Below the pieces are notes generated by a model. The model ran no database searches. It worked only from the letters and a program-made list of their open reading frames with translations, and was not told where the DNA came from. Position numbers and translations under genes: made by a program. Below are positions 1 to 64,000 of a stretch of 64,000 bases of DNA, piece after piece; the first letter of the stretch is position 1, and the number at the start of each line of letters is the position of its first letter. Source of the DNA: Nocardia vermiculata NBRC 100427 (GTDB taxonomy: Bacteria; Actinomycetota; Actinomycetes; Mycobacteriales; Mycobacteriaceae); assembly GCF_001613265.1 (NCBI RefSeq), contig NZ_BDCA01000028.1, positions 1 through 64,000 of the forward strand, read 5' to 3'.

Positions 1-16
1 AACACACCGAACTCCC

Positions 17-40
17 GTCTCGAAACCAAGGCTTCGAGAC
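17..40. other. Short perfect inverted repeat (stem-loop)
   Basis: GTCTCGAA at 17-24 pairs exactly with TTCGAGAC at 33-40 around an 8-nt loop. It lies just downstream of the minus-strand gene ending at 63, so it could be that gene's terminator, although no T-run follows. A second small palindrome (CCGGT/ACCGG, 43-57) follows it. Confidence 0.45.
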
Positions 41-62
41 AGCCGGTCTACAACCGGTCTAT

Positions 63-653
63 CTAGAAGACCTCGGACCCCTCGTCAGGCCGATCCGATG
101 CTGCACCGTCAGTGATCATGCTCGGAGGCTTGCGGGTGAAAGCCGACGAGGGCAGCTCTCCGCTCGTGACGCCCAGATCGTCGCGGGCACTTGCGTAGAA
201 CGCGCCCCGATGAATGCCTATCGACACCACCAGACCGGCGAACTCGGTATGGCTGGCCTCCCGGCCCTGCGCGATGTGCCCCAGCTGGACCAGTTTGTCG
301 AACCACGCTCGTCCGGCCGTGACCGCAGTAGGGGACCCGAGCAGCATCACGGCCTCCCGCAAGCCGCCCGCTCGGAATGGAAGTCCCGCGAGGCGTGACG
401 CCCCAACATCGGGATCCAGTGGCTGGCTGATGGTCTGGTAACCCCGCGCAGCCGAGAGTCGGAAGGCGACATCGGAGTATCGCCTCAGGACCTGCGCGTA
501 GTCGTTGTACGCGGCAAGCCGCTTGTCATCCCACCTCGCCGCCTGGGATCGCCTCCACTTCGTGCGCTCGGTGATCATCGTCGCTGCATAGGTGGCGCCG
601 GCTCCGATGACAACGCCGAGGATGGCGACCATCTGCTGTGCAATTGCAGTCAT
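63..653 (-). CDS. Hypothetical membrane-anchored protein
   Basis: A 196-aa protein of unknown family. Residues 4-25 form one hydrophobic segment rich in Ala, Gly and Val, which looks like an N-terminal membrane anchor with a short outside end. It is followed by a basic stretch (ERTKWRRSQAARWDDKR) and a mostly helical soluble part with a conserved-looking Trp/Asp/Lys-rich segment (AARWDDKRLAAYNDYAQVLR). That pattern, a single helix followed by a WxxxR-type helix, is common in small actinobacterial hypothetical proteins of mobile or accessory regions. No catalytic motif is visible. It sits at the edge of the accessory patch containing the STAND protein; no functional link can be shown. Confidence 0.6.
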   Translation of the reverse strand: MTAIAQQMVAILGVVIGAGATYAATMITERTKWRRSQAARWDDKRLAAYNDYAQVLRRYSDVAFRLSAARGYQTISQPLDPDVGASRLAGLPFRAGGLREAVMLLGSPTAVTAGRAWFDKLVQLGHIAQGREASHTEFAGLVVSIGIHRGAFYASARDDLGVTSGELPSSAFTRKPPSMITDGAASDRPDEGSEVF

Positions 654-721
654 TCGGGATCGAAACCTCTTCGGTCATCTTGGTGTGGGCTGGCTGGCTG
701 AATAGCTTCTCCCTCTCGATG

Positions 722-1660
722 TCAGCAGTCCGGCTGGAACGGGTAGCACCCTGCTGGGAACTGCGATGTCGGTGCTGCCGCCTCCTCGGTTGGGGGCAGT
801 AAGGCGGCGGGTGACGGTTCGGGCGAGGATGAAGGCTGCGGTGTCTCCTGATTTGTCACCTGGCTGACGTCGGCGTGCTGGTTGGTGTGTGTCACCAGCC
901 ATGTGCCGCCACCCAGTGCGGCGACCGCCAGCAGGGCCGCCGTCACCCATATGCCGACGCGTGACCTTCCTGGTGCCGGCGTTGGCCTGGGCGGTTGGCT
1001 GGAGGCCTGCGCGACGAATTGGCTGGGAGTACGTCCGACGTCACCGAACCGGTGCTCGGCCGGGACTACTACTGGGCCGGAAACCGGTTCCGGTGCATGT
1101 GGCTGCTGCAGTTGGGGTGCTGGCTTCGAATCCAGTGGCTGGGGGCGGGGCGTCGGTGGTTGCGTCCGTTCGGTGGTGGGTTCCGGTGCTTCACCGTCGG
1201 GGGCGCGTAGGCGGATCTGGCCGCGAGTGATGGTTACTTGCTGGACCTCGGTTTTTTCGGTCCGAACGAGAGTGGTTCGCCCGGACCGGTACCAGTCGCT
1301 GTGTTGGCCGATTCCGCCGTGGTCTTCACCTCCACATTTGCAGACGCATTTGAAGACCGAGCTGGGATCGGCATCTTGGCAGTTGGTGTCGCACACCATC
1401 GTTCGTGAGAACTCGATCCGCATCTCGATCTCACCGTACTTGTCTGCCATCGCCGCCGCGAGCGGCAGCATGTGTCTGCGGCCAAGTCTCCACACGGTCA
1501 GGCCGTGGCGTTGAACGGGCTTGAGGTGGATTCGGTTACTGCCCAGTGCCCGCCTGAGCCATCTCCGATTCGAACTGCCCTCGTATGGCAGATATGCATA
1601 CAGCGCGGTCGTGCCCGTCTCCGGCTCGATCGCGCGTTCCAACCATGGGTGGCTCGACAT
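722..1660 (-). CDS. Cys-cluster protein with C-terminal transmembrane helix
   Basis: 312 aa from the ATG at 1660, chosen because an AGGGGGG ribosome site precedes it; the reading frame stays open about 23 codons further upstream. The first 100 residues form a globular domain beginning SSHPWLERAIEPETG. A tight cysteine cluster follows (CDTNCQ...KCVCKCGG, five Cys with a nearby His), which could bind zinc. Next come a Pro/Thr/Gln-rich linker and one hydrophobic helix (VGIWVTAALLAVAALGGGTWLV), then a short Pro/Ser-rich tail with two more Cys. The layout suggests a type II-like membrane protein with a long disordered linker. I do not recognise the family; it lies in the accessory patch. Confidence 0.6.
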   Translation of the reverse strand: MSSHPWLERAIEPETGTTALYAYLPYEGSSNRRWLRRALGSNRIHLKPVQRHGLTVWRLGRRHMLPLAAAMADKYGEIEMRIEFSRTMVCDTNCQDADPSSVFKCVCKCGGEDHGGIGQHSDWYRSGRTTLVRTEKTEVQQVTITRGQIRLRAPDGEAPEPTTERTQPPTPRPQPLDSKPAPQLQQPHAPEPVSGPVVVPAEHRFGDVGRTPSQFVAQASSQPPRPTPAPGRSRVGIWVTAALLAVAALGGGTWLVTHTNQHADVSQVTNQETPQPSSSPEPSPAALLPPTEEAAAPTSQFPAGCYPFQPDC

Positions 1661-1770
1661 TGCTGTCCCCCTTCGGTTTGCGTCTTCCGGCGCTGGTTTC
1701 GAATCCAGTGTGAAGGCGGGGACCGACAAGGTCGCCGCTGATCATGACGGGATGCGTGACCGTGTCACGG

Positions 1771-2097
1771 CTATCCGTCATGATCACGAAGTCTTTCGTC
1801 GTGGCGCTGGCGGTAGTCGCGTTGTCTGCACGTGGGCGAACAGTGCCGGGCGTCTGCGCGCATGCCCGGTGCTCCAGGGAAGATCTGGTTGCCACACCCC
1901 GGGCACACGATCCCAGCACCAGCATCCAAACGCTGACCGGTGGTGCGTAGACGCTCGCAGGGTGTGCCGAACCGCTTCCTGAATCGGTAGGCGCGAGCGA
2001 CGCAGGCCGACGAGCAGTACCGGCGCCGCGGATGTGCGCTAGCGGGCAGCATCACCGCACATGCAGGGCATCGACGACGTACGCGATGACGGTTCAT
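1771..2097 (-). CDS. Paired treble-clef zinc-finger protein
   Basis: 108 aa from the ATG at 2097, which has AAGGA upstream. The protein is two copies of one motif: CPAC...RYCSSAC followed by RAYRFRKRFG, and CPGC...RHCSPTC followed by RQRDYRQRH. Each copy has four Cys in a CPxC-x(17-20)-CSxxC spacing and a basic helix after it, as in small treble-clef fingers of phage- or plasmid-associated actinobacterial proteins. The whole protein is very basic, so nucleic-acid binding is likely, but no enzyme domain is present. Neighbours are a Cys-cluster membrane protein downstream and the divergent STAND-nuclease gene, whose start is about 200 bp away, so the two may share a promoter region. Confidence 0.6.
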   Translation of the reverse strand: MNRHRVRRRCPACAVMLPASAHPRRRYCSSACVARAYRFRKRFGTPCERLRTTGQRLDAGAGIVCPGCGNQIFPGAPGMRADARHCSPTCRQRDYRQRHDERLRDHDG

Positions 2098-2303
2098 ACA
2101 TCGATGGTCCTTGGGTCGGAACGTATCTGGTTGGAATCCAGCTACAAGGGGCACTCACAGTTCCCGACACGATGTCTCGACATCTGTATCCCGACTCCAC
2201 CTGGCATCCAGCCCGCTTCGATCGAGGTGTCTAGAACCGACTGATAGGCCAGGGATGCAATCAATTTCGTTCGGTTCGTGCTGGCCTGTGGCACCATGAA
2301 CTG

Positions 2304-5300
2304 ATGGCAGCAATAGGGGGTGCCGCTGCTGCGGCTGGCCTTCAGTTCCAGTACCTCTACACGCTCTCGGTTCTACTGGATATGGTGCGATCGGACGGTC
2401 AGTCCCGAGACCGCATCGTAGCGGTCGAGGATATCCGTGAGGTCGACTCTGTGCGTCGGGCAATGGATTTCACGGTCCGCGACGCCGCTGTTGACACTGA
2501 CTTGCGGCTCGTTGAGGTGAAGTACACGTCCAGCCGCAGTACGGGCATCGGGAAATTGCTGAGCGGGCTGCTGCGGATGGTCGAATTCGGCGACGCGTCT
2601 GAGTACGAGTTCGTCGTCAACACCGCGCCGACCGCTGATATGGAGGCAGTCAACGCGGTGCTGGAGTCCACCATCGACGATGCTGAATTCCGGGGCGCAC
2701 TCGTGGCTGTAGCGGCGCGGTCGGTCGATGTTGCTGGACAACTTCGAGCAGCCGATGCGAGCAGTCTGGCTCGACTGCGGCGGTGCCGGATCGTGACGGT
2801 GGACGCAGATCTGGACGAATTCCACGATCGCGTCAAGGATCGGGTGCGCCAGTGGCGCCGCGAGCATGGTCTATCGCTGGGGGAACGGTCGGCTGAGGTG
2901 TTGATGGGAAGGCTCATCGCGGCCGTGTTCGGACTTGCCGCTCGGTCGCCGAAGTCTCAACTGCGCCGCGAGGACTTCAGCGACCTCCTGGCGACAGGGC
3001 CGTTCGTGCTTGCGCAGGTGGCTGGAGTCGTCGATAGCGGGGAAGGAATCGCGCAGGTACCACCGCCCGGGACGACGATGCGGGGCGCCCTTTTCGAAAA
3101 GCTGACTGCCACGTTGAACGCCGGAGTGTGCACCGAGACGGTACAGCGGTGTGTCGTGAGAGGGCGATCCGGCATCGGGAAGACCCGGCTGGCGGCCACC
3201 TATACCCACGCACACCGCCACGCCTACGACAGGATCCTGTGGCTCAACGCTGTCGACGACGACGCAGTATCCGCTTCGATCCTGGCTCAGGGCGGACTGC
3301 TCGGCTTCGACGACCCGGGCTCGTGGGCTCGGAAACGGTTGGCTACCGAGTTCCGCGCTGCGCTGGCCAGGTTCCCCGGGACGTGGCTGATCGTCCTGGA
3401 TGACGCCCGATCAGCTCGAGCAGTGCAACAGTGGCTGCCGACGGCCGGATGGGGGCATGTTCTGGTCACCACCCTGGATCGTGGCGGCTGGCCCGAATTT
3501 GCTCCAATCGATGTCGACATTATGGAAGGCGATGAGGCCCGGCACCTTCTCAGTACCCGCCTCGGCTTCGAAATCGAGACACTGGATGCCGAGCAGATCG
3601 AACTGCTGGATACTCTGGCACGCGAGCTGGGTCGCTGGCCATTGGCACTCGAGGTTGCCAGCGCCTACCTCGGATCCAACAGCGATATCACCGACGCTGT
3701 GCGCAGCTATGTATCCGAGATCAAAACCTATGCCATCGGTGATATCAGCCTGGAAATTCCCCACTATCCGCGTCCATTGCTGGCAGCGATCGGTATGTGC
3801 TTGGACCGTATCGACAGCCTCGCGGCGAACCACCGTCCGGCGGCCGTGGCCCGGAACATGCTATCGGTCGCCAGCATTCTGGCACCGCGCGACCTTCCTG
3901 CGCACCTGACGTATGTGTGCGCGATCAGCAGTGAAGAAGACGCCTTCGCCGACGCGAAAGGCTCGGTCTTGCCCGCCAGGCGCGATCCTGCCGCTCCTCA
4001 TGCGGCAGCGCGCAGGGTGCTCGAGTCGGTGTCGTTGGTCGATTACTACCGCAGTCCTCGGGCGCACGTGCCGCCGGAACTACGGTTGCGTCTGGAAATC
4101 AACGACATCATTCAACAGATCGTGCGATCGAGATATGACCACGACCAGGCGATGAAAACGACTGCGGTGCATTTGGGTACCTGGTTCTGGGTGCTCGCCC
4201 GCGACGGTGACTACGTCTCTGTTGCCCTCGTCGCCCACCACGCGGCCACCCTGCTGCGTCATATCGGGGACAGCGGGCCCGCTCCGTGGCAGATCGCCCC
4301 GCTGCTCGGCAACCTTGCTCACCTCCACCAAGTTCGTGGCCAGACACAGGATGCGATCCCTCTGCTGGAGTATGAGGTCCGGCTGCTGATGCACCACCAA
4401 ATGGAACCACAAAACCTACTGGAATCGGTGGCCCAACTAGCCCAACTCCGGATGCAAAACGACTCGCCAGAACACGAGATCATCGATGCCGTCACTTCCT
4501 GCCTGGACATCGCCGACTCAGCGGCAGGGTATGTCTCAGCCGAGACGCTGACCAAGGCACGGATCGCGGCGACCACCGTCGCCGATGTTATGCAGCGCAC
4601 CGCAGCTAAACGAGACCAGCCCACCGAACTGTATGACGGGCTCGTCGAACGCGGTCGGCAGGCGCTCTCGTCTGACTGTGTGGCACCCTACGTCGACCTG
4701 TTCGAGATGAATCGTGAGCTGGAACATCGTTTCGAATCCGATGCTCGTGACGACGAAGTCGACTTCGCACACCGCTACGTGGTCGCCCACGATCCCCGAG
4801 ATGTATACAACGGGATTATCTCTCGAACCCAACTCGTGCATGCTCTGGCCCGCGTGCTCCGGTATGCCGAGGCATGTGACGTGGTCGCGGACATCCGTGA
4901 GCTGGTCGAACAGCAACCCGATCTCGTGCTGGGGGTTGCCGAACGACTGCTCGTGGTGGCCATGGAAATCCCCATGCGCACCATCCATGCTGGGTACAGT
5001 GCGTCCGTCCCGCTCATGGCATCATTGAGTGAGCTTGTCGCCCTGTTTCCGTTGACGGAGTATGAGCGCTACCGGCACATGATCGCCACCGGCCTAGCGT
5101 GCGCTATGCGCGGTGATCTAGCCGGCGCCACCCATTTGTCCGCCCTGATCGCAGCCGCCAACCGGCCATCGTTGCCGAGCATCGTCGTTTCCTCGTATGT
5201 GATCGATCTGGCTGAGCAATGGCTCCACCACTGGGTCGACTCGACCGCTGCGGGCATCGAGCCACTCTTCATTCAGGCCCTCGATGTCGTTCACGCGAGC

Positions 5301-5633
5301 GGTGGCGCTACAACGGGCTCGGTCCGCCCGTTATTGCTGATGACGGTCGCTGATGACGACTACACCCGCTTGCTCGACTGCGTGGAATCTTGGCGATGCG
5401 GGTGGCAAATCGCCGACACTGGTACTGCGGTGCCCGCCCTCGTCCAATTGATCAACATATCCGGCGAGCCTGTCGCGGCGATCATGGTGCTCGGATATCA
5501 AAAAATTCAGGGCCGGCGCTCCGACAAAATGATGATCCGATCTTTTTCCGACCAGTGCGCGCAGGCCGAACCTGGTCCACACCTAGTCAGCACAGGAATC
5601 ATTGCCGATCCCATCCCAATTTCCGAGGACTGA
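2304..5633 (+). CDS. STAND (NLR-like) NTPase with Cap4-like PD-(D/E)xK nuclease N-terminus; candidate anti-phage protein
   Basis: 1109 aa, three parts. Residues 1-~230 begin GGAAAAAGLQFQYLYTL and carry E42-D43, D55 (MDFTV) and E71-V-K73 (LVEVKYTS), the order and spacing of the PD-(D/E)xK nuclease seen in Cap4-like defence effectors. Residues ~255-470 are an NB-ARC-type ATPase: Walker A GRSGIGKT (287-294), Walker B LIVLDD (362-367), sensor segment HVLVTTLDR (385-393) and the GxP-like RWPLAL (444-449). Residues ~480-1109 are helical, TPR-like, and would be the sensor. Known STAND defence proteins (Avs and related) oligomerise on sensing phage and activate the N-terminal effector; that role here is inference. 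No clear ribosome site precedes the ATG. The gene stands alone on its strand, next to a junction with a truncated gene. Confidence 0.8.
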   Translation: MAAIGGAAAAAGLQFQYLYTLSVLLDMVRSDGQSRDRIVAVEDIREVDSVRRAMDFTVRDAAVDTDLRLVEVKYTSSRSTGIGKLLSGLLRMVEFGDASEYEFVVNTAPTADMEAVNAVLESTIDDAEFRGALVAVAARSVDVAGQLRAADASSLARLRRCRIVTVDADLDEFHDRVKDRVRQWRREHGLSLGERSAEVLMGRLIAAVFGLAARSPKSQLRREDFSDLLATGPFVLAQVAGVVDSGEGIAQVPPPGTTMRGALFEKLTATLNAGVCTETVQRCVVRGRSGIGKTRLAATYTHAHRHAYDRILWLNAVDDDAVSASILAQGGLLGFDDPGSWARKRLATEFRAALARFPGTWLIVLDDARSARAVQQWLPTAGWGHVLVTTLDRGGWPEFAPIDVDIMEGDEARHLLSTRLGFEIETLDAEQIELLDTLARELGRWPLALEVASAYLGSNSDITDAVRSYVSEIKTYAIGDISLEIPHYPRPLLAAIGMCLDRIDSLAANHRPAAVARNMLSVASILAPRDLPAHLTYVCAISSEEDAFADAKGSVLPARRDPAAPHAAARRVLESVSLVDYYRSPRAHVPPELRLRLEINDIIQQIVRSRYDHDQAMKTTAVHLGTWFWVLARDGDYVSVALVAHHAATLLRHIGDSGPAPWQIAPLLGNLAHLHQVRGQTQDAIPLLEYEVRLLMHHQMEPQNLLESVAQLAQLRMQNDSPEHEIIDAVTSCLDIADSAAGYVSAETLTKARIAATTVADVMQRTAAKRDQPTELYDGLVERGRQALSSDCVAPYVDLFEMNRELEHRFESDARDDEVDFAHRYVVAHDPRDVYNGIISRTQLVHALARVLRYAEACDVVADIRELVEQQPDLVLGVAERLLVVAMEIPMRTIHAGYSASVPLMASLSELVALFPLTEYERYRHMIATGLACAMRGDLAGATHLSALIAAANRPSLPSIVVSSYVIDLAEQWLHHWVDSTAAGIEPLFIQALDVVHASGGATTGSVRPLLLMTVADDDYTRLLDCVESWRCGWQIADTGTAVPALVQLINISGEPVAAIMVLGYQKIQGRRSDKMMIRSFSDQCAQAEPGPHLVSTGIIADPIPISED

Positions 5634-5647
5634 GCAGTTACATGTAG

Positions 5648-6229
5648 GAGACCGGTTTCGTTCCCGGCGAGACGGTCCTGATCCAAGGGGCCACCGGTGT
5701 CGCCGGCCGGCTCGCGGTCCAAGTGGCCCGTCTCCTCGGTGCGGGGCGGATCGTCGCGACGGGCCGGGACGACGATCAACTACGCAGTGTGCGGGCTCTC
5801 GGAGCTGACGCCGTGATCAATACCGCCGTCGGCGACGACGAGTTGGCGCGTGCGTTCACCGATGAGGCGGGAGACGGCTACGACGTCGTGGTCGACTACC
5901 TGTGGGGACGGCCGACCGAGATCCTGTTGCGCACCCTGGTGCCCGAGTCGTTCGCGTTCGGCAAACCGACCCGCTTGGTCCAGGTGGGAGAGTCCGCCGG
6001 TCGCGAGCTCACCCTCGCCGCCGACAGTCTGCGCACCTCCGGAGTCGAGATCTACGGCGCGGCCAAGGGGCTCGACGCGCAGCTCATCGGCGCCGTGTAC
6101 GAGCAGATCGTGCAGTGGGCCCGGGTCGGCGAGCTCGTCTTCGACCTGGCCGCGATCCCGCTGAGTGACATCGAAGCCGGGTGGCAACGCACCGATCTAC
6201 GTGGAAAACGTCTGGTCGTGCTGCCATAG
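5648..6229 (+). pseudogene. 5'-truncated zinc-type alcohol dehydrogenase/quinone oxidoreductase
   Basis: The frame from 5648 reads ETGFVPGETVLIQGATGVAG and continues to a normal C-terminus ending RLVVLP. This is only the Rossmann half (GATGVAG dinucleotide loop, GADAVIN, GYDVVVDYLWG) of a medium-chain dehydrogenase. The GroES-like catalytic half, about 130 residues, is missing: a TAG at 5645-5647 is directly in frame before the homology and the STAND gene ends at 5633. An ATG at 5723 could start a 168-aa fragment but would skip the nucleotide-binding loop. The simplest reading is that arrival of the upstream accessory genes, or a deletion, removed the front of the gene. Confidence 0.75.
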
Positions 6230-6324
6230 CTCGGCGCCTCCCACTCGTCGGGAGGATCCCGCGACAGCCCCGGTGGTCGATGTTGGGATGGAACTCGGCG
6301 TTCCGATTGTCGAGGGAGAAGTAG

Positions 6325-6831
6325 ATGTCCGATACTCCGGTGTCCGTGGTCGATAGTGCAGCGCTACGTGCGGTGATGAGCAATTTCTGCACCGGTGTCG
6401 CGGTGGTGACGGCGTGGGACGGGACGCAGCCGCTGGGTTTCACCTGCCAGTCGTTGGTTTCGGTGTCGCTGGAGCCGCCGTTGGTGTCGTTCTGTCCGGC
6501 GAAGTCGTCGACCACCTGGCCGCGTATCCGGCCGCTGGAACGGCTGTGCATCAATGTGCTCGCGCACGACCAGCGCGATCTCTGTTTGTCGTTTGCCAAG
6601 AGCGGGGCGGAGAAGTTCGACGGTATCGAGTGGTCGGCCGGCGGGAACGGTGCTCCGGAGTTGCACGGCGCGCTCGCCTATGTCGAGGCCAACGTGGTCG
6701 CCGAGCACGAGGCCGGGGATCACACGATCGTGGTGGCGGAGGTGACCGATCTCCGGACGCACGTTTCGGATGCACCGTTGGTGTTCTTCCGCGGTGAGTT
6801 CGGTCTGCCCGATCCGCTGCAGGCGCGGTAG
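6325..6831 (+). CDS. hsaB: Flavin reductase, HsaB-like
   Basis: 168 aa, matching the HpaC/HsaB flavin-reductase family in length. It has the family core: FCTGVAVVTAWDG near residue 20, GFTCQSLVSVSLEPPLVSFCPAKSS (FMN-binding loop), RLCINVLAHDQ, and a C-terminal segment with GDHTIVV and PLVFFRGEFG. HsaB uses NADH to reduce flavin for the oxygenase HsaA, which hydroxylates 3-HSA in steroid ring degradation. The oxygenase gene lies 2.6 kb away in the convergent operon, which supports this pairing, although family members also serve other oxygenases. GGGAGAAG precedes the start with good spacing. Confidence 0.8.
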   Translation: MSDTPVSVVDSAALRAVMSNFCTGVAVVTAWDGTQPLGFTCQSLVSVSLEPPLVSFCPAKSSTTWPRIRPLERLCINVLAHDQRDLCLSFAKSGAEKFDGIEWSAGGNGAPELHGALAYVEANVVAEHEAGDHTIVVAEVTDLRTHVSDAPLVFFRGEFGLPDPLQAR

Positions 6832-6853
6832 TAGTACCCGCAGCACAGAATTG

Positions 6854-6895
6854 CGGCTGTTTCGGTCGAGCCCGGGGGGTCGACCGAAACAGCCG
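6854..6895. terminator. Strong hairpin between convergent hsaB and hsaC
   Basis: CGGCTGTTTCGGTCGA (6854-6869) pairs perfectly over 16 bp with 6880-6895 around a 10-nt GC loop. It starts 23 nt after the hsaB stop and lies between two convergent genes, as expected for a transcription terminator. Confidence 0.8.
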
Positions 6896-6905
6896 TCGCA
6901 ACACC

Positions 6906-6957
6906 GCGACTCCGGAGCCGTCGCCGTGCAGAATGCAGCGGCGGGGTCCGGAGTCGC
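6906..6957. terminator. Second hairpin before the hsaC stop
   Basis: GCGACTCCGGA (6906-6916) pairs with TCCGGAGTCGC (6947-6957). The 30-nt interior can itself fold (CGCCG/CGGCG). It ends about 19 nt from the hsaC stop, so it probably terminates the minus-strand operon. Confidence 0.65.
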
Positions 6958-6975
6958 TGTTGTCGGTGAGGGTTA

Positions 6976-7869
6976 TCAGCCCTTGGCCCACGACCATTCG
7001 TGGCCCCAGTAGCTGTCGGCGGTGATCTCCTCGGCGGAATAGGTGGCGTTGTCGACGATCATGCCGCCGGTGCCGAATTCGAGATCCCAGCCGCCGGGCG
7101 TGCGGGCGTAGAACGAGATCATCTTGTCGTTGGTGTGCCGCCCGAGCGTGGAGGACAGGTGGTACCCACTACCGACCACCCGGTCCAGCGCCCGGCCCAC
7201 ATCGTCGAGTTCGTCGACCTCGACCATGATGTGGATCAGGCGCGGTGCGCCCGGATCGGGCAGCGGCATCAGGGCGAGGGTGTGATGGCGGGCGTTGCTG
7301 CTCAGGAAGCGGATCCGCATCGGTCCGGCCTCCGGCGGCGCCTGCATACGGAAGGCACCGCGGGAAGCGAATCCCAGCACCTCGGTGTAGAAGTCGCTCG
7401 CCGCGCCGACGTCGCCCACCGGGATGACGATGTGGCCGAGACCCAAACTGCCCGTGACGAATCGGTGGCCGTGCGCGGTCACGACCGGGCTGTGGTCGAG
7501 CTTCGGACCGTGGAACACCTCGAGCGGGGTGCCGCAGGGGTCCTCGAAGGTGATCACCGCTTCGACCCCGCGTGCGTCCGCTTCGGCCTGCGACAGGGTT
7601 TTCACGGTGGTGCCGGCCGCGGTGACGGCGGCGGCGATCCGGTCCAGGGCCGCACCGTCGCGCGCCTGCCAGCCGACCGCCAATACCTGATCGACGGTTC
7701 CCGGGGTCAGCTCCAACCGGTGACCGTGTTCGTCCATGCGCAGGTACAGCGCATCCGGATCCGATCCACTGCCCGTGCCGAAGCCGACGGTGTCGATCGC
7801 GAACTTACGCCAGGCGTCGATATCGGTGATCTCGATCTTGACGTACCCCAGCGAATGAATATCGCTCAT
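6976..7869 (-). CDS. hsaC: Extradiol dioxygenase, HsaC-like (3,4-DHSA dioxygenase)
   Basis: 297 aa, the normal length of two-domain type I extradiol dioxygenases. The C-terminal domain holds the 2-His-1-carboxylate iron ligands: H146 (GLGHIVIP), H213 (RLIHIMVEV) and E264 (WDLEFG); the N-terminal domain is the inactive copy. HsaC opens the catechol ring of 3,4-DHSA, the A-ring product of steroid degradation. It is the last gene of the run hsaA-kshA-orf-hsaC, 40 bp after the small orf, and is followed by two hairpins. Specificity for the steroid catechol is inferred from the neighbours. Confidence 0.85.
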   Translation of the reverse strand: MSDIHSLGYVKIEITDIDAWRKFAIDTVGFGTGSGSDPDALYLRMDEHGHRLELTPGTVDQVLAVGWQARDGAALDRIAAAVTAAGTTVKTLSQAEADARGVEAVITFEDPCGTPLEVFHGPKLDHSPVVTAHGHRFVTGSLGLGHIVIPVGDVGAASDFYTEVLGFASRGAFRMQAPPEAGPMRIRFLSSNARHHTLALMPLPDPGAPRLIHIMVEVDELDDVGRALDRVVGSGYHLSSTLGRHTNDKMISFYARTPGGWDLEFGTGGMIVDNATYSAEEITADSYWGHEWSWAKG

Positions 7870-7909
7870 TACTGTCCTCTCTGTGGCGGCGGGCCGCCGA
7901 ATGCTGTTG

Positions 7910-8191
7910 TCAGGCCGATGAAATCGCGGACTGTGCCTGCACGATCGTCAGCTTCCCGTCGAGCACCGCGTCGTGCACGGCGGCGTCGAGCCGGGAGCAC
8001 CCCGCGAGGGTGGGGCCCGGCAGGGGTGAGGTGGCGAGTTCGTGGCAGGCGGCGCGGGCGTCGGCATTCCACTGGATGCTGGTCTGGTCCGGGCTGGCCT
8101 TGCGTACCAGCACCCGGGCGGCGCAGGCCTCGCAGGCGACCGATGTCATCGGTACGTCATCGAGGCGATTGTCGGTCCGGGGCGCACTCAT
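7910..8191 (-). CDS. Small Cys-containing protein within the steroid operon
   Basis: 93 aa, not recognised. Its ATG overlaps the kshA stop (TGA inside ATGA, 8188-8191), so translation is probably coupled. The sequence has a CEACAARV motif near residue 20 and a later Cys (ARAACHELA), then GPTLAGCSRLDAAVHDAVLDGKL. This might be a small metal-binding protein, but the usual four-Cys ferredoxin pattern is absent, so it is not an obvious electron donor for KshA. Its position between kshA and hsaC suggests a role in the pathway, perhaps as an assembly or regulatory factor; that is inference only. Confidence 0.65.
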   Translation of the reverse strand: MSAPRTDNRLDDVPMTSVACEACAARVLVRKASPDQTSIQWNADARAACHELATSPLPGPTLAGCSRLDAAVHDAVLDGKLTIVQAQSAISSA

Positions 8192-9348
8192 GTCGCGGAT
8201 CCGGAGGCTTGTTGGGCTTGCTGAGCCTGCTTGGCGATGTTCTCGGCAATCTCTGCACGCCAGACCTTTTGGGCCTTGGTGATATCGAGTTCGTATTCGA
8301 ATCGATCCACCATTTCCGGCTTGACGTCGGCGGCGTCGACGTAGAACTGCTCGTACCAGCGACGCAGCTGATAGACCGGCCCGTCTTCCTCACACAGCAG
8401 CGGATTGTCGATGCGCGCCTTGCGCTTCCAGATCGCCACGTCCTGTTCGAAGCCGAGCTTGATGTAGTCGCCGAGCGCGATGGCGGCCTGAGTGGCGGCT
8501 TCGCGGGGCAGATCCTCGGAGATCTTGCCGATGATGCCGTACATCAGGACGAACTTGTTGGAGCTCACCGGATAGTGGCAGTTCAGCAGAACCGTGTGCT
8601 GGTCGCCGGTCTCGTAGTGATAGGTCAGGTCGTCGATCATGAACGAGGGGCCGTAGTAGGACGCCACGGAGGTGGACCCGAGCATCTTGGGCTGTCCTTC
8701 GGGTGCCGGGTAGTCCTCCCGGGCAACACCGTTGAAGTACTGGGTGGCGATATGACCTTCGAAGACGTTCTTGAAGTACGACGGCATCGAGCCGTGGATG
8801 TAGTAGAAGTGCGCCATATCCACGACGTTGTCGATGATCTCGCGGCAGTTGGTGTCGACCACCGTGGTGTACCAGTGCCAGTCGGTCCAGTCGTCGCTGT
8901 CCGCGCCTTCGATCCGGGGAATCGTCACCTCGTCGGTGGGTTTGCCGCCCTCCGGATCGTGCCAGACGAACAGCAGACCGTCCTGGGCGAGCGTGGTCCA
9001 GCCGCGGGTGCGGGCCAGCGGGGGAACGCGGCGGGCGTAGGGGATCTGCTTGCACTTGCCGTCACCACCCCAGCGCCAGTCGTGGAAGGGGCAGGCGATC
9101 TCGTCGCCCTTGACCTCACCGTCGGAGAGGTCGCCGCCCATGTGGCGGCAGTAGGCGTCGAGGATATTGATCTTGCCGCTGGCGCCCTGGAAGACGACCA
9201 GCTTGGTGCCGAAAGCCTCGACCGTGTGCGGTTTTCCGTCGGTGTAGTCGCGGAGCAGTCCCAGGCAGTGCCAGCCACGAGCGAATCGGACCGGCGCCGC
9301 CGCCGCTTCGATCTCACGGATGTCCTGGTCTGATTGCAGCGATGTCAT
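8188..9348 (-). CDS. kshA: 3-ketosteroid 9-alpha-monooxygenase oxygenase, KshA-like
   Basis: 386 aa. The N-terminal Rieske domain has C67-R-H69 and C86-x-x-H89 (CRHMGG ... CPFHDW), the [2Fe-2S] ligands. The catalytic domain shows N174-xx-D177-xx-H180-xxxx-H185 (DNVVDMAHFYYIH), the mononuclear iron site of KshA. KshA hydroxylates C9 of 3-ketosteroids; with a KstD dehydrogenase the B ring then opens by itself. It needs the reductase KshB, which I do not find here. It follows hsaA by 64 bp and overlaps the next orf by 4 bp, so they form one operon. The Gln/Ala-rich C-terminal tail (AKQAQQAQQA) is slightly unusual. Confidence 0.88.
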   Translation of the reverse strand: MTSLQSDQDIREIEAAAAPVRFARGWHCLGLLRDYTDGKPHTVEAFGTKLVVFQGASGKINILDAYCRHMGGDLSDGEVKGDEIACPFHDWRWGGDGKCKQIPYARRVPPLARTRGWTTLAQDGLLFVWHDPEGGKPTDEVTIPRIEGADSDDWTDWHWYTTVVDTNCREIIDNVVDMAHFYYIHGSMPSYFKNVFEGHIATQYFNGVAREDYPAPEGQPKMLGSTSVASYYGPSFMIDDLTYHYETGDQHTVLLNCHYPVSSNKFVLMYGIIGKISEDLPREAATQAAIALGDYIKLGFEQDVAIWKRKARIDNPLLCEEDGPVYQLRRWYEQFYVDAADVKPEMVDRFEYELDITKAQKVWRAEIAENIAKQAQQAQQASGSAT

Positions 9349-9412
9349 TGCGCCCTCCTCGGAGCAGATATTCGATGGGCTGTCGTGGGTTGTTGTTCGG
9401 CTGCGTCGGGGC

Positions 9413-10597
9413 TCAGATCATGATGCGCAGCGGCCCCTCGGGGACCTCCACGCCCAGCGACGACATGGCGGCCGCGTGATACGTGGTGCTGGTGACATGG
9501 ATCGCGTGATGCAGACCGGCGTGCGCATCGCGCCAGAAGCGTTGCAGTGGCTTGTCCATGCGCAGGGCGTTACCGCCGGCGCGATCGAAGATGTCGTCTG
9601 CGGCACGGACGGCACGCCAGGCGGCGCGTGCCTGGTCGCGGCGCACCTGCGCACGGGTCGCGAAGTCGATCTCCTCGCCCCGGTCGACCTTGTCGAAGAT
9701 GCGGTCCACATTGGCCAGCAACTGCTGCCGGGCGGCGTCGATCTCGGAGGCGGACTCGGCGAGCGAATGCAGCACGTACGGGTCGTCCTTGACCAGGGTG
9801 CCGGTGGCGCCGACCCGGTTGCGCTGGTAGTCGATACCGGCGGCGAGCAGGCCCTCACAGATGCCGATCGTGGCCGAGGTGATGCCGAGCGGGAACATGG
9901 TCGACCACGGCATCTTGTACAGGGTTTCGGTGACACCGTATTCCTTGGCCGCGGTGCCGTCGATGACCTTGTCCTGCTCCATCACCCGGTAGTCGGGGAT
10001 GAAGGCGTTGCGCACCACGATGTCCTTGCTGCCGGTGCCGCGCAGGCCGACCACGTCCCAGGAGTCGGGCACGATCTCGTAATCCGAGCGGGGCAGGATC
10101 ACGTGCAGGGCCTGCGGCGGCATCAGCGGCTTACCGTCGGCGCCACCGACCATCGCGCCCAGGAAGATCCAGTCGCAGTGATCGGTCCCGGAGGAGAACT
10201 GCCACCGGCCGTTCAAGATGTAACCGCCGTCGCCGGGCACCGCGACACCGCCGGGCATATAGGGCGAGGCCTGCCAGGTGTTGGTGTCGGTGCCGAGAAT
10301 CTCGTCCTGCACCTTGGGATCGGCGAAGGCCAGCTGCCACGGGTGCACCCCGACGATGCCGCCGACCCAGCCCGCGGAGCCGTAGAGGCTCGCGGTCTTC
10401 ATGACCGTCTCCGCGAATTCGCGCGGATGGGCCTCGTATCCGTCGTACTTCTTGCGCTGCAGCAGACGAATCAGGCCGGCCTGCTTCAGGCTCTTGGCCA
10501 TGTCGTCGGGGAGCCGACCCAGCGACTCACCCTCCTGGGCGCCGGCGCGGATCTCGTCGGCGATCGCCACGATGTTGTCGAGTACTGGGTTCGGCAT
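9413..10597 (-). CDS. hsaA: Flavin-dependent monooxygenase oxygenase, HsaA-like
   Basis: 394 aa with the acyl-CoA-dehydrogenase fold of group D flavin monooxygenases. Visible landmarks are YGSAGWVGGIVGVHPW, the substrate/flavin segment NGRWQFSSGTDHCDWIFLGA and the C-terminal LRMDKPLQRFWRDAHAGLHHAIH. HsaA hydroxylates 3-HSA to the catechol 3,4-DHSA using flavin reduced by HsaB; the hsaB gene is close by on the other strand. It is the first gene of the minus-strand operon hsaA-kshA-orf-hsaC, so its 200-bp upstream region should carry the operon promoter. Confidence 0.85.
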   Translation of the reverse strand: MPNPVLDNIVAIADEIRAGAQEGESLGRLPDDMAKSLKQAGLIRLLQRKKYDGYEAHPREFAETVMKTASLYGSAGWVGGIVGVHPWQLAFADPKVQDEILGTDTNTWQASPYMPGGVAVPGDGGYILNGRWQFSSGTDHCDWIFLGAMVGGADGKPLMPPQALHVILPRSDYEIVPDSWDVVGLRGTGSKDIVVRNAFIPDYRVMEQDKVIDGTAAKEYGVTETLYKMPWSTMFPLGITSATIGICEGLLAAGIDYQRNRVGATGTLVKDDPYVLHSLAESASEIDAARQQLLANVDRIFDKVDRGEEIDFATRAQVRRDQARAAWRAVRAADDIFDRAGGNALRMDKPLQRFWRDAHAGLHHAIHVTSTTYHAAAMSSLGVEVPEGPLRIMI

Positions 10598-10681
10598 AGG
10601 GGCTCCTGAACTGTCGAGAGGGGTACGGGTCGGTTGCGACCTGCTGGGTGAGCGGGCTGAAGGTCGCTACCACAACGCTGG

Positions 10682-10697
10682 ATTCGCCGTACCGAAT
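10682..10697. promoter_or_regulatory. Inverted repeat upstream of the hsaA operon
   Basis: ATTCG (10682-10686) and CGAAT (10693-10697) form an inverted repeat with a 6-nt spacer, 85 bp upstream of the hsaA start in the gap before the SDR stop. It may bind one of the nearby regulators (TetR at 12725 or IclR at 14298), but it does not match the TTACAcgcTGTAA palindrome found beside the TetR gene. Confidence 0.3.
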
Positions 10698-10805
10698 AGA
10701 GCTTGGCAAGTATTGACGACGCTGTGACGTTCGTCTCCTGGTGAGTGGAACAGAACTTTTTCCGAGGGGTCTACCAGGCGTTATAGCCGCTCGGTGGACG
10801 CCGGA

Positions 10806-11537
10806 TCACTGGGAGGTGAAACCGCCGTCGGCGACGAACTCCGACCCCGTGCTGTAACTCGACTCGTCGGAGACGAGGAACAGCACCAGATTCGCCAACT
10901 CCTCGGGCTTGCCGGGACGCGCCAACGCCTGATCGTGGAACATGGAATTGGACCGCATCGAATCGGCGGTCATCTCGGTCACCACGACACCCGGATGGAC
11001 CGAATTGACCCTGATCCCCATCGGCCCGAACTCCTGCGCCGCGGTCTTGGTCATTCCGCGCACGGCCCACTTCGAGGCGGCGTAGCCGAGAATGTTGGAG
11101 AAGCCGATGATGCCGCCGACGGAGGAGATGTTCACGATCGACCCGCCGCCGGCCCGGCGCATGGATCCCACGACGGCCTTCATACCGAGGAATACGCCGA
11201 CCTGATTGACGTCGATCACCTTGCGGTAGTCCGCCTCGGCGAGCGTCTCGATCGGATCCACATGCACGATTCCGGCATTGTTGACCAGGCCGGACACCGG
11301 ACCGAAGGTCGATTCCGCCTGTGCCACAACAGTGTTCCAGGATGTTTCATCGGTGACGTCATGGGTGGCGAACAGCGCCGAGTCCCCCAGGCGTGCCGCG
11401 GTCCGCTGGCCCTCCTCGGTCAGGACATCGGTGATCACCACCGAGGCACCCTCCTCGACCAGCCGTTGCGCGAACGCCGCACCCATCCCGCGAGCGCCGC
11501 CGGTGATGATGACCGTCTTGTCGGTGGCCCTGCCCAT
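10806..11537 (-). CDS. Short-chain dehydrogenase, hydroxysteroid-dehydrogenase-like
   Basis: 243 aa from the ATG at 11537, which has GGAGCAGGAG upstream; the open frame extends 75 codons further but that part is not dehydrogenase-like. The classical SDR motifs are present: TGGARGMG (cofactor loop), NNAG, and the Ser/Tyr/Lys catalytic set in NISSVGG and GYAASK. The pattern is that of the FabG3/3-alpha,20-beta-hydroxysteroid dehydrogenase group. In a steroid cluster the likely job is oxidation or reduction of a ring or side-chain hydroxyl. The acidic residue after the second strand (ITDV) favours NAD. The exact substrate cannot be read from the sequence. Confidence 0.8.
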   Translation of the reverse strand: MGRATDKTVIITGGARGMGAAFAQRLVEEGASVVITDVLTEEGQRTAARLGDSALFATHDVTDETSWNTVVAQAESTFGPVSGLVNNAGIVHVDPIETLAEADYRKVIDVNQVGVFLGMKAVVGSMRRAGGGSIVNISSVGGIIGFSNILGYAASKWAVRGMTKTAAQEFGPMGIRVNSVHPGVVVTEMTADSMRSNSMFHDQALARPGKPEELANLVLFLVSDESSYSTGSEFVADGGFTSQ

Positions 11538-11869
11538 ATTCACTCCTGCTCCGTGTACTGAACCCCGTGCGTGCTGTTGCCGCCGGTCTCCTGAACTCGG
11601 CGTGCCGGAAATCCTGTTGTACCGACCGGGGCGCGGGGCTCGGCGTCGCCCGTTCCGGTCACCGGAAACGAAAACGCCCGTGGTTGCCGCCCGGTATAGC
11701 CTCCGAACAGGTGTAAGCAGGGCGATCACCGGCGCTGCCGGCGCCTGGTCTTCGTCGCTCACAGCCGTTTCGGCTGCCGTTCCGCGCTCGGGCCGCGTGC
11801 CGCCGCGGACCCCTGCCGGACTGCCTCTTCCATGGATCCACGACCAGTAGAGAATCGGAGACGAAGCAT
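11538..11869. promoter_or_regulatory. Divergent promoter region between two SDR genes, with palindrome
   Basis: This 332-bp gap separates two divergent dehydrogenase genes and holds no convincing gene. It contains the near-perfect palindrome TTCCGGT-c-ACCGGAA at 11653-11667, a plausible operator for one of the cluster's regulators. I cannot place -10 or -35 boxes with confidence. Confidence 0.45.
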
Positions 11870-12613
11870 ATGAGCGGACGTTTGGCCGGCCGGGTTGCTC
11901 TCATCAGCGGTGGCGCTTCGGGGATGGGTGCGGCCCACGCCCGGGCCTTCGTCGAACACGGAGCGAAGGTGATGCTCGGCGATATCGCCGACGACACCGG
12001 GCAGGACTTGGCCCGCAGCCTCGGTGACGCCGCGGCCTATGTGCACCTCGACGTCACCCGGGCCGAGGACTGGGCCGACGCGGTGCGGGCGACCGAAGAG
12101 CGGTTCGGTTCACTGAATGTGCTGGTGAACAATGCCGGCGTCCTGGAAGGGGGACCGCTGGGAACCTATACCGAAAAACAGTGGCGGCGCGTGCTCGACA
12201 TCAACCTGACCGGGCCGTTCCTGGGGTTGAGCGCGGCGCGTGACGCGCTGGTCGCCGCCCGGCCGGCCGCGGTGGTCAATATTTCGTCGGCGGCCGGGAT
12301 CCAGGGGCATTCCCCCTATCACGCCTATACCGCGTCGAAATTCGGTGTGCGCGGCCTGACCAAGTCGGCGGCACTGGAACTGGCGCCACACGGAGTGCGG
12401 GTCAACTCGGTCCATCCCGGTGGCATCATGACGCCGATGACGGGTCACGCCGATACCGGCACCGTCGACCGCGGTGACAATGTGCGCGCGAGGTTCGGTC
12501 TTCCCGAAGAGGTGACCGATGTGGTGGTCTTCCTGGCGAGCGTCGAATCCAGCTACTGCAACGGCGCCGAGTTCGTCGTCGACGGCGGGATGACGGCCGG
12601 CGCGGCGAACTGA
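11870..12613 (+). CDS. Short-chain dehydrogenase, hydroxysteroid-dehydrogenase-like (second copy)
   Basis: 247 aa. SDR motifs: SGGASGMG near residue 14, NNAG, NISSAAG with the catalytic Ser, and HAYTASK with Tyr and Lys; the C-terminus ends FVVDGGMTAG as in FabG3-type enzymes. It is divergent from, and clearly related to, the SDR at 10806. Start ATG 11870 follows GGAGACGAAG. Like its neighbour it probably acts on steroid hydroxyl or keto groups with NAD(H). The two copies may serve different positions or stereochemistry, which cannot be decided from sequence. Confidence 0.8.
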   Translation: MSGRLAGRVALISGGASGMGAAHARAFVEHGAKVMLGDIADDTGQDLARSLGDAAAYVHLDVTRAEDWADAVRATEERFGSLNVLVNNAGVLEGGPLGTYTEKQWRRVLDINLTGPFLGLSAARDALVAARPAAVVNISSAAGIQGHSPYHAYTASKFGVRGLTKSAALELAPHGVRVNSVHPGGIMTPMTGHADTGTVDRGDNVRARFGLPEEVTDVVVFLASVESSYCNGAEFVVDGGMTAGAAN

Positions 12614-12682
12614 TCCGGACGAGCCGGAGGAGGGCGGAGCGCAGCACGTGCCCACCCGTTTCCGGTGGACGCGCTGATATAG

Positions 12683-12695
12683 TTACACGCTGTAA
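12683..12695. promoter_or_regulatory. Palindromic operator upstream of the TetR gene
   Basis: TTACA-cgc-TGTAA is a perfect 5-bp inverted repeat 30 bp upstream of the TetR start, inside an AT-rich stretch that is unusual here. It is a good candidate for the site where this TetR represses its own gene. It resembles, but does not equal, the TnnAACnnGTTnnA motif of mycobacterial KstR. Confidence 0.5.
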
Positions 12696-12724
12696 TTAAT
12701 TTCAGTACTTGGCAGGGGAGAGCC

Positions 12725-13384
12725 GTGGGAAGGTTACCGAGCCCCGATAAAGTCGCGGCTCAGCCGACGAATCGGCAGCAGGAACTGCGGCGCCGGCGGC
12801 TGCTGGATGCGGCCGCCGAACTCGGCGAGCGTGACGGTTTCGAGGCGGTGCAAACCAACGAGATCGCCAAGGAAGCCGGGGTCGCGATCGCGACGCTCTA
12901 CCGCTACTTTCCGACCAAGACGCACCTGTTCGCCACGGTTCTCCATGAGGAGATCAAGCGGTTCACCGAGGTGTGGTTCCCCACGCAGCGACCGGACCGA
13001 CTCGCGGAAGTCGGGGATCTGCTCGTGGCGCTGGCGCAGCAACTGATCACACGACCTCGACTGGCTGCCGCGATGGTGCACAGTGCCACCGTGGGGTACG
13101 CGCCGCCGGTCATCTCCGACGTCACGCTGATGCAGATTCGGGTGCGGGACTGCATCCTGGGCACGATCGGCGTCGCCGAACCGGACGACGAGGATCTGTA
13201 CCGTGCCAAGCTGCTGCAGTTCGCCTGGTGGGGCGTTCTCGTGTCGATGATCGACGAGCAGGTCTCGAATGCCGACGCCGAGAAGGAAATCAGAGCCGCT
13301 GCCCGGCTGCTGCTGACCTCGTGTTCGTGCTGGCGCGCTCCGGCCGGGGCGCTCTCCGGCGCCGATGAGGCGGGCGGCAGCTGA
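12725..13384 (+). CDS. TetR-family regulator, KstR-like
   Basis: 219 aa from a GTG with GGGGAG 8 nt upstream. The helix-turn-helix (about residues 25-70) reads GFEAVQTNEIAKEAGVAIATLYRYFPTK, close to the same region of KstR, the cholesterol-catabolism repressor (GYEAVQ... VAVGTLYRYFPSK as I recall it). The C-terminal ligand domain is less similar. The final ~20 residues are Ala/Gly-rich and may be a tail. Together with the steroid enzymes this suggests a repressor released by a steroid-derived CoA ester or acid. The palindrome at 12683 is its likely operator. Confidence 0.8.
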   Translation: MGRLPSPDKVAAQPTNRQQELRRRRLLDAAAELGERDGFEAVQTNEIAKEAGVAIATLYRYFPTKTHLFATVLHEEIKRFTEVWFPTQRPDRLAEVGDLLVALAQQLITRPRLAAAMVHSATVGYAPPVISDVTLMQIRVRDCILGTIGVAEPDDEDLYRAKLLQFAWWGVLVSMIDEQVSNADAEKEIRAAARLLLTSCSCWRAPAGALSGADEAGGS

Positions 13385-13413
13385 CTCGGCCCGAGCCTCG
13401 CCCCGCTGTCGCG

Positions 13414-14298
13414 CTATCCGACATCGAGCCTGGTCCAGGCGGGTGCCTCGTCGGAAACGGCCGTCGTGGATATGGGCACGGCGTGTCCTGACCGCGGGGT
13501 GCCGGGCCGGTGGGCCGTTGCCCGCGGGCCGGCGAACAGCTGGTTGGAAATGGCATTGGCGGCGCCGGCCAGCTGGGGTGCGAGCCGGGCGAGTGGGGCA
13601 TCGGTATCGCTGGTGAGCGAGATGGCGGCCACGGGCTGGTCCGGGCTGCGCAGCGCGATGGCGGCACAGATGATCCCGGGGTACGTTTCGCCGGTTTCGT
13701 AGGCGATGCCGTGGTGGCGGCGGATGTGGCCGAGTTCGGTGTGCAACCGGGTCAGGTTCAGCGGCCGGGTGTGGTCGGGAGCATGTGCGTATTCGTGATC
13801 GACATGTTCGGGTAGGTGCCAGGCGAGAATGGCCTTGCCCAGTGCTGTCCGATGTGCCGGGACGCGGCCCCCGACTCGGGAGGGAACGTGCAGGGCGCGC
13901 CGGCCGCCGATTTTGTCGAGGTAGTAGACCTCGGTGCCGTCGAGAATCGCGAGGTGGACGACGAGCCCTGTGTAGATGGCGAGCTGGTGGAGCACGGGGG
14001 CGGCCGCGGCACGCAGGGCCCCGTGCCCGATCTCCCGTCCGCCGAGTGCGAGTGAGCGGGGGCCGAGGCGATAGCTGTCGTCGACCCGTTCGAGCCATTG
14101 CATGCGAACCAGCTGGTCGAGGATGCGATGGGCCGTCGACCGGGGGAGATGGGTGAGCCGGGCCACCCGTTCGAGGGGTAGGCAGATGTGTGGCCGGTCG
14201 AACAGATCGAGGATCAACGTCATCCGCTCGACCATCGAGGCGGGCAGCGTCTGCTGCTCGATCACGGACTGGGCATTGCTGCTCGACGTCGAGACCAT
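13414..14298 (-). CDS. IclR-family transcriptional regulator
   Basis: 294 aa from the ATG at 14298, preceded by AGAGGTG; a TTG at 14331 is an alternative. The N-terminal winged helix (about residues 20-85: MVERMTLILDLFD ... LTHLPRSTAHRILDQLVRMQWLER) is followed by the IclR effector domain (LGPRSLALGGREIGHGAL, VVHLAILDGTEVYYLDKI, GRRALHVPSRVGGRVPAHRTALGKAILA). The C-terminus has an extra ~35-residue Pro/Arg-rich tail beyond the family end. Its stop is 30 bp from the convergent TetR gene. It is divergent from the esterase and KstD genes, so it may control them. Confidence 0.85.
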   Translation of the reverse strand: MVSTSSSNAQSVIEQQTLPASMVERMTLILDLFDRPHICLPLERVARLTHLPRSTAHRILDQLVRMQWLERVDDSYRLGPRSLALGGREIGHGALRAAAAPVLHQLAIYTGLVVHLAILDGTEVYYLDKIGGRRALHVPSRVGGRVPAHRTALGKAILAWHLPEHVDHEYAHAPDHTRPLNLTRLHTELGHIRRHHGIAYETGETYPGIICAAIALRSPDQPVAAISLTSDTDAPLARLAPQLAGAANAISNQLFAGPRATAHRPGTPRSGHAVPISTTAVSDEAPAWTRLDVG

Positions 14299-14523
14299 GC
14301 CACACACCTCTTCCACAGAAACTGAAATCAATTCTGGTATTCGACTATAGCGGTGATGTGGGTCACGGTGAAAGGCCTCCCGTGGAATTCGGTGTCCCGC
14401 TCACCAGAAGGGCACCCCGCGCAGGGGGGTGCGGACGGGCACCCTCTACGCCGAGGAGTACGGGACGACGCACCGCATACGGCACGGCCGGTCCCGTCGG
14501 ATCAGCGCTGGGAAGGGAACCCC

Positions 14524-15465
14524 ATGGGCGGACAACGTCGTTCCGATCTGCACCCGGAAGTCGAAGCAATGCTGAAATCACTGGAAGCTTTCCCGGATGT
14601 GACCCGGTACGAGGCGGCGGAGTTGCGGGAGCTCATCCGATCCAGGAGGGCCCCGCTGACCAGGCAGCCCGCCATGCGAGTGGCCGAGGATCGGGTCATC
14701 GCCGGCCCCGGTGGCGACCTCGCCGTCCGGATTCTGGCGCCGGAGCAGCAACAGCCGGGGCCGCTGCCGGTGATCGTCTTCGGCCACGGCGGCGGATTCG
14801 TGTTCTGCGATCTGGACAGCCACGACGAGTTCTGCCGGTCGATGGCCGACGCGGTGCAGGCGGTGGTCGTCTCGGTCGATTACCGGCTCGCGCCCGAACA
14901 TCCCGGTCCCGCGGCGATGGAGGACATGTACGCCGCGCTGAACTGGGCCGTCGAGCACGCCGCGGACTACGGGGGCGACCCGGACCGGGTGGCAGTGGCC
15001 GGTGACAGCGCCGGCGGCAACCTGGCCGCCACCGTGAGTCTCGCGGCACGTGATCGCGGCGGGCCGCGGATCGCCGCGCAGATCCTGATCTATCCGGTGA
15101 TCGACGACGATCTGGACACCGAGTCCTACCGGCGCTACGGCGAGGGGTACTACAACACCACCGAGGCCATGCGCTGGTACTGGGCTCAGTACGCACCCGC
15201 GGGCACCGACGATCCGTACCTCGTTCCCACCCGCGCCGACTCGCTGGCCGGGCTGCCGCCCGCGGTGGTCGTCACCGCGGAACTCGACCCGCCCTGCGCG
15301 GCCGGCGACGACTACGCCCGCCGGCTCGCCGCGGCCGGAGTAGCGGTCGACGCGCACCGGTTCGACGGACTGTTCCACGGATTCCTGACCTTCCCGTCGC
15401 TGTCACACACCGAGCCGGCGCGGCAACGCCTGTGGCAGATGACGCGCGAGGTACTTGCCGGATAG
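14524..15465 (+). CDS. Alpha/beta hydrolase, hormone-sensitive-lipase family
   Basis: 313 aa from the ATG at 14524; the 57 codons upstream in frame look non-coding. It has the HSL oxyanion motif HGGGF (88-92) and GDSAGG (160-165), giving a catalytic triad S162, D255 and H285 (DGLFHGF). Members of this family hydrolyse short-chain esters; with a Baeyer-Villiger monooxygenase nearby it could open the ester or lactone that enzyme makes. It is not an HsaD-type meta-cleavage hydrolase. It sits 37 bp before the kstD-like gene, so both are probably one transcript. Confidence 0.85.
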   Translation: MGGQRRSDLHPEVEAMLKSLEAFPDVTRYEAAELRELIRSRRAPLTRQPAMRVAEDRVIAGPGGDLAVRILAPEQQQPGPLPVIVFGHGGGFVFCDLDSHDEFCRSMADAVQAVVVSVDYRLAPEHPGPAAMEDMYAALNWAVEHAADYGGDPDRVAVAGDSAGGNLAATVSLAARDRGGPRIAAQILIYPVIDDDLDTESYRRYGEGYYNTTEAMRWYWAQYAPAGTDDPYLVPTRADSLAGLPPAVVVTAELDPPCAAGDDYARRLAAAGVAVDAHRFDGLFHGFLTFPSLSHTEPARQRLWQMTREVLAG

Positions 15466-15502
15466 TCCGGCCCTTTCGCCCCCAACCCGAAGTGGAGTTC
15501 CG

Positions 15503-17203
15503 ATGAAGAAGAAGATGCCGCCGTTGGTGCCGGCCCACGACGAGACCGTCGACCTGCTCGTGATCGGAGCGGGCACCGGCATGGCCGCCGCGCTCGCCGC
15601 GCACGAACGCGGCCTGTCGGCCCTGATCGTGGAGAAGACCAGCTACGTCGGCGGGTCGATGGCCCGGTCCGGCGGCGCTTTCTGGGTCCCGGGCAATGCG
15701 GCCCTGCGCGAGAAGGGGCCCGCGGCGCGTGAGGCCGCCGAGATCTACCTGAAATCGGTGGTCGGCGATTCCGCGCCCGCCGAACGCAGCCGCGCATTCC
15801 TCGCGCACGGCCCGGCGGCCATCGACATGCTCGGGCGGACGACCCCGATGAAGTTCTTCTGGGCGCAGGGCTACTCCGACTACCACCCCGAGGAAGCCGG
15901 TGGGCGTGGTGAGGGCCGTACCTGCGAATGCCGTCCGTTCGACGCCTCGGTGCTCGGTGACGAGCGACCCCGGCTGCGCCCGGGAGTCATGGCCTCACCG
16001 ATTCCGATGCCGGTGACGGGCGCGGACTACAAATGGATGAACCTGCTGGCGCGCAAGCCCGCCAAGGCGCTGCCCCGCATCGCCAAGCGGCTGGTCCAGG
16101 GCCTTGGTGGCATGGTGATCGGCCGGGAGTATCTGGCGGGTGGTCAGGCATTGGCGGCCGGCATGTTCCAAGGCGTGCTCGCCGCGGGGATTCCGGTCTG
16201 GACCGAGACCTCGCTGGTGCGGTTGATCCACACCGGCGATCGGGTGACCGGGGCCGTCCTGAATCAGAACGGCCGCGAGGTCACGGTCACCGCTCGGCGT
16301 GGCGTCGTCCTGGCCACCGGCGGATTCGACCACGACGCCGAGGCCCGGCATCGGTACCAGTCCGAGCGGCTGCCCGCGGATGCCAGCTTGGGTGCCGAGG
16401 GCAATACCGGCGACGGCATCAATGTCGCCCACGAACTCGGCGCCGCGACCGCACTGATGGATCAGGCCTGGTGGTTCCCGGCCTTCGCGCAGAAGTCCGG
16501 TCGTCCCCCGGCGGTGATGCTCGCCGAGCGCTCACTGCCCCGATCTCTCGTGGTGGATCAGACCGGAACCCGGTTCATCAACGAGGCCACCGACTACATG
16601 ACGTTCGGCCAAACCGTACTGGCTCGCGAACGCGACGGTGATCCGGTGCAGGACATGTGGATCGTGTTCGATCAGCAGTACCGGGACAGCTACGTGCTGG
16701 CGGGCTCGGTCTACCCCCGCCAGGATCTCCCCCGGTCCTGGTACGAGGCCGGGTTCGCACACCGGTCGGAAAACCTCGCCGACCTGGCACGCGCCATGGG
16801 GGTGCCGGCGGAGAACCTGATCGAATCGGTGCGCCGGATCAACGAATACGCGGATGCCGGTCACGATCCGGAGTTCGGCCGGGGCGACAGCGCCTACGAC
16901 CGCTACTACGGTGATCCGACCGTGGCGCCGAACCCGAATCTCGGTGCGCTGCGCAAGGCGCCGTTCTACGCGGTGCGAATGGTGCTCAGCGACTTGGGGA
17001 CCTGCGGCGGCCTGGTGGCCGACGAGCATGCCCGGGTGCACACCGAGGACGGCGCGATACTGAAGGGCCTGTACGCGATCGGGAACACCGCGGCCAACGC
17101 CTTCGGTGCCAGCTACCCGGGTGCGGGAGCGACCATCGGTCAGGGCATCGTCTACGGTTACATTGCAGCGAAACATGCTGCAGAGGAACTAGTTTCGGCC
17201 TGA
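15503..17203 (+). CDS. kstD: 3-ketosteroid delta1-dehydrogenase-like flavoprotein
   Basis: 566 aa from the ATG of MKKKMPP. The N-terminal dinucleotide fold DLLVIGAGTGMAAALAAHERG and VEKTSYVGGSMARSGGAFWVPGN, and the C-terminal NTAANAFGASYPGAGATIGQG, are typical of KstD, whose active site uses tyrosines and the Gly in that last motif. KstD introduces the 1,2 double bond in ring A of 3-ketosteroids using FAD; together with KshA it triggers ring-B opening. Related flavoproteins (fumarate-reductase-like, delta4-dehydrogenases) are the main alternative. It follows the esterase on the same strand and converges with the BVMO gene. Confidence 0.85.
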   Translation: MKKKMPPLVPAHDETVDLLVIGAGTGMAAALAAHERGLSALIVEKTSYVGGSMARSGGAFWVPGNAALREKGPAAREAAEIYLKSVVGDSAPAERSRAFLAHGPAAIDMLGRTTPMKFFWAQGYSDYHPEEAGGRGEGRTCECRPFDASVLGDERPRLRPGVMASPIPMPVTGADYKWMNLLARKPAKALPRIAKRLVQGLGGMVIGREYLAGGQALAAGMFQGVLAAGIPVWTETSLVRLIHTGDRVTGAVLNQNGREVTVTARRGVVLATGGFDHDAEARHRYQSERLPADASLGAEGNTGDGINVAHELGAATALMDQAWWFPAFAQKSGRPPAVMLAERSLPRSLVVDQTGTRFINEATDYMTFGQTVLARERDGDPVQDMWIVFDQQYRDSYVLAGSVYPRQDLPRSWYEAGFAHRSENLADLARAMGVPAENLIESVRRINEYADAGHDPEFGRGDSAYDRYYGDPTVAPNPNLGALRKAPFYAVRMVLSDLGTCGGLVADEHARVHTEDGAILKGLYAIGNTAANAFGASYPGAGATIGQGIVYGYIAAKHAAEELVSA

Positions 17204-17218
17204 CAGGTCGAAACGGGT

Positions 17219-17246
17219 GGTCCCGCCCGAGTGATCGGGCGGGACC
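17219..17246. terminator. Hairpin between kstD and the BVMO gene
   Basis: GGTCCCGCCCGA (17219-17230) pairs perfectly with TCGGGCGGGACC (17235-17246) around a GTGA loop. It starts 15 nt after the kstD stop and ends 4 nt before the convergent BVMO stop, so it should stop transcription from both sides. Confidence 0.85.
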
Positions 17247-17250
17247 TACC

Positions 17251-18864
17251 TCAGATGAGCTCGAACCCCTTGTAGCCGGAGTCGGCCACATCGGCGATGA
17301 TCTGCCCGTACACCCCGAATCCTCCGACGAAGGGCATGAAAACCCGTGGGCGGCCAGGGATGTTCGCGCCCAGATACCAGGAGTTCGCGGCCGGCATCAG
17401 GGTCCCCGCGGCCCGCTCGGACAGTTCCCGCACCCAGGATTCGACGGCCTCCTCGGTTGCCTCGATGCCCACCGCGTCGTGCGCGGCGATGTGAGCGATC
17501 GCGTCGGCAACCCAGTCCACGTGCAGTTCCGAGTGCAACACCATATTGGCCAGCACCGAGGGGCTACCCGGACCGGTCAGATTGAAGAAGTTCGGGAACC
17601 CGTGGGTGCCCAGGCCGAGATAGGTGCGTGGCCCGGCCTGCCACGCCTGCTGCAGTGTGACGCCACCACGGCCTACGATGTTCACCTTGTCGAGCGAACC
17701 TGTCATGGCGTCGAAACCTGTTGCCAGCACCAAAGCATCGAGTTCGTGCAGTGTGTCACCGGTCCGCACGCCGGACGGTTCGATCGCGGTGATCGGGGTG
17801 GCGCGCAGGTTGATCAGCGAGACGTTGTCGCGGTTGAACGTCTCGAAATAGTGGTCGTCGGTGCAGATCCGCTTCGCCCCGATCGGATGGTCGGTAGGAA
17901 TCAGCAGCGCGGCGACCTCGGGATCGTCGATGACCGCGCGCACCTTCTCCTCCCAGAACGCGCGGGCCTCGTCGTTGGCGGCGCGGTCGGTCAGCTGGTC
18001 GACGAACGTCTTCGAGAACAGGACACCGCCCAGTTCCCAGCGCTTCTCGAAGGCCGCGCGGCGCTCGTCCGGCGACACGTCCAGGGTCGGCGTCGGGATC
18101 GCGTTGTGCGGGGATCCGCCGCCACTGGCGAAGGATGCGCGCCGCCGCTCCGCGTAGTCCTGTTTCTGGGCCCGTCGATCGTCGGCGGTGAGCGGCCGGT
18201 TCCCCGCCGGCACACTGAAATTCGGGGTGCGCTGGAACACGGAGAGATGGGTGGCCTGCTCGGCGACCTTCGGCACCGTCTGAATGCCCGATGATCCGGT
18301 CCCGATCACGCCCACCCGCTGCCCGGTGAAGTCCACACCGTCGTGCGGCCATTGCGAGGTGTGATAAATCGGGCCCACGAAATCCGAGAGTCCCGGAATG
18401 GCCGGAACGTTCGCATTCGACAGCGGACCGACGGCGGTGATCACATACTGCGTGTCGATCCGTTCGCCGGCATCGGTGTGCACCGTCCACCGGGTGCTCG
18501 CCTCGTCGAGGACGATATCGGTGACCCGGGTGCCGAAGGTGATATCGCGGCGCAGGTCGTAGCGGTCGGCGACATATTCGGCGTAACGCAGGATCTCGGG
18601 TTGCGTCGCGTACTTCTCACTCCAGTCCCAGTCCTGCTCCAGCTGCGGATCGAACGAGTACGAGTAGTCGACACTTTCGACGTCGCAGCGGGCACCCGGA
18701 TACCGGTTCCAGTACCAGACCCCGCCGACCCCGCCCCCGGCCTCGAACACGCGTACCCGCAGACCGTCGCTACGCAGCCGATGCAGCGCATACATGCCGG
18801 CGAACCCTGCACCGACGACAACGACGTCGAGGATGCCGGCGGATGCGGATGTCCCGTCGTTCAC
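17251..18864 (-). CDS. Type I Baeyer-Villiger monooxygenase
   Basis: 537 aa from the GTG at 18864 (NDGTSASAG); the 113 upstream codons in the frame are not family-like. Features in order: FAD loop VVGAGFAGMYALHRL; the region VWYWNRYPGARCDVES typical of cyclohexanone-type enzymes; the BVMO fingerprint FVGPIYHTSQWP (F-x-G-x3-H-x3-W-P); and the NADPH loop GVIGTGSSGIQ. These enzymes use NADPH and O2 to insert oxygen next to a ketone, making esters or lactones. In this cluster a steroid ketone is the likely substrate. The neighbouring esterase could cleave the product. Confidence 0.88.
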   Translation of the reverse strand: MNDGTSASAGILDVVVVGAGFAGMYALHRLRSDGLRVRVFEAGGGVGGVWYWNRYPGARCDVESVDYSYSFDPQLEQDWDWSEKYATQPEILRYAEYVADRYDLRRDITFGTRVTDIVLDEASTRWTVHTDAGERIDTQYVITAVGPLSNANVPAIPGLSDFVGPIYHTSQWPHDGVDFTGQRVGVIGTGSSGIQTVPKVAEQATHLSVFQRTPNFSVPAGNRPLTADDRRAQKQDYAERRRASFASGGGSPHNAIPTPTLDVSPDERRAAFEKRWELGGVLFSKTFVDQLTDRAANDEARAFWEEKVRAVIDDPEVAALLIPTDHPIGAKRICTDDHYFETFNRDNVSLINLRATPITAIEPSGVRTGDTLHELDALVLATGFDAMTGSLDKVNIVGRGGVTLQQAWQAGPRTYLGLGTHGFPNFFNLTGPGSPSVLANMVLHSELHVDWVADAIAHIAAHDAVGIEATEEAVESWVRELSERAAGTLMPAANSWYLGANIPGRPRVFMPFVGGFGVYGQIIADVADSGYKGFELI

Positions 18865-18977
18865 GGTCCCGCCTTTCGTTTGACGAACAGTGCAGGACCG
18901 ACGGTAAGTCGGAACGAGCGTACGGCCCGGCCCGCTTTCCGCTGATCGGAAGGGGAGCTGGGATAGAGTTCTGCCGG

Positions 18978-19304
18978 TCAGCGGGTGCTGTCGATCACCC
19001 ATTGCTGATAACCCGGATGCGTGTGGACGGCCGCGGTGGCGATCACCTGTGGCGTTTCGTCCGGGTGATGTTCTGCCATGAACGCGAGGATGTCGTCCAC
19101 CCGCGACCGGCGGGTGTGCAGGACCGCCAGCGTCTCCGGATCGTCCTGCACCGCACCATCCCACCGGTAGATGCTGCGTACCCCGGGGATGATGTTGCCG
19201 CACGCCACCAGCCCGGAATCCACCATGTCGCGGACCAGGCGCGCCAGGAGCTCCGGATCGCCGGCGGTGATCGAAACATCTACGACTTGTTCAGGTTCGG
19301 CCAT
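18978..19304 (-). CDS. cutA: CutA-family divalent-cation tolerance protein
   Basis: 108 aa, the usual CutA length, from the ATG at 19304. It contains the family pattern LLARLVRDMVDSGLVACGNIIPGVRSIYRWDGAVQDD, with the conserved ACGNI...SIYRW segment, and ends HPGYQQWV. CutA forms stable trimers; its role in metal tolerance is described in E. coli but its function in actinobacteria is unclear. The gene overlaps the upstream XRE regulator by 25 bp in another frame, so the two are co-transcribed. The region between it and the BVMO gene is short. Confidence 0.85.
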   Translation of the reverse strand: MAEPEQVVDVSITAGDPELLARLVRDMVDSGLVACGNIIPGVRSIYRWDGAVQDDPETLAVLHTRRSRVDDILAFMAEHHPDETPQVIATAAVHTHPGYQQWVIDSTR

Positions 19305-19915
19305 GTCTTCAAGTGTCCCTGAGTGCGGGCCATGTCGCGGATCAGGGCTTCGCTCGTGGCGCGCTCTCTCGCCACAGCGCACCAGCCGTGAACGACCGAC
19401 CCGACATAGGACTGTCCGGCCCACATTCCGCGCATCATCTGCCCGTGAGGATGCAGTTCGAAGTACAAAGTCCCCTTCGACCGCACCGAACCGTCCGCTG
19501 CGACATACCAGCCCATGAATGCTTCGGAGTCGTACAGCTTCATCTCGCCGGTCCACGCGTATGAGCCTTCGGCCACCGGACGGGCGCGGGCGCCGGCGAG
19601 TTGGAGCCACTGCCCATCCTGTTCGATACGCAGCTCCAGCGAGTCGATTCGCTCGGCCGTATCGCCGAACGCTTGTCCCGAGTACCACCAGTCTCCGGAG
19701 AAGTCGAGGCCGCTCGGGGTTTTGCCTGCCAGGGTGTTGAGCGAAACATCCAACACGTCCGACAGGCGAACCAGCTCCGACACAGTCGGCTCAGATTCGC
19801 CTGTCTCCCAACGAGAAACGGTCTTCTGGTCGGTGCCGACCAGCTTCGCCAGCTGGGCCTGCGAATAGTCGCACGCCTTCCTTCGCTGCCGGACGACGTC
19901 CCCGGTAACGCTCAC
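19280..19915 (-). CDS. XRE-family regulator with an extra C-terminal domain
   Basis: 211 aa. Residues 5-62 are a clear Cro/CI helix-turn-helix (VVRQRRKACDYSQAQLAKLVGTDQKTVSRWETGESEPTVSELVRLSDVLDVSLNTLAG). The remaining ~140 residues form a Trp/Tyr/Gly-rich beta domain (FSGDWWYSGQAF, EGSYAWTGEMKLYD, GTLYFELHPHGQMMRGMWAGQSYVGSVVHGWCAV) that looks like a barrel able to bind a small molecule. I do not recognise this domain. A palindrome in its promoter at 19960 suggests autoregulation, and the overlapping cutA gene is probably under the same control. Confidence 0.8.
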   Translation of the reverse strand: MSVTGDVVRQRRKACDYSQAQLAKLVGTDQKTVSRWETGESEPTVSELVRLSDVLDVSLNTLAGKTPSGLDFSGDWWYSGQAFGDTAERIDSLELRIEQDGQWLQLAGARARPVAEGSYAWTGEMKLYDSEAFMGWYVAADGSVRSKGTLYFELHPHGQMMRGMWAGQSYVGSVVHGWCAVARERATSEALIRDMARTQGHLKTWPNLNKS

Positions 19916-19959
19916 CGTCGAAACCTCTCGTCGGGGTGGTGTGGAATGTCGATACTATC

Positions 19960-19979
19960 GTCAGACCAATATGTCTGAC
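19960..19979. promoter_or_regulatory. Palindromic operator in front of the XRE gene
   Basis: GTCAGAC-caatat-GTCTGAC is a perfect 7-bp inverted repeat 45 bp upstream of the XRE start. It lies between that gene and the divergent reading frames at 20008, so it is a likely operator for the XRE protein. Confidence 0.55.
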
Positions 19980-20007
19980 TAGACAGTGGTGACTATGAGG
20001 TGCATCA

Positions 20008-20097
20008 TTGCGCTACGTCCCGACGCCAGGTTGGGAAGAAGTTTTGCGGCGCCGAGCGCGAACCCAACCACTCTCGGACCTGGGAGGTCGACGATGA
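20008..20097 (+). CDS. Possible very small protein, coupled to the next frame
   Basis: A 29-codon frame from a TTG reads LRYVPTPGWEEVLRRRARTQPLSDLGGRR and its TGA overlaps the ATG at 20094 (ATGA). The composition (WEEVLRRRA) looks like a real small basic protein, and overlap coupling supports it, but the start codon and ribosome site are weak. Confidence 0.3.
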   Translation: MRYVPTPGWEEVLRRRARTQPLSDLGGRR

Positions 20098-20651
20098 GGG
20101 CAAGACCAACAGCTCTCGGCTGGATCTCCGACGAGGTCAGCGACTCGCCGCGTTGGGATGAGGCGCAATTGCGGCGCCTCGCGCGGTACCTCGGTTATGA
20201 ACTCGTCTGGCCGGCCGCCAGCCTGCTGCCACTCCCAGATCTGGTGCGCGAGGCAGATGTCGACGCCGTGCTGACCCCGTCGACTACGCACCTGGACGCG
20301 CTCACGCTCAACGCGGTGATGGCCCTGGTGGATGTGGAGACGGTGCTGCCGCGGCTGTCGTTCGCGAAGTGGCCGGACCTCGAGCACCGAGGGGGCATCG
20401 GATGTCGGTCTTCTGATCCTCGCGATCTTGCTGTCGGTGGCCGTGTACTGCGCGATCACCTACTGGCCGCAAGGGTAGTTGCCGCAGCAAATCGAGAGGT
20501 TGAAGCTGCCGGGCCGGCTGGTTGTCGGCGCGATCCGGCGCCTGCTACCTCCGTCTATGCCGGAGGCCGGGACTCGGGCGGTCGTGCGCTGCCCCGTGAT
20601 GGTGTTATCGAGGTGGGACAGTTTCGGCTCGACACCTTCGAGGAGTTGCCG
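20094..20651 (+). other. Recombinase-like small ORF remnant fused in frame to the next gene
   Basis: From the ATG at 20094 (GGGAGG upstream) the frame reads RPTALGWISDEVSDSPRWDEAQLRRLARYLGYELVW and then ADVDAVLTPSTTHLDALTLN. From memory this is like short 100-residue actinobacterial proteins annotated as recombinase-like. Such a protein should stop near 20400, but here the frame runs on without a stop into the LLM oxidoreductase start at 20652. Either a frameshift removed the stop or the run-on is spurious. In another frame, 20406-20480 encodes a hydrophobic stretch (DVGLLILAILLSVAVYCAITYW) before a stop, which hints at a disturbed gene. Confidence 0.35.
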
Positions 20652-21668
20652 GTGAAAGTCAATCTGCAGGTCGATGCGAATCCGCGGAAGGTGCTCGACG
20701 ACACTCGGGTGCTCAGTGGGGCGGGCGCGGACGGGTTGTTCACCTTCGAGGGGCAGCACGATGTGTTTCTGCCGCTGACGGTGGCCGCGGGGAATTCCTC
20801 GGCGAATGTGATGACCAATGTGGCGATCGCGGGTCCGCGTAGTCCGCTGCATCTGGCGCACGCTGCCTACGATCTGCAGGTGTACAGCGAGGGGCGGTTC
20901 CGGTTGGGGCTGGGGTCGCAGATCCGCCCGCATATCGAGAAACGCTACGGCGCCACCTGGGGTAAGCCGGCGGCCCGGATGCGGGAGACCGTGGCGGCAG
21001 TCCGAGCGATCCTGACCGCGTGGGAGGGCGAGCAGCCGTTGAACTTTCGAGGGGAGTTCTTCACGCACACGCTGATGCCGCCGACATTCGATCCGGGGCC
21101 GAACCCGTTCGGGCCGCCGTCGGTGCTGCTGGGCGCGCTGGGGCCGATCATGACGCGGACCGCGGCCGAGGTGGCCGACGGGCTGCTCGTCATGCCGTTC
21201 AACAGTGCACGTCATCTCGCCGAGCGGACCCTGCCCGCCGTCGCCGAGGGGCTGCGCAGGTCCGAGCGCGATATGGCCGACTTCGAGGTCATTCCCCAGG
21301 TCATGGTCGCGATGGGCCGGACGGACGCGGCACTGCGGGCCGCGATCGACGGAGTCGCCTCGCTGATCGGCTTCTATGGATCGACGCCCGCGTATCTCCC
21401 GGTGCTCGAGGTCGAAGGATGGGACGGCGTGCACGCCGAGCTCAACGCCTGCACCAAGTCGGGGCAGTTCGCGCGGATGCGGGAACTGGTCACCGAACCG
21501 ATGGTTCGCACGATCGGGGTGGCGGGGACGCCGCAGGAATGTGCGCACCAGATCTACGACCGTTTCGGAGCCGTGGCCGCGGAGGTCTGCTGCTATTTCC
21601 CCGGATACGATCCCGCCCTCGACGATATCGGCGAACTGATCGCGGCGCTGCACGCGGCGGGAGAGTAA
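20652..21668 (+). CDS. LLM-class (F420-type) oxidoreductase
   Basis: 338 aa from the GTG at 20652, which has GAGGAG 7 nt upstream and coincides with the start of family homology (KVNLQVDANPRKVL). Visible family parts: FEGQHDVFLPLTVAA, NVAIAGPRSPLHLAHAAYDLQ, YSEGRFRLGLGSQIRPHIEKRYG and AAVRAILTAWEG. Members of this TIGR03617-like group use coenzyme F420 or FMN in hydride transfer. The enoyl-CoA hydratase gene starts 2 nt after its stop, so the pair probably acts in one pathway, perhaps lipid or sterol side-chain breakdown; that is inference. Confidence 0.8.
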   Translation: MKVNLQVDANPRKVLDDTRVLSGAGADGLFTFEGQHDVFLPLTVAAGNSSANVMTNVAIAGPRSPLHLAHAAYDLQVYSEGRFRLGLGSQIRPHIEKRYGATWGKPAARMRETVAAVRAILTAWEGEQPLNFRGEFFTHTLMPPTFDPGPNPFGPPSVLLGALGPIMTRTAAEVADGLLVMPFNSARHLAERTLPAVAEGLRRSERDMADFEVIPQVMVAMGRTDAALRAAIDGVASLIGFYGSTPAYLPVLEVEGWDGVHAELNACTKSGQFARMRELVTEPMVRTIGVAGTPQECAHQIYDRFGAVAAEVCCYFPGYDPALDDIGELIAALHAAGE

Positions 21669-21670
21669 CG

Positions 21671-22462
21671 GTGAGCCCCGATCTGACAGTCGACATCGAC
21701 GACGGCGTCGCCGTACTGACCCTCTCCCGCCCACAACATCGCAACGCCTACACCGCCGACATGGGCCGACTACTCAGCGCCGCCTACCGCGACTGCGATG
21801 CTCGCGACGATATCCGCGCGATCGTGCTGACCGGGGCCGGTGACTGCTTCTGCGTGGGCGCCGACTTGAGCGTCGGCTCCGAACCGTTCGACGCCACCGG
21901 CGCGGATTTCACTGCCTCCCCGATCGATCCGCCGGCCTTCGAATTGAGCACTCCGGTCATCGCGGCGGTGAACGGCCACGCCATCGGTATCGGTCTGACC
22001 ATCGCCTTGCAGGCCGACTTCCGGATCCTGGCAGCCGACTCCAAATACGCTGTGCCGCAAGTGCGTCGCGGCGTCGTCCCGGATTGTATGTCGCATTGGA
22101 CGCTGATTCATCTCGCCGGTGTCGCGGCGGCCACGGAAGTGTTGCTGACCGGCCGCACCTTCACCGCGCGAGAAGCACTCGAGCTGAAGATCGCGACCCG
22201 GATCGCCGACAACGGTGCGGTACTGGACGAGGCCATGACTCTGGCCCGCGATTTCGCCGAGAACGTGGCGCCGACCTCGGCGGCGCTGACGAAAAGATTA
22301 CTGTGGGACACCACGATTCGCGGTTACACCCCACGGCAGGTCGCCGAGCGGGAGACCGAGATGCACCACCAGGTGATGGGTTCGCCGGACGCCGCCGAGG
22401 GGGTCGCCGCATTCCGGGAGCGCCGCCGGCCGCGATGGACCGGGGCGCCTGCCCGGGACTAG
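21671..22462 (+). CDS. Enoyl-CoA hydratase/isomerase family protein
   Basis: 263 aa from the GTG at 21671, two nucleotides after the LLM oxidoreductase stop. It carries crotonase features: RPQHRNAYTADM near residue 20, GAGDCFCVGADLSVG (CoA/oxyanion loop), and PVIAAVNGHAIGIGLTIALQADFRILA. The second acid position is in the segment VRRGVVPDCMSHW, where most hydratases have a Glu; here it is Asp or absent, so isomerase or another crotonase activity is possible. It is probably translated together with the LLM gene. Confidence 0.82.
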   Translation: MSPDLTVDIDDGVAVLTLSRPQHRNAYTADMGRLLSAAYRDCDARDDIRAIVLTGAGDCFCVGADLSVGSEPFDATGADFTASPIDPPAFELSTPVIAAVNGHAIGIGLTIALQADFRILAADSKYAVPQVRRGVVPDCMSHWTLIHLAGVAAATEVLLTGRTFTAREALELKIATRIADNGAVLDEAMTLARDFAENVAPTSAALTKRLLWDTTIRGYTPRQVAERETEMHHQVMGSPDAAEGVAAFRERRRPRWTGAPARD

Positions 22463-22466
22463 AGCC

Positions 22467-23585
<1,119 letters not shown>

Positions 23586-23589
<4 letters not shown>

Positions 23590-24530
23590 GGCACCGCGAT
23601 GACGAGTTTGCCGGCGTTGTGGCTCTTGTCGAGTCTGCGGTGAATGTTCACGATGTCGTCGAGCGGCATGGTTGCCGCGATTTTCGGTTCCGCGAGACCG
23701 CGTTCGAATATCGGGGTCATCTCGGTGAGGCGGCGCCGTTCCCGTGTGAGGAAGATCCCGTAGAGGGTTTGATTGCGCTGGTAGAGGTCGTCGAGTCGGC
23801 CGTCGGGGGCGAGTATGGTGGCGATTCGCCCGCCGTCGCGGGTGGCTTTCGAACTGCCGCCGATATTGGCGCCGCCGACGGTATCGAGTACCGCGTCCAC
23901 GCCCAGACCGTCGGTATGCGCGCGGGCCACCTCGACGAAGTCCTCGCTCTGGTAGTCGACAGGGGTTGCGCCCAGTTCACGCAGCAGCTCTTGATGGTCG
24001 GGCCCCGCGGTGGACAGCACCGCCGCCCCGGCGGCCTTGGCGAACTGGACCGCGAAGCTGCCGACGCCACCGCTGCCACCGTGTACCAGCACGGTCTGGC
24101 CGGGCCGCACCTCGAGCCGCCGCACGATCGCTTCCCAGGCGGTGCCGCCCGCGAGCGGTATCGCGGCGGCCTCCTCGAAGGACAGCGACGGTGGTTTCGG
24201 GGCGACGATCGAGGCGGCGGCGACGTGGTACTGCGCATACGCGCCACCACCGGTGGCCAGTTCCGACGTGTAGTACACCTCGTCGCCGGCCACCACATCG
24301 GTGACACCGTCACCCACCTGCTCGACCACTCCGGCGACATCGCTGCCGATGATGGTCGGAAGCGGCAGGGCGGGATTGGCCATACCCTTGCGGATCAGGC
24401 CGTCGACCGGGTTCGCGCTGGAGGCACGGATTCGCACCAGCACCTCGCCGGGCCCGGGTACCGGTGCCTCGACCTCTTCGATGCCCAACTCCTCCGGATC
24501 ACCGAACTCTCGTAGAACTGCTGCGCGCAT
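23586..24530 (-). CDS. Zinc-type quinone oxidoreductase (NADPH)
   Basis: 314 aa, medium-chain dehydrogenase/reductase of the quinone-reductase type. N-terminal GroES part: MRAAVLREFGDPEEL, GEVLVRIRASSANPVDGLIRKG, PTIIGSDVAGVVEQVGDGV. The Rossmann part has VHGGSGGVGSFAVQFAKAAGA and an STAGPDHQELLRELGATPVDY segment. No structural-zinc Cys cluster is seen, which is typical of quinone reductases. It starts the three-gene operon with the DoxX and methyltransferase genes. Confidence 0.85.
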
Positions 24531-24598
24531 GCGGTGCCTCCCATCCTCGATGAGCCGGCCGGCCCGCTGACGAAGCCGACCGCGCTGGTGAACGCGGC

Positions 24599-26059
24599 TC
24601 AGCCCGCCACCGCGCCGGACGTGCTCTGATCCGGCAGGGTGCGGATCAGCTTCCGGTTGGCGAAGCCGAACATCCCCAACTCCGACAGCTCACGGCCGAA
24701 TCCGGACTGCTTCACGCCGCCGAAGGGGAGATCGGCCTGCGTGGAGGTCGGCTGGTTGATCCACACCATCCCGCTGTCGATCCGCTCCGCGACCGCGCGG
24801 GCACGCTCGATATCGCTGCTGTAGACCGTGGCGCCGAGACCGTATTTCGACGAGTTCGCCAGGTCGACGGCCTCGTTCTCGTCGGCGACCCGGTAGACCA
24901 CCGCCACCGGTCCGAACAGTTCCTCGGAGTAGGCGCGCATCTTCGGGGTGACGTCGGTGAGCACCGTCGCTTCGACGAATGCGTCTCGTTTTCCGGGCGC
25001 GGGCACGTCGGGCTGCCCGCCGCCGGTCACCACCGTCGCACCCTTGTCGCGGGCGTCGCGAACCTGCTCGAGCAGGTCTTGCGCGGCCTTCGCCGAGGAC
25101 AGCGGGCCCAGGGAGGTCTGTGGATCGCCGGGATCGCCGGGGCGCAGCGCGGCGAAGCGTTGCGCCAGGCCGGCCACGAAGTCGTCGCACAGATCGTCGG
25201 GGACGATGAAGCGTTTGGCGGCGACGCAGCTCTGACCCGTGTTGGCGAGGCGTCCGCTCGTCGCCGCATCGAGGGTGGCGTCCAGGTTGTCGCCGTCGAG
25301 CACGATGAACGGGTCGCTGCCGCCGAGCTCGAGGACGCACTTCTTCACGTGCCGTCCGGCGATCTCGGCGACCGTGGCACCGGCGGCGTCACTACCGGTC
25401 AGCGACACCCCCTGCACCGCCGGATGGGCGAGCACCCGCTCGACGTCGGAGTGCCGCAGGAACAGGTTGTTGTAGACCCCTTCCGGGGTGCCGGCGTCGG
25501 CGAAGATCTTCTGTATCTCGAGGGCGGTCAGGGCGCAGTTCTTGGCATGTTTGAGCAGGATTGTGTTGCCCAGCACCAGGTTCGGTGCGGCGAAGCGCAC
25601 CACCTGGTACAGCGGGAAGTTCCACGGCTCCACGCCCAGCAGCACACCCAGTGGCGCGTTGACGATCTGTGCCTCGCCTTCGTCGACCTCGAGCGGGGTG
25701 GGCTGCAGGAATCGCGGGCCGTTGTCGCCGTAGTACTGCAGGATGCTCGCCGCCAGGTCGACTTCCCATTCACTTTCGGAGAGCCGTTTCCCCATCTCAC
25801 GGGTCATCAGCTGGGCGAGGTCGTTCTTGCGGGCACGCATCAGTCCCGCGGCGTCGGCGACGATCCGGGCCCGCTGCTCCACCGGGGTGTCACGCCACGA
25901 CCGGTATGCCGCATGTGCGCGCTCGAGCAGGGCGTCGAGCTGCGCGGTTTCCAGATACGGCAGTTCGGCGAGGGTGTGCCCCGTGTAGGGGTCGACCGTT
26001 TCGAAGGGCTCCGCATCGGGGCCGGAGGCGCTCATGGGCTGGACATTGGTCGATGTCAT
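24599..26059 (-). CDS. Aldehyde dehydrogenase, succinate-semialdehyde type
   Basis: 486 aa from the ATG at 26059, with GGAGTG 8 nt upstream. Aldehyde-dehydrogenase residues are clear: N147 (EPWNFP), the general base E244 (LELGGSDPF) and nucleophile C278 ([10 protein letters not shown]). The short form and LELGGSDPF are like GabD1/succinate-semialdehyde dehydrogenases of mycobacteria, which make succinate from its semialdehyde. It stands alone between the quinone-reductase operon and the molybdopterin oxidoreductase. Other semialdehyde substrates cannot be excluded. Confidence 0.85.
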
Positions 26060-26171
26060 CGCGCACCACTCCTCGTACGACGTGATCCGGTGCCGGTGTC
26101 CCGGCATCGAGTGGTGGCTACCCGCGTACGGAGAATGAAACCACGTTCGCCGCGAGCAGGTGGAACGACGG

Positions 26172-27824
26172 TCAGCGCACTCGCACCGTGCGGGAATGCC
26201 ATCCGGTGGCGCCGTCCGGTACGGGTGGGCGGCGTTGCTCGGTTTGGGTCGCCCCGGTGGTATCGGTGGCGCGGACGTGGAGGGTGTGCGTGCCCGGTGT
26301 CGCGTCCCAGCGGTAGGTCCACTGCCGCCAGGTGTCGGTCGAATATTCGGCCGTGAGATCGGCGGGCTGCCAGGGGCCGTCGTCCACCTGGATCTCCACC
26401 TTCTCGATCCCGCGATGCTGCGCCCATGCCACGCCGGCGACCGTGACCGGGCCCGGTGTCAGGGTGGCGAAACCGGCGGGGACGTCGATCCGTGAGGCGG
26501 TCTTGATCGGTCCGAGCTCCGACCAGCCCCGTGTGGTCCAATATGCTTGGGCGCGATCGAATCTCGTCACCTCGAGGTCGACCACCCACTTGGTCGCGGA
26601 CACGTAGCCGTAGAGTCCGGGGACCACCATCCGCGCCGGGTAGCCGTGGTCGAGCGGCAGCGGTGCACCGTTCATGCCGACGGCGAGCAGCGCGTCGCGA
26701 CCGTCGGTGAGTGCCTCGAGAGGAGTGCCCGCGGTGAAACCGTCGGCACTGCGCGACAGCACCATATCGGCATCACCGTGGATGCCTGCCTCGCGCAGCA
26801 GATCGGCCAGGCGGTAACCGGTCCACACCGCATTACCCGCCAGGTCGCCGCCGACCTCGTTGGAGACGCAGGTGAGGGTGACCATGCGCGAGACCGCCGG
26901 GCGGCGGCGCAGATCTTCCATCGTGAATTCCACAGTGCGATCCACCATTCCGTGGATTCGCAGACTCCAGTCGGCACTGCTCACGGCGGGGACCTGCAGC
27001 GCGGTATCGATCCGGTAGAACTCGTCGTTCGGGGTGACGAACTCCGTCAGGCCCGGCACCGCGCGGGTCATCGCGGGAGTCGGTGCGGGCGCGGGCGAGA
27101 CCGCCTGGGGGACCAGGAATTTACCGCGTTCCTCGGCCACCGAGCGCAACGTGGCCGAGAGGTATCGCCCGACGGCCGCGGCGCCGACCGCGACGACTCC
27201 GACCCCGACGGCGATGCCCATGAACCGGCGACGCGACAATGCCGGTGTCGCGGCAACCTCGGCAGGCGGCGTCGTATCGTGTTGCGGCAGTTCCGGTGGA
27301 GCACCCGAACCGGGCGTCGATCGAGATGCCGGGCTGTCCGTCACGGGACTTCGGACCAGCAATCGCAACGCGATCAGTCCCGCGACCACTCCGAATATCG
27401 TCGGCACCACGAACCATCCGGTGGCCGCCGGACGCTGCAGTGCCGCCACACCTATCGCGACGCCGAGTACGACGAACAACGCACTTCCGATCCGCCACCG
27501 CCGCTCCAGCACTCCGCTCAGTGCGGCGAGGATCAGCATCACGATCCCCATCGAGGCGAACAGCACATCCTTGTCGTGGGTGCCGAAACGCCGGATCGCC
27601 GCCTCCCGCAGCCCCTGCGGCGTGTGGTCTACCACGGTCGAACCGGCCACGAAGAACGGCGAGGCGTCCGGATCGACGAGCGCGGCCACCAGCTCGCCGA
27701 TGCCGAGTACCGCCGCCCCGGCAAGGACCCCGGCGAGGGCGGCCGCTGCGAGCCCGGATCGGCCCTGGCTCCACGCGTGCGCCTCGTGCGCCGGCTGCCC
27801 GGTATCGGTGTCGGTATCGGCCAT
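26172..27824 (-). CDS. Membrane molybdopterin oxidoreductase, sulfite-oxidase family
   Basis: 550 aa from the ATG at 27824 (GAGGAGAC upstream). Four or so membrane helices fill residues 20-170 ([74 protein letters not shown]). Then comes [13 protein letters not shown], resembling an internal twin-arginine segment, and a sulfite-oxidase-type fold with the molybdenum-binding Cys in [23 protein letters not shown] and a C-terminal dimerisation domain ([13 protein letters not shown]). This arrangement is known for membrane-tethered YedY-like enzymes of actinobacteria. It is the last gene downstream of SigK/RskA on the same strand, so it may belong to that stress module. Confidence 0.85.
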
Positions 27825-27949
27825 GTCTCCTCGATTCCACCCTGGTCGGGTGAGGAATTCGTGCCACCGGCCGGTCCGGACGGCTCGAACCCACCTCGGT
27901 TGTACCCGGTCCGCCGGCATGGACCGACCCGGGCAGGCGCCGCCGCCTG

Positions 27950-28687
27950 CTAACTCATCGGCATGCTGCCGATCGGGTTGGTCGTCGGAGCGGGCGAGCC
28001 CCCAGCGGGTTCGACGGTGACCGCCAGCGTGTCACCGCCGGTATAGGTCGCCACCATCGGTGCGGAGTCGGTGGGCATCTGGTCCATCACGCCTGCCGAG
28101 CGCGGGTCGCCGTTCGCCGGAACCACCCACAGCTGGTACACACGCCCCTCCGGAGCGGGTGGGGTGTTGTCGAATGCCACTGTGGCAGCGCCCATCTCGG
28201 GCGAAGCGTGCACCATCAGCATGCCGCCGTTGTCCAGCGGTGCCTGCGCCGTGTGCGAATCGGGGTCCGCGATGATCTGCGAGGCGCTCGGCGGGCTCGG
28301 AATCTGGCTGCCGTGCTGTTGCGCGATGATCCCGCCGGCGACTCCGGCCGCCGCCACCACCGCGGCGGCCGCGGCCAGCCAGCGGATGCGTGGCCGCCGG
28401 GTGGCCCGGGTGATCGGCACCGCCGCTGCGGGATCGCCGGGGCGAGCTCGGTCCAGTGCCGCGAGAATTCGTGCTTCCAGTTCCGGTGCCGGCTCGGTCG
28501 CGTCGAGGATCGACAGTTCACCCATGGCGTCGTGCACATCGCGCACCACGCTGGTGAACGCCTGCTCGATCTCGCGATCGGCCACGGTCACCCGTTGTTC
28601 GATTGCGGTGCGCTCGGCCTCGCTCACCGCGTCCAGCGCGTAGGGATAGGCCAGATCGAGTAGATCGTGGTCGGATGTGTCAGGCAT
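27950..28687 (-). CDS. rskA: Anti-sigma-K factor RskA-like
   Basis: 245 aa from the ATG at 28687, which overlaps the sigK stop by 8 bp. The N-terminal cytoplasmic part (HDLLDLAYPYALDAVSEAERTAIEQRV, residues 4-30) is the conserved start of RskA-type anti-sigma factors; a single helix follows (IRWLAAAAAVVAAAGVAGGIIA, about residues 100-122). The outer part is the RskA C-terminal domain (MLMVHASPEMGAATVAFDNTPPAPEGRVYQLWVV). RskA holds SigK inactive at the membrane; regulated cleavage frees it. There is no HxxxCxxC zinc motif, as in mycobacterial RskA. Confidence 0.88.
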   Translation of the reverse strand: MPDTSDHDLLDLAYPYALDAVSEAERTAIEQRVTVADREIEQAFTSVVRDVHDAMGELSILDATEPAPELEARILAALDRARPGDPAAAVPITRATRRPRIRWLAAAAAVVAAAGVAGGIIAQQHGSQIPSPPSASQIIADPDSHTAQAPLDNGGMLMVHASPEMGAATVAFDNTPPAPEGRVYQLWVVPANGDPRSAGVMDQMPTDSAPMVATYTGGDTLAVTVEPAGGSPAPTTNPIGSMPMS

Positions 28688-29330
28688 GGGAGGCAACCCC
28701 TGAAAGGCAGGTTTGGAGCCGCTTCAGCGCATCCCGGATACGGCTCTTGATGGTGGGCAGCGGAGCATCGAGATGTTCGGCGACCTCTCGATAGGTGCGC
28801 CCGCTGTAGTAGGCCAGGGTTATCGCTTCCCGCTGCGTCGCGGTCAGGGTGTCCAGGCAGTGCAGCACCGCCTGCTCCTCCAACCGCTGGCCGACCGTCT
28901 CCGAGACGACGTCGTGGTCGCGCCCGAGATGAGCATGACCGTAGACCTTGTCCCGGGTCGTCGACGATTCCTCGGTGCGCACCCGGTCCACGGCACGACG
29001 GTGCGTGATCATCATCAGCCAGCCGATCGGGCTGGCCAGCGCGGAATCGTACTTCGCGGCGGAGGTCCAGGCTTGCAGGTAGACCTCCTGGGTGACCTCC
29101 TCGGCGGCGCTGTGGCTGCGCAGAATGCGCAACGCCAGACCGAACACCCGCGGACTGGTCGCGCGATAGAACCGCGTGAACGCGTCCCGGTTGCCGGTCG
29201 CGGCAGCGCTCAGCAGGGTCGCGAGCTCGCGCTGTGCCGCCGCCTTGTCGCCGGTACCGCTCGCCGGGCACGACGGTGCGTCGATGCCGTCGGCGAGGCG
29301 TATCGGGCTGGATTCCGGATCACCTGTCAT
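28680..29330 (-). CDS. sigK: ECF sigma factor SigK
   Basis: 216 aa from the ATG at 29330. Region 2 is [41 protein letters not shown] followed by [16 protein letters not shown]; region 4 is [44 protein letters not shown]. The overlapping rskA gene identifies it as SigK. In mycobacteria SigK drives mpt70/mpt83 and its own operon; here a fasciclin lipoprotein gene lies directly upstream on the same strand, and both genes carry matching CCATCC/CGAA promoter elements (29358-29385 and 30185-30214), so autoregulation is likely. Confidence 0.9.
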
Positions 29331-29357
29331 ATCGCCGTCCCTACTCGCATAAGAAGA

Positions 29358-29385
29358 GTTTCGACATGCACAGAGTGCCGGATGG
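29358..29385 (-). promoter_or_regulatory. Putative SigK promoter of sigK-rskA
   Basis: Read on the minus strand: CCATCC (29385-29380), 16 nt, then CGAAAC (29363-29358), 28 nt before the sigK ATG. The -35 equals the CCATCC reported for mycobacterial SigK promoters and the -10 begins CGAA as expected. The same two elements with the same 16-nt spacing precede the fasciclin gene. Confidence 0.6.
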
Positions 29386-29417
29386 GTGCGAATTCCTACC
29401 GGTTTTCGCACCCATCC
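29380..29417. terminator. Long hairpin overlapping the sigK promoter
   Basis: GGATGGGTGCGAA (29380-29392) and TTCGCACCCATCC (29405-29417) form a perfect 13-bp stem with a 12-nt loop. It starts 30 nt beyond the fasciclin stop on the minus strand, so it is a likely terminator for that gene, and its far arm contains the sigK CCATCC element. Confidence 0.7.
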
Positions 29418-29446
29418 GCCGGAACGCGCGGGAAGCGGGACCGCTC

Positions 29447-30133
29447 TCAGGCGGGCGGCATCAGCACGGAGTCGATCATGTAGACCGTGGCGTTGGCCGT
29501 CTTCACACCACCGCAGACCACGGAGGCGTCGCCGACCTTCAACGCGTCACCGGATCCGGTCACCGTCACGGTCTGCCCCTCGACGGTCTCGTGATCGCCG
29601 GCGATGGCGTCGGGCGCGATCTGCCCGGGCACCACGTGATAGGTGAGGATCTTGGTGAGCATGTCGCTGTCGGTCTTCAGCTTGTCGATCGTCTCCGGCG
29701 GCAGCTTCGCGAAGGCGTCGTCGGTGGGGGCGAAGACGGTGAACTGCCCGCCGTTGAGCGTATCGACCAGGTTGACCTGGGGATTGAGCTGCCCCGACAC
29801 CGCGGAGGTGAGCGTGGTCAGCATGGGGTTGTGCGATGCGGCGGTCGCCACCGGATCCTGCGCCATTCCCTCGACCGAACCGGAGCCCGAGGGCACCTGC
29901 TCGGCATAGGCCTTACAGCCGGGGCCGACCAGGCCCGCCATCGCATCCCCGGAGTTTTCTGGCGCCATCTCCCCGCCGGTCGTCATGCTCGACGTCATTC
30001 CGGCCGACATGCTGGTCGACGAATCGGAGCCGGAGTTGTCGTCGGAGGAACACGCCGACACTCCCAGCAGGGCCGTGGTCGACAGCAGGGCTGCGGCCAC
30101 CACGGTGCGCTTCATACTTTTCATCGGTTGCAT
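29447..30133 (-). CDS. Fasciclin-domain lipoprotein, MPT83-like
   Basis: 228 aa from the ATG at 30133 (GAGAGG upstream). A signal peptide ends in the lipobox LLGVSAC with Cys28 as the lipidation site. A Ser/Met/Asp-rich linker follows, then one FAS1 domain (about residues 90-228) with the conserved H1 ([21 protein letters not shown]) and H2 ([11 protein letters not shown]) boxes. MPT83/MPT70 of mycobacteria are the closest known relatives and are regulated by SigK. The protein would sit on the outer face of the membrane and may mediate adhesion; its exact job is unknown. Two Cys (GCKAYAEQ and VVCGG) could form a disulfide. Confidence 0.88.
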
Positions 30134-30184
30134 CCATTCCCTCTCCGACGACCTCGCGGTCGTGCGGCTCGTTGTTCGCGGTAC

Positions 30185-30214
30185 GGAATTCGCCTTGCTC
30201 CCCGCCGCGGATGG
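30185..30214 (-). promoter_or_regulatory. Putative SigK promoter of the fasciclin gene
   Basis: On the minus strand CCATCC (30214-30209), 16 nt, then CGAATTCC (30192-30185), 51 nt before the ATG at 30133. The pair matches the sigK promoter in sequence and spacing, which ties the lipoprotein to SigK. Confidence 0.6.
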
Positions 30215-30280
30215 AACGAACCCATTCCGGGATGCTGTGCGGATGCGGATGCCCGCGACGCGCTTACTAGGCTGACCGCC

Positions 30281-30883
30281 GTGCTGCTTTCCGATCGCGA
30301 TATTCGTGCCGAGCTCACCGCCGGGCGGCTGGGCTTGGAACCGTTCGACGAGAAACTGGTGCAGCCGTCGAGTATCGATGTGCGGCTGGATCGGATGTTC
30401 CGGGTGTTCAACAACACCCGTTACACCCATATCGACCCCGCCGAGCGGCAGGACGAGCTGACCAGCCTGGTCGAACCGGGGGAGAACGAGCCGTTCGTGC
30501 TGCATCCGGGCGAATTCGTACTCGGTTCCACGCTCGAGGTGTGCAGCCTGCCCGACGATCTGGCCGGGCGCCTGGAAGGTAAATCGAGCCTGGGCCGGCT
30601 GGGGCTGCTCACCCATTCCACGGCCGGATTCATCGACCCGGGATTCAGCGGTCACATCACCCTGGAATTGTCGAATGTGGCGAATCTGCCGATCATCCTG
30701 TGGCCGGGAATGAAGATCGGCCAGCTGTGCCTGTTCCGGCTGAGCAGCCCGTCGGAGAATCCGTACGGTAGCGCGGCCGCGGGCTCGAAATATCAGGGTC
30801 AGCGCGGGCCCACACCCTCGCGGGCGTATCTGAACTTCCCGCGGCCCGACGACGCGCAAGCATCACCTGTTACTGCTGAGTAA
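30281..30883 (+). CDS. dcd: dCTP deaminase
   Basis: 200 aa from the GTG at 30281 (usual length about 190). Family motifs: [10 protein letters not shown] at the N-terminus, [44 protein letters not shown] with the catalytic Glu at 129. Enzymes of this subgroup deaminate dCTP to dUTP and, in mycobacteria, also cleave to dUMP. The extra C-terminal residues ([14 protein letters not shown]) are probably disordered. A palindrome TGTTACT-gctg-AGTAACA spans the stop codon. Confidence 0.92.
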
Positions 30884-30885
30884 CA
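30868..30885. promoter_or_regulatory. GTTAC-n6-GTAAC palindrome at the end of dcd
   Basis: TGTTACT-gctg-AGTAACA is a perfect 7-bp inverted repeat across the dcd stop, about 43 bp upstream of the next gene's start. Its core GTTAC-n6-GTAAC fits the AC-n9-AC layout of GlnR boxes and recurs in front of the Fe-S reductase gene at 62563-62578. Confidence 0.45.
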
Positions 30886-30927
30886 CCCGGTGACGTGGTC
30901 TTACGTCGGCTCCGTTTACCGTAGTGC

Positions 30928-31974
30928 ATGACCTCCGACGTGACCGCGAAGGTGAACGGACCCGGTCCGAGCGCCGCTGTGCGATGCTCACCGGGCGATC
31001 GACTCCGCTCCTGGGGCGGACTACTGCTGGCCGCCCTGCCTTCGGCGGCGGTGCTGACGGTACTGCTCTACGGGCTGGGACTCGCGATGGGTTTCGCGAC
31101 GATCGGCGTTATCGCCATCGCCTGGCTGGTGGTCTGCGTCCTGGTCGGCCTCGGCTGCTTCCTCGGTGCGGGACGGGGCTGGTCGGCGGCATTGTTGGGG
31201 GTGCGGGCGCCGAGCCAGGCGGAGCGTCCCGTCCTACAGGCCGACTGGGGGCGGGTCGCCCGCCGCGCGGGGATAAGCGCCGAAAGCTACTCGCTGTGGA
31301 TTCGCGTCGCCGAGCGTCAGTTCGCGCTACCCAACCGCATGATCGCGGTGACACCGGATTCCCTCGCCATGCCGGGGCCGGAACTGGAGGCGGTGCTCGC
31401 CCAGAAATTGGGCCATCGCACTCAGGGCCGCACCTCACTGCTGCAATTCGTGCTGTGGCTGTACAACCTCCCGCTGACCTGGTTGGAAAGTGTCTTCATG
31501 TCCGGTCCGGCGGCGGTGGGCAGCTGGATCACCGCGCGGCTGGCGCCACCGGCGGCCCGCGTCTTCGGCATCGGCTGGGATGCGATCAGCCGGGTACTCG
31601 TGGCTTGCCCGGTGATCGCCGCCTCGACCGTGATCGTCGGGCTTCCGGCGGCCCTGGCGCTGCGCCTGGCGCCGGAGGTTGCGGCGTATCTGCTGGTGCC
31701 GATCGTGCGCCGGATCGAGTTCCGGGCCGACCGGGCGGCAGTGGACCTGGGGTACAGCTCCCAGCTCATCGTCGCGTTGCGGGATCGGCCGACTGATCCG
31801 GAGTCCGCGGCCCTGTACAGGCTGTCGGTGTCGGCGTGGGCACCGCGTGTCTCGGTGGCGGAACGCATTCGTCACCTGCGCGATCGGCTGGACGAACTGG
31901 CCCGGATCGGCCGGGTGCCGGGGCCGCCGCTGCCGGGAGGTGGTGTGCCGGGCGGCGGTGGCGCGCCGGGGTGA
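30928..31974 (+). CDS. Inactive-looking M48 (HtpX-like) membrane protein
   Basis: 348 aa with two N-terminal helices (residues ~30-80) and further hydrophobic segments near 170-260, the topology of M48/HtpX-type membrane peptidases. At the place of the zinc motif HExxH there is Q159-K-L-G-H163 (EAVLAQKLGHRTQG): the first His and the catalytic Glu are replaced. The downstream third-ligand region survives as EFRADRAAVDLGY. So the fold is likely kept but the protease activity is lost. The C-terminus is a Gly/Pro-rich tail. It follows dcd by 45 bp. Confidence 0.72.
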   Translation: MTSDVTAKVNGPGPSAAVRCSPGDRLRSWGGLLLAALPSAAVLTVLLYGLGLAMGFATIGVIAIAWLVVCVLVGLGCFLGAGRGWSAALLGVRAPSQAERPVLQADWGRVARRAGISAESYSLWIRVAERQFALPNRMIAVTPDSLAMPGPELEAVLAQKLGHRTQGRTSLLQFVLWLYNLPLTWLESVFMSGPAAVGSWITARLAPPAARVFGIGWDAISRVLVACPVIAASTVIVGLPAALALRLAPEVAAYLLVPIVRRIEFRADRAAVDLGYSSQLIVALRDRPTDPESAALYRLSVSAWAPRVSVAERIRHLRDRLDELARIGRVPGPPLPGGGVPGGGGAPG

Positions 31975-32016
31975 GATACCCGCCCACGGATGCGGATTCG
32001 TGCGCTGTGGACGGGG

Positions 32017-32550
32017 TCAACAGTTCTCGAATGCCGCTTCGACATATGCCGCTGTCTGATACAGGTACTGATAGGCCCACCGGCCGATACCGATCGACGG
32101 CCGGGCATCGAGCAGGAGAATTTCTCCGCTCCAGCATTTTCCGAGGATGTACCGGGCACGGGAGATATGCGGGGTGAAAGTCACCACGATGACGCGGTGC
32201 CAGCCTTCGGCCTCGGCGCGGGCGGCCAGCTCTCGGCCTTCGCCCCTGGTCGTTCGCGGATCGGGGTCGAAGCAGCTGACCCGGAAGCTGTAACCGCCGT
32301 GACAGATCCGATTGATCAGCGGCGAATGCTCATAGGGGTCGGAGAAGACCACCTGCGGTGCGTACCCGTCGCGGGCCAGCCGCAGCGCGAGTTCTTCACG
32401 TCCGTCGTGTGCGCCGCCGAGCACCACGATCGCGTCGGCGGGCTGCGGGCGGTCGGTGCGCGGCCGCACATACACCGGCCACAGGGCCGCGACGGCCACG
32501 GCGAGCACAACCAGCACACCGGCCGCGCCACGAACCCACCGTTTCCGCAC
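32017..32550 (-). CDS. YdcF/ElyC-family (DUF218) membrane protein
   Basis: 177 aa from the GTG at 32550. One N-terminal helix (GAAGVLVVLAVAVAALWPVYV) then the DUF218 core: ADAIVVLGGAHDGREELALRLARDGYAPQVVFSD, RVIVVTFTPHISRARYILGKCW. Members such as E. coli SanA and ElyC act in envelope integrity. The family Glu/His-containing segments are present in part, and two Cys (ICHGGYSFRVSCF) could pair. It is convergent with the M48-like gene and divergent from the Hsp70-like gene. Confidence 0.8.
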   Translation of the reverse strand: MRKRWVRGAAGVLVVLAVAVAALWPVYVRPRTDRPQPADAIVVLGGAHDGREELALRLARDGYAPQVVFSDPYEHSPLINRICHGGYSFRVSCFDPDPRTTRGEGRELAARAEAEGWHRVIVVTFTPHISRARYILGKCWSGEILLLDARPSIGIGRWAYQYLYQTAAYVEAAFENC

Positions 32551-32726
32551 TCTGCGATCGTAGATGTGCTGCTGGCCGGTGGTTTCGGTAGAGTGACACC
32601 ACCCTGCGGGAGGAGTGCAAGACCGGTTCACGGTGGTCCGAGTACCCTCGAACGACATCCGCGAAGGTCGCCGGGAGGACGGCTGGGCAGTACCGGATGG
32701 AGAGCGTGGAACGAGATGGGCGGAAG

Positions 32727-34106
32727 ATGAGTTCGGTTCTGGGAGTTTCGGTGGGGGCCGGCGCCGTTCGCGTTGCGATTCCACATCCCGGTAATTCCGC
32801 CGAGCGTTTCGCACCCACCGGATTCGATGTGCAGACCGTGCCGGTCGGCGAGCAGCAGTCGATGGACGATGCCGCCGCCGAAACCGTCGGCGCGGTACAC
32901 GGATCCACCGCCGGCATCACCGCCACCGCCATCACTTACCGCAACGAACCGCACGCACACACCTTGCGCGGGGCCCTGGCCCGCCGGCAGCTGGTCGACT
33001 ACGAGGCGATCCCCGAGGTCGCGGCGGCCCGGGAATTCCTGCTCCGCACCGGCGAACTGCACAACTACCGCACTGTCGCGCTCTACGACCTGGGCAGCTC
33101 CGGTCTCACCGTGAGCGTGGTCGATGTCGAATCGGGCCAGGTCAGCCATAGTGAACGCACCAGTGACATCAGTGGTGACTATCTGGACTCGCTGATTCGC
33201 GAACAGCAGATCGCCTCGGGACGTATCGAACATCCCGCGAACGCGCAGGGCCTGGCGGCATTGGACAACGTGTGCCGGCAGGCCAAGGAGAAGCTGTCGC
33301 AGACCGGTGCGGTGGCGGTGCCCTCCGAACACGGCCTGGTGCTGCTGTCGCAGGAGAACTTCGAAGCGCTGATCATGCTGGCCGTCGAATCCTCGGCCCG
33401 CATGACCCGCGATGTGATCACCCGCTCCGAACAGGCCGTGCAGGCCGTGTTCGTCATCGGCGGCTGTGCCCGCATCCCCCTCATCGCGCGGATTCTGGAG
33501 CGCTGGATGGGGATGCCCGTGCAGGTCCCCGCGGACCCGGACACCGTGATCGTGCGTGGTGCCGCACTGCTCGCCCGCCCCAGCCGGATGGCCAATGCGG
33601 CCCCCTCGCCCTCGCCCACCGACCTGAAGGCCGGTGACGACACCGTTCAGCTGGCCCCGGTCTGGTTGTCGAAGAATCCGCGGCGCGGTATAGCGAAGTC
33701 GCTGGGCGACAAGGTGCGTAGGCCCGCGTCGCCCGAGGGCCGCCGTCGTCAGCTCAGCGGCGCCGGCATCGCGGTGGGCGCCCTGGCTGTCGTCGCAGCT
33801 CTCGGGATCGGTCTGGGCTGGGGACAGTCGGTCGTGGGCGGCAGCTCGCAGAGCAACACCTCGGTCTCCACCTCGGCTCCGGTCCCGGCCGATCGCCCCG
33901 TCTCCGCCCCCTCCAGCGCCAAACCGCCGGAACCGACCAACGCCGCCGTCGCGCCCCCACCACCCGCATGGCAGCCCCCGGACACCGAGGCACCCGCGCC
34001 CACCCCACCCCCGCCGATGATCGTGGTCCCCGGCCTGCCACCCCTGGTGGTCCCGACACTGCCGCCCCTACTGCCGGGATTCCCCGCCCAGGCCGCGCCT
34101 GAGTAA
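32727..34106 (+). CDS. Hsp70-like ATPase-fold protein with TM helix and Pro-rich tail
   Basis: 459 aa from the ATG at 32727; an ATG ten codons upstream is possible. Residues 1-~300 follow the actin/Hsp70 ATPase fold: SSVLGVSVGAGAVRVAI (phosphate-1-like), VALYDLGSSGLTVSVVDV (phosphate-2-like), FVIGGCARIPLIARILERW (adenosine). There is no peptide-binding domain. Instead come a basic linker, one helix (IAVGALAVVAALGIGLGWG) and a long Pro-rich extracellular tail. Related actinobacterial proteins are annotated only as Hsp70-family. A role in envelope processes is a guess. Confidence 0.75.
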   Translation: MSSVLGVSVGAGAVRVAIPHPGNSAERFAPTGFDVQTVPVGEQQSMDDAAAETVGAVHGSTAGITATAITYRNEPHAHTLRGALARRQLVDYEAIPEVAAAREFLLRTGELHNYRTVALYDLGSSGLTVSVVDVESGQVSHSERTSDISGDYLDSLIREQQIASGRIEHPANAQGLAALDNVCRQAKEKLSQTGAVAVPSEHGLVLLSQENFEALIMLAVESSARMTRDVITRSEQAVQAVFVIGGCARIPLIARILERWMGMPVQVPADPDTVIVRGAALLARPSRMANAAPSPSPTDLKAGDDTVQLAPVWLSKNPRRGIAKSLGDKVRRPASPEGRRRQLSGAGIAVGALAVVAALGIGLGWGQSVVGGSSQSNTSVSTSAPVPADRPVSAPSSAKPPEPTNAAVAPPPPAWQPPDTEAPAPTPPPPMIVVPGLPPLVVPTLPPLLPGFPAQAAPE

Positions 34107-34176
34107 CCAATGGCGGATTTGCTTTGTTTGGGATGTGGCCGGACCGCGCGACGTCGAGATCGTCGACTACCACTGA
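34105..34176 (+). pseudogene. HigB toxin remnant (last ~23 codons)
   Basis: Directly at the stop of the Hsp70-like gene, another frame reads NQWRICFVWDVAGPRDVEIVDYH and ends with TGA at 34174-34176. This equals the C-terminal end of HigB/RelE-type toxins (…QWRICF…DVEIVDYH). The other ~70 residues, including the catalytic region, are gone; the sequence upstream belongs to the Hsp70-like gene. The HigA gene follows 12 nt later as in intact higBA operons. Confidence 0.75.
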
Positions 34177-34188
34177 AAGGAGAGTCTC

Positions 34189-34494
34189 ATGGCTGATACA
34201 ACACCGCTGCCCCCTACCTCTCCTGGCGAGATTCTTGCCGAAGAGTTTCTGGTGCCGTTGCAGCTCAGTCAGAATGCACTTGCGCGGGCGATTGGGGTCC
34301 CACCGCGTCAGATCAACCAGATCGTGCACGCCAACAGGGCGATCACACCGCGAACGGCGCTCCTGTTCGCCCGCTATTTCGGCACGACTCCGGAGTTCTG
34401 GATAAACCTGCAGACCCACTACGACCTGGTGCGAGAACGGGAAGACCTCGACGCCCTGGAGCGCATCACCCCGCGCCGAGCGGTGGCCTGCTGA
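34189..34494 (+). CDS. higA: HigA-type antitoxin (orphan)
   Basis: 101 aa, a full-length HigA: PTSPGEILAEEFLVPLQLSQNALARAIGVPPRQINQIVHANRAITPRTALLFARYFGTTPEFWINLQTHYDL carries the XRE helix-turn-helix and the FWINLQ segment of the VapI/HigA family. A strong GGAGAG site precedes it. In intact systems HigA neutralises the HigB mRNA interferase and represses the operon. Here the toxin gene is reduced to its last codons, so the antitoxin appears orphaned and may remain as a repressor only. Confidence 0.88.
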   Translation: MADTTPLPPTSPGEILAEEFLVPLQLSQNALARAIGVPPRQINQIVHANRAITPRTALLFARYFGTTPEFWINLQTHYDLVREREDLDALERITPRRAVAC

Positions 34495-34551
34495 GCCGCT
34501 TCGACCCACAGAAATCCCGGCCCACGGGCCTCCCGTAAATTCGTCGGCGAG

Positions 34552-35232
34552 ATGATGATCTTTCTGTTGGCGCTGGCGGGGTTTGCGCTCCTCGATTCGC
34601 TGGATGTGTTGCTGGTCGGGATTACGACCGCGGTGGTGCTCGACAGTCGGCTGGGGCGGCGATCGCCCGTGCCCGGCGGGGTGAGTTTCATCGCCGGGGT
34701 TTTCGTCGTGACGACGACCTTCGGAATCTGCACCGTGCTGGGGTTGAATTTCATCGGTTCTCTGATCGATTTCGAATTCACGCCGACCATGCGGTTCTGG
34801 GGTGAGCTGGCGATCGGGATCGTGCTCGTGTTGCTGGGGACGGTGAGTTTGTCGGGTGGGGGCCCGCAGCCGCCACCGTGGGCTGTGCAAGCGCGCCGCA
34901 GGCCCTGGCTACTCGGCTTGATGGGCGTCGGAATCGGGCTCGGACAGGCACCCACCGCGGTGCCGTATCTCGCTGCGCTGGCCATGATTACGACCCGGGA
35001 CCCGCGCCCGCACTGGTGGCCGGTGATCGTGGTCGTCTACTGCGCCATCGCCCTGATCCCACCGGCGTTGGTACTGTTCACCGCCACCAGAAGATCCCCA
35101 CGAGCACAGCGTTTCTACCGCGCCCTGGTGCGACTACTCAGCCGCTTCGGCCCGAAAACCATTCGGATACTGTTTCTCATCTTCGGCATCGTTCTGATCG
35201 CCGACGCGGTGCGCGCCTATCTGGTGTCGTAG
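34552..35232 (+). CDS. GAP-family membrane protein (lipid addressing)
   Basis: 226 aa with about six membrane helices (FLLALAGFALLDSLDVLLVGITTAVVLD, GVSFIAGVFVVTTTFGICTVLGL, LAIGIVLVLLGTVSL, LLGLMGVGIGLGQAPTAVPYLAALAM, WPVIVVVYCAIALIPPALVLF, ILFLIFGIVLIADAV). This is the LysE-like GAP/Sap family known in mycobacteria, where members help move peptidoglycolipids or sulfolipids to the surface. The substrate here is unknown. It is not in an operon with the HigA gene, which is 57 bp upstream, as far as can be seen. Confidence 0.75.
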   Translation: MMIFLLALAGFALLDSLDVLLVGITTAVVLDSRLGRRSPVPGGVSFIAGVFVVTTTFGICTVLGLNFIGSLIDFEFTPTMRFWGELAIGIVLVLLGTVSLSGGGPQPPPWAVQARRRPWLLGLMGVGIGLGQAPTAVPYLAALAMITTRDPRPHWWPVIVVVYCAIALIPPALVLFTATRRSPRAQRFYRALVRLLSRFGPKTIRILFLIFGIVLIADAVRAYLVS

Positions 35233-35299
35233 GCTCCGCGTTGGACCCGGTAACGCCGAGCGAGTGCACCTTTCGTGCGAACGTTGACTACAGCTCTCA

Positions 35300-36310
35300 T
35301 CAGAGCAACTGAAGTTCGGCCATGCGCGCGTCCAACTTTCGAGCCGCTTCCGATCCCGGCGCCCGAATATGAACCAATGTGCGCGCATTCTGCAACTGGC
35401 TCGACACCCGAGCTGATCCGTTCGCCGCCTCAGCCTCCACGCCGTGGAGGATCGCACCGAGTCCGGCATCCAGATCACCGGCGTCGACGTAGATGGTTCC
35501 GAGCAGGATGTGCGAGGCAGCCCGGTCGCGAACCGCCTGCAACTTCAATGACTCGTGCGCGGCGTCGATCGCTGCGCCGATGTCCCCGATCTGGTGCAGC
35601 GCTTTGGCTCGCATTCGAGCGAGGTGACCCGCAGTGCAGAAATATGCCAGTGACTCGGCGGGCGTGCGCGGAGTGTCGACGTCGTAACGCTCCGCCCGTG
35701 TGAGTGCCTGCCGCGTGTCGGTCCGGTGGCCTGCTTTCGCCTGCGCGAGCGCGGCGATACCTGCCGTGTGCGCCTGCAACAGCGGATCGCCGGAACGCGC
35801 CGCCCGCGTTTCGGCCGCTGCCGCCTGGTCGGCAGCTACCGCGGGCTTTCCGATCTCCTCGGTCATTCCTGACCATTCCGCCATGGCCATTGCTCCCGCG
35901 GCATCGTCGCCGATTTCGTCGGCTACGTCCCGCGCAGTCTCGAAATGCTCCTCCGCCAAGCTGGTCCGTCCGAGATCGAACAACTGCCATCCAGCAGACG
36001 TCGAGATCTTGCTCCGCAGCGACTTCAAACGCCGCTCCAGCGGATCACGCGGTCCCGCCAACAGGGCTTCCGCGACATCAACTTGGGTAAGGGTCGTCCG
36101 TATCGCTGCCTGCGGGCCAAGCAGGTCATCCTGCAACCGCGCCTGATTCAGCATCGCCTCGACATTGTCCAAGACTGCCGCATCGGCACGGCGCGGTGTC
36201 GCGACTGCGCGGATCGTACGTTCGACCTCGTCGATATTGAGCGCCGCAGTAATGGCCGGCGCTGCTGCCGTAATGACGGCGATGGCTCTCATAAGCTCTC
36301 GACGCTGCAC
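35300..36310 (-). CDS. TPR-type protein lacking an HTH, XRE-regulator remnant
   Basis: 336 aa from the GTG at 36310, which has a perfect GAGGAGG 9 nt upstream. It begins VQRRELMRAIAVITAAAPAITAAL and then has TPR-like helical pairs (AGWQLFDLGRTSLAEEHFETARDVADEIGD, ALHQIGDIGAAIDAAHESLKLQ, ASHILLGTIYVDAGDLDAGLGAILHG). In related XRE-TPR regulators, such as the one at 44352 here, this part follows an N-terminal helix-turn-helix. None is encoded before 36310 in the same frame. So this is either a naturally HTH-less sensor or a truncated regulator. It ends 68 bp from the convergent GAP-family gene. Confidence 0.65.
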   Translation of the reverse strand: MQRRELMRAIAVITAAAPAITAALNIDEVERTIRAVATPRRADAAVLDNVEAMLNQARLQDDLLGPQAAIRTTLTQVDVAEALLAGPRDPLERRLKSLRSKISTSAGWQLFDLGRTSLAEEHFETARDVADEIGDDAAGAMAMAEWSGMTEEIGKPAVAADQAAAAETRAARSGDPLLQAHTAGIAALAQAKAGHRTDTRQALTRAERYDVDTPRTPAESLAYFCTAGHLARMRAKALHQIGDIGAAIDAAHESLKLQAVRDRAASHILLGTIYVDAGDLDAGLGAILHGVEAEAANGSARVSSQLQNARTLVHIRAPGSEAARKLDARMAELQLL

Positions 36311-36555
36311 TTCGTCAACCTCCTCGCCACCCTCGTTCCAGCGTAAGGCAGCGTTGCTGGTAGTGCGCGAGGTTGGAGAGACGATTCCGCTCGAATGTGG
36401 GCCCAGATCATGGGTTTGATCGGTCGGGTGGCGCGCCGGACGCACCGAATCGATGCGGTGCTCGCCAGCTGTCGATCGACCAGTGACGCCTACCGCGCTC
36501 GGGCGGTGGGCGTCAGCACAATCAGGGTTGTAGTCGCCGCACCAATCGGAAGCGG

Positions 36556-36763
36556 TTACACCTGGGTGTCGAGCCTGCCACGCATCACGTTCGCGGTGAA
36601 CGCATCCCACTCGTCCGGGCTGAACACCAAAGCCGGCCGGACGGGGCTTTTGAATCCTGCACTCCGACGGTGCGGTTGCGAAGGAATGCGACCTCTACGC
36701 ACTGACCTCGGAGGCGCTTCGACTACTCTTGAACCACGGTGCATTGGAAGGGTTTTCGGACAT
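36556..36763 (-). pseudogene. DUF397 gene with two frameshifts
   Basis: From the ATG at 36763 the frame reads SENPSNAPWFKSSRSASE, then needs a -1 shift to give GQCVEVAFLRNRTVGVQDSKAPSG, then a second to give PALVFSPDEWDAFTANVMRGRLD and TAA at 36556. Each break is explained by one missing nucleotide (208 nt instead of 210). The intact DUF397 at 36806 shows the same order of blocks. It is downstream of that gene, so it looks like a decayed tandem copy. Confidence 0.75.
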
Positions 36764-36805
36764 ACGGTGCTCCTCACGCATCGAGGTCTGCGGCTCAGCT
36801 CGAGG

Positions 36806-37021
36806 TTACGCCCTGTCGAATGTGCCCTCTTCGGTACCGGAGATGAAGGCGTTCCACTCGTTCGGGGTGAAGACCAGTGCCGGTCCCGAAGGGTTCTTGC
36901 TGTCACGGACGCCGACCATGCCTTCGTCGAGAAAGGCGACTTCGACGCACTCCTTGCCGCCTTGGCTACGGCTGCTCTTGAACCAGTTTGCGCCAGACAG
37001 GTCAACGCTCACGTTGCTCAT
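36806..37021 (-). CDS. DUF397 protein
   Basis: 71 aa with the complete family pattern: WFKSSRSQGGKECVEVAFLDEGMVGVRDSKNPSGPALVFTPNEWNAFISG. DUF397 genes almost always follow an XRE/DUF5753 gene in actinobacteria and in Streptomyces such pairs act in development as regulator with antagonist. Here the start overlaps the XRE/DUF5753 stop by 20 bp, consistent with coupled translation. A decayed second copy follows it. Confidence 0.9.
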   Translation of the reverse strand: MSNVSVDLSGANWFKSSRSQGGKECVEVAFLDEGMVGVRDSKNPSGPALVFTPNEWNAFISGTEEGTFDRA

Positions 37022-37904
37022 GCTCCCTTGCTACCCGCCGAAGCAGGCTTCTGCTCATCGTCTCGTCCAGGGCCGCAGCCCTGATGCTCTCGTACCGCCG
37101 ATAGTAAAGCTGCACGTCATCCTCCTTCTCAAGGTACATGTCTCCAACGGTGCCTTCGAGGAAGACCACAGGAGGCTCAGTGTGCTCACCGATATGTGTC
37201 TCGCCGAAGGTGAGAACGACGAATGGAGGCATAGACATGCCGCCGGGAAAGCCTGCGTCGTATCCGAGTACCCGTACGTTGACGTTGTCGCGCGTGCTGA
37301 GGTCTGCGAGATGTCGAAGTTGTGCGCTCATAATCGGGTGGTTTCCGGAGACGCGGCGGAGGGCTGCTTCACCGATGACGACATCGAGCGACACTGGTTG
37401 CGTCTTACGGGTCACGATGGCCTGCCGCTGAGACTTGATCTGTACCCGTTGCTGCCACTGCTCAGGAGTTTCGTCCGGCCAGATCAACTGGACGAGAGCG
37501 CGGTTGTAGTCCGGGGTTTGGAGCAGACCAGGGATCAGGTCCGGTTGATAGGTGACTATTCGAGTGGCAGCAGTCTCGAGGCCTACGTAGACATTGAAAT
37601 TATCGGGGATCAGGTCTCCGTACTGGTGCCACCAAGACTTCACATTGGCTTGCTGTGCGAGCCCCTTCAATGCCTCCGTGAGGTCCGGCGGGACGCCGTA
37701 AAGCTCACAAATAGCTTGAATGACAATCGACTTGATCCGGCCCACCTCTCCCTTCTCCAGACGATTCAGGCTTGTCGCACCCATCTCCAGAAGCTGCGCC
37801 GCGCGCACCTGGGTGTACCCGGCCCTGGTTCGCCATTCGACGAGGTACCGACCCAGTTGCCTTCTGGGGAGCGTTGAGCCTGCAGTGCGTTGTGCATCAG
37901 CCAT
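37002..37904 (-). CDS. XRE regulator with DUF5753 domain
   Basis: 300 aa. N-terminal helix-turn-helix: RQLGRYLVEWRTRAGYTQVRAAQLLEMGATSLNRLEKGEVGRIKSIVIQAICELYGV (about residues 15-72). Residues ~100-285 are DUF5753: TRIVTYQPDLIPGLLQTPDYNRALV, VSLDVVIGEAALRRVSGNHPIMSAQLRHL, VNVRVLGYDAGFPGGM, PPVVFLEGTVGDMYLEKEDDV. It pairs with the overlapping DUF397 gene. Its upstream region holds three CCGTTTCGG elements, likely its operators. Confidence 0.9.
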   Translation of the reverse strand: MADAQRTAGSTLPRRQLGRYLVEWRTRAGYTQVRAAQLLEMGATSLNRLEKGEVGRIKSIVIQAICELYGVPPDLTEALKGLAQQANVKSWWHQYGDLIPDNFNVYVGLETAATRIVTYQPDLIPGLLQTPDYNRALVQLIWPDETPEQWQQRVQIKSQRQAIVTRKTQPVSLDVVIGEAALRRVSGNHPIMSAQLRHLADLSTRDNVNVRVLGYDAGFPGGMSMPPFVVLTFGETHIGEHTEPPVVFLEGTVGDMYLEKEDDVQLYYRRYESIRAAALDETMSRSLLRRVAREHEQRER

Positions 37905-37911
37905 GGTGACC

Positions 37912-38014
37912 CCGTTTCGGTGATGGCAGATTCCCCGTTTCGGAGAAATTCTCCCACCTGCGGCGGAGGACGTGCAGGGGATTCAGAGAACTTGATTCGG
38001 AGACTCCGTTTCGG
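37912..38014. repeat. Three CCGTTTCGG elements in a divergent promoter
   Basis: CCGTTTCGG occurs at 37912-37920, 37935-37943 and 38006-38014; the last two extend to CCGTTTCGGAG, and the third is the palindrome CTCCG-ttt-CGGAG. All lie between the XRE/DUF5753 gene and the divergent cassette, the nearest 8 bp from the XRE ATG. They look like operator sites for that regulator. Confidence 0.6.
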
Positions 38015-38182
38015 AGTGCCGTGCTCGCTCGCAGGGTGTGTCATGGGGGCGTGTTCGCTGGGGCGGAAGTTCTTCTCCGATAGCGGTCGTTAGCCGGTTG
38101 AGTCGGTATTCGAACTCGCAAGCGCGGTCCCAGGCATGCATCACCTCCATGAAATCAACTGCTATACAAAGGAGTTGGGAAG

Positions 38183-38404
38183 ATGAATCTCTTTGTCTTG
38201 GTTGCCCTGTGTGCCGGAATTATCATTCTCGTCCGGGCTGGGGTTGGTGCCGCATTACCTCAGTCCTGTCCGCGCCGGGTTCCGTTGCCGATGCTGCACG
38301 GTGTGGATGTGCCGGCGCCGATCGGGGTGGATCGTATTCGGGAGCGGCTCGATCTCGAGGATCTCGGTTTGCGGTGGTGCCGTGATCGGTGTGGTGTGGC
38401 ATGA
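38183..38404 (+). CDS. Small membrane-anchored protein, first gene of a coupled cassette
   Basis: 73 aa, start with a strong AAGGAG. Residues 3-25 are one hydrophobic helix (LFVLVALCAGIIILVRAGVGAAL); the rest is soluble with PRRVPLPMLHGVDVPAPIGVDRIRERLDLEDLGLRWCRDRCGVA. The pattern suggests a small membrane-tethered protein; no family recognised. Its stop overlaps the next start (ATGA), and the cassette is divergent from the XRE/DUF5753-DUF397 genes. Confidence 0.6.
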   Translation: MNLFVLVALCAGIIILVRAGVGAALPQSCPRRVPLPMLHGVDVPAPIGVDRIRERLDLEDLGLRWCRDRCGVA

Positions 38405-38661
38405 CGGTGCATATGACGCAGGTGGGAGGATTGCGCGCGACGTGGGTTCGGCAACGCGATGGGATTGCAATACTCAACGTGCACAATCTGTCTCGCACTT
38501 TCGACGAGGAGTTGCCGTCGGGTGTGGATCTGGTCGGCGCGCGAGAGATTCGACCGGATCTTGCCGTGTTGTGGGACCGGGTTCGGCGTGACTTCTGGGA
38601 CGGGTATGCGTCCACGCCGGGCTCATCTGCCCCTGATGTTGCTCCGGAGAACAGCCGATGA
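38401..38661 (+). CDS. Small unknown protein, second gene of the cassette
   Basis: 86 aa from the ATG at 38401, which overlaps the previous stop. The core LRATWVRQRDGIAILNVHNLSRTFDEELPSGVDLVGAREIRPDLAVLWDRVRRDFWDGY is acidic/basic mixed and looks folded; no known domain. It is coupled on both sides by ATGA overlaps, which argues that the three proteins are made together. Confidence 0.55.
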   Translation: MTVHMTQVGGLRATWVRQRDGIAILNVHNLSRTFDEELPSGVDLVGAREIRPDLAVLWDRVRRDFWDGYASTPGSSAPDVAPENSR

Positions 38662-38948
38662 AGAATGCGGAATTGTTCTCATACTGGGCGATAGTGACAA
38701 TTGGGGATTCCTGTGAAAAGCATTCCCATGCTTGTCCGTCCGCGGTGTGGGGGCCCTACACGCGCCGTGAGGCGGAATACCTTGTCACCACGATATCCCC
38801 GGATCACCACCCGCACGTGGTTCCGTTCTGGGTACGCGAGGGGTACTGCGAGCTCCCACGACCAGAACAACCGAGCACCCGCGAGAATTCGGCGGGAGAA
38901 TCCACAGTTGTGGTCCTCCAGCCGAATTCGCGACGATGCCGGCGCTGA
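38658..38948 (+). CDS. Small unknown protein, third gene of the cassette
   Basis: 96 aa, start overlapping the previous stop (ATGA). It reads MKNAELFSYWAIVTIGDSCEKHSHACPSAVWGPYTRREAEYLVTTISPDHHPHVVPFWV, with two Cys and several His that could bind metal, and a polar Arg-rich tail. No family recognised. Its stop is 3 nt from the convergent gene at 38952. Confidence 0.55.
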   Translation: MKNAELFSYWAIVTIGDSCEKHSHACPSAVWGPYTRREAEYLVTTISPDHHPHVVPFWVREGYCELPRPEQPSTRENSAGESTVVVLQPNSRRCRR

Positions 38949-38951
38949 CCC

Positions 38952-39380
38952 TCACCCCACCATGGCGGGCTGCTGCGGCAACCGTGACACGAGCGCGTCG
39001 AGCTCCTCGCGCCACTGGCGGTGTACGTTCAGCCGTTCCGCGGTTCCGGTGGTGGGCATTCGGTAGAACACCTTGGACCACAGGGTGTTCAGCTGCATGT
39101 CGGTGAAGAAGGCCGTGCTGAGATGTTCGGCGCAGACGAAGGTCTGGGGCCTGCCGGTCCATCTGCTGCATTCGACGATGACGACCGACGTGTTGGTCAG
39201 CACGATGCAGTAGAACTTGCGGATGAAGATGGTGGCGAAGCGGACGTAGGGGATACTGTCCACCCACGGGCTCGGTCCGGTGATCGCCTGGAACGCGACC
39301 TGGATCTGCTCGCCGGGCGGGGCGAATTCGCCCAGCTTCTCGGCCATCTGCTTCTGAATCGTTGCTTTACGGATTGCCAT
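38952..39380 (-). CDS. Conserved-looking unknown protein
   Basis: 142 aa from the ATG at 39380. It starts with a helical AIRKATIQKQMAEKLGEFAPPGEQIQVAFQAITG, then beta-rich YVRFATIFIRKFYCIVLTNTSVVIVECS and a C-terminal helix. This is similar in build to short bacterial PH-like domain proteins, but I would not assign a function. It stands alone on the minus strand. Confidence 0.6.
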   Translation of the reverse strand: MAIRKATIQKQMAEKLGEFAPPGEQIQVAFQAITGPSPWVDSIPYVRFATIFIRKFYCIVLTNTSVVIVECSRWTGRPQTFVCAEHLSTAFFTDMQLNTLWSKVFYRMPTTGTAERLNVHRQWREELDALVSRLPQQPAMVG

Positions 39381-39633
39381 TCGGCCCACCCCCGTTGTCA
39401 GAACCCCACCGCCACCGTGACGGTGGAATGCACGAACTGTAGCGGCCCTACCACCGGGACGACAACCCGGTCCACGCAAGTCGCGCAGGGTTGGTGGCGA
39501 AGGGCCCGATGGGCTGGGGGCGACATCTCGAGCTATCACCAAGCTATGACGTCCGCCTCGAGGTGGCGTAGTCCGTACCTGTCACCCGCCCGACACGGCG
39601 GTCCAAGCCCAGCGGGGGCTGATCCGCACCGCA

Positions 39634-41451
39634 TTACTCGTCGTAACCCTTTGTCGGCCAGGATGTCCCGCTGGTCGGCCGCGGGCGGGGTCGCATCCCG
39701 GGGTTGGTTTCGGTGCCGGGAGCACGGGTGGGCCAGTTGCCGTTCGGCCGACCGGCTTCCGGGTGCGGGGGTAGGCGGCGTTGTCCGCCGGTGGTTCCGG
39801 CATTTCGGCGGTCGCCCCGGCGGCGCTCCCCGGTGTCGGCTCGGTCCGGAATGCGTGGTTGGCTGCCGGTGGTCGGTCGGGCGCGCTGCCTGTCGCCGGG
39901 TTGGATGCCTTGTCCGTCCCGAGGTCGGGTGCGTTGTCCGTCCCGGGGGCGCATGCGCTCGCCGCCGGTGCGCGGCCCGCTCGCGGGCCTGGTGCGCGGT
40001 CCGTTGCCGGGCCCGTTCGGTTGCTCGTCGTCGGCCCCGCGTTCTGGTGTGCCGTTCCGCTCGGAAGCCCGGCCCGCGCCCGCATTTTCGGCGCGTGCGG
40101 GGGTGCGGCGCCGGGCACCTGCGGTGGCGGGTTCGCGGCGCGCTGCCGCTGTCTTCGTGCGGCGCGGCGGCTCCGGTTCGATCTCGGCGCGCCGGCTGAA
40201 CGGCCGGGCCAGCATGACGGCGATTGCGGTGGTGAGTGGAACCGACAGCGCCAGGCAGATACCGCCGACCACGGAGCGGGTGATTTCGATGGCTACCGCG
40301 TCACCGGTGAGGACGTTGGTGATGGAGCGTCCGGCCACCGAGAACATCAGCAGCAGCGGGAGTGCACCGCCCGCGTAAGCGAGGACCAGGGTGTACACAG
40401 TGCTGGCGATGTGGTCGCGGCCGACCCGCATGGTGGCGGCGAAGATCTCGCGGCGGGTGGCGTCTTCATCCAGGGCGGCGAGTTCGAAGGCGGCCGCGGC
40501 CTGGGTGATCGTCACATCGTTGAGGACACCGAGTGAGCCGATGATGAAACCCGCCAGCAGTAGCCCGGTGATACTGACATGGTCGAGGTAGGTCGCGACA
40601 TTGGTGTTCTGTTCTTCCGACAGTCCGGTCACATGCGTGACTTCCAGCGCCACCCAGGACAGGACCGCGGCCAGCACCATCGAAGTGAGGGTGCCGAGCA
40701 GTGCGGAACTGGTTCTCAGATTGACCCCGTGCGCCAGATACAGCACGGCATACAGAATCAGCGATCCCGCGACCATGGCCACGGGGATCGCCGGTTTCCC
40801 GTCCAGCAGCGCGGGCAGCAGGAACACCACGAGTACCCCGAAGGCGAAGACCAGCCCCAGCACCGCTCGCAATCCGCGCCAGCGTGCCACCGCCGCGATC
40901 ACGACCACGAAGATGAGCGTGAGGATCAGCAGCGGCATGCCGCGCGAGTAGTCGTCGAACGAATAGATGGTGGTGCCGCTGGGATCGGCCTGGCGCACCA
41001 GCCGGATGTGATCGCCGGCATGTAGATCGGGCTGCCCCGGCCCCGGTGCCAGCTCGAGCAGGGTGCTGCCGCCCTCGTCGGGTCCCGATTCGATGGCGAC
41101 GATGCTGCGCTGGCAGGTGTAGGCATCGGTCGGCGGCAGGGTCGGCTGGTCGGCGAATACCTTCCCGTTGGAAGCACTTCCACACGCCCCGATGTCCTGC
41201 ATGGTCACGGTCCCCGACTCCGTCACCATCGCCCCGCCGCCGGCGTTCTGCATGGGTAAGGGGATATCGACATGCTGATTACTGGGCCACAGCCAGATCA
41301 TGGCCCCGAGCACGATCACCCCGACAGCAACCAACACCCCCACGACAACCCGAGCCGCGGTCGCCCCGATTGCCAGAGGCCCCGAATGATCGTGGTGGTG
41401 ATGGTGGTGGTCGCTCACCGCGCCGAGCCTAACGGATGTCATTTTCAACAT
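39634..41451 (-). CDS. YibE/F-family membrane protein with His-rich start and Arg/Pro-rich tail
   Basis: 605 aa. The N-terminus has DHHHHHHDHSG (metal-binding-like), one helix (VVVGVLVAVGVIVLGAMIWLW), an extracytoplasmic domain with paired Cys (residues ~60-165) and then about seven to eight helices (LLILTLIFVVVIAAVARW, AVLGLVFAFGVLVVFLLPALL, ...ITGLLLAGFIIGSLGVLNDVTITQAAAAFELA), which is the YibE/F pattern. Residues ~425-605 are a disordered tail rich in Arg, Pro and Gly with repeats such as TRPRDGQ. Function of YibE/F proteins is not established. It shares the strand with the DUF420-like gene 32 bp upstream. Confidence 0.8.
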   Translation of the reverse strand: MLKMTSVRLGAVSDHHHHHHDHSGPLAIGATAARVVVGVLVAVGVIVLGAMIWLWPSNQHVDIPLPMQNAGGGAMVTESGTVTMQDIGACGSASNGKVFADQPTLPPTDAYTCQRSIVAIESGPDEGGSTLLELAPGPGQPDLHAGDHIRLVRQADPSGTTIYSFDDYSRGMPLLILTLIFVVVIAAVARWRGLRAVLGLVFAFGVLVVFLLPALLDGKPAIPVAMVAGSLILYAVLYLAHGVNLRTSSALLGTLTSMVLAAVLSWVALEVTHVTGLSEEQNTNVATYLDHVSITGLLLAGFIIGSLGVLNDVTITQAAAAFELAALDEDATRREIFAATMRVGRDHIASTVYTLVLAYAGGALPLLLMFSVAGRSITNVLTGDAVAIEITRSVVGGICLALSVPLTTAIAVMLARPFSRRAEIEPEPPRRTKTAAARREPATAGARRRTPARAENAGAGRASERNGTPERGADDEQPNGPGNGPRTRPASGPRTGGERMRPRDGQRTRPRDGQGIQPGDRQRARPTTGSQPRIPDRADTGERRRGDRRNAGTTGGQRRLPPHPEAGRPNGNWPTRAPGTETNPGMRPRPRPTSGTSWPTKGYDE

Positions 41452-41482
41452 CAGGTTGTGGCGAGCGCGATCGGCCCGAGAC

Positions 41483-41986
41483 TCAGACGACGAAGGCGAG
41501 CCAGTAGAAGACCCAGCACGACACCGCGGTCAGTGTCATGCCGATCGCCCCGATCGGAGCCCAGCGCCGGTGCCACGCGCTGTGTGCGCCCGGGCGCGGC
41601 GACCTGCCGAAGTTACGCATCGCCCGCACGATCACGACCGGCCACAACAGCACGGAAAAGACCGCGAAGATCAAATGAATGCCGAGCGCCGTCCATACCG
41701 CGGTGGACGCGGTGCCATCCACAGCACCGGCCGAGCGTTCTTCCCATCCGTTGAAGCGGACGTCCATCTCGAACAACACGATGGCGACCAGAAGTGCACA
41801 GCTCAGACCCAGTTGGAAGGCGCGATGCAGCTGAAAGCGCCGGCCGACCCTGACCTGATACACGCTCCATGCGAGGGCGAGCACCACCAGCACCATCAAC
41901 GTCACCATCGTGTCCATGGCCAACGATGCCCTCGTGCCCAGGAAGCCGTCGATTCCGCTGTATCCGTTCATCGCCCTCGTACTCAT
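41483..41986 (-). CDS. DUF420-like membrane protein
   Basis: 167 aa from the ATG at 41986, four likely helices (MVTLMVLVVLALAWSVYQV, LHRAFQLGLSCALLVAIVLFEMDV, ALGIHLIFAVFSVLLWPVVIV, IGAIGMTLTAVSCWVFYWLAFVV). The His in HRAFQLG, HLIFA and WHRRWAPIG is typical of DUF420/CtaM-like proteins, which help terminal-oxidase assembly in some bacteria. Its relation here to the downstream YibE/F-like gene is unknown. A perfect palindrome lies between its start and the divergent TetR gene. Confidence 0.75.
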   Translation of the reverse strand: MSTRAMNGYSGIDGFLGTRASLAMDTMVTLMVLVVLALAWSVYQVRVGRRFQLHRAFQLGLSCALLVAIVLFEMDVRFNGWEERSAGAVDGTASTAVWTALGIHLIFAVFSVLLWPVVIVRAMRNFGRSPRPGAHSAWHRRWAPIGAIGMTLTAVSCWVFYWLAFVV

Positions 41987-42048
41987 GCCTTGAAAGTCGT
42001 CGACTTGTGCTGCGGCGTCCGGATGTTGCGTACCGGCCGAGTCACATT

Positions 42049-42069
42049 TTGGAGACAGGGTGTCTCCAA
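42049..42069. promoter_or_regulatory. Perfect 9-bp palindromic operator
   Basis: TTGGAGACA-ggg-TGTCTCCAA (42049-42069) sits between the DUF420-like gene and the divergent TetR gene, 63-69 bp from both starts. It is the best operator candidate in the window and probably binds that TetR protein, controlling both directions. Confidence 0.7.
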
Positions 42070-42137
42070 GAAGTCGACGCAGACCATAACACGGGCCTGG
42101 GCGGGGACAATCAGGTGCCGCGGAGCAGACTGGGGGC

Positions 42138-42725
42138 ATGCCGAAGATCAAGGCGGACAGTGTTCGTGAGCACCGGGCGCGGGTGCTCGCGGCGCTGGTC
42201 GACGGCGCCGAGTTCTTGTTGACCTCGGGTGTCACCACGCTGACCGCCGGTGCGGTGGCGGCGCAGGCGGGGATCGCGCGCAACAGCATCTACCGCTATG
42301 TCGACTCCGTCGACGATCTGATCGAGATGGTGGTCACCAGGGGGTTTCCGCGCTGGACGAGCGCGGTTCGTGCGGCTGTCGAGGCCGAGTCGACGCCGTC
42401 CGCAGGTGTCGTCGCCTACGTTCGTGCCAATGTCGAGCAGGCTGTCGGCGGGGATCACGCCTGGCGGACCTCGCTGTCGCGGATGAATCTGTCGCCGTCC
42501 GCGCGCAAGCGGGTGGCCGCGCTGCACACCGAACTGTCCGACATTCTGAGTGGGCTGCTGAATGCCGCGGCCGTCGACAATGCCGCCCTGGTGGCGGAGT
42601 CGTTCCAGGCGGTGGCCGACGCGTGCGTGCGTCGAGTCGATGCCGGGGACGACCCGGCGATGGTCGTCGACTACGCCGTGCGTGTGGCGGCAGTACTGGC
42701 AGCGGAATTGGTGGAAGAGGTGTAG
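42138..42725 (+). CDS. TetR-family regulator
   Basis: 195 aa. Helix-turn-helix at residues ~15-65 (VLAALVDGAEFLLTSGVTTLTAGAVAAQAGIARNSIYRYVDSVDDLIEMV). The C-terminal part is the usual helical ligand domain. The natural ligand is unknown. Divergent arrangement with the DUF420-like/YibE-like pair and the shared 9-bp palindrome suggest that these membrane genes are its targets. A strong hairpin (42789-42823) follows the stop. Confidence 0.85.
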   Translation: MPKIKADSVREHRARVLAALVDGAEFLLTSGVTTLTAGAVAAQAGIARNSIYRYVDSVDDLIEMVVTRGFPRWTSAVRAAVEAESTPSAGVVAYVRANVEQAVGGDHAWRTSLSRMNLSPSARKRVAALHTELSDILSGLLNAAAVDNAALVAESFQAVADACVRRVDAGDDPAMVVDYAVRVAAVLAAELVEEV

Positions 42726-42788
42726 TCGCCGACCTGCCGGCCCGACGTGCACGAACCGGTGTCGGGCTCGGGGGCTTCGAGGGGGGAG

Positions 42789-42823
42789 GGGCGGCGGAGA
42801 GCAGGGGGATGTCTCCGCCGCCC
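42789..42823. terminator. Hairpin after the TetR gene
   Basis: GGGCGGCGGAGA (42789-42800) pairs with TCTCCGCCGCCC (42812-42823) around an 11-nt loop, 64 bp past the TetR stop. The stem is perfect over 12 bp. Confidence 0.7.
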
Positions 42824-42834
42824 GGAGGGATCCG

Positions 42835-42895
42835 GCGGCCCAGGGGGGTAGGCGGCCGAATCCGAGGGCCGAGCGGCCCAGGGGGGGTAGGCGGC
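42835..42895. repeat. Tandem GC-rich direct repeats
   Basis: GCGGCCCAGGGGGGTAGGCGGC occurs at 42835-42856 and again, with one extra G, at 42873-42895. After it, 42925-43010 turns unusually AT-rich (AAGTTCG at 42937 and CGAACTT at 42981). No gene is evident in 42726-43017. Confidence 0.5.
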
Positions 42896-43017
42896 TCGAC
42901 CGGGCACTGTGAGTGCCGAGGACTACTGTACACAAAAGTTCGAAGTTTGCGCCAGTAAAGTCTTCAAAAGTCTTGTTTTCCGAACTTCTGGTCTGTTTTA
43001 CCTAGTCGGACGGGTCA

Positions 43018-44268
43018 TTACTGCCGGTAACTCGCGAGGAAGTTGCCGAACCGTTCGATCGCCACGGACAGATCCCGCGCCCACGGCAGTGTCACGATCC
43101 GCAGATGGTCGTGCTGCGGCCAATTGAAGCCGGTGCCCTGCACCATCAGGATCTTTTCCTGCAGTAGCAGATCCAGTACCAGCTTGGCGTCGTCGTGGAT
43201 GTCGTAGACCTCGGGGTCCAGGCGCGGGAACGCGTACAGCGCACCCTTCGGTTTCACACAGGAGACGCCGGGGATCATGTTCAGCTTCTCCCACGCCACA
43301 TCGCGCTGCTCGAGCAGTCGCCCACCGGGCAGGATCAGATCCTCGATGCTCTGATACCCACCGAGTGCCACCTGGATCGCATGCTGCGCGGGCACATTCG
43401 GGCACAGACGGGTGGAGGCGAGGAGATCGATACCCTCGAGGAATCCGGCAGCATGCTCCTTGGGGCCGGTGATCACGAGCCAGCCGGAGCGATATCCCGC
43501 CACCCGGTAGGCCTTGGACAGCCCGTTGAACGTCAAGCACAGCAGGTCGGGGGCCAGGGTCGCGAGCGAGGTGTGCTTGGTGTCGTCGTAGAGGATCTTG
43601 TCGTAGATCTCGTCGGCCAACAGCAACAGGTTGTGTTTGCGCGCCAGGTCCACCAGCTGCTGCAACACCTCCGCGGAGTACACCGCGCCGGTGGGGTTGT
43701 TCGGATTGATCACCAGCAGAGCCTTGGTCTTGTCGGTGATCTTGGATTCGATATCGGCCACATCGGGCTGCCAGCCGTTGGACTCGTCGCACAGATAGTG
43801 CACCGGAGTGCCACCGGCCAGGCTGGTCATCGCCGTCCACAGCGGATAGTCCGGCGCCGGGATCAGCACCTCGTCCCCGCTGTCGAGCAGAGCCTGCATG
43901 GTGATGGTGATCAGCTCGGAGACGCCGTTGCCCAGATAGACGTCGTCCACATCGAACTCCGGGAAGCCGGAGACCAGCTCGTAACGGGTCACGATCGCAC
44001 GCCGTGCCGGCAGGATGCCCTTCGATTCGGAGTAGCCCTGCGCGACCGGCAGCGCGGCGATCATGTCGCGCATGATCACATCCGGGGCGTCGAAGCCGAA
44101 CGGCGCCGGGTTGCCGATATTCAGTTTGAGGATGCGGTGGCCCTCGGCCTCCAGTCGTGCCGCATGTGCGTGTACCGGCCCGCGGATCTCGTAGAGCACG
44201 TTCTGGAGCTTGCGTGACTGTTCCAGAACCCGTGGGGGCTGATGCGGTGACTGACTGGTAGGGCTCAC
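43018..44268 (-). CDS. Pyridoxal-phosphate aminotransferase, AlaA/AspC-like
   Basis: 416 aa from the GTG at 44268. It shows the class I aminotransferase pattern: LKLNIGNPAPFGFDAPDVI, YSESKGILPARRAIVTRYE, NPNNPTGAVYS, the PLP lysine in NGLSKAYRVAGYRSGW and the C-terminal LRIVTLPW. It matches the mycobacterial Rv0337c-type enzyme, which serves alanine formation from pyruvate and glutamate. In mycobacteria this gene lies next to the Fe-S reductase; here about 15 kb separates them. The start is the least certain point because no strong ribosome site precedes it. Confidence 0.88.
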   Translation of the reverse strand: MSPTSQSPHQPPRVLEQSRKLQNVLYEIRGPVHAHAARLEAEGHRILKLNIGNPAPFGFDAPDVIMRDMIAALPVAQGYSESKGILPARRAIVTRYELVSGFPEFDVDDVYLGNGVSELITITMQALLDSGDEVLIPAPDYPLWTAMTSLAGGTPVHYLCDESNGWQPDVADIESKITDKTKALLVINPNNPTGAVYSAEVLQQLVDLARKHNLLLLADEIYDKILYDDTKHTSLATLAPDLLCLTFNGLSKAYRVAGYRSGWLVITGPKEHAAGFLEGIDLLASTRLCPNVPAQHAIQVALGGYQSIEDLILPGGRLLEQRDVAWEKLNMIPGVSCVKPKGALYAFPRLDPEVYDIHDDAKLVLDLLLQEKILMVQGTGFNWPQHDHLRIVTLPWARDLSVAIERFGNFLASYRQ

Positions 44269-44351
44269 CTGTTCAATGGTGCCACCGCACCGCAAGACGA
44301 TATTCGTGGCCCATACCGTCCTTGCTGCGAAGTTGCGGCCGTCACACCAGC

Positions 44352-45743
44352 TCAGGCGGGGCCGGGGCCGGGCAGCATGCCGGTCGAGGCGGTGGTTCCG
44401 CAGAATTCCTCGATCCGCTCGTCGAGGTGGCGGGCTTCGACCGCACCCTGGAATCGCGGCGTGGCGATGCGGCGCCGCAGACCCGTCAGCCGCTCCCCGA
44501 GCTGTGCGATCCGCCAATTCTCGGAGAGCTCGAGCACCGGGCGCAGGGCGTCCCCGGCGCCGTCGAGGCTGCCGTTGATGAGCTGAGCGGCCGCGTTGTC
44601 GACCCGGGCCAGCGCCTCGGCGCCGTAGGAACGCTGTTCCACCGGGCCGGCGCTGTACAACTCGATGGTGCGGGCGGTCTCGGCGAGCGCCGATTCGGCC
44701 TGGCCCAGATGGATATAGGTGGCACCGGCGTAGTAGTGGCTCTTGGCCTCCGGGAAGCCGAAGACACCACCGGTCTCGTCGTGCAGGACATCGGTGCCCG
44801 ATTCGGCGCGGGCGGTATGTGCGGCCTCGATGCAGCGCGCGGCGTCGGTGGCGCTGCCCAGCTTGGACCAGATACGCGCCTCGATATTGTGCAGCCGCAC
44901 CTTGGCCGTCACCGAATCCGCATAGAGATGCCCGTTCTGTGCCAGCTCCACCGCGTGCCGCGGATGTTCGGACCAGTATTCGATCAGCGCCTGCATACCC
45001 CGGGTCCACGCCCGTAAACCGTTGTGCCCGCATAACTCCGCATAGGCCCAGGCAGCACGCGCCTGTTCGCCCGCGGCATCCAGATGGCCGAGATCGGTAC
45101 TGGCATTGGCCAGCAGGCCCGACAACGTTCCTGCCAGCAGATACAGATGGCTGGTATCCGCGGGCTTCTGCTGCCCCTCGAGCAGGCGATATACGCGCCG
45201 GCGCACCCGCAGCATCTCGACCATCATCGGAACCGGCGGCACGTGAACGTATTCCCTGGCGATGCGGGTGGCATCGGCGTCGAGTTGTTCCAATGCGGAG
45301 GCGCCGACATTACTTGCCTCGGCGCGACCGGCGTGCTCGCTGGCTTCGTGGGCAGCCGCCATGATGAGATCCCTCTCCGAAATTTCGGCCAACGCATCAC
45401 CTCGCATCGCACCGGCGTCTACGAGTGCCAAGAGTTCAGCGTCGCTCGAATACTTGCTGTGCGCCGAATGGTGGTAGCGCACCTCTGAATCCGGTTCCGG
45501 CCGATCGATGACGGGTTGATCGATCATGACCGCGAACCGTGCCCGCACGACGTCGTCGGACCTGGCGAGTGACGTGTCCAGCGCGGCCTGGTTGACCGGC
45601 CGGGGATGCACTTTCGCGCCCCCGGCCTCCCATTTGGACACCAGGCGTTCGTGGACACCCAAATGGGCCGCGAATTCCCTGATGCTCATCCTTTTGGCAT
45701 CGCGAAGGGCGCGGGCTTCTCTACCTGACCACTGCCTGACCAC
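44352..45743 (-). CDS. XRE-TPR transcriptional regulator
   Basis: 463 aa from the GTG at 45743 (GGAAGGGA upstream). The N-terminus is VVRQWSGREARALRDAKRMSIREFAAHLGVHERLVSKWEAGG, a helix-turn-helix typical of actinobacterial XRE-TPR regulators. Residues ~190-440 have repeated helical pairs (LLAGTLSGLLANASTDLGHLDAAGEQARAAWAYAE, AGATYIHLGQAESALAETARTIELYSAG) of TPR type. Such proteins sense peptides or other ligands in other genera. Repeats GGGCAGTGA sit in the divergent promoter and may be its sites. Confidence 0.85.
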   Translation of the reverse strand: MVRQWSGREARALRDAKRMSIREFAAHLGVHERLVSKWEAGGAKVHPRPVNQAALDTSLARSDDVVRARFAVMIDQPVIDRPEPDSEVRYHHSAHSKYSSDAELLALVDAGAMRGDALAEISERDLIMAAAHEASEHAGRAEASNVGASALEQLDADATRIAREYVHVPPVPMMVEMLRVRRRVYRLLEGQQKPADTSHLYLLAGTLSGLLANASTDLGHLDAAGEQARAAWAYAELCGHNGLRAWTRGMQALIEYWSEHPRHAVELAQNGHLYADSVTAKVRLHNIEARIWSKLGSATDAARCIEAAHTARAESGTDVLHDETGGVFGFPEAKSHYYAGATYIHLGQAESALAETARTIELYSAGPVEQRSYGAEALARVDNAAAQLINGSLDGAGDALRPVLELSENWRIAQLGERLTGLRRRIATPRFQGAVEARHLDERIEEFCGTTASTGMLPGPGPA

Positions 45744-45851
45744 GATGTCATCCCTTCCGCGCGAACTGTTCTCCAGAGTACGAGCGGACCGTGATCGCAG
45801 CCACAACCGAAATCGAGCTGGTATCGGGAAAGGCGCTGGTCCCGGCCACAG

Positions 45852-45969
45852 GGGCAGTGAAAGGGCAGTGAAGAGCGCGTGTGGGGGCATTTCCAGGACC
45901 GCACAGCGGCGGGACCCTTGAAACGTGAATGCCATTGGGGCAGTGACGCCGAATGCCGTGGGGCAGTGA
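45852..45969. repeat. Four GGGCAGTGA repeats in the XRE-TPR promoter region
   Basis: GGGCAGTGA occurs at 45852-45860, 45863-45871, 45938-45946 and 45961-45969, all in the same orientation, with centres 11, 75 and 23 bp apart, close to whole helical turns. All lie between the divergent genes at 45743 and 45974. Confidence 0.65.
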
Positions 45970-45973
45970 AGCC

Positions 45974-46423
45974 GTGAATGTCGAGAAGCTCAGGACCGCC
46001 GACGACTGGGTGATGTTCTACCGCCATCGAGCTGGTCTGACATGTATTCAGCGTGGTGGATTCGTCACGCTGCCGATTACCGGCACCGTAGGTGTGCTGA
46101 ATGTGCCCACCGAACAGTCGGAATCGGTGTACCGGTCGCTCACCGAGCACGGTGCCTGTGGTCCGGTCCTGGCCCGCCGGGCGCGCTGGAGCTTCCTGGT
46201 CGCTCCCGATATCCGGCCGGGTGCACAGGTCTCGGAGTTGCTGAGCCGCCTGAAGATCGGCATTCCGTCGCCCGGTGGCGAAATCATGATGCCCACCGGC
46301 CTGGGTCGCCGGACCCGCGAAGGCTGTCACTGGATCGTGGCGCCCGCGCCGGGCCGGGAACTTCCACCACTATCGAGGGTCGTTACGACGGCGCTGGCGG
46401 TGGGAAGGGGTGGCGAGGACTGA
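45974..46423 (+). CDS. Unknown protein paired with the XRE-TPR regulator
   Basis: 149 aa from the GTG at 45974; an ATG at 45953 is possible. It reads WVMFYRHRAGLTCIQRGGFVTLPITGTVGVLNVPTEQSESVYRSLTEHGACGPVLARRARWSFLVAPDI, ...GGEIMMPTGLGRRTREGCHWIVAPAP. The GGxIxxPTG and W segments recall the N-terminal part of bifunctional primase-polymerase proteins but the catalytic acids are not visible, so this is likely a shortened relative or an unrelated fold. In actinobacteria such genes commonly face an XRE-TPR regulator. Confidence 0.6.
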   Translation: MNVEKLRTADDWVMFYRHRAGLTCIQRGGFVTLPITGTVGVLNVPTEQSESVYRSLTEHGACGPVLARRARWSFLVAPDIRPGAQVSELLSRLKIGIPSPGGEIMMPTGLGRRTREGCHWIVAPAPGRELPPLSRVVTTALAVGRGGED

Positions 46424-46807
46424 ACCCGCAGACCGGTCCTCGCTGCCGCCGGACCGGGTCCGCCTCGATGCCTGTCGGGGGCGGGCCCGGATTCGGGACC
46501 GTACGGCCTCCCGGTGTGACCCCGCGCCCCGACGCTGCCTGAGGGTTCGGCGGGTACTCGCCGATTCCGGTAGAACGGCTGTCATGGTCGGCCATCGGAG
46601 CACACAGCGGCGTGCGCCCGCGACGGCGCATGCTCCCTACCTGTGCCCGGGTTCGCAAGGTGTTTCCGGTCAGTGGGAGATGTTGTCCTCATTTCCGGGA
46701 GTCCGGCCGACAGATGATAGTAAGGAAGGTTCTGTGGCCTCGCCGCTCTCGCTGGAGATGTAGACGGTAGATGGTCGGTGCCGTCCATATGTTTGGCAGG
46801 AGTTGTA
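46424..46807. other. Intergenic region before the NRPS gene
   Basis: This 384-bp stretch has no convincing gene. I looked for an IdeR/DtxR-type iron box and found none. An AGGAG site (46798-46802) immediately precedes the NRPS GTG start. AT-rich patches near 46710 and 46760 could carry the promoter, but no box can be assigned safely. Confidence 0.4.
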
Positions 46808-49800
46808 GTGTCCTTTGGCGAAAATCCGGATAGCGCGCGCTCGGGCCGAAGGAGTCCCCGCCGCGCGCGCCCGTCCCGAACGGCGCCCGTCCGGACCTTG
46901 CCCACTCTGCTGTCGGCGGCCGCAGCGCAGAATCCGGACGGCGTGGCCGTGGTCGACGGCGCGGTGTCGATGACCTATCGCGAGCTCGATCGGTGGTCGT
47001 CCCGGGTGGCGCGGTTGCTGATCGATCGCGGGATCGGTCCGGAAGATATGGTCGCGGTGGGGATTCCGCGGTCGCGCTGGTCGGTGGCGGCGGCCTGGGC
47101 GGTGACCAAGACCGGTGCCGCGTTCGTGCCGGTGGATCCGCGATACCCGAGCGACCGGATCGCCTACCTGCTCTCCGACTCCCGGGCCGTATTGGGACTG
47201 ACCGTCACCGGCAGTGCGGAAAGTATGGCCGGGGAGCCGGATTGGCTGACCGTCGACACCGACCAGTTCGAGGCGGACTTGTCGCACTGGTCGGCCGAAC
47301 CGGTGAACTTCGCGGATCGGGTGCGGCGGCTGCACGGTGCGCATCCGGCGTACGTCATGTACACCTCCGGGTCGACCGGGCGGCCGAAGGGCGTCGTCGT
47401 CACCCATGCCGGGCTCGCGAATTACTGTGTCGAACAACGTGACCAGTTCGCCGTGACGGATCGGTCGCGCACCCTGCACATCGCGTCGCCCAGTTTCGAC
47501 GTGTCGGTCGGTGAATTCCTGCTCGCCTTCGGTGCAGCCGCGACGATGGTGATCGCCCCCGCCGACGTATTCGGCGGCGCCGAGCTCGCCGAACTGCTGC
47601 GGCGGGAGCGGGTCACCCATGTCACGATGACCCCCGCCGCGCTCACCACGGTCGACCCCACCGGCCTGGACGAGTTGCGTGTGATCGGCGTGATCGGCGA
47701 GGCGTGCCCACCCGAGCTGGTCACCCGGTGGGCGACCGAGATTCCCGGCGGCCGCCGCGAGTTCTACAACACCTACGGGCCCACCGAGGCCACGATCGTC
47801 ACCCATGTCGGCGACCCGCTGGCCCCGGGCGCGCCGGTCACCATCGGCCGTCCGGTCCGGGGCATGACCTCGCGGATTCTGGACGACCGGCTGGCGCAGA
47901 CGGCGCCGGGACAGGACGGCGAACTGTATCTGGCCGGGCCGGGGCTGGCGCGCGGATATCTGCGCCGACCGGATCTGAGCGCGGACCGGTTCGTCGCGGA
48001 CCCGTACGGCCCGCCGGGCAGCCGCATGTACCGCACCGGAGATCTCGCCCGCACCACAGCGGACGGCCTGTGGGAATATCTGGGCCGCAACGATTTCCAG
48101 GTCAAGATCCGTGGTTTCCGAATCGAACTCGGCGAGATCGACAGTGCTTTGGTCGCCCATCCGGAGATTCACTTCGCGGTCACCATCGGCCGCCGGATGC
48201 CGTCGGGCGAAACGCTGCTGGTCGGCTATGTGGTGCCCGAACCGGGTGCCGCGCCGGACCCGGAACAATTGCGCGAGTTCGCGGCGCGCACGCTGCCGGT
48301 CCACATGGTGCCGCCGGTGATCATGCTGCTGGAGCAACTTCCGCTGACTCCGGTCGGCAAGCTCGATCGCACGGCGCTACCGGAACCGCCACTGGAGGTA
48401 CAGGAGTACCGTGCACCGGAGACAGGCACCGAACAGGTCGTCGCAACGGCGATTGCGGGACTGCTCGGTCTCGAGCGGGTCGGCCTCGACGACGACTTCT
48501 TCGCGTTGGGCGGCAATTCACTGCTGGCGGTGCGCGCCGCCGCGTGGATCGGCGGTGAACTCGGAGTGCGGGTGCCGCCACGCACCTTCTTCACCGCCGA
48601 TACCGTGGCCGAGCTGGCGGACGCGATGAGCCGGCTGACGGTGGCGGAACGACCACGGCTGATCGCACGGTCGCGGCCGGACCCGATGCCGGTCTCGGCG
48701 GCACAGCAGCGGTTGTGGTTGACCAACCAGTTCGACACCGCCTCGGCGGCATACAACATCCCGTTCGCGCTGCGCCTGACCGGTGCGGTCGATGTGCAGG
48801 CGTTGCGGGCGGCGGTAGCGGATGTGATCGAGCGGCACGAGCCGCTGCGCACGCTGTATTCCGATCACGACGGTGAACCGGTCCAGGTGGTCCTGCCGGT
48901 CCCCGACGCCATGCCCGAACTGGTCGTGGAAACCGTTGCTGCCGAACAGATCCCGGAACGCCTCACGGCCATCGCCGCCGCCGGGTTCGATCTCCGCTCG
49001 GACCTGCCGGTACGGGCGAGCCTGTTCCAGCCGGCCGACAACGAGTACGTCCTCGCCCTGGTGATGCACCACATCGCCTGCGACGGCACCTCCTTCGCGC
49101 CGTTGGCCCGTGACGTGGTGGCGGCCTATCAGGCCAGGACTACCGGCGCCGCTCCCGAGTGGCGCCCGTTGACGGTCACCTACGCGGACTACGTGCTGTG
49201 GGAACGTGAGGTGCTGGGGCCCGAGACGGACGAGGATTCGCTCGCCGCGACCCAGGCCCGGTATTGGCAGCAGCAGTTGGCGGCAGTCCCCGACGGACTG
49301 GAGTTGCCGCTGGACCGCCCCCGCCCCCCTGTCTGGTCCGGCCGGGGTGCCACCGTCGACTTCGAGCTGAACGCCGAGGTCACCGCGGGTCTGCGCCGAG
49401 TCGCCGATGAGCACGACGCCTCGCTGTTCATGGTGGTACACGCGGCGTTGGCCGTGCTGCTGGCCCGGCTGTCGGGCAGTGCCGATATCGCGATCGGGAC
49501 ACAGATCTCCGGACGTGGCGCCGCCGAACTCGACGACGTGGTGGGCATGTTCGGCAACACGCTCGTGCTGCGCACGGACGTCGACGGCGCTCAACCGTTC
49601 GGCGCATTCCTGGACGGCGTCCGCGAGACCGATCTGGCCGCGATGGAGCACGCGGAACTCAACATAGATCGGGTGGTGGACCTGGTCCGGCGCGGCAGCA
49701 ACCGGGCGCCGCTGTTCCAGGTGTTGTTGATGCTGCAGAACTTCGAGCAGCCGCGGATCGACCTGCCGCAGGTGTCGATCGAGCAGTTGCAGCTCGATGT

Positions 49801-52800
49801 CGCTGTCGCCAAACTCGATCTCTCGGTGACGCTCACCGAACAGCCCGACGGGCAGGTGGCCGGGGTGATCGATTACGCCACAGACCTGTTCGACCACGCC
49901 ACCGTGGCCGCGATGGCACGTCGTTTCGTCGCGATTGCGAGCGAGATCGGCCGCGACGAGACGGTCGCCGTCGGCGATATCGCACTGCTCACCGCGGACG
50001 AACATGCCCTGCTGGCCGCGCTGGCCGGACCGCAGCCCACATCCGGCACCGTGCTGGACGGCTTTCTCGCTCAGGTGTCGCGGACACCGCATGCACCCGC
50101 CGTGGTCTTCGGTGAACAGCATTGGAGCTACGGTGAATTCGCCGGCTGGGTGAATCGGCTGGCGCGACATCTGCTGTCGCTCGGCGTCGGCCCGGAGGTG
50201 CGGGTGGCGGTCGCGATGCGGCGGTCCCCGGACATGCTGGCAGCGATCTACGCGGTGCTGGTCGCCGGTGGTGCGTACGTGCCGCTCGATCCCGATCATC
50301 CTGCGCAGCGCACCGACTACATCCTCGATGTGGTGCGGCCCGCCGCCGTGCTGACCACGGGTGACTCGACGACCTCCGGTGATGCGGTGCGGTGCGACGA
50401 ACTCGACCTCTCGCGGTACTCGCCCGAACCGGTGACCGATGCGGAACGGCGGCGCCCGCTGCGACCGTCGAATGCCGCGTACACGCTGTTCACCTCGGGG
50501 TCCACCGGCCGGCCGAAGGGAGTGGTGGTCACCCACCGCTCGGTCGTGAATCAGCTCGCGTGGATGCGTGAACAGTACGATCTCGGCCCGGCCGACACCC
50601 TGTTGCACAAGACGCCGGTGACGTTCGATGCCTCGGTGTGGGAGTTGTTGCTGCCGTTGGCGGTCGGTGCGCGGTTGGTCATCGCTCCGCACGACGGTCA
50701 TCTGGACCCGGCCTATCTGGTGGACACCATGCACCGGTACCGGGTGGCGATGGTCGAGTTCGTTCCGTCGATGCTGGCGCTGCTGCTCGATGACGAGGCA
50801 ACGGAATTCCCGGACGCGCTTCGATACTTCTCACTCGGTGGCGAGGAATTGCCGGTCGGCCTACTGGACCGGGTACGGCAGCGGCATCCCGCCGTGGTGG
50901 ACAACACCTACGGGCCGACCGAGGCCACCGTGACATCGACGGTGTTCCGATGTGCCGGTGTTGTGGACGGGCGGGTGCCGATCGGTCGACCGATCCGCAA
51001 TACCGGTGCTGCCGTGCTGGATTCGCGATTGCATCCGGTGCCACCAGGGGTACCGGGAGAGCTGTATCTGTCCGGCGTGCAGCTGGCGCGAGGATACGAG
51101 GGTGCGAGCGCGCAGACGGCGGCACGATTCGTCGCCGACCCGTCCGGCAGGCCGGGGGCCCGCAGGTACCGGACCGGTGATCTGGTGCGGATGCGCCGCG
51201 ATGGCACCCTGGAGTTCCTGGGCCGCACCGATTTCCAGGTGAAACTGCGTGGCCTGCGGATCGAACTCGGCGAGATCGAGGCGGCGCTGGTGCGTCACCC
51301 GGCGGTGGCGCGCGCGGTGGTCACCGTGCAGCGACCGGAGCGGACGGGCGAGTTGCTCGCCGCCTATGTGGTGCCCGAGACGGGTGCCACGATCGATACC
51401 CTCGACCTGATCGAGCGGGCACGTAAAACACTGCCGGAGTACATGATTCCGCATCATATCGTGGTGCTGGAGCGGCTTCCGCTCACCCCGAGCGGCAAAC
51501 TGGACCGCCGGGCGCTGCCGGTGATCGAGGCGGCCATCGGGACTCCGCGATACCGTGCGCCCGTCACGGCGGCCGAACACACGATCACCGCGGTGTTCGC
51601 GGAGTTGCTCGGTGTCGAGCAGGTCGGGGCGGACGACGACTTCTTCGAGCTGGGCGGCAACTCGCTGATCGGGATGCGGGTAGTGGCGCGGGTGAACGCC
51701 GCGCAGGGCACCGGATTCGGAGTGCGGGACCTGTTCGAGGCGCCGACGGCTGCCTTGCTGGGTGCCCGGGCCGACTGCACGGTGCCCGCACCGGTCCGGC
51801 CGCAATTGGCGACGATCACTCGGCCGCAACATCTTCCACTGTCCTTCGCGCAACGGCGGATGTGGTTCCTGAACCGGTTGGCTCCCGGATCGGCCGCCTA
51901 CAGCATCCCGTTGGCGGTGCGATTGAGTGGGACGATGGACGGTGCGGCATTGGCCGCCGCAGCCGTGGATGTGCTGGACCGGCACGAGGCGTTGCGAACC
52001 CGGTATCCCTCCGGTGCCGAGGGCCCGTATCAGGATATCGTCGCCGCGGCTCGGGTGCCGTTGACGCTGGAGCCCGAGAACGTCGAGCCCGAGCAGGTGC
52101 CGACACGGATCGCCGAGATCGCCGGCGCCGGTTTCGATGTGACGGCGGAGGTGCCACTGCGCACCGCACTGCTGCGTCTCGCACCCGACGACCATGTGCT
52201 GGTGCTGGTCGTGCATCACATCAACGCGGACGGCTACTCGATGGGGCCGTTGGCGCGCGACCTGGCGCTGCGTTACGCGGCCCGGGCCACCGGGGACACG
52301 CCCACGTGGGCGCCGCTGCCCGTGCAGTACGCCGATTACACGCTGTGGCAGCGGGAGGTGCTCGGCGACGAGGACGATCCGGACAGCCTCGCTGCCCGCC
52401 AGATCGCCTACTGGACCGAGGCGCTGGCCGGAATTCCGGACCAGCTCGAGCTGCCCGCCGACCGGCCACGGCCGGCGGTGGCATCTCAGGGTGGGGCCGT
52501 GCACCGGTTCGTGTTGTCGCCGGAATCGCATCGCGATGTGAAAACACTGGCTGCCGAGCGGCATTCGACCACGTTCGCCGTCGTGCACGCCGCTTTCGCG
52601 GTGTTGTTGGCGCGGCTGTCGGGGACCGAGGACGTGGTGGTGGGCACCCCGATCGCGGGGCGTGGTGCGGCCGAACTCGACGATCTGGTCGGCATGTTCG
52701 TCAACACGCTCGTACTGCGCGCCGCGGTGGCACCCGATGCGTCGTTCGCCGATCTGCTGACCGCGGTGACCGGGACCGACCTCGCGGCCTTCGACCATGC

Positions 52801-55759
52801 CGACCTCCCGTTCGAGCGGCTGGTCGAGATCCTGGATCCGCCCCGGACGCAGGCGCACAGCCCGCTGTTCCAGAACATGCTGGTCCTGCAGAATCAGCAA
52901 CAGCCGCGACTGGATCTGGACGGCCTGTCGATCGAACTGTTGCCCGCCGACACCGGGGTGTCTCCGTTCGACCTGTCACTCACGTTGACCGAACAGTTCG
53001 ACGCTGCCGGCGACCCGGTCGGCATCATCGGCGAATTGACCTACGCCACCGACCTGTTCGACCACGGCACCATGGTCGCGCTGGCCGGACGCTACGAGCG
53101 CATTCTCGCTGCCGTCGGCGCCGATCCGCATCGGGTAGTCGGGGATATCGACGTCCGCACCGACGGTGAACGGCAGGCAACGGTGCTGCGTGGGCCGGAC
53201 CAGGTACGCGGTGATCAGGGCACCGTGCTCGATCTGTTCCACGCTCGGGTGGCGACCGATCCCGATGCGGTGGCGGTGGTGGACCACGTGACCGGGCAGC
53301 AGCTGACCTATGCCGAGCTCGCGACGCGTGTCCACCGCTCGGCCCGTGGTCTCGTGGCCCGGGGCATTGGTGCTGAACGCCTGGTGGCGCTGGGCATGCA
53401 GCGGTCGCTGGATTTCGTGGTGGCCGCCTATGCGGTCCTCGAGGCGGGTGCCGGATACGTCCCGCTGGACCTCGACCAGCCCGCCGAGCGCATCCGCTAC
53501 ATACTCGAGACCGCGGCTCCGGCATGCGTGCTCATCGACACGGCCGGTGAGTTCCCGGTCGGTGGCGTGCCGATCGTGCCCCTCGCGGAGCTCGATTCGA
53601 CCGGCCCGCAGGACAACCCGGGCGGACCGCTGACCGACGCGGAGCGGGTGGCACCGCTGCGGTCGTCGAATACCGCCTACGTGCTGTTCACCTCCGGTTC
53701 GACCGGACGCCCCAAGGGGGTCGTGGTACCGCATGCGGCGGTGCACGATCAGATCCGCTGGCTCACCGGCGAATACGGTATCGATGCCGACGACGTCGTG
53801 TTGTTCAAGACGCCGGCGACATTCGATGTGTCGGTGTGGGAGCTGTTCGGGCCACTCGCGGTCGGTGCCCGAATGATCGTCGCCGCACCCGACGGGCATC
53901 GCGACCCGCAGTATCTCGCGGAAGTGATATCTGCCGAGCAGGTCACGATGACGTCGTTCGTGCCCTCCATGCTGACGGTGTTCGCCGGCAGTGTCGCCCC
54001 CGCAGCGATCGCGTCGTTGCGGTCGGTGCTGGTGGCGGGTGAGGCGCTCACTGCCGATACCGTCGCGGCGTTCCGCCGGGTCGGGACCGCCGAGTTGTTC
54101 AACCTGTACGGTCCGACGGAGTTCACGGTGCACGCCACCCACGCCAGGGTCGGCACCGATGTCGCGGGCGCGGTGCCGATCGGTCGTCCGGTGACCGGCA
54201 CCGAGGCCTGGGTACTGGACTCACGCCTGCATCCGGTTCCGGTGGGTGTCCCCGGCGAGCTGTATCTGGCCGGTGCTCAGGCGGCCCGCGGATATCTGGG
54301 CCGCGCTGATTCGACCGCGGCGGCGTTCGTGGCGAACCCGTATGCGGCCAACGGTTCCCGGATGTATCGCACCGGTGATCTGGTGCGGCGGGGCGCCGAC
54401 GGGCAGCTCACCTATCTCGGCCGCACCGACTTCCAGGTGAAGCTGCGTGGCGTCCGGATCGAGCTGGGGGAGGTCGAGTCCGTACTCGCCGGCCACGAGT
54501 CGGTGCAGCGGGCGGTCGCGGTGGTGCGTTCGGATGCGCAGGCCGGCGATCGGTTGGTGGCCTATGCGGTGCCTGCCGTGGCCGGTGCCGAGCTGGATGT
54601 GGAAGCGCTGCGTGCACACCTGTCCGCCCGGCTGCCCGCCGCGATGGTTCCCGCCACGATCATGGAGCTGGCGGCGATGCCACTGACCGCGAACGGCAAG
54701 CTGGATCGAAAGGCGCTCCCCGCACCGGTGTTCGAGGCCGCGGTCTACCAGGAGCCCGTCACCGCGGTGCAGCGGGCGGTCGCCGAGGTGTTCGGCGAGG
54801 TGCTGGGTGTCGAGCGAGTCGGGCTGGGAGACAACTTCTTCGAGTTGGGCGGCACCAGCCTGATCGCCGGCCGCGTGCTGACACTGCTGGGTGAGCGGCT
54901 GCGGATCCGGCCACGGGTGCAGTGGATCTTCGCCGCACCCACCGTGGCGGGGCTGGCCGAGCAGCTGATCGACGCCGCCGGGCCGGATACCGACGGTGAC
55001 GGTCTGGGGGTGCTGCTACCGCTGCGAACCGAGGGGAGCGCGTCGCCGCTGCTGTGCGTGCATCCGATGATCGGCCTGTCCTGGAGTTATGCGGCGCTGA
55101 CCGAACAGGTCCCGGACCGGCCGCTCTACGGATTGCAGTCGCCGGTGATCAGTGAGCCGGACACACCCGCGGGCACCGTCGAAGAACTGGTCACCCGGTA
55201 TGTGGCCGCGATTCGCCAGGTACAACCGCACGGCCCGTACCAGCTGCTCGGGTGGTCGCGAGGTGGTGTATTCGCCCACGCCATCGCCACCCGGTTGCAG
55301 GCCGAAGGTGAATCGGTGCCGACACTGGTGATGCTCGACAGCACCAGGCGCACCGATCCGGCCCGGTTCCGGGCCTTCCTCACCGACACGTTGCGTGAGG
55401 TCGGTATCGAACTCGGCGCCGACGACGAACTGGCCGCACTGAGCGACGAGCAGTTCGCGCTGCTCCTCGATTTCGTGCCGCGGGAGATGGTCTCGCTGAC
55501 GCCGGATCAGGTGCGCCGGATGTACCTGGCGGCCGTCGCCTCGATCGAACGCGACTACCGGCCCGGCATCTTCGACGGTGACCTCGTCTATGTGACCCCG
55601 GAACTGGAGCCCGAGCCCGACGGTGACGGCCCGTCCGAATGGTTCGACTACGTGAGCGGCACCGTCACCGAGCACCACCTGCCGTCGACGCACTCCGGCA
55701 TGCTCGACCCCGGTGTGGTGGACACCCTCGGCGCACTGCTGCGGGAGGTGCTGCGGTAG
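46808..55759 (+). CDS. Three-module nonribosomal peptide synthetase (A-T-C-A-T-C-A-T-TE)
   Basis: 2983 aa from the GTG at 46808 (AGGAG 6 nt before). Approximate order: A1 ~35-530 (YTSGSTGRPKG, NTYGPTEAT), T1 around 566 (LGGNSLL), C2 ~615-1050 (HHIACDG near 754), A2 ~1075-1570, T2 near 1614 (LGGNSLI), C3 ~1660-2110 (HHINADG near 1800), A3 ~2130-2640, T3 near 2679 (LGGTSLI), TE ~2740-2983 (GWSRGG; catalytic His in THSGML). The first module lacks a C domain, so this protein starts and finishes a tripeptide by itself. There is no epimerase domain. By hand I read the binding-pocket codes as roughly DVGTGITIVK, DAWEFLTVTK and DVWSLALVHK; the third looks Ser/Thr-like, the others are not assignable. 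No MbtH gene is near. Confidence 0.9.
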   Translation: MSFGENPDSARSGRRSPRRARPSRTAPVRTLPTLLSAAAAQNPDGVAVVDGAVSMTYRELDRWSSRVARLLIDRGIGPEDMVAVGIPRSRWSVAAAWAVTKTGAAFVPVDPRYPSDRIAYLLSDSRAVLGLTVTGSAESMAGEPDWLTVDTDQFEADLSHWSAEPVNFADRVRRLHGAHPAYVMYTSGSTGRPKGVVVTHAGLANYCVEQRDQFAVTDRSRTLHIASPSFDVSVGEFLLAFGAAATMVIAPADVFGGAELAELLRRERVTHVTMTPAALTTVDPTGLDELRVIGVIGEACPPELVTRWATEIPGGRREFYNTYGPTEATIVTHVGDPLAPGAPVTIGRPVRGMTSRILDDRLAQTAPGQDGELYLAGPGLARGYLRRPDLSADRFVADPYGPPGSRMYRTGDLARTTADGLWEYLGRNDFQVKIRGFRIELGEIDSALVAHPEIHFAVTIGRRMPSGETLLVGYVVPEPGAAPDPEQLREFAARTLPVHMVPPVIMLLEQLPLTPVGKLDRTALPEPPLEVQEYRAPETGTEQVVATAIAGLLGLERVGLDDDFFALGGNSLLAVRAAAWIGGELGVRVPPRTFFTADTVAELADAMSRLTVAERPRLIARSRPDPMPVSAAQQRLWLTNQFDTASAAYNIPFALRLTGAVDVQALRAAVADVIERHEPLRTLYSDHDGEPVQVVLPVPDAMPELVVETVAAEQIPERLTAIAAAGFDLRSDLPVRASLFQPADNEYVLALVMHHIACDGTSFAPLARDVVAAYQARTTGAAPEWRPLTVTYADYVLWEREVLGPETDEDSLAATQARYWQQQLAAVPDGLELPLDRPRPPVWSGRGATVDFELNAEVTAGLRRVADEHDASLFMVVHAALAVLLARLSGSADIAIGTQISGRGAAELDDVVGMFGNTLVLRTDVDGAQPFGAFLDGVRETDLAAMEHAELNIDRVVDLVRRGSNRAPLFQVLLMLQNFEQPRIDLPQVSIEQLQLDVAVAKLDLSVTLTEQPDGQVAGVIDYATDLFDHATVAAMARRFVAIASEIGRDETVAVGDIALLTADEHALLAALAGPQPTSGTVLDGFLAQVSRTPHAPAVVFGEQHWSYGEFAGWVNRLARHLLSLGVGPEVRVAVAMRRSPDMLAAIYAVLVAGGAYVPLDPDHPAQRTDYILDVVRPAAVLTTGDSTTSGDAVRCDELDLSRYSPEPVTDAERRRPLRPSNAAYTLFTSGSTGRPKGVVVTHRSVVNQLAWMREQYDLGPADTLLHKTPVTFDASVWELLLPLAVGARLVIAPHDGHLDPAYLVDTMHRYRVAMVEFVPSMLALLLDDEATEFPDALRYFSLGGEELPVGLLDRVRQRHPAVVDNTYGPTEATVTSTVFRCAGVVDGRVPIGRPIRNTGAAVLDSRLHPVPPGVPGELYLSGVQLARGYEGASAQTAARFVADPSGRPGARRYRTGDLVRMRRDGTLEFLGRTDFQVKLRGLRIELGEIEAALVRHPAVARAVVTVQRPERTGELLAAYVVPETGATIDTLDLIERARKTLPEYMIPHHIVVLERLPLTPSGKLDRRALPVIEAAIGTPRYRAPVTAAEHTITAVFAELLGVEQVGADDDFFELGGNSLIGMRVVARVNAAQGTGFGVRDLFEAPTAALLGARADCTVPAPVRPQLATITRPQHLPLSFAQRRMWFLNRLAPGSAAYSIPLAVRLSGTMDGAALAAAAVDVLDRHEALRTRYPSGAEGPYQDIVAAARVPLTLEPENVEPEQVPTRIAEIAGAGFDVTAEVPLRTALLRLAPDDHVLVLVVHHINADGYSMGPLARDLALRYAARATGDTPTWAPLPVQYADYTLWQREVLGDEDDPDSLAARQIAYWTEALAGIPDQLELPADRPRPAVASQGGAVHRFVLSPESHRDVKTLAAERHSTTFAVVHAAFAVLLARLSGTEDVVVGTPIAGRGAAELDDLVGMFVNTLVLRAAVAPDASFADLLTAVTGTDLAAFDHADLPFERLVEILDPPRTQAHSPLFQNMLVLQNQQQPRLDLDGLSIELLPADTGVSPFDLSLTLTEQFDAAGDPVGIIGELTYATDLFDHGTMVALAGRYERILAAVGADPHRVVGDIDVRTDGERQATVLRGPDQVRGDQGTVLDLFHARVATDPDAVAVVDHVTGQQLTYAELATRVHRSARGLVARGIGAERLVALGMQRSLDFVVAAYAVLEAGAGYVPLDLDQPAERIRYILETAAPACVLIDTAGEFPVGGVPIVPLAELDSTGPQDNPGGPLTDAERVAPLRSSNTAYVLFTSGSTGRPKGVVVPHAAVHDQIRWLTGEYGIDADDVVLFKTPATFDVSVWELFGPLAVGARMIVAAPDGHRDPQYLAEVISAEQVTMTSFVPSMLTVFAGSVAPAAIASLRSVLVAGEALTADTVAAFRRVGTAELFNLYGPTEFTVHATHARVGTDVAGAVPIGRPVTGTEAWVLDSRLHPVPVGVPGELYLAGAQAARGYLGRADSTAAAFVANPYAANGSRMYRTGDLVRRGADGQLTYLGRTDFQVKLRGVRIELGEVESVLAGHESVQRAVAVVRSDAQAGDRLVAYAVPAVAGAELDVEALRAHLSARLPAAMVPATIMELAAMPLTANGKLDRKALPAPVFEAAVYQEPVTAVQRAVAEVFGEVLGVERVGLGDNFFELGGTSLIAGRVLTLLGERLRIRPRVQWIFAAPTVAGLAEQLIDAAGPDTDGDGLGVLLPLRTEGSASPLLCVHPMIGLSWSYAALTEQVPDRPLYGLQSPVISEPDTPAGTVEELVTRYVAAIRQVQPHGPYQLLGWSRGGVFAHAIATRLQAEGESVPTLVMLDSTRRTDPARFRAFLTDTLREVGIELGADDELAALSDEQFALLLDFVPREMVSLTPDQVRRMYLAAVASIERDYRPGIFDGDLVYVTPELEPEPDGDGPSEWFDYVSGTVTEHHLPSTHSGMLDPGVVDTLGALLREVLR

Positions 55760-55782
55760 CCGGAACCGGCCCGGTTACCGGC
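55759..55782. terminator. Bulged hairpin after the NRPS stop
   Basis: GCCGGAACC (55759-55767) pairs with GGTTACCGGC (55773-55782) with one bulged base and a 5-nt loop, starting within the stop codon. Probably a terminator. Confidence 0.5.
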
Positions 55783-55789
55783 ATCGGCG

Positions 55790-55848
55790 GGTCCGCAGGC
55801 GCACCATGGAGGTCGGGGTGTGTGCACACTCCGAGCGACCTGCGGACC
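55790..55848. promoter_or_regulatory. Long inverted repeat in the hmgA leader
   Basis: GGTCCGCAGG (55790-55799) pairs with CCTGCGGACC (55839-55848). The interior holds the perfect palindrome GTGTGCACAC at 55820-55829. The structure ends just before the hmgA ribosome site (GAGGAG), so it could act as operator or as a leader fold that hides the site. Confidence 0.5.
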
Positions 55849-55864
55849 TGCGAGGAGCTGAATC

Positions 55865-57070
55865 ATGGCGTTCTACCGCCGGCTCGGCGACATTCCGCCG
55901 AAGCGCCACACCCAGCACCGCGACGAGCACGGCACCCTGTATTACGAGGAACTGATGGGCGCGGAGGGATTCTCCTCCGACTCGTCGCTGCTCTACCACC
56001 GCCACATCCCGTCCGCGATCGTGGACGCGACCGTATGGACGCTGCCCGATCAGACGACCAGCCCGAATCACCCGCTGCGCCCCCGGCATCTGAAGTTGCA
56101 CGAGCTGTTCCCGGAACAGGTGTGGGGGCAGACCGATGTCGTGACCGGTCGCCGGCTGGTGCTCGGCAATGCGGACGTACGGATCAGCTATGTGGTCGCG
56201 CTGCGGGAGTCACCGCTCTACCGCAATGCGGTCGGCGACGAGATCGTCTATCTCGAATCCGGTGCCGCCACGGTGGAAACCGTCTTCGGCACCCTCGAGG
56301 TCGGCGCGGGCGATTATGTGCTGTTGCCGATGGCCACCACGCACCGCTGGCTCCCCGCGGGTGGCGAGCCGTTGCGCGGCTACGTCGTCGAGGCGAACAG
56401 TCACATCGTGGCACCGCAGCGGTACCGGTCGCGGTTCGGTCAGTTCCTGGAGAACTCGCCGTACTGCGAGCGTGACCTGCACGGACCAACCGACCTCGTC
56501 CGACTCGACGACGACACCGAGGCAGAGATACTGGTCAAGCATCGGACCTCGGCCGGCATCGTCGGCACCCGGTACACCGTGCCCACGCACCCGTTCGATG
56601 TGGTCGGCTGGGACGGCTGCCTCTACCCGTACCGGTTCTCCGTGCACGATTTCGAGCCCCTCACCGGCCGGGTCCATCAGCCGCCGCCGGTGCACCAGGT
56701 GTTCGAGGCGGACAACTTCGTCCTCTGTAACTTCGTGCCGCGCAAGGTCGACTACCACCCGCTGTCGATCCCGGTGCCCTATTACCATTCGAACGTCGAC
56801 TCCGACGAGATCATGTTCTACTGCGGCGGAGACTACGAGGCGCGTAAAGGGGCCGGTATCGGCCCGGGCTCGGTCTCGGTCCATCCCGGCGGCCACGCGC
56901 ACGGACCGCAGCCCGGCGCGTACGAGCGCAGCATCGGGGTCGAAGCCTTCGACGAACTCGCCGTCATGATCGACACGTTTCGTCCGCTCGAACTCGGTGC
57001 CGCGGCCTTCGCCTGTGAGGACCCGAGTTACGCCGGAAGTTGGCATCGCAACCGAGGCGTGCGCCCGTGA
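55865..57070 (+). CDS. hmgA: Homogentisate 1,2-dioxygenase-family protein
   Basis: 401 aa. It begins FYRRLGDIPPKRHTQHRDEHGTLYYEELMGAEGFSSDSSLLYHRHIPSA, the start of bacterial homogentisate dioxygenases. Iron ligands are visible in PYYHSNVDSDEIMFYCGG (His and Glu) and HPGGHAHGPQPG (His). The enzyme opens the homogentisate ring in tyrosine and phenylalanine breakdown to maleylacetoacetate. The downstream gene overlaps its stop by 4 bp (GTGA) and encodes fumarylacetoacetase, which confirms the pathway. A maleylacetoacetate isomerase is not seen here. Confidence 0.88.
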   Translation: MAFYRRLGDIPPKRHTQHRDEHGTLYYEELMGAEGFSSDSSLLYHRHIPSAIVDATVWTLPDQTTSPNHPLRPRHLKLHELFPEQVWGQTDVVTGRRLVLGNADVRISYVVALRESPLYRNAVGDEIVYLESGAATVETVFGTLEVGAGDYVLLPMATTHRWLPAGGEPLRGYVVEANSHIVAPQRYRSRFGQFLENSPYCERDLHGPTDLVRLDDDTEAEILVKHRTSAGIVGTRYTVPTHPFDVVGWDGCLYPYRFSVHDFEPLTGRVHQPPPVHQVFEADNFVLCNFVPRKVDYHPLSIPVPYYHSNVDSDEIMFYCGGDYEARKGAGIGPGSVSVHPGGHAHGPQPGAYERSIGVEAFDELAVMIDTFRPLELGAAAFACEDPSYAGSWHRNRGVRP

Positions 57071-58254
57071 GTAGTATCCCCATCCCGGCGGGCTCGCTGT
57101 TCGGGGTCGACAACCTTCCCTACGGCGTCTTCTCCACCCCGGACAGTGCACCCCGGGTGGGCGTGCGGGTCGGCGACTCGGTCGTCGATCTGAGCCGGAT
57201 CTTCCCGGGCGATGACGTATTCGCCGCGCCGTCGCTCAACGCCTTCATGGCGCAGGGACGGCCCCGCTGGGACGAGACCCGTTCGGCCCTGGTCGAACTC
57301 GTGCGCCGCGGGGTCGCCGACGACGCGGTGTTTCCGGTGCCGGAGGTGCGGCTGCACCTGCCGATCGAGGTCGCCGATTACGTCGACTTCTATGCCTCCG
57401 AGCACCACGCCGCGAATCTCGGACGCCTGTTCCGGCCGCAGAACCCCGAACCGCTACTGCCGAACTGGAAGCATCTGCCCGTCGGATATCACGGGCGATC
57501 CGGGACGGTCGTCGTATCCGGAGTCGATGTGGTGCGTCCCTGCGGGCAGCGCAAGGGACCGAACGATGCCGCGCCCGTGTTCGGGCCGACTGTTCGCCTC
57601 GACATCGAGGCCGAGCTCGGTTTCGTCGTCGGTGTCGGCTCCGCGATGGGAGCGCGGATCGGTCCCGACGAATTCGCCGACCACTGCTTCGGTGCGGTTG
57701 TCCTCAACGACTGGTCCGCCCGCGACATCCAGGCATGGGAGTATGTGCCGCTCGGCCCGAACCTCGGCAAGTCCTTCGCCACCTCCGTTTCCCCCTGGGT
57801 CGTACCACTCGCCGCGCTCGACGCCGCCCGCATCGCCACGCCGCTCCAGTGCCCCGAACCATTGCCGTATCTGCGGGGCGAGCAGCAGTGGGGCCTGGAC
57901 ATCGAGCTCGAGGTGGAGTGGAACGGTCAGCTCGTGAGCCGGCCGCCGTACGCGCAGATGTACTGGTCACCGGCGCAAATGCTCGCCCACCTCACCGTGA
58001 ACGGCGCCGCGACCCGCACCGGGGACCTGCTGGGCTCGGGCACTGTCTCCGGGCCGGGGGTGCGGCAGCGCGGCGCCTTCATCGAAATGACCTGGGGTGG
58101 CGCGAAACCGGTCCGGATCGGAGACGCACACCGTACCTTTGTCGAAGACGGTGACGAGATCGCGATCTCGGCGACCGCCCCCGGACCACACGGCACCCGG
58201 ATCGGTTTCGGTGAGGTCCGCACCCGGATCCTGCCCGCAACCGGCGAACCATGA
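57067..58254 (+). CDS. fahA: Fumarylacetoacetase
   Basis: 395 aa from the GTG at 57067, overlapping the hmgA stop. Two-domain fumarylacetoacetase: IPIPAGSLFGVDNLPYGVFSTPD (N-terminal domain), then VDFYASEHHAANLG, KHLPVGYHGRSGTVVVSG, DIEAELGFVVGVG and VVLNDWSARDIQAWEYVPLGPNLGKSFATSVSPWVV, which hold the metal-binding Asp and Glu residues and the active-site His (in SEHHA). It cleaves fumarylacetoacetate into fumarate and acetoacetate, the last step of tyrosine degradation. Confidence 0.92.
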   Translation: MSSIPIPAGSLFGVDNLPYGVFSTPDSAPRVGVRVGDSVVDLSRIFPGDDVFAAPSLNAFMAQGRPRWDETRSALVELVRRGVADDAVFPVPEVRLHLPIEVADYVDFYASEHHAANLGRLFRPQNPEPLLPNWKHLPVGYHGRSGTVVVSGVDVVRPCGQRKGPNDAAPVFGPTVRLDIEAELGFVVGVGSAMGARIGPDEFADHCFGAVVLNDWSARDIQAWEYVPLGPNLGKSFATSVSPWVVPLAALDAARIATPLQCPEPLPYLRGEQQWGLDIELEVEWNGQLVSRPPYAQMYWSPAQMLAHLTVNGAATRTGDLLGSGTVSGPGVRQRGAFIEMTWGGAKPVRIGDAHRTFVEDGDEIAISATAPGPHGTRIGFGEVRTRILPATGEP

Positions 58255-58317
58255 TTCGGAACGATCGATCTTCAAATTCAGGCGCATTTGTGACACGCGA
58301 CTGTTTAAGATTGCGGG

Positions 58318-59034
58318 ATGAAGTTCCAGCGTCTCGCCGCCGTATCCGCACTGGTCATCGGTGCGATGACCGCCGGTATGACCGTCGTCCATGCCGATCC
58401 GGCCGCCGCTCCCGCGCCGATCCGATATTCCGTGAAACTCGTCGACAAGACCGTGGTGACCAACCTGCAAGGTGGCACCTTCCGGCTGTCGGACGATCAC
58501 AAGTCCTACGACATCGCCGATTCGCGCGGTGCGACCGTGGTCTCGCTCCCGGCCGAATTCGAATTCGCCGGGGTGAAGATACCGCTGACCTCGGCGATCG
58601 AGCACGACGGCGCGATGCTGAAGCTGACGCCCGAGCGCACCTTCGACGAGGCGGACCGAGCCGCAGCGGTCCAGGCGGCGGCCGGTGAGCCGATCGCCGT
58701 GAAGCCGGTGGCCTCGGCGATGGAAAACGCTCGGGCGTTGTCGGACTTCAAGACCAACTTCGGTATCGCCACCGCCATCGGCACCTTCCTCGGCACCGTG
58801 GTCGGTGTGATCGCCGGCGGTATCACCGGCTGCCTGCTGGGTTTGCCGATCTTCGGTGTGACCTGCCTACCGGCCGCGGTCGCGGGCGCCGGCATCGGTG
58901 GTGTGCTGGGCACCATTCTCGTCGGTGGTCCCGCCTTGGCCATCACCGCTTTCGATGTGATCGGCACGCTGTCGGCCGCGCCGGGCACCACCAAGTGGGC
59001 CGACGACAAGGACGACAAGAAGTACGACAAGTAG
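58318..59034 (+). CDS. Secreted glycine-zipper protein (paralogue A)
   Basis: 238 aa. Signal peptide: KFQRLAAVSALVIGAMTAGMTVVHADP, likely cut after HA. A beta-like domain follows (RYSVKLVDKTVVTNLQGGTFRLSDDHKSYDIAD, VVSLPAEFEFAGVKIPLT). The C-terminal half is Gly-rich: FGIATAIGTFLGTVVGVIAGGITGCLLGLPIFGVTCLPAAVAGAGIGGVLG, the periodic small residues of a glycine zipper that packs membrane helices. It shares the opening and the zipper with the protein at 62981, so both are paralogues. Their function is unknown. Confidence 0.78.
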   Translation: MKFQRLAAVSALVIGAMTAGMTVVHADPAAAPAPIRYSVKLVDKTVVTNLQGGTFRLSDDHKSYDIADSRGATVVSLPAEFEFAGVKIPLTSAIEHDGAMLKLTPERTFDEADRAAAVQAAAGEPIAVKPVASAMENARALSDFKTNFGIATAIGTFLGTVVGVIAGGITGCLLGLPIFGVTCLPAAVAGAGIGGVLGTILVGGPALAITAFDVIGTLSAAPGTTKWADDKDDKKYDK

Positions 59035-59140
59035 GTGCCGTTTCGCGGTCCGCAGCGATGCGGTGCGAGCTCGGGCGCCACCGTGGGTCGGCAGCACCGA
59101 GCTTCCGGCGATCTGATCGCCGACCGGGTCCGGATATGAC

Positions 59141-59175
59141 GAAGGCCGGTTGTTCGATTCGAACAACCGGCCTTC
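59141..59175. terminator. Strong hairpin before the Fe-S reductase stop
   Basis: GAAGGCCGGTTGTTCG (59141-59156) pairs perfectly with 59160-59175 over 16 bp with a 3-nt loop. It lies between convergent genes, so it should terminate both. Confidence 0.88.
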
Positions 59176-59196
59176 GCCGCGAGGTAGTAGTCCTCG

Positions 59197-62100
59197 TTAC
59201 TTCTTGCGGCCCGGTGCCTTGGCTCCGGACTTGAAGCCCAGCCCGCCGGGCTTGGCGCTCGGGGGTTGCACTGCGCCGTTACCTTCGGTCGCCGGTGCCT
59301 CGGCTGCGGATGCCTCGGTGGACTCCGCGGCTCCGTTCGCCGCACCGTTCCCGGTCTCCTCCGGGGTCTCGGGCGCCGGGGTCTCGGGCGTTGGGGCCGA
59401 TTCCGCCTCCGGCGCGGGCGCGGCCGGCTTGGCAGCGCCCGGAGCCTTCGGGCCGGGACGCTTGAAGCCCGACTTCATCGCCAGACCCTTCGGCGCCACG
59501 GTCGGCTTGGTCTCGGTCGGGCCCGCAGCCGGAGCCGATTCCGCCGCACCGCTTTCCGCGGCCGGAGCCTCGGTCTCCGGTGCTGCGGCAGCGGTCTCGG
59601 CCGGAGCGGCTGCTTCCGGCTTCGCGCCCGGTGCCTTCGCCTTGCCCTTCATGGCCAGGCCCTTGCCGCCGGGTGCCTTACCGCCACCCTTCATCGCGAG
59701 ACCGCCGGGCTTGGCGGTCGGCGCGGCCGGGGTGCCGGCCGAGTCGGCAGCTGTGGTCTCGGCCGATTCGGTCGCGGCGGCATCCTCGGCAGGCTTCGGC
59801 GTCGCCTTGGCGCCCGGTGCCTTCGCCGCACCCTTCATGGCCAGGCCCTTGCCGCCGGGTGCCTTACCGCCACCCTTCATCGCCAGGCCGCCGGCCTTGG
59901 CCGTGGGTGCTTCGGGAGCCGACTCCGTCTCCTCGGCGTCCGCGGGTGCCGCATCCGCCTTGGCGCCGGGCGCCTTCGCGCCGCCCTTCATCGCCAGACC
60001 GCCGCCGCCGGGTGCCTTACCGCCACCCTTCATGGCCAGACCGCCACCGCCGGGTGCTTTACCGCCGCCGGGCGCCTTGCCGCCGCCCTTCATGGCCAGC
60101 CCCTTACCGGCAGGTGCGGCCTTCGCGGGCTCCTCGGCGGCCGGTGCGGCCGCTTCGGTGGCGGTGGACGCTTCCGGGGCTTCCGGGGTCGCCGCGACCG
60201 GCTCCGGAGCCTGCTTGGGCGCCTGGACGACCTTCAGGTTCTCCGACAGCGTGGCCGGCTCGACCCGCTCGATCGAGTTCAGCATCAGCTGCGCCACATC
60301 GACGACCTCGACACCCTGGCCGACCTCACCGGAGTCCTTGCGTGCGGTCACACCGTCGGTGAGCATGACGCGGCAGAACGGGCAACCGGTCGCGATCATG
60401 GACGGTTCGTTACCGCCGCCGAGTGTCGCCAGCGCCTCATCGGTCCGGTCCAGGTTGACTCGCTTGCCGAGTTGCTCCTCCATCCACATGCGGGCACCAC
60501 CGGCACCACAGCACATGGACCGCTCACCGTGGCGCGGCATCTCGGTGACCTTCGCACCGGAGGCTGCCATCAGCTCACGCGGCGCGTTGTAGACCTTGTT
60601 GTGCCGCCCCAGGAAGCAGGGGTCGTGGTAGGTGACGTTCTCCGTCACCGGCTTCACCCGGACCAGCTGTTTGCCGCGCACCAGGCGATTCAGCAGCTGA
60701 GTGTGGTGGACCACCTCGTAGTTGCCACCCACCTGGGGGTATTCGTTGTTGAGCGCATTGAAGCAGTGCGCACAGGTGACGACGATCTTCTTCTTCGACT
60801 GCTCGACACCCTCGAATACCGAATTCAGGGTTTCGATGTTCTGCATCGCCAACTGCTGGAACAGGAATTCGTTGCCTGCGCGGCGAGCCGAATCACCGGT
60901 GCAGGTTTCCTCCGCACCCAGCACCATGAACTTCACGCCCGCGGTGGCCAGCAACTCCGCGACCGCCTTGGTGGTCTTCTTCGCGCGATCCTCGTAGGCA
61001 CCGGCGCAGCCGACCCAGAACAGGTATTCGTAGCCTTCGAAAGTTTCCGCATCCTGACCGAATACCGGAATATCGAAGTCCAGCTCGGACATCCAGTTCA
61101 GGCGATCCTTGGCATTCTGACCCCAGGGATTGCCCTTGTTCTCCAGATTCTTGAACAGACCGGCCAGCTCGGACGGGAACTCCGATTCGATCAGCACCTG
61201 ATAACGGCGCATATCGATGATGTGGTCGACGTGCTCGATATCCACCGGGCACTGCTCGACACACGCACCACAGCTGGTGCACGACCACAGCACCTCGGGG
61301 TCGATCACACCACCCAGGCTGTCGCCGTCGCCGGGGCCGCCGACCAGCGGGCGCTCGGCCTCGGCGCGGGCCGCCTCGGAGATCTTCGCGAGCGCGCCCT
61401 CGTCGGGCTTACCCTCGGCATCGACCAGGCCGTACTCGTCGCCACCCATATCCTTGCGGCCACCGGCCAGCAGATACGGCGCCTTGGCCGCACCGTGGTC
61501 GCGCAGCGACATGATCAGCAGCTTCGGCGACAGCGGCTTACCGGTGTTCCAGGCCGGGCACTGGCTCTGGCAGCGACCACATTCGGTGCAGGTGGTGAAG
61601 TCCAGCCAGCCCTTCCAGGAGAAGTCCTCGATCCGGCCGGCACCCAGGGTGTCGGTGTCGGGATCGACGTTCTCCATATCCAGGGCGCGCCCCTTGGACA
61701 TCATCGGCTTGGCCGCACCCAGGGCGACACCACCGTCGTCCTCACGCTTGAAGTAGATGTTGAAGAATGCGGAGAGCCGGTGCCAGGCCACACCCCAGGT
61801 GATGTTGCGGCCGACGAAGTACAAGAAGGCCATACCGGAAACGAGCTTCACGAACGCGAAGATCGAGACCATGGTCACGTTGGCGGGCAGCAGCGTGGAG
61901 ATCGGTCCGGTGAGGAAGTCGGTCCAGTGGTATTCGCCTTCGAGCGCCAGCACACCGGCCTTGACCATGATCATGCCGATGCCCTCCATGATCACGATGG
62001 CCTCGATGACGTAGGCCGGCGCGAACTTGGAGCCGCTGAACCGGGAGAGCCGCTGCGGAACGCGCGGGTGGTTGAGCTGGCGAATGATGATCAGGGCGAC

Positions 62101-62478
62101 GATGCCGACCACGGTCGCGATACCGAGGATCTCGTCGCCGAGGTGGAACCACCAGGTATTACCGATGATCGGCCAGGCGAAGGTCGGTTTGAATGTCTGA
62201 CCGTAAGCCTCGAACCAGAACTGCATGCCTGCGAGGAAGCCGATCATCACCAGCCAGTGCGCCCAGCCGACGGTCCGGAACTTGTTCATGCGGGTATGAG
62301 CGATGAACTCGATCAGCATCTGTTTGAAGCGCGGGAAGAACGGCCGCCAGCGATCCGGTGCGGACTGGCCGACCCGGATCGCGCTTATGATCTTCCACGC
62401 GCCGCTGATGAACGCGACCCAGGCGACTACGCTGAGCAGCGCTCCAATCGTGCCCAGTGTCACTGTCAGGGCATTCAT
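59197..62478 (-). CDS. Membrane Fe-S reductase (HdrD-like, Rv0338c-type) with repetitive C-terminal tail
   Basis: 1093 aa from the ATG at 62478. Five or six membrane helices in residues 1-250 are of the NarI/DHSU type. Then two [4Fe-4S] motifs, CTECGRCQSQCP and CTSCGACVEQCP, and HdrD-like CCG domains (FWVGCAGAYEDRAKK, VTCAHCFNALNNEYP, YHDPCFLGRHNKVYN, MCCGAGGARMW). It would carry electrons at the membrane; in M. tuberculosis the homologue is essential. The last ~300 residues (59197-60111) are unlike the core: nine copies of an approximate GLAMKGGGKAPGG motif set in Ala/Pro/Glu-rich spacers. Confidence 0.9.
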   Translation of the reverse strand: MNALTVTLGTIGALLSVVAWVAFISGAWKIISAIRVGQSAPDRWRPFFPRFKQMLIEFIAHTRMNKFRTVGWAHWLVMIGFLAGMQFWFEAYGQTFKPTFAWPIIGNTWWFHLGDEILGIATVVGIVALIIIRQLNHPRVPQRLSRFSGSKFAPAYVIEAIVIMEGIGMIMVKAGVLALEGEYHWTDFLTGPISTLLPANVTMVSIFAFVKLVSGMAFLYFVGRNITWGVAWHRLSAFFNIYFKREDDGGVALGAAKPMMSKGRALDMENVDPDTDTLGAGRIEDFSWKGWLDFTTCTECGRCQSQCPAWNTGKPLSPKLLIMSLRDHGAAKAPYLLAGGRKDMGGDEYGLVDAEGKPDEGALAKISEAARAEAERPLVGGPGDGDSLGGVIDPEVLWSCTSCGACVEQCPVDIEHVDHIIDMRRYQVLIESEFPSELAGLFKNLENKGNPWGQNAKDRLNWMSELDFDIPVFGQDAETFEGYEYLFWVGCAGAYEDRAKKTTKAVAELLATAGVKFMVLGAEETCTGDSARRAGNEFLFQQLAMQNIETLNSVFEGVEQSKKKIVVTCAHCFNALNNEYPQVGGNYEVVHHTQLLNRLVRGKQLVRVKPVTENVTYHDPCFLGRHNKVYNAPRELMAASGAKVTEMPRHGERSMCCGAGGARMWMEEQLGKRVNLDRTDEALATLGGGNEPSMIATGCPFCRVMLTDGVTARKDSGEVGQGVEVVDVAQLMLNSIERVEPATLSENLKVVQAPKQAPEPVAATPEAPEASTATEAAAPAAEEPAKAAPAGKGLAMKGGGKAPGGGKAPGGGGLAMKGGGKAPGGGGLAMKGGAKAPGAKADAAPADAEETESAPEAPTAKAGGLAMKGGGKAPGGKGLAMKGAAKAPGAKATPKPAEDAAATESAETTAADSAGTPAAPTAKPGGLAMKGGGKAPGGKGLAMKGKAKAPGAKPEAAAPAETAAAAPETEAPAAESGAAESAPAAGPTETKPTVAPKGLAMKSGFKRPGPKAPGAAKPAAPAPEAESAPTPETPAPETPEETGNGAANGAAESTEASAAEAPATEGNGAVQPPSAKPGGLGFKSGAKAPGRKK

Positions 62479-62559
62479 GTCGCGACCTTCCTTCGGTTCC
62501 ACGAGCATTTCGGTGACGGTCCTGATGTCACCGTTGGTTGCTCGTATCGTAACGGGCAG

Positions 62560-62581
62560 TAAGTTACCCGCCGGTAACTTA
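62560..62581. promoter_or_regulatory. Perfect palindrome upstream of the Fe-S reductase
   Basis: TAAGTTACC-cgcc-GGTAACTTA is a perfect 9-bp inverted repeat 82 bp upstream of the ATG at 62478. Its core GTTAC-n6-GTAAC matches the palindrome at the dcd stop (30869-30884), and both fit a GlnR-like layout. Confidence 0.65.
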
Positions 62582-62980
62582 TCTGTCCACCGTATGATCG
62601 CGACCGGTGCTTTCCTGCTCGAGGGGCGTCGATCGCGGCTACAGTGTGACCGGACTCACGCATTGTGCTGCATCTTTGGTGTGGGCGGAGTCGCTTGACA
62701 CGGTAAATCCCGGCAAATCCGGAGCTGAACCCAGGACAGGCTTACTCGAACGCGGGATGACTCGGCAGGAAACTTCTCGCGAATTGTTAGGACACATAAC
62801 AATTCTCGCTTTCTGTCGGGGAATTCGACTAAGCTCACGGCGTCCTGCTTGCTGTGTGCACCTTCACACTGCTCGGGGAGGTCTGTCGGGTTTGAAATCG
62901 GGATACATGGCCTGATGGATGCGTGGGCTCTCGCGGAGAAGTTGCGTGCGGCAAAACCTGATGACGGATTGGAAAACCGA

Positions 62981-63802
62981 ATGAAGCTCCGCAGAGGTAC
63001 TGCGGTCGCCGCTATGGTCATCGGCGCGATGACCGCGGCACTGGGTACCGCTCATGCCGACCCTGCTCCGGCTCCGGCCCCCGAAGCCGAGGCTGCACAG
63101 CCGGGTATCGACTACTCGGCCAAGCTGGTCGACAAGACGGTGGTCACCAAGCTCAAGAACGGGACGTTCGAGCTTGTCGAGAAGCTCGGCGCCACGCCGG
63201 ATGTGAAGCAACAGGTCATCGACGTCAAAGACCAGGCCGGCAATGTCGCCCTGGAGATGCCGATCGACTTCAGCATCGCGGGTGTGCAGATCCCGATCAA
63301 ACCGGTGCTGGAGGAGGCCGGCACCGTTCTGAAGCTGACCCCCGAGGTCCCGAAGGATGTCGATCTGACCAAGCCGGTCGCCGCGGCGCCCGTAGCGGCG
63401 GTCGAGGACACCAAGGCCGACCAGAAGACGCCGATCGAGGCCGGTAAGCCGGTCCTGCTCAAGGATGTCGCCTCGCCGATCGAAGATCAGCGTGCGATGA
63501 GCGACTTCGCCACCAAGTTCGGCCTGGCGACCGCGATCGGCGGATTCGTCGGCACCGCGATCGGCGCGGCCATCGGCTGCGCGGTCACCATCGTGGCGGG
63601 TTGCATCCCCGGCCTGGTCACCGGCGCCGGCGTCGGCGGCATCGTCGGCACCGTCGCGGCGGGCGGTCCGGCCCTGGTGGCGGCGGGCGTCGAGCTCGTC
63701 AACACCATGCAGGCGGCCGATGGCACCACCCAGTGGTCGGATGCGGCCATGGCGGCGGCCAGCGGCCAGGCGCAGCAGCCGGCTGCGGACCAGCCGAAGT
63801 AA
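62981..63802 (+). CDS. Secreted glycine-zipper protein (paralogue B)
   Basis: 273 aa from the ATG at 62981. Signal peptide KLRRGTAVAAMVIGAMTAALGTAHADP; then an Ala/Pro/Glu linker and IDYSAKLVDKTVVTKLKNGTFELVEKLG, almost the same wording as paralogue A. The C-terminal zipper is FGLATAIGGFVGTAIGAAIGCAVTIVAGCIPGLVTGAGVGGIVG. It is larger than A through insertions near VEDTKADQKTP. Both flank the Fe-S reductase in the same direction. Function unknown; a membrane-packing or pore role is possible. Confidence 0.78.
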   Translation: MKLRRGTAVAAMVIGAMTAALGTAHADPAPAPAPEAEAAQPGIDYSAKLVDKTVVTKLKNGTFELVEKLGATPDVKQQVIDVKDQAGNVALEMPIDFSIAGVQIPIKPVLEEAGTVLKLTPEVPKDVDLTKPVAAAPVAAVEDTKADQKTPIEAGKPVLLKDVASPIEDQRAMSDFATKFGLATAIGGFVGTAIGAAIGCAVTIVAGCIPGLVTGAGVGGIVGTVAAGGPALVAAGVELVNTMQAADGTTQWSDAAMAAASGQAQQPAADQPK

Positions 63803-63818
63803 ATACGCGACGCATAAC

Positions 63819-63853
63819 CGAACGGCCCGCCTTCCTCGGAGGCGGGCCGTTCG
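63819..63853. terminator. Hairpin after paralogue B
   Basis: CGAACGGCCCGCC (63819-63831) pairs with GGCGGGCCGTTCG (63841-63853) around a 9-nt loop, followed by TCTGTTCT. It lies between convergent genes and is a good terminator. Confidence 0.85.
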
Positions 63854-63864
63854 TCTGTTCTCGA

Positions 63865-64000
63865 TCAGTCGCCGAGGGTACCTGTGAAACGCACCTCACC
63901 GAGTGGTTCGCCGAACTCCGCGAAGGAACGCTCGGCAATCATGTAGCCACCATCCTCGCCGATCAACAGAACTGTGCTGCACCGCGTTCCGTGCCAATCG
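63865..64000 (-). CDS. NRDE-family (TANGO2-like) protein, C-terminus only
   Basis: The minus-strand frame from the window edge reads DWHGTRCSTVLLIGEDGGYMIAERSFAEFGEPLGEVRFTGTLGD and stops at 63865. The segment WHGTRCSTVLLI is typical of the C-terminal part of NRDE/TANGO2-like proteins. The rest of the gene lies outside the window. Its function in bacteria is unknown. Confidence 0.6.
   Translation of the reverse strand, partial: DWHGTRCSTVLLIGEDGGYMIAERSFAEFGEPLGEVRFTGTLGD

Follow-up and report, generated by a model that had tools for sequence, protein, structure and literature searches.

In S. venezuelae, the gap between the gene for the XRE regulator WhiJ9 and the divergent gene iosA holds three direct repeats; WhiJ9 binds them and mediates iosA activation, as described in PMC10294661. 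Direct repeats are likewise described for SARP operators, such as the afs box of AfsR, where they recur every 11 or 22 bp ahead of a weak promoter, with the last (3') repeat 8 bp from the -10 element (PMC10936776). Within the NsdA family, NsdA of Streptomyces rimosus (NsdAsr) is described as repressing antibiotic production and, by ChIP and EMSA, as binding many targets such as rpoB (PMC12243394); the words motif, footprint and repeat are absent from the main text of that paper, so the NsdAsr site is not comparable. Our limited literature search, which covered parts of the sources, turned up no binding motif for the NsdA family and nothing on tandem direct repeats with XRE regulators. Titles among the matches listed for the literal GGCAGTG looked unrelated, and the site-related terms looked for were absent from the XRE-DUF397 paper PMC10364602.

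Here we describe a WhiJ9-type layout in Nocardia, in which an XRE-HTH regulator stands divergent from a small partner gene with direct repeats in the gap between them, found in the window (the whole 64,000-nt stretch of DNA that was analysed; Table 1). The interval 45744-45973, delimited in the first-pass annotation, is exactly the gap between the starts of the two genes. The regulator matched NCBIfam NF053720 (NsdA family) across residues 10-443 with 114.6 bits (cut-off 75) and Pfam HTH_3 with 24.1 bits (cut-off 23), and DUF397 had no Pfam match in either the regulator or the partner, the two proteins searched for it. An orthologue of the regulator occurs in all 59 genus genomes (E <= 9.7e-152), and it adjoins the partner on one contig in each of the 56 that have a partner orthologue. 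More widely, among 201 genomes from 31 genera, both proteins were found in 16 genomes belonging to 2 genera (E cut-offs of 1e-15 for the partner and 1e-40 for the regulator). The second genus (genome G085, locus L202, genus g28) holds the only non-Nocardia partner in the family sample, and the XRE gene next to it has an HTH that is different; upstream of this partner the GGCAGYG pair is absent and several GGCAAC repeats ~10 bp apart can be seen by eye. Another observation in the window is a 2993-aa reading frame (46778-55759) that starts ~350 bp after the partner and, on inspection by eye, resembles a multi-module non-ribosomal peptide synthetase.

Evaluating the gap itself revealed four exact copies of the 9-mer GGGCAGTGA in the same orientation, with starts 11, 75 and 23 bp apart, as the first-pass annotation had reported. 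Its placing of all four copies on the same helical face fails: at 10.5 bp per turn the sites fall at 0, 17, 69 and 137 degrees, random positions fall in an equally narrow arc in 22% of draws, and copies 1 and 2 alone are in phase, one helical turn apart. The four-copy group is the sole such cluster in the source genome, where the nearest two copies outside the gap, among the matches listed, are ~1.5 kb apart. Within the window, GGGCAGTGA is the single 9-mer with four copies within 127 bp, and a four-copy cluster of any 9-mer arose in 1 of 60 simulations (order-2 Markov, 64 kb).

Table 1. Features of the regulator-partner locus, in window coordinates
Feature	Position	Strand	Remarks
XRE HTH and TPR regulator, 463 aa	44352..45743	-	NsdA family; GTG start at 45743
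Predicted -10-like TACTCT of regulator	45775..45780	-	conserved AGRGTACGAG in alignment
Operator-like conserved element, ~50 bp	45849..45896	+	match of model R1, E 3.5e-10
Copy 1 of GGGCAGTGA, conserved repeat 1	45852..45860	+	exact match, alignment, conservation
Copy 2 of GGGCAGTGA, conserved repeat 2	45863..45871	+	11 bp after copy 1; exact match, alignment
GGGCATTTCC, conserved GGGCRWTWCC block	45885..45894	+	GGC 33 bp (3 x 11) after the GGC of repeat 1
Predicted -10-like GACCCT for partner	45913..45918	+	GA-N3-T-type motif
Imperfect tandem duplication	45927..45973	+	units 45927-45950 and 45951-45973 (24/23 bp), carrying copies 3 and 4
Copy 3 of GGGCAGTGA	45938..45946	+	source genome only
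Copy 4 of GGGCAGTGA	45961..45969	+	source genome only; in partner translation-start region
Partner gene, 149 aa, GTG start	45974..46423	+	predicted primase-polymerase-like fold without catalytic acidic motif

Repeats of this kind might be a neutral or compositional feature of GC-rich DNA, given that the single 9-mer is common in the source genome (6.69 Mb contain 83 copies, compared with 31 of the reversed control) and that 21 different 9-mers occur twice within 20 bp in the window, with a simulated mean of 8.8. When one mismatch is allowed, GGGCAGTGA shows no enrichment across the whole window (15 observed, 19.1 expected). A 9-mer repeated within 20 bp is thus not rare, and copies 1 and 2 are notable because they are conserved. 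What makes a compositional origin barely credible is that the pair is near-invariant at 135 of 149 loci amid variable flanks and that its core is maintained after partner loss, as detailed below.

Aligning 30 orthologous gaps revealed the pair GGCAGYGNAANGGCAGYG, of which copies 1 and 2 are the core, in all 30 with at most 2 departures and with the repeats 11 bp apart; together with the in-phase GGGCRWTWCC block it makes up the conserved element. Across 149 partner-family loci (30 + 40 + 79; L143, whose sequence is cut off, was left out), 135 carried the pair upstream with at least 16 of 18 matching positions, and the 14 that did not (11-14 matching positions of 18) are partner paralogs. Removal of identical upstream sequences reduced the 149 loci to 109, and in the 92 main-clade sequences positions +0, +1, +2, +4, +11 to +15 and +22 are invariant, while the GGC at +33, +34 and +35 is kept in 90, 88 and 91 of the 92. 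Repeat 1, repeat 2, the +33 GGC and the -10-like motif hold a fixed spacing among themselves, and it is the distance to the partner start that varies, from 61 to 152 bp after repeat 1 across the 109 sequences. A variant clade of five members among the 109 has a third GGCAGYG repeat at +21 on the same strand, and genomes G020 and G229 carry imperfect versions of the element. Extra downstream same-strand copies of GGCAGYG number two in the window's own locus and one in L125 among the 109, with extra upstream copies in two loci (L067 and L072) and opposite-strand copies in 10. In the gap after the partner, 5 of the 79 named loci scanned showed a second pair-like site, lying ~570 bp (L106, L111 and L158) or ~558 bp (L105 and L114) after the partner start; in the three related species N. 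pseudovaccinii, N. vinacea and N. anaemiae such a second pair-like site is followed by a common GCCGAAACCCGTAC stretch.

A sequence-only model of the element, R1 (50 positions, built from 27 loci including the window sequence), returned one strong match in 50 of the 59 Nocardia genomes (E <= 1.5e-6); 27 of these 50 trained the model and so match by construction, and 23 did not. All 50 match places were checked against the partner places, and each lies just upstream of the partner. The nine genomes that returned no strong match are five of the variant clade (G015, G031, G037, G045 and G057), three partner-less ones (G019, G032 and G054) and G020. In a set of 150 Nocardia genomes that overlaps the 59, R1 had one match in 123 (E <= 2.5e-5; places not compared individually), with partner-less and variant-clade genomes among the 27 that had no strong match. 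As for a regulon elsewhere in the source genome, the window site, itself a training member, scored E 3.5e-10, the next match E 0.254, and there was no other R1 match below E 0.25. The first-pass annotation had considered that random regions of the genome might show a similar density of the 9-mer, which is not what we found, because there is one strong element site per genome. A looser two-repeat pattern with one mismatch was unspecific, matching 58 of the 59 genomes with similar counts for the reversed control in many. One-mismatch GGCCGCGNAAGGGCAGYG sites, which may be coding, also occur 16-20 kb from the locus in G007, G041, G051, G005 and G025.

Judging from conservation and placement in sequence, copies 1 and 2 with the GGGCRWTWCC block probably form a local operator that is dedicated to the divergent regulator-partner pair and bound by the regulator, in the manner of WhiJ9. 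For this operator we infer the identity of the binder, its cooperativity, the TPR contacts and the sign of regulation. The NsdA-type XRE regulator would bind head to tail, with each 11-bp repeat contacted by one HTH from the same side of the helix, its copies on the repeats would be held together by TPR contacts, and once bound it would set transcription of the partner and of its own gene. The first-pass annotation had read all four copies as cooperative binding sites of the regulator; for copies 1 and 2 a regulator binding site is still the best reading, as they are conserved genus-wide, mark one strong place per genome and stand one turn apart, but for copies 3 and 4, a single-genome tandem duplication that is out of phase, this reading is not supported.

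Copies 3 and 4 have no counterpart in the alignment of 30 orthologous gaps, and a search for the segment that spans them, allowing up to 3 mismatches, found it in the source genome only out of 150 Nocardia genomes. They look like a local tandem duplication seen only in the source genome. A single cooperative array of all four copies, in which copies 3 and 4 would act as additional operators close to the start codon, would account for the exact identity of the 9-mers and for the 16-bp stretch around copy 3 that resembles the surroundings of copy 1 (14 of 16); we nonetheless consider it improbable, as none of the 149 other Nocardia genomes yielded the segment and the two copies are out of phase and look duplicated. 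In its stricter form, with the four sites on one helical face, the array is rejected because of the phase and because copies 3 and 4 were not found in other genomes. Any role of these two copies is putative, and they may add weak sites over the partner translation start. The duplicated unit also creates, at 45953-45973, an in-frame upstream ATG (MPWGSEAVNVEKL...), which may give the partner an alternative start in the source genome.

A sigma-70 consensus scan returned no promoter in the regulator-partner gap, and therefore both -10-like motifs in Table 1 are predictions from conservation alone. That of the partner is plausible on sequence grounds, since 92 of the 104 sequences have the GA-N3-T-type motif 60-62 bp beyond repeat 1, a count made with a pattern picked once the alignment had been seen and with no shuffled control. 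Activation of the partner by the regulator is favoured, because the predicted start comes ~60-70 bp downstream of the repeats and the block sits at around -35.

The 11-bp step itself raises the alternative that the site belongs to another regulator encoded elsewhere, with the XRE gene and the partner merely as targets, since direct repeats at this step are typical of SARP activators (PMC10936776) and not of XRE dimers. The neighbouring regulator, searched against Pfam and NCBIfam, had no match to a SARP domain. The paralogs of the regulator lend this alternative some weight as well: L182, which has a nearly identical HTH, has no such repeats upstream. On the other side, a regulator encoded elsewhere would not usually have one strong site per genome that falls at the gap in each of the 50 genomes compared. 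The predicted -10 stands ~20 bp past the last in-phase block as opposed to the 8 bp described for SARP promoters. We accordingly rate control by such a regulator as unlikely, though it is the strongest competitor to binding by the adjacent XRE regulator.

Looking for the motif in front of paralogous pairs, as the first-pass annotation had proposed, gave a negative result, with the motif before 0 of 34 partner paralogs (14 + 20, for most of the 20 of which an XRE neighbour was not established) and before none of the 11 regulator paralogs whose HTH is similar. The HTH regions of these eleven are 49-58% identical, and three of the eleven share one upstream sequence. The result from L182 and the other paralogs weakens recognition by the HTH and does not exclude it, because the paralogs may not regulate themselves. 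The element therefore appears to be an operator of the regulator-partner locus and not of the paralog family. It counts against the operator reading that palindromes are a frequent target of XRE regulators and that palindromes such as CCCGGAAAGATATTCCGGG lie upstream of the partner paralogs L071, L074 and L076, which stand beside other XRE-like genes. Operator type thus seems to differ among regulator-partner pairs.

Genomes that lack the partner offered a further view of what the element serves. A partner orthologue is missing in 3 of the 59 genomes (G019, G032 and G054), and these form one clade with G219 in a regulator tree of 21 rows (support 100/99). The upstream region is present in three of these four, G054 being cut by a contig end, and G219 is close to G032 and so no independent case. 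Across the first 27 element positions, the three sequences depart at 0, 1 and 1 of 15 core positions, values also covered by the 104 partner-bearing sequences (85, 13 and 6 with 0, 1 and 2 departures); the core positions were taken from partner-bearing loci, yet fixed after the partner-less sequences had been seen. Between G019 and G032, the pair positions differ at 1 of 15 core and 8 of 12 other positions (Fisher p 0.0027), a comparison that covers one lineage and assumes that partner loss predates the split. When the downstream block is included (18 positions), departures rise to 1, 3 and 3, compared with one at most in 98 of the 104 partner-bearing sequences, and the block is decayed in two of the three partner-less genomes. 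That the repeat core was kept after partner loss points to autoregulation, and the sequences suggest that the pair serves the regulator gene itself and that the downstream block served the partner. G320 was rejected as a partner-less case, as its partner is cut by an ambiguous assembly base, and G282 and G309 (88% complete) gave no partner match.

These genomes also bear on whether it is the partner, by itself or in complex with the regulator, that recognises the repeats. Its predicted primase-polymerase-like fold could contact nucleic acid, and the element lies upstream of the partner in most genomes; set against this are the core still conserved in the clade without the partner, the paralogous partners that have no site and the window protein in which no DNA-binding domain was found, so that recognition by the partner is a poor prospect next to binding by the regulator.

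Against Pfam and NCBIfam the partner gave no match up to E 1, and a profile search of solved structures with its family gave 0 matches up to E 10. Its predicted model (mean pLDDT 87.2) found its best structural match in the primase-polymerase domain of ORF904 from pRN1 (131 residues, rmsd 3.5, partner residues 6-148) with Z 7.3, where a Z under 8 may reflect only a common arrangement; many PII-like proteins came next, with Z ~5 over ~60 residues. Foldseek gave a probability of 0.91 for 1ro0, yet no match at E <= 0.001. PF09250 (Prim-Pol) was matched by 1 of 22 partner-family members (E 3.8e-4), and the window protein matched none of the families. Prim-Pol enzymes are described as having an acidic motif I of the form hhhDhD/E (PMC5862659), which is absent from all 44 and all 22 members of two overlapping partner sets, with 5 and 3 hits to a laxer pattern. 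If the modelled fold is right, the missing motif makes catalysis by the partner unlikely. The partner group has many paralogs in Nocardia, with up to 20 matches per genome, and a fold like that of a dead enzyme offers a lead to the function of this protein group. A more speculative reading, which we put forward as doubtful, is that regulator and partner make up a two-protein switch, in which a dead Prim-Pol-fold co-regulator, perhaps a sensor of nucleotides or alarmones, tunes the occupancy by the regulator of its own head-to-tail operator. Were this so, diverse partners, each with its own operator type, would amount to an unrecognised class of paired regulators in Nocardia.

The element is a precise candidate for the DNA site of an NsdA-family regulator, and with one conserved site per genome it lends itself to a simple binding test. 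The described NsdAsr is akin to the Nocardia regulator in belonging to the same named family. Regarding the partner, the likeness to Prim-Pol and archaeo-eukaryotic primases such as ORF904 lies in its predicted fold; the partner is shorter than ORF904 (149 against 210 residues), has no motif I and is not suggested to have a replication role. With SARP operators, as presented in PMC10936776, the Nocardia element shares the 11-bp step (0, 11 and a partial match at 33 bp), but its predicted -10 stands 60-62 bp after repeat 1 and SARPs bind through a different domain from that of the XRE-type regulator next to it. By analogy, the WhiJ9 operator is the nearest precedent for that of the regulator-partner pair. 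Following the account in PMC10294661, both systems have an XRE-HTH regulator, a divergent neighbour of unknown function and direct repeats in the common gap, and in both the repeats lie far upstream of the neighbour start (113 bp in the WhiJ9 system). They differ in repeat sequence (CGXXCTCAAC for WhiJ9 and GGCAGYGNAA in Nocardia) and in company, since WhiJ9 sits with a BldB paralog whereas the Nocardia regulator is of the NsdA family and its partner has a primase-polymerase-like predicted fold; binding has been shown for WhiJ9, whereas for the Nocardia operator it is a prediction from sequence. What is known, then, is the kind of system, and what is new is the motif, the NsdA family at such an operator and the fold of the partner.
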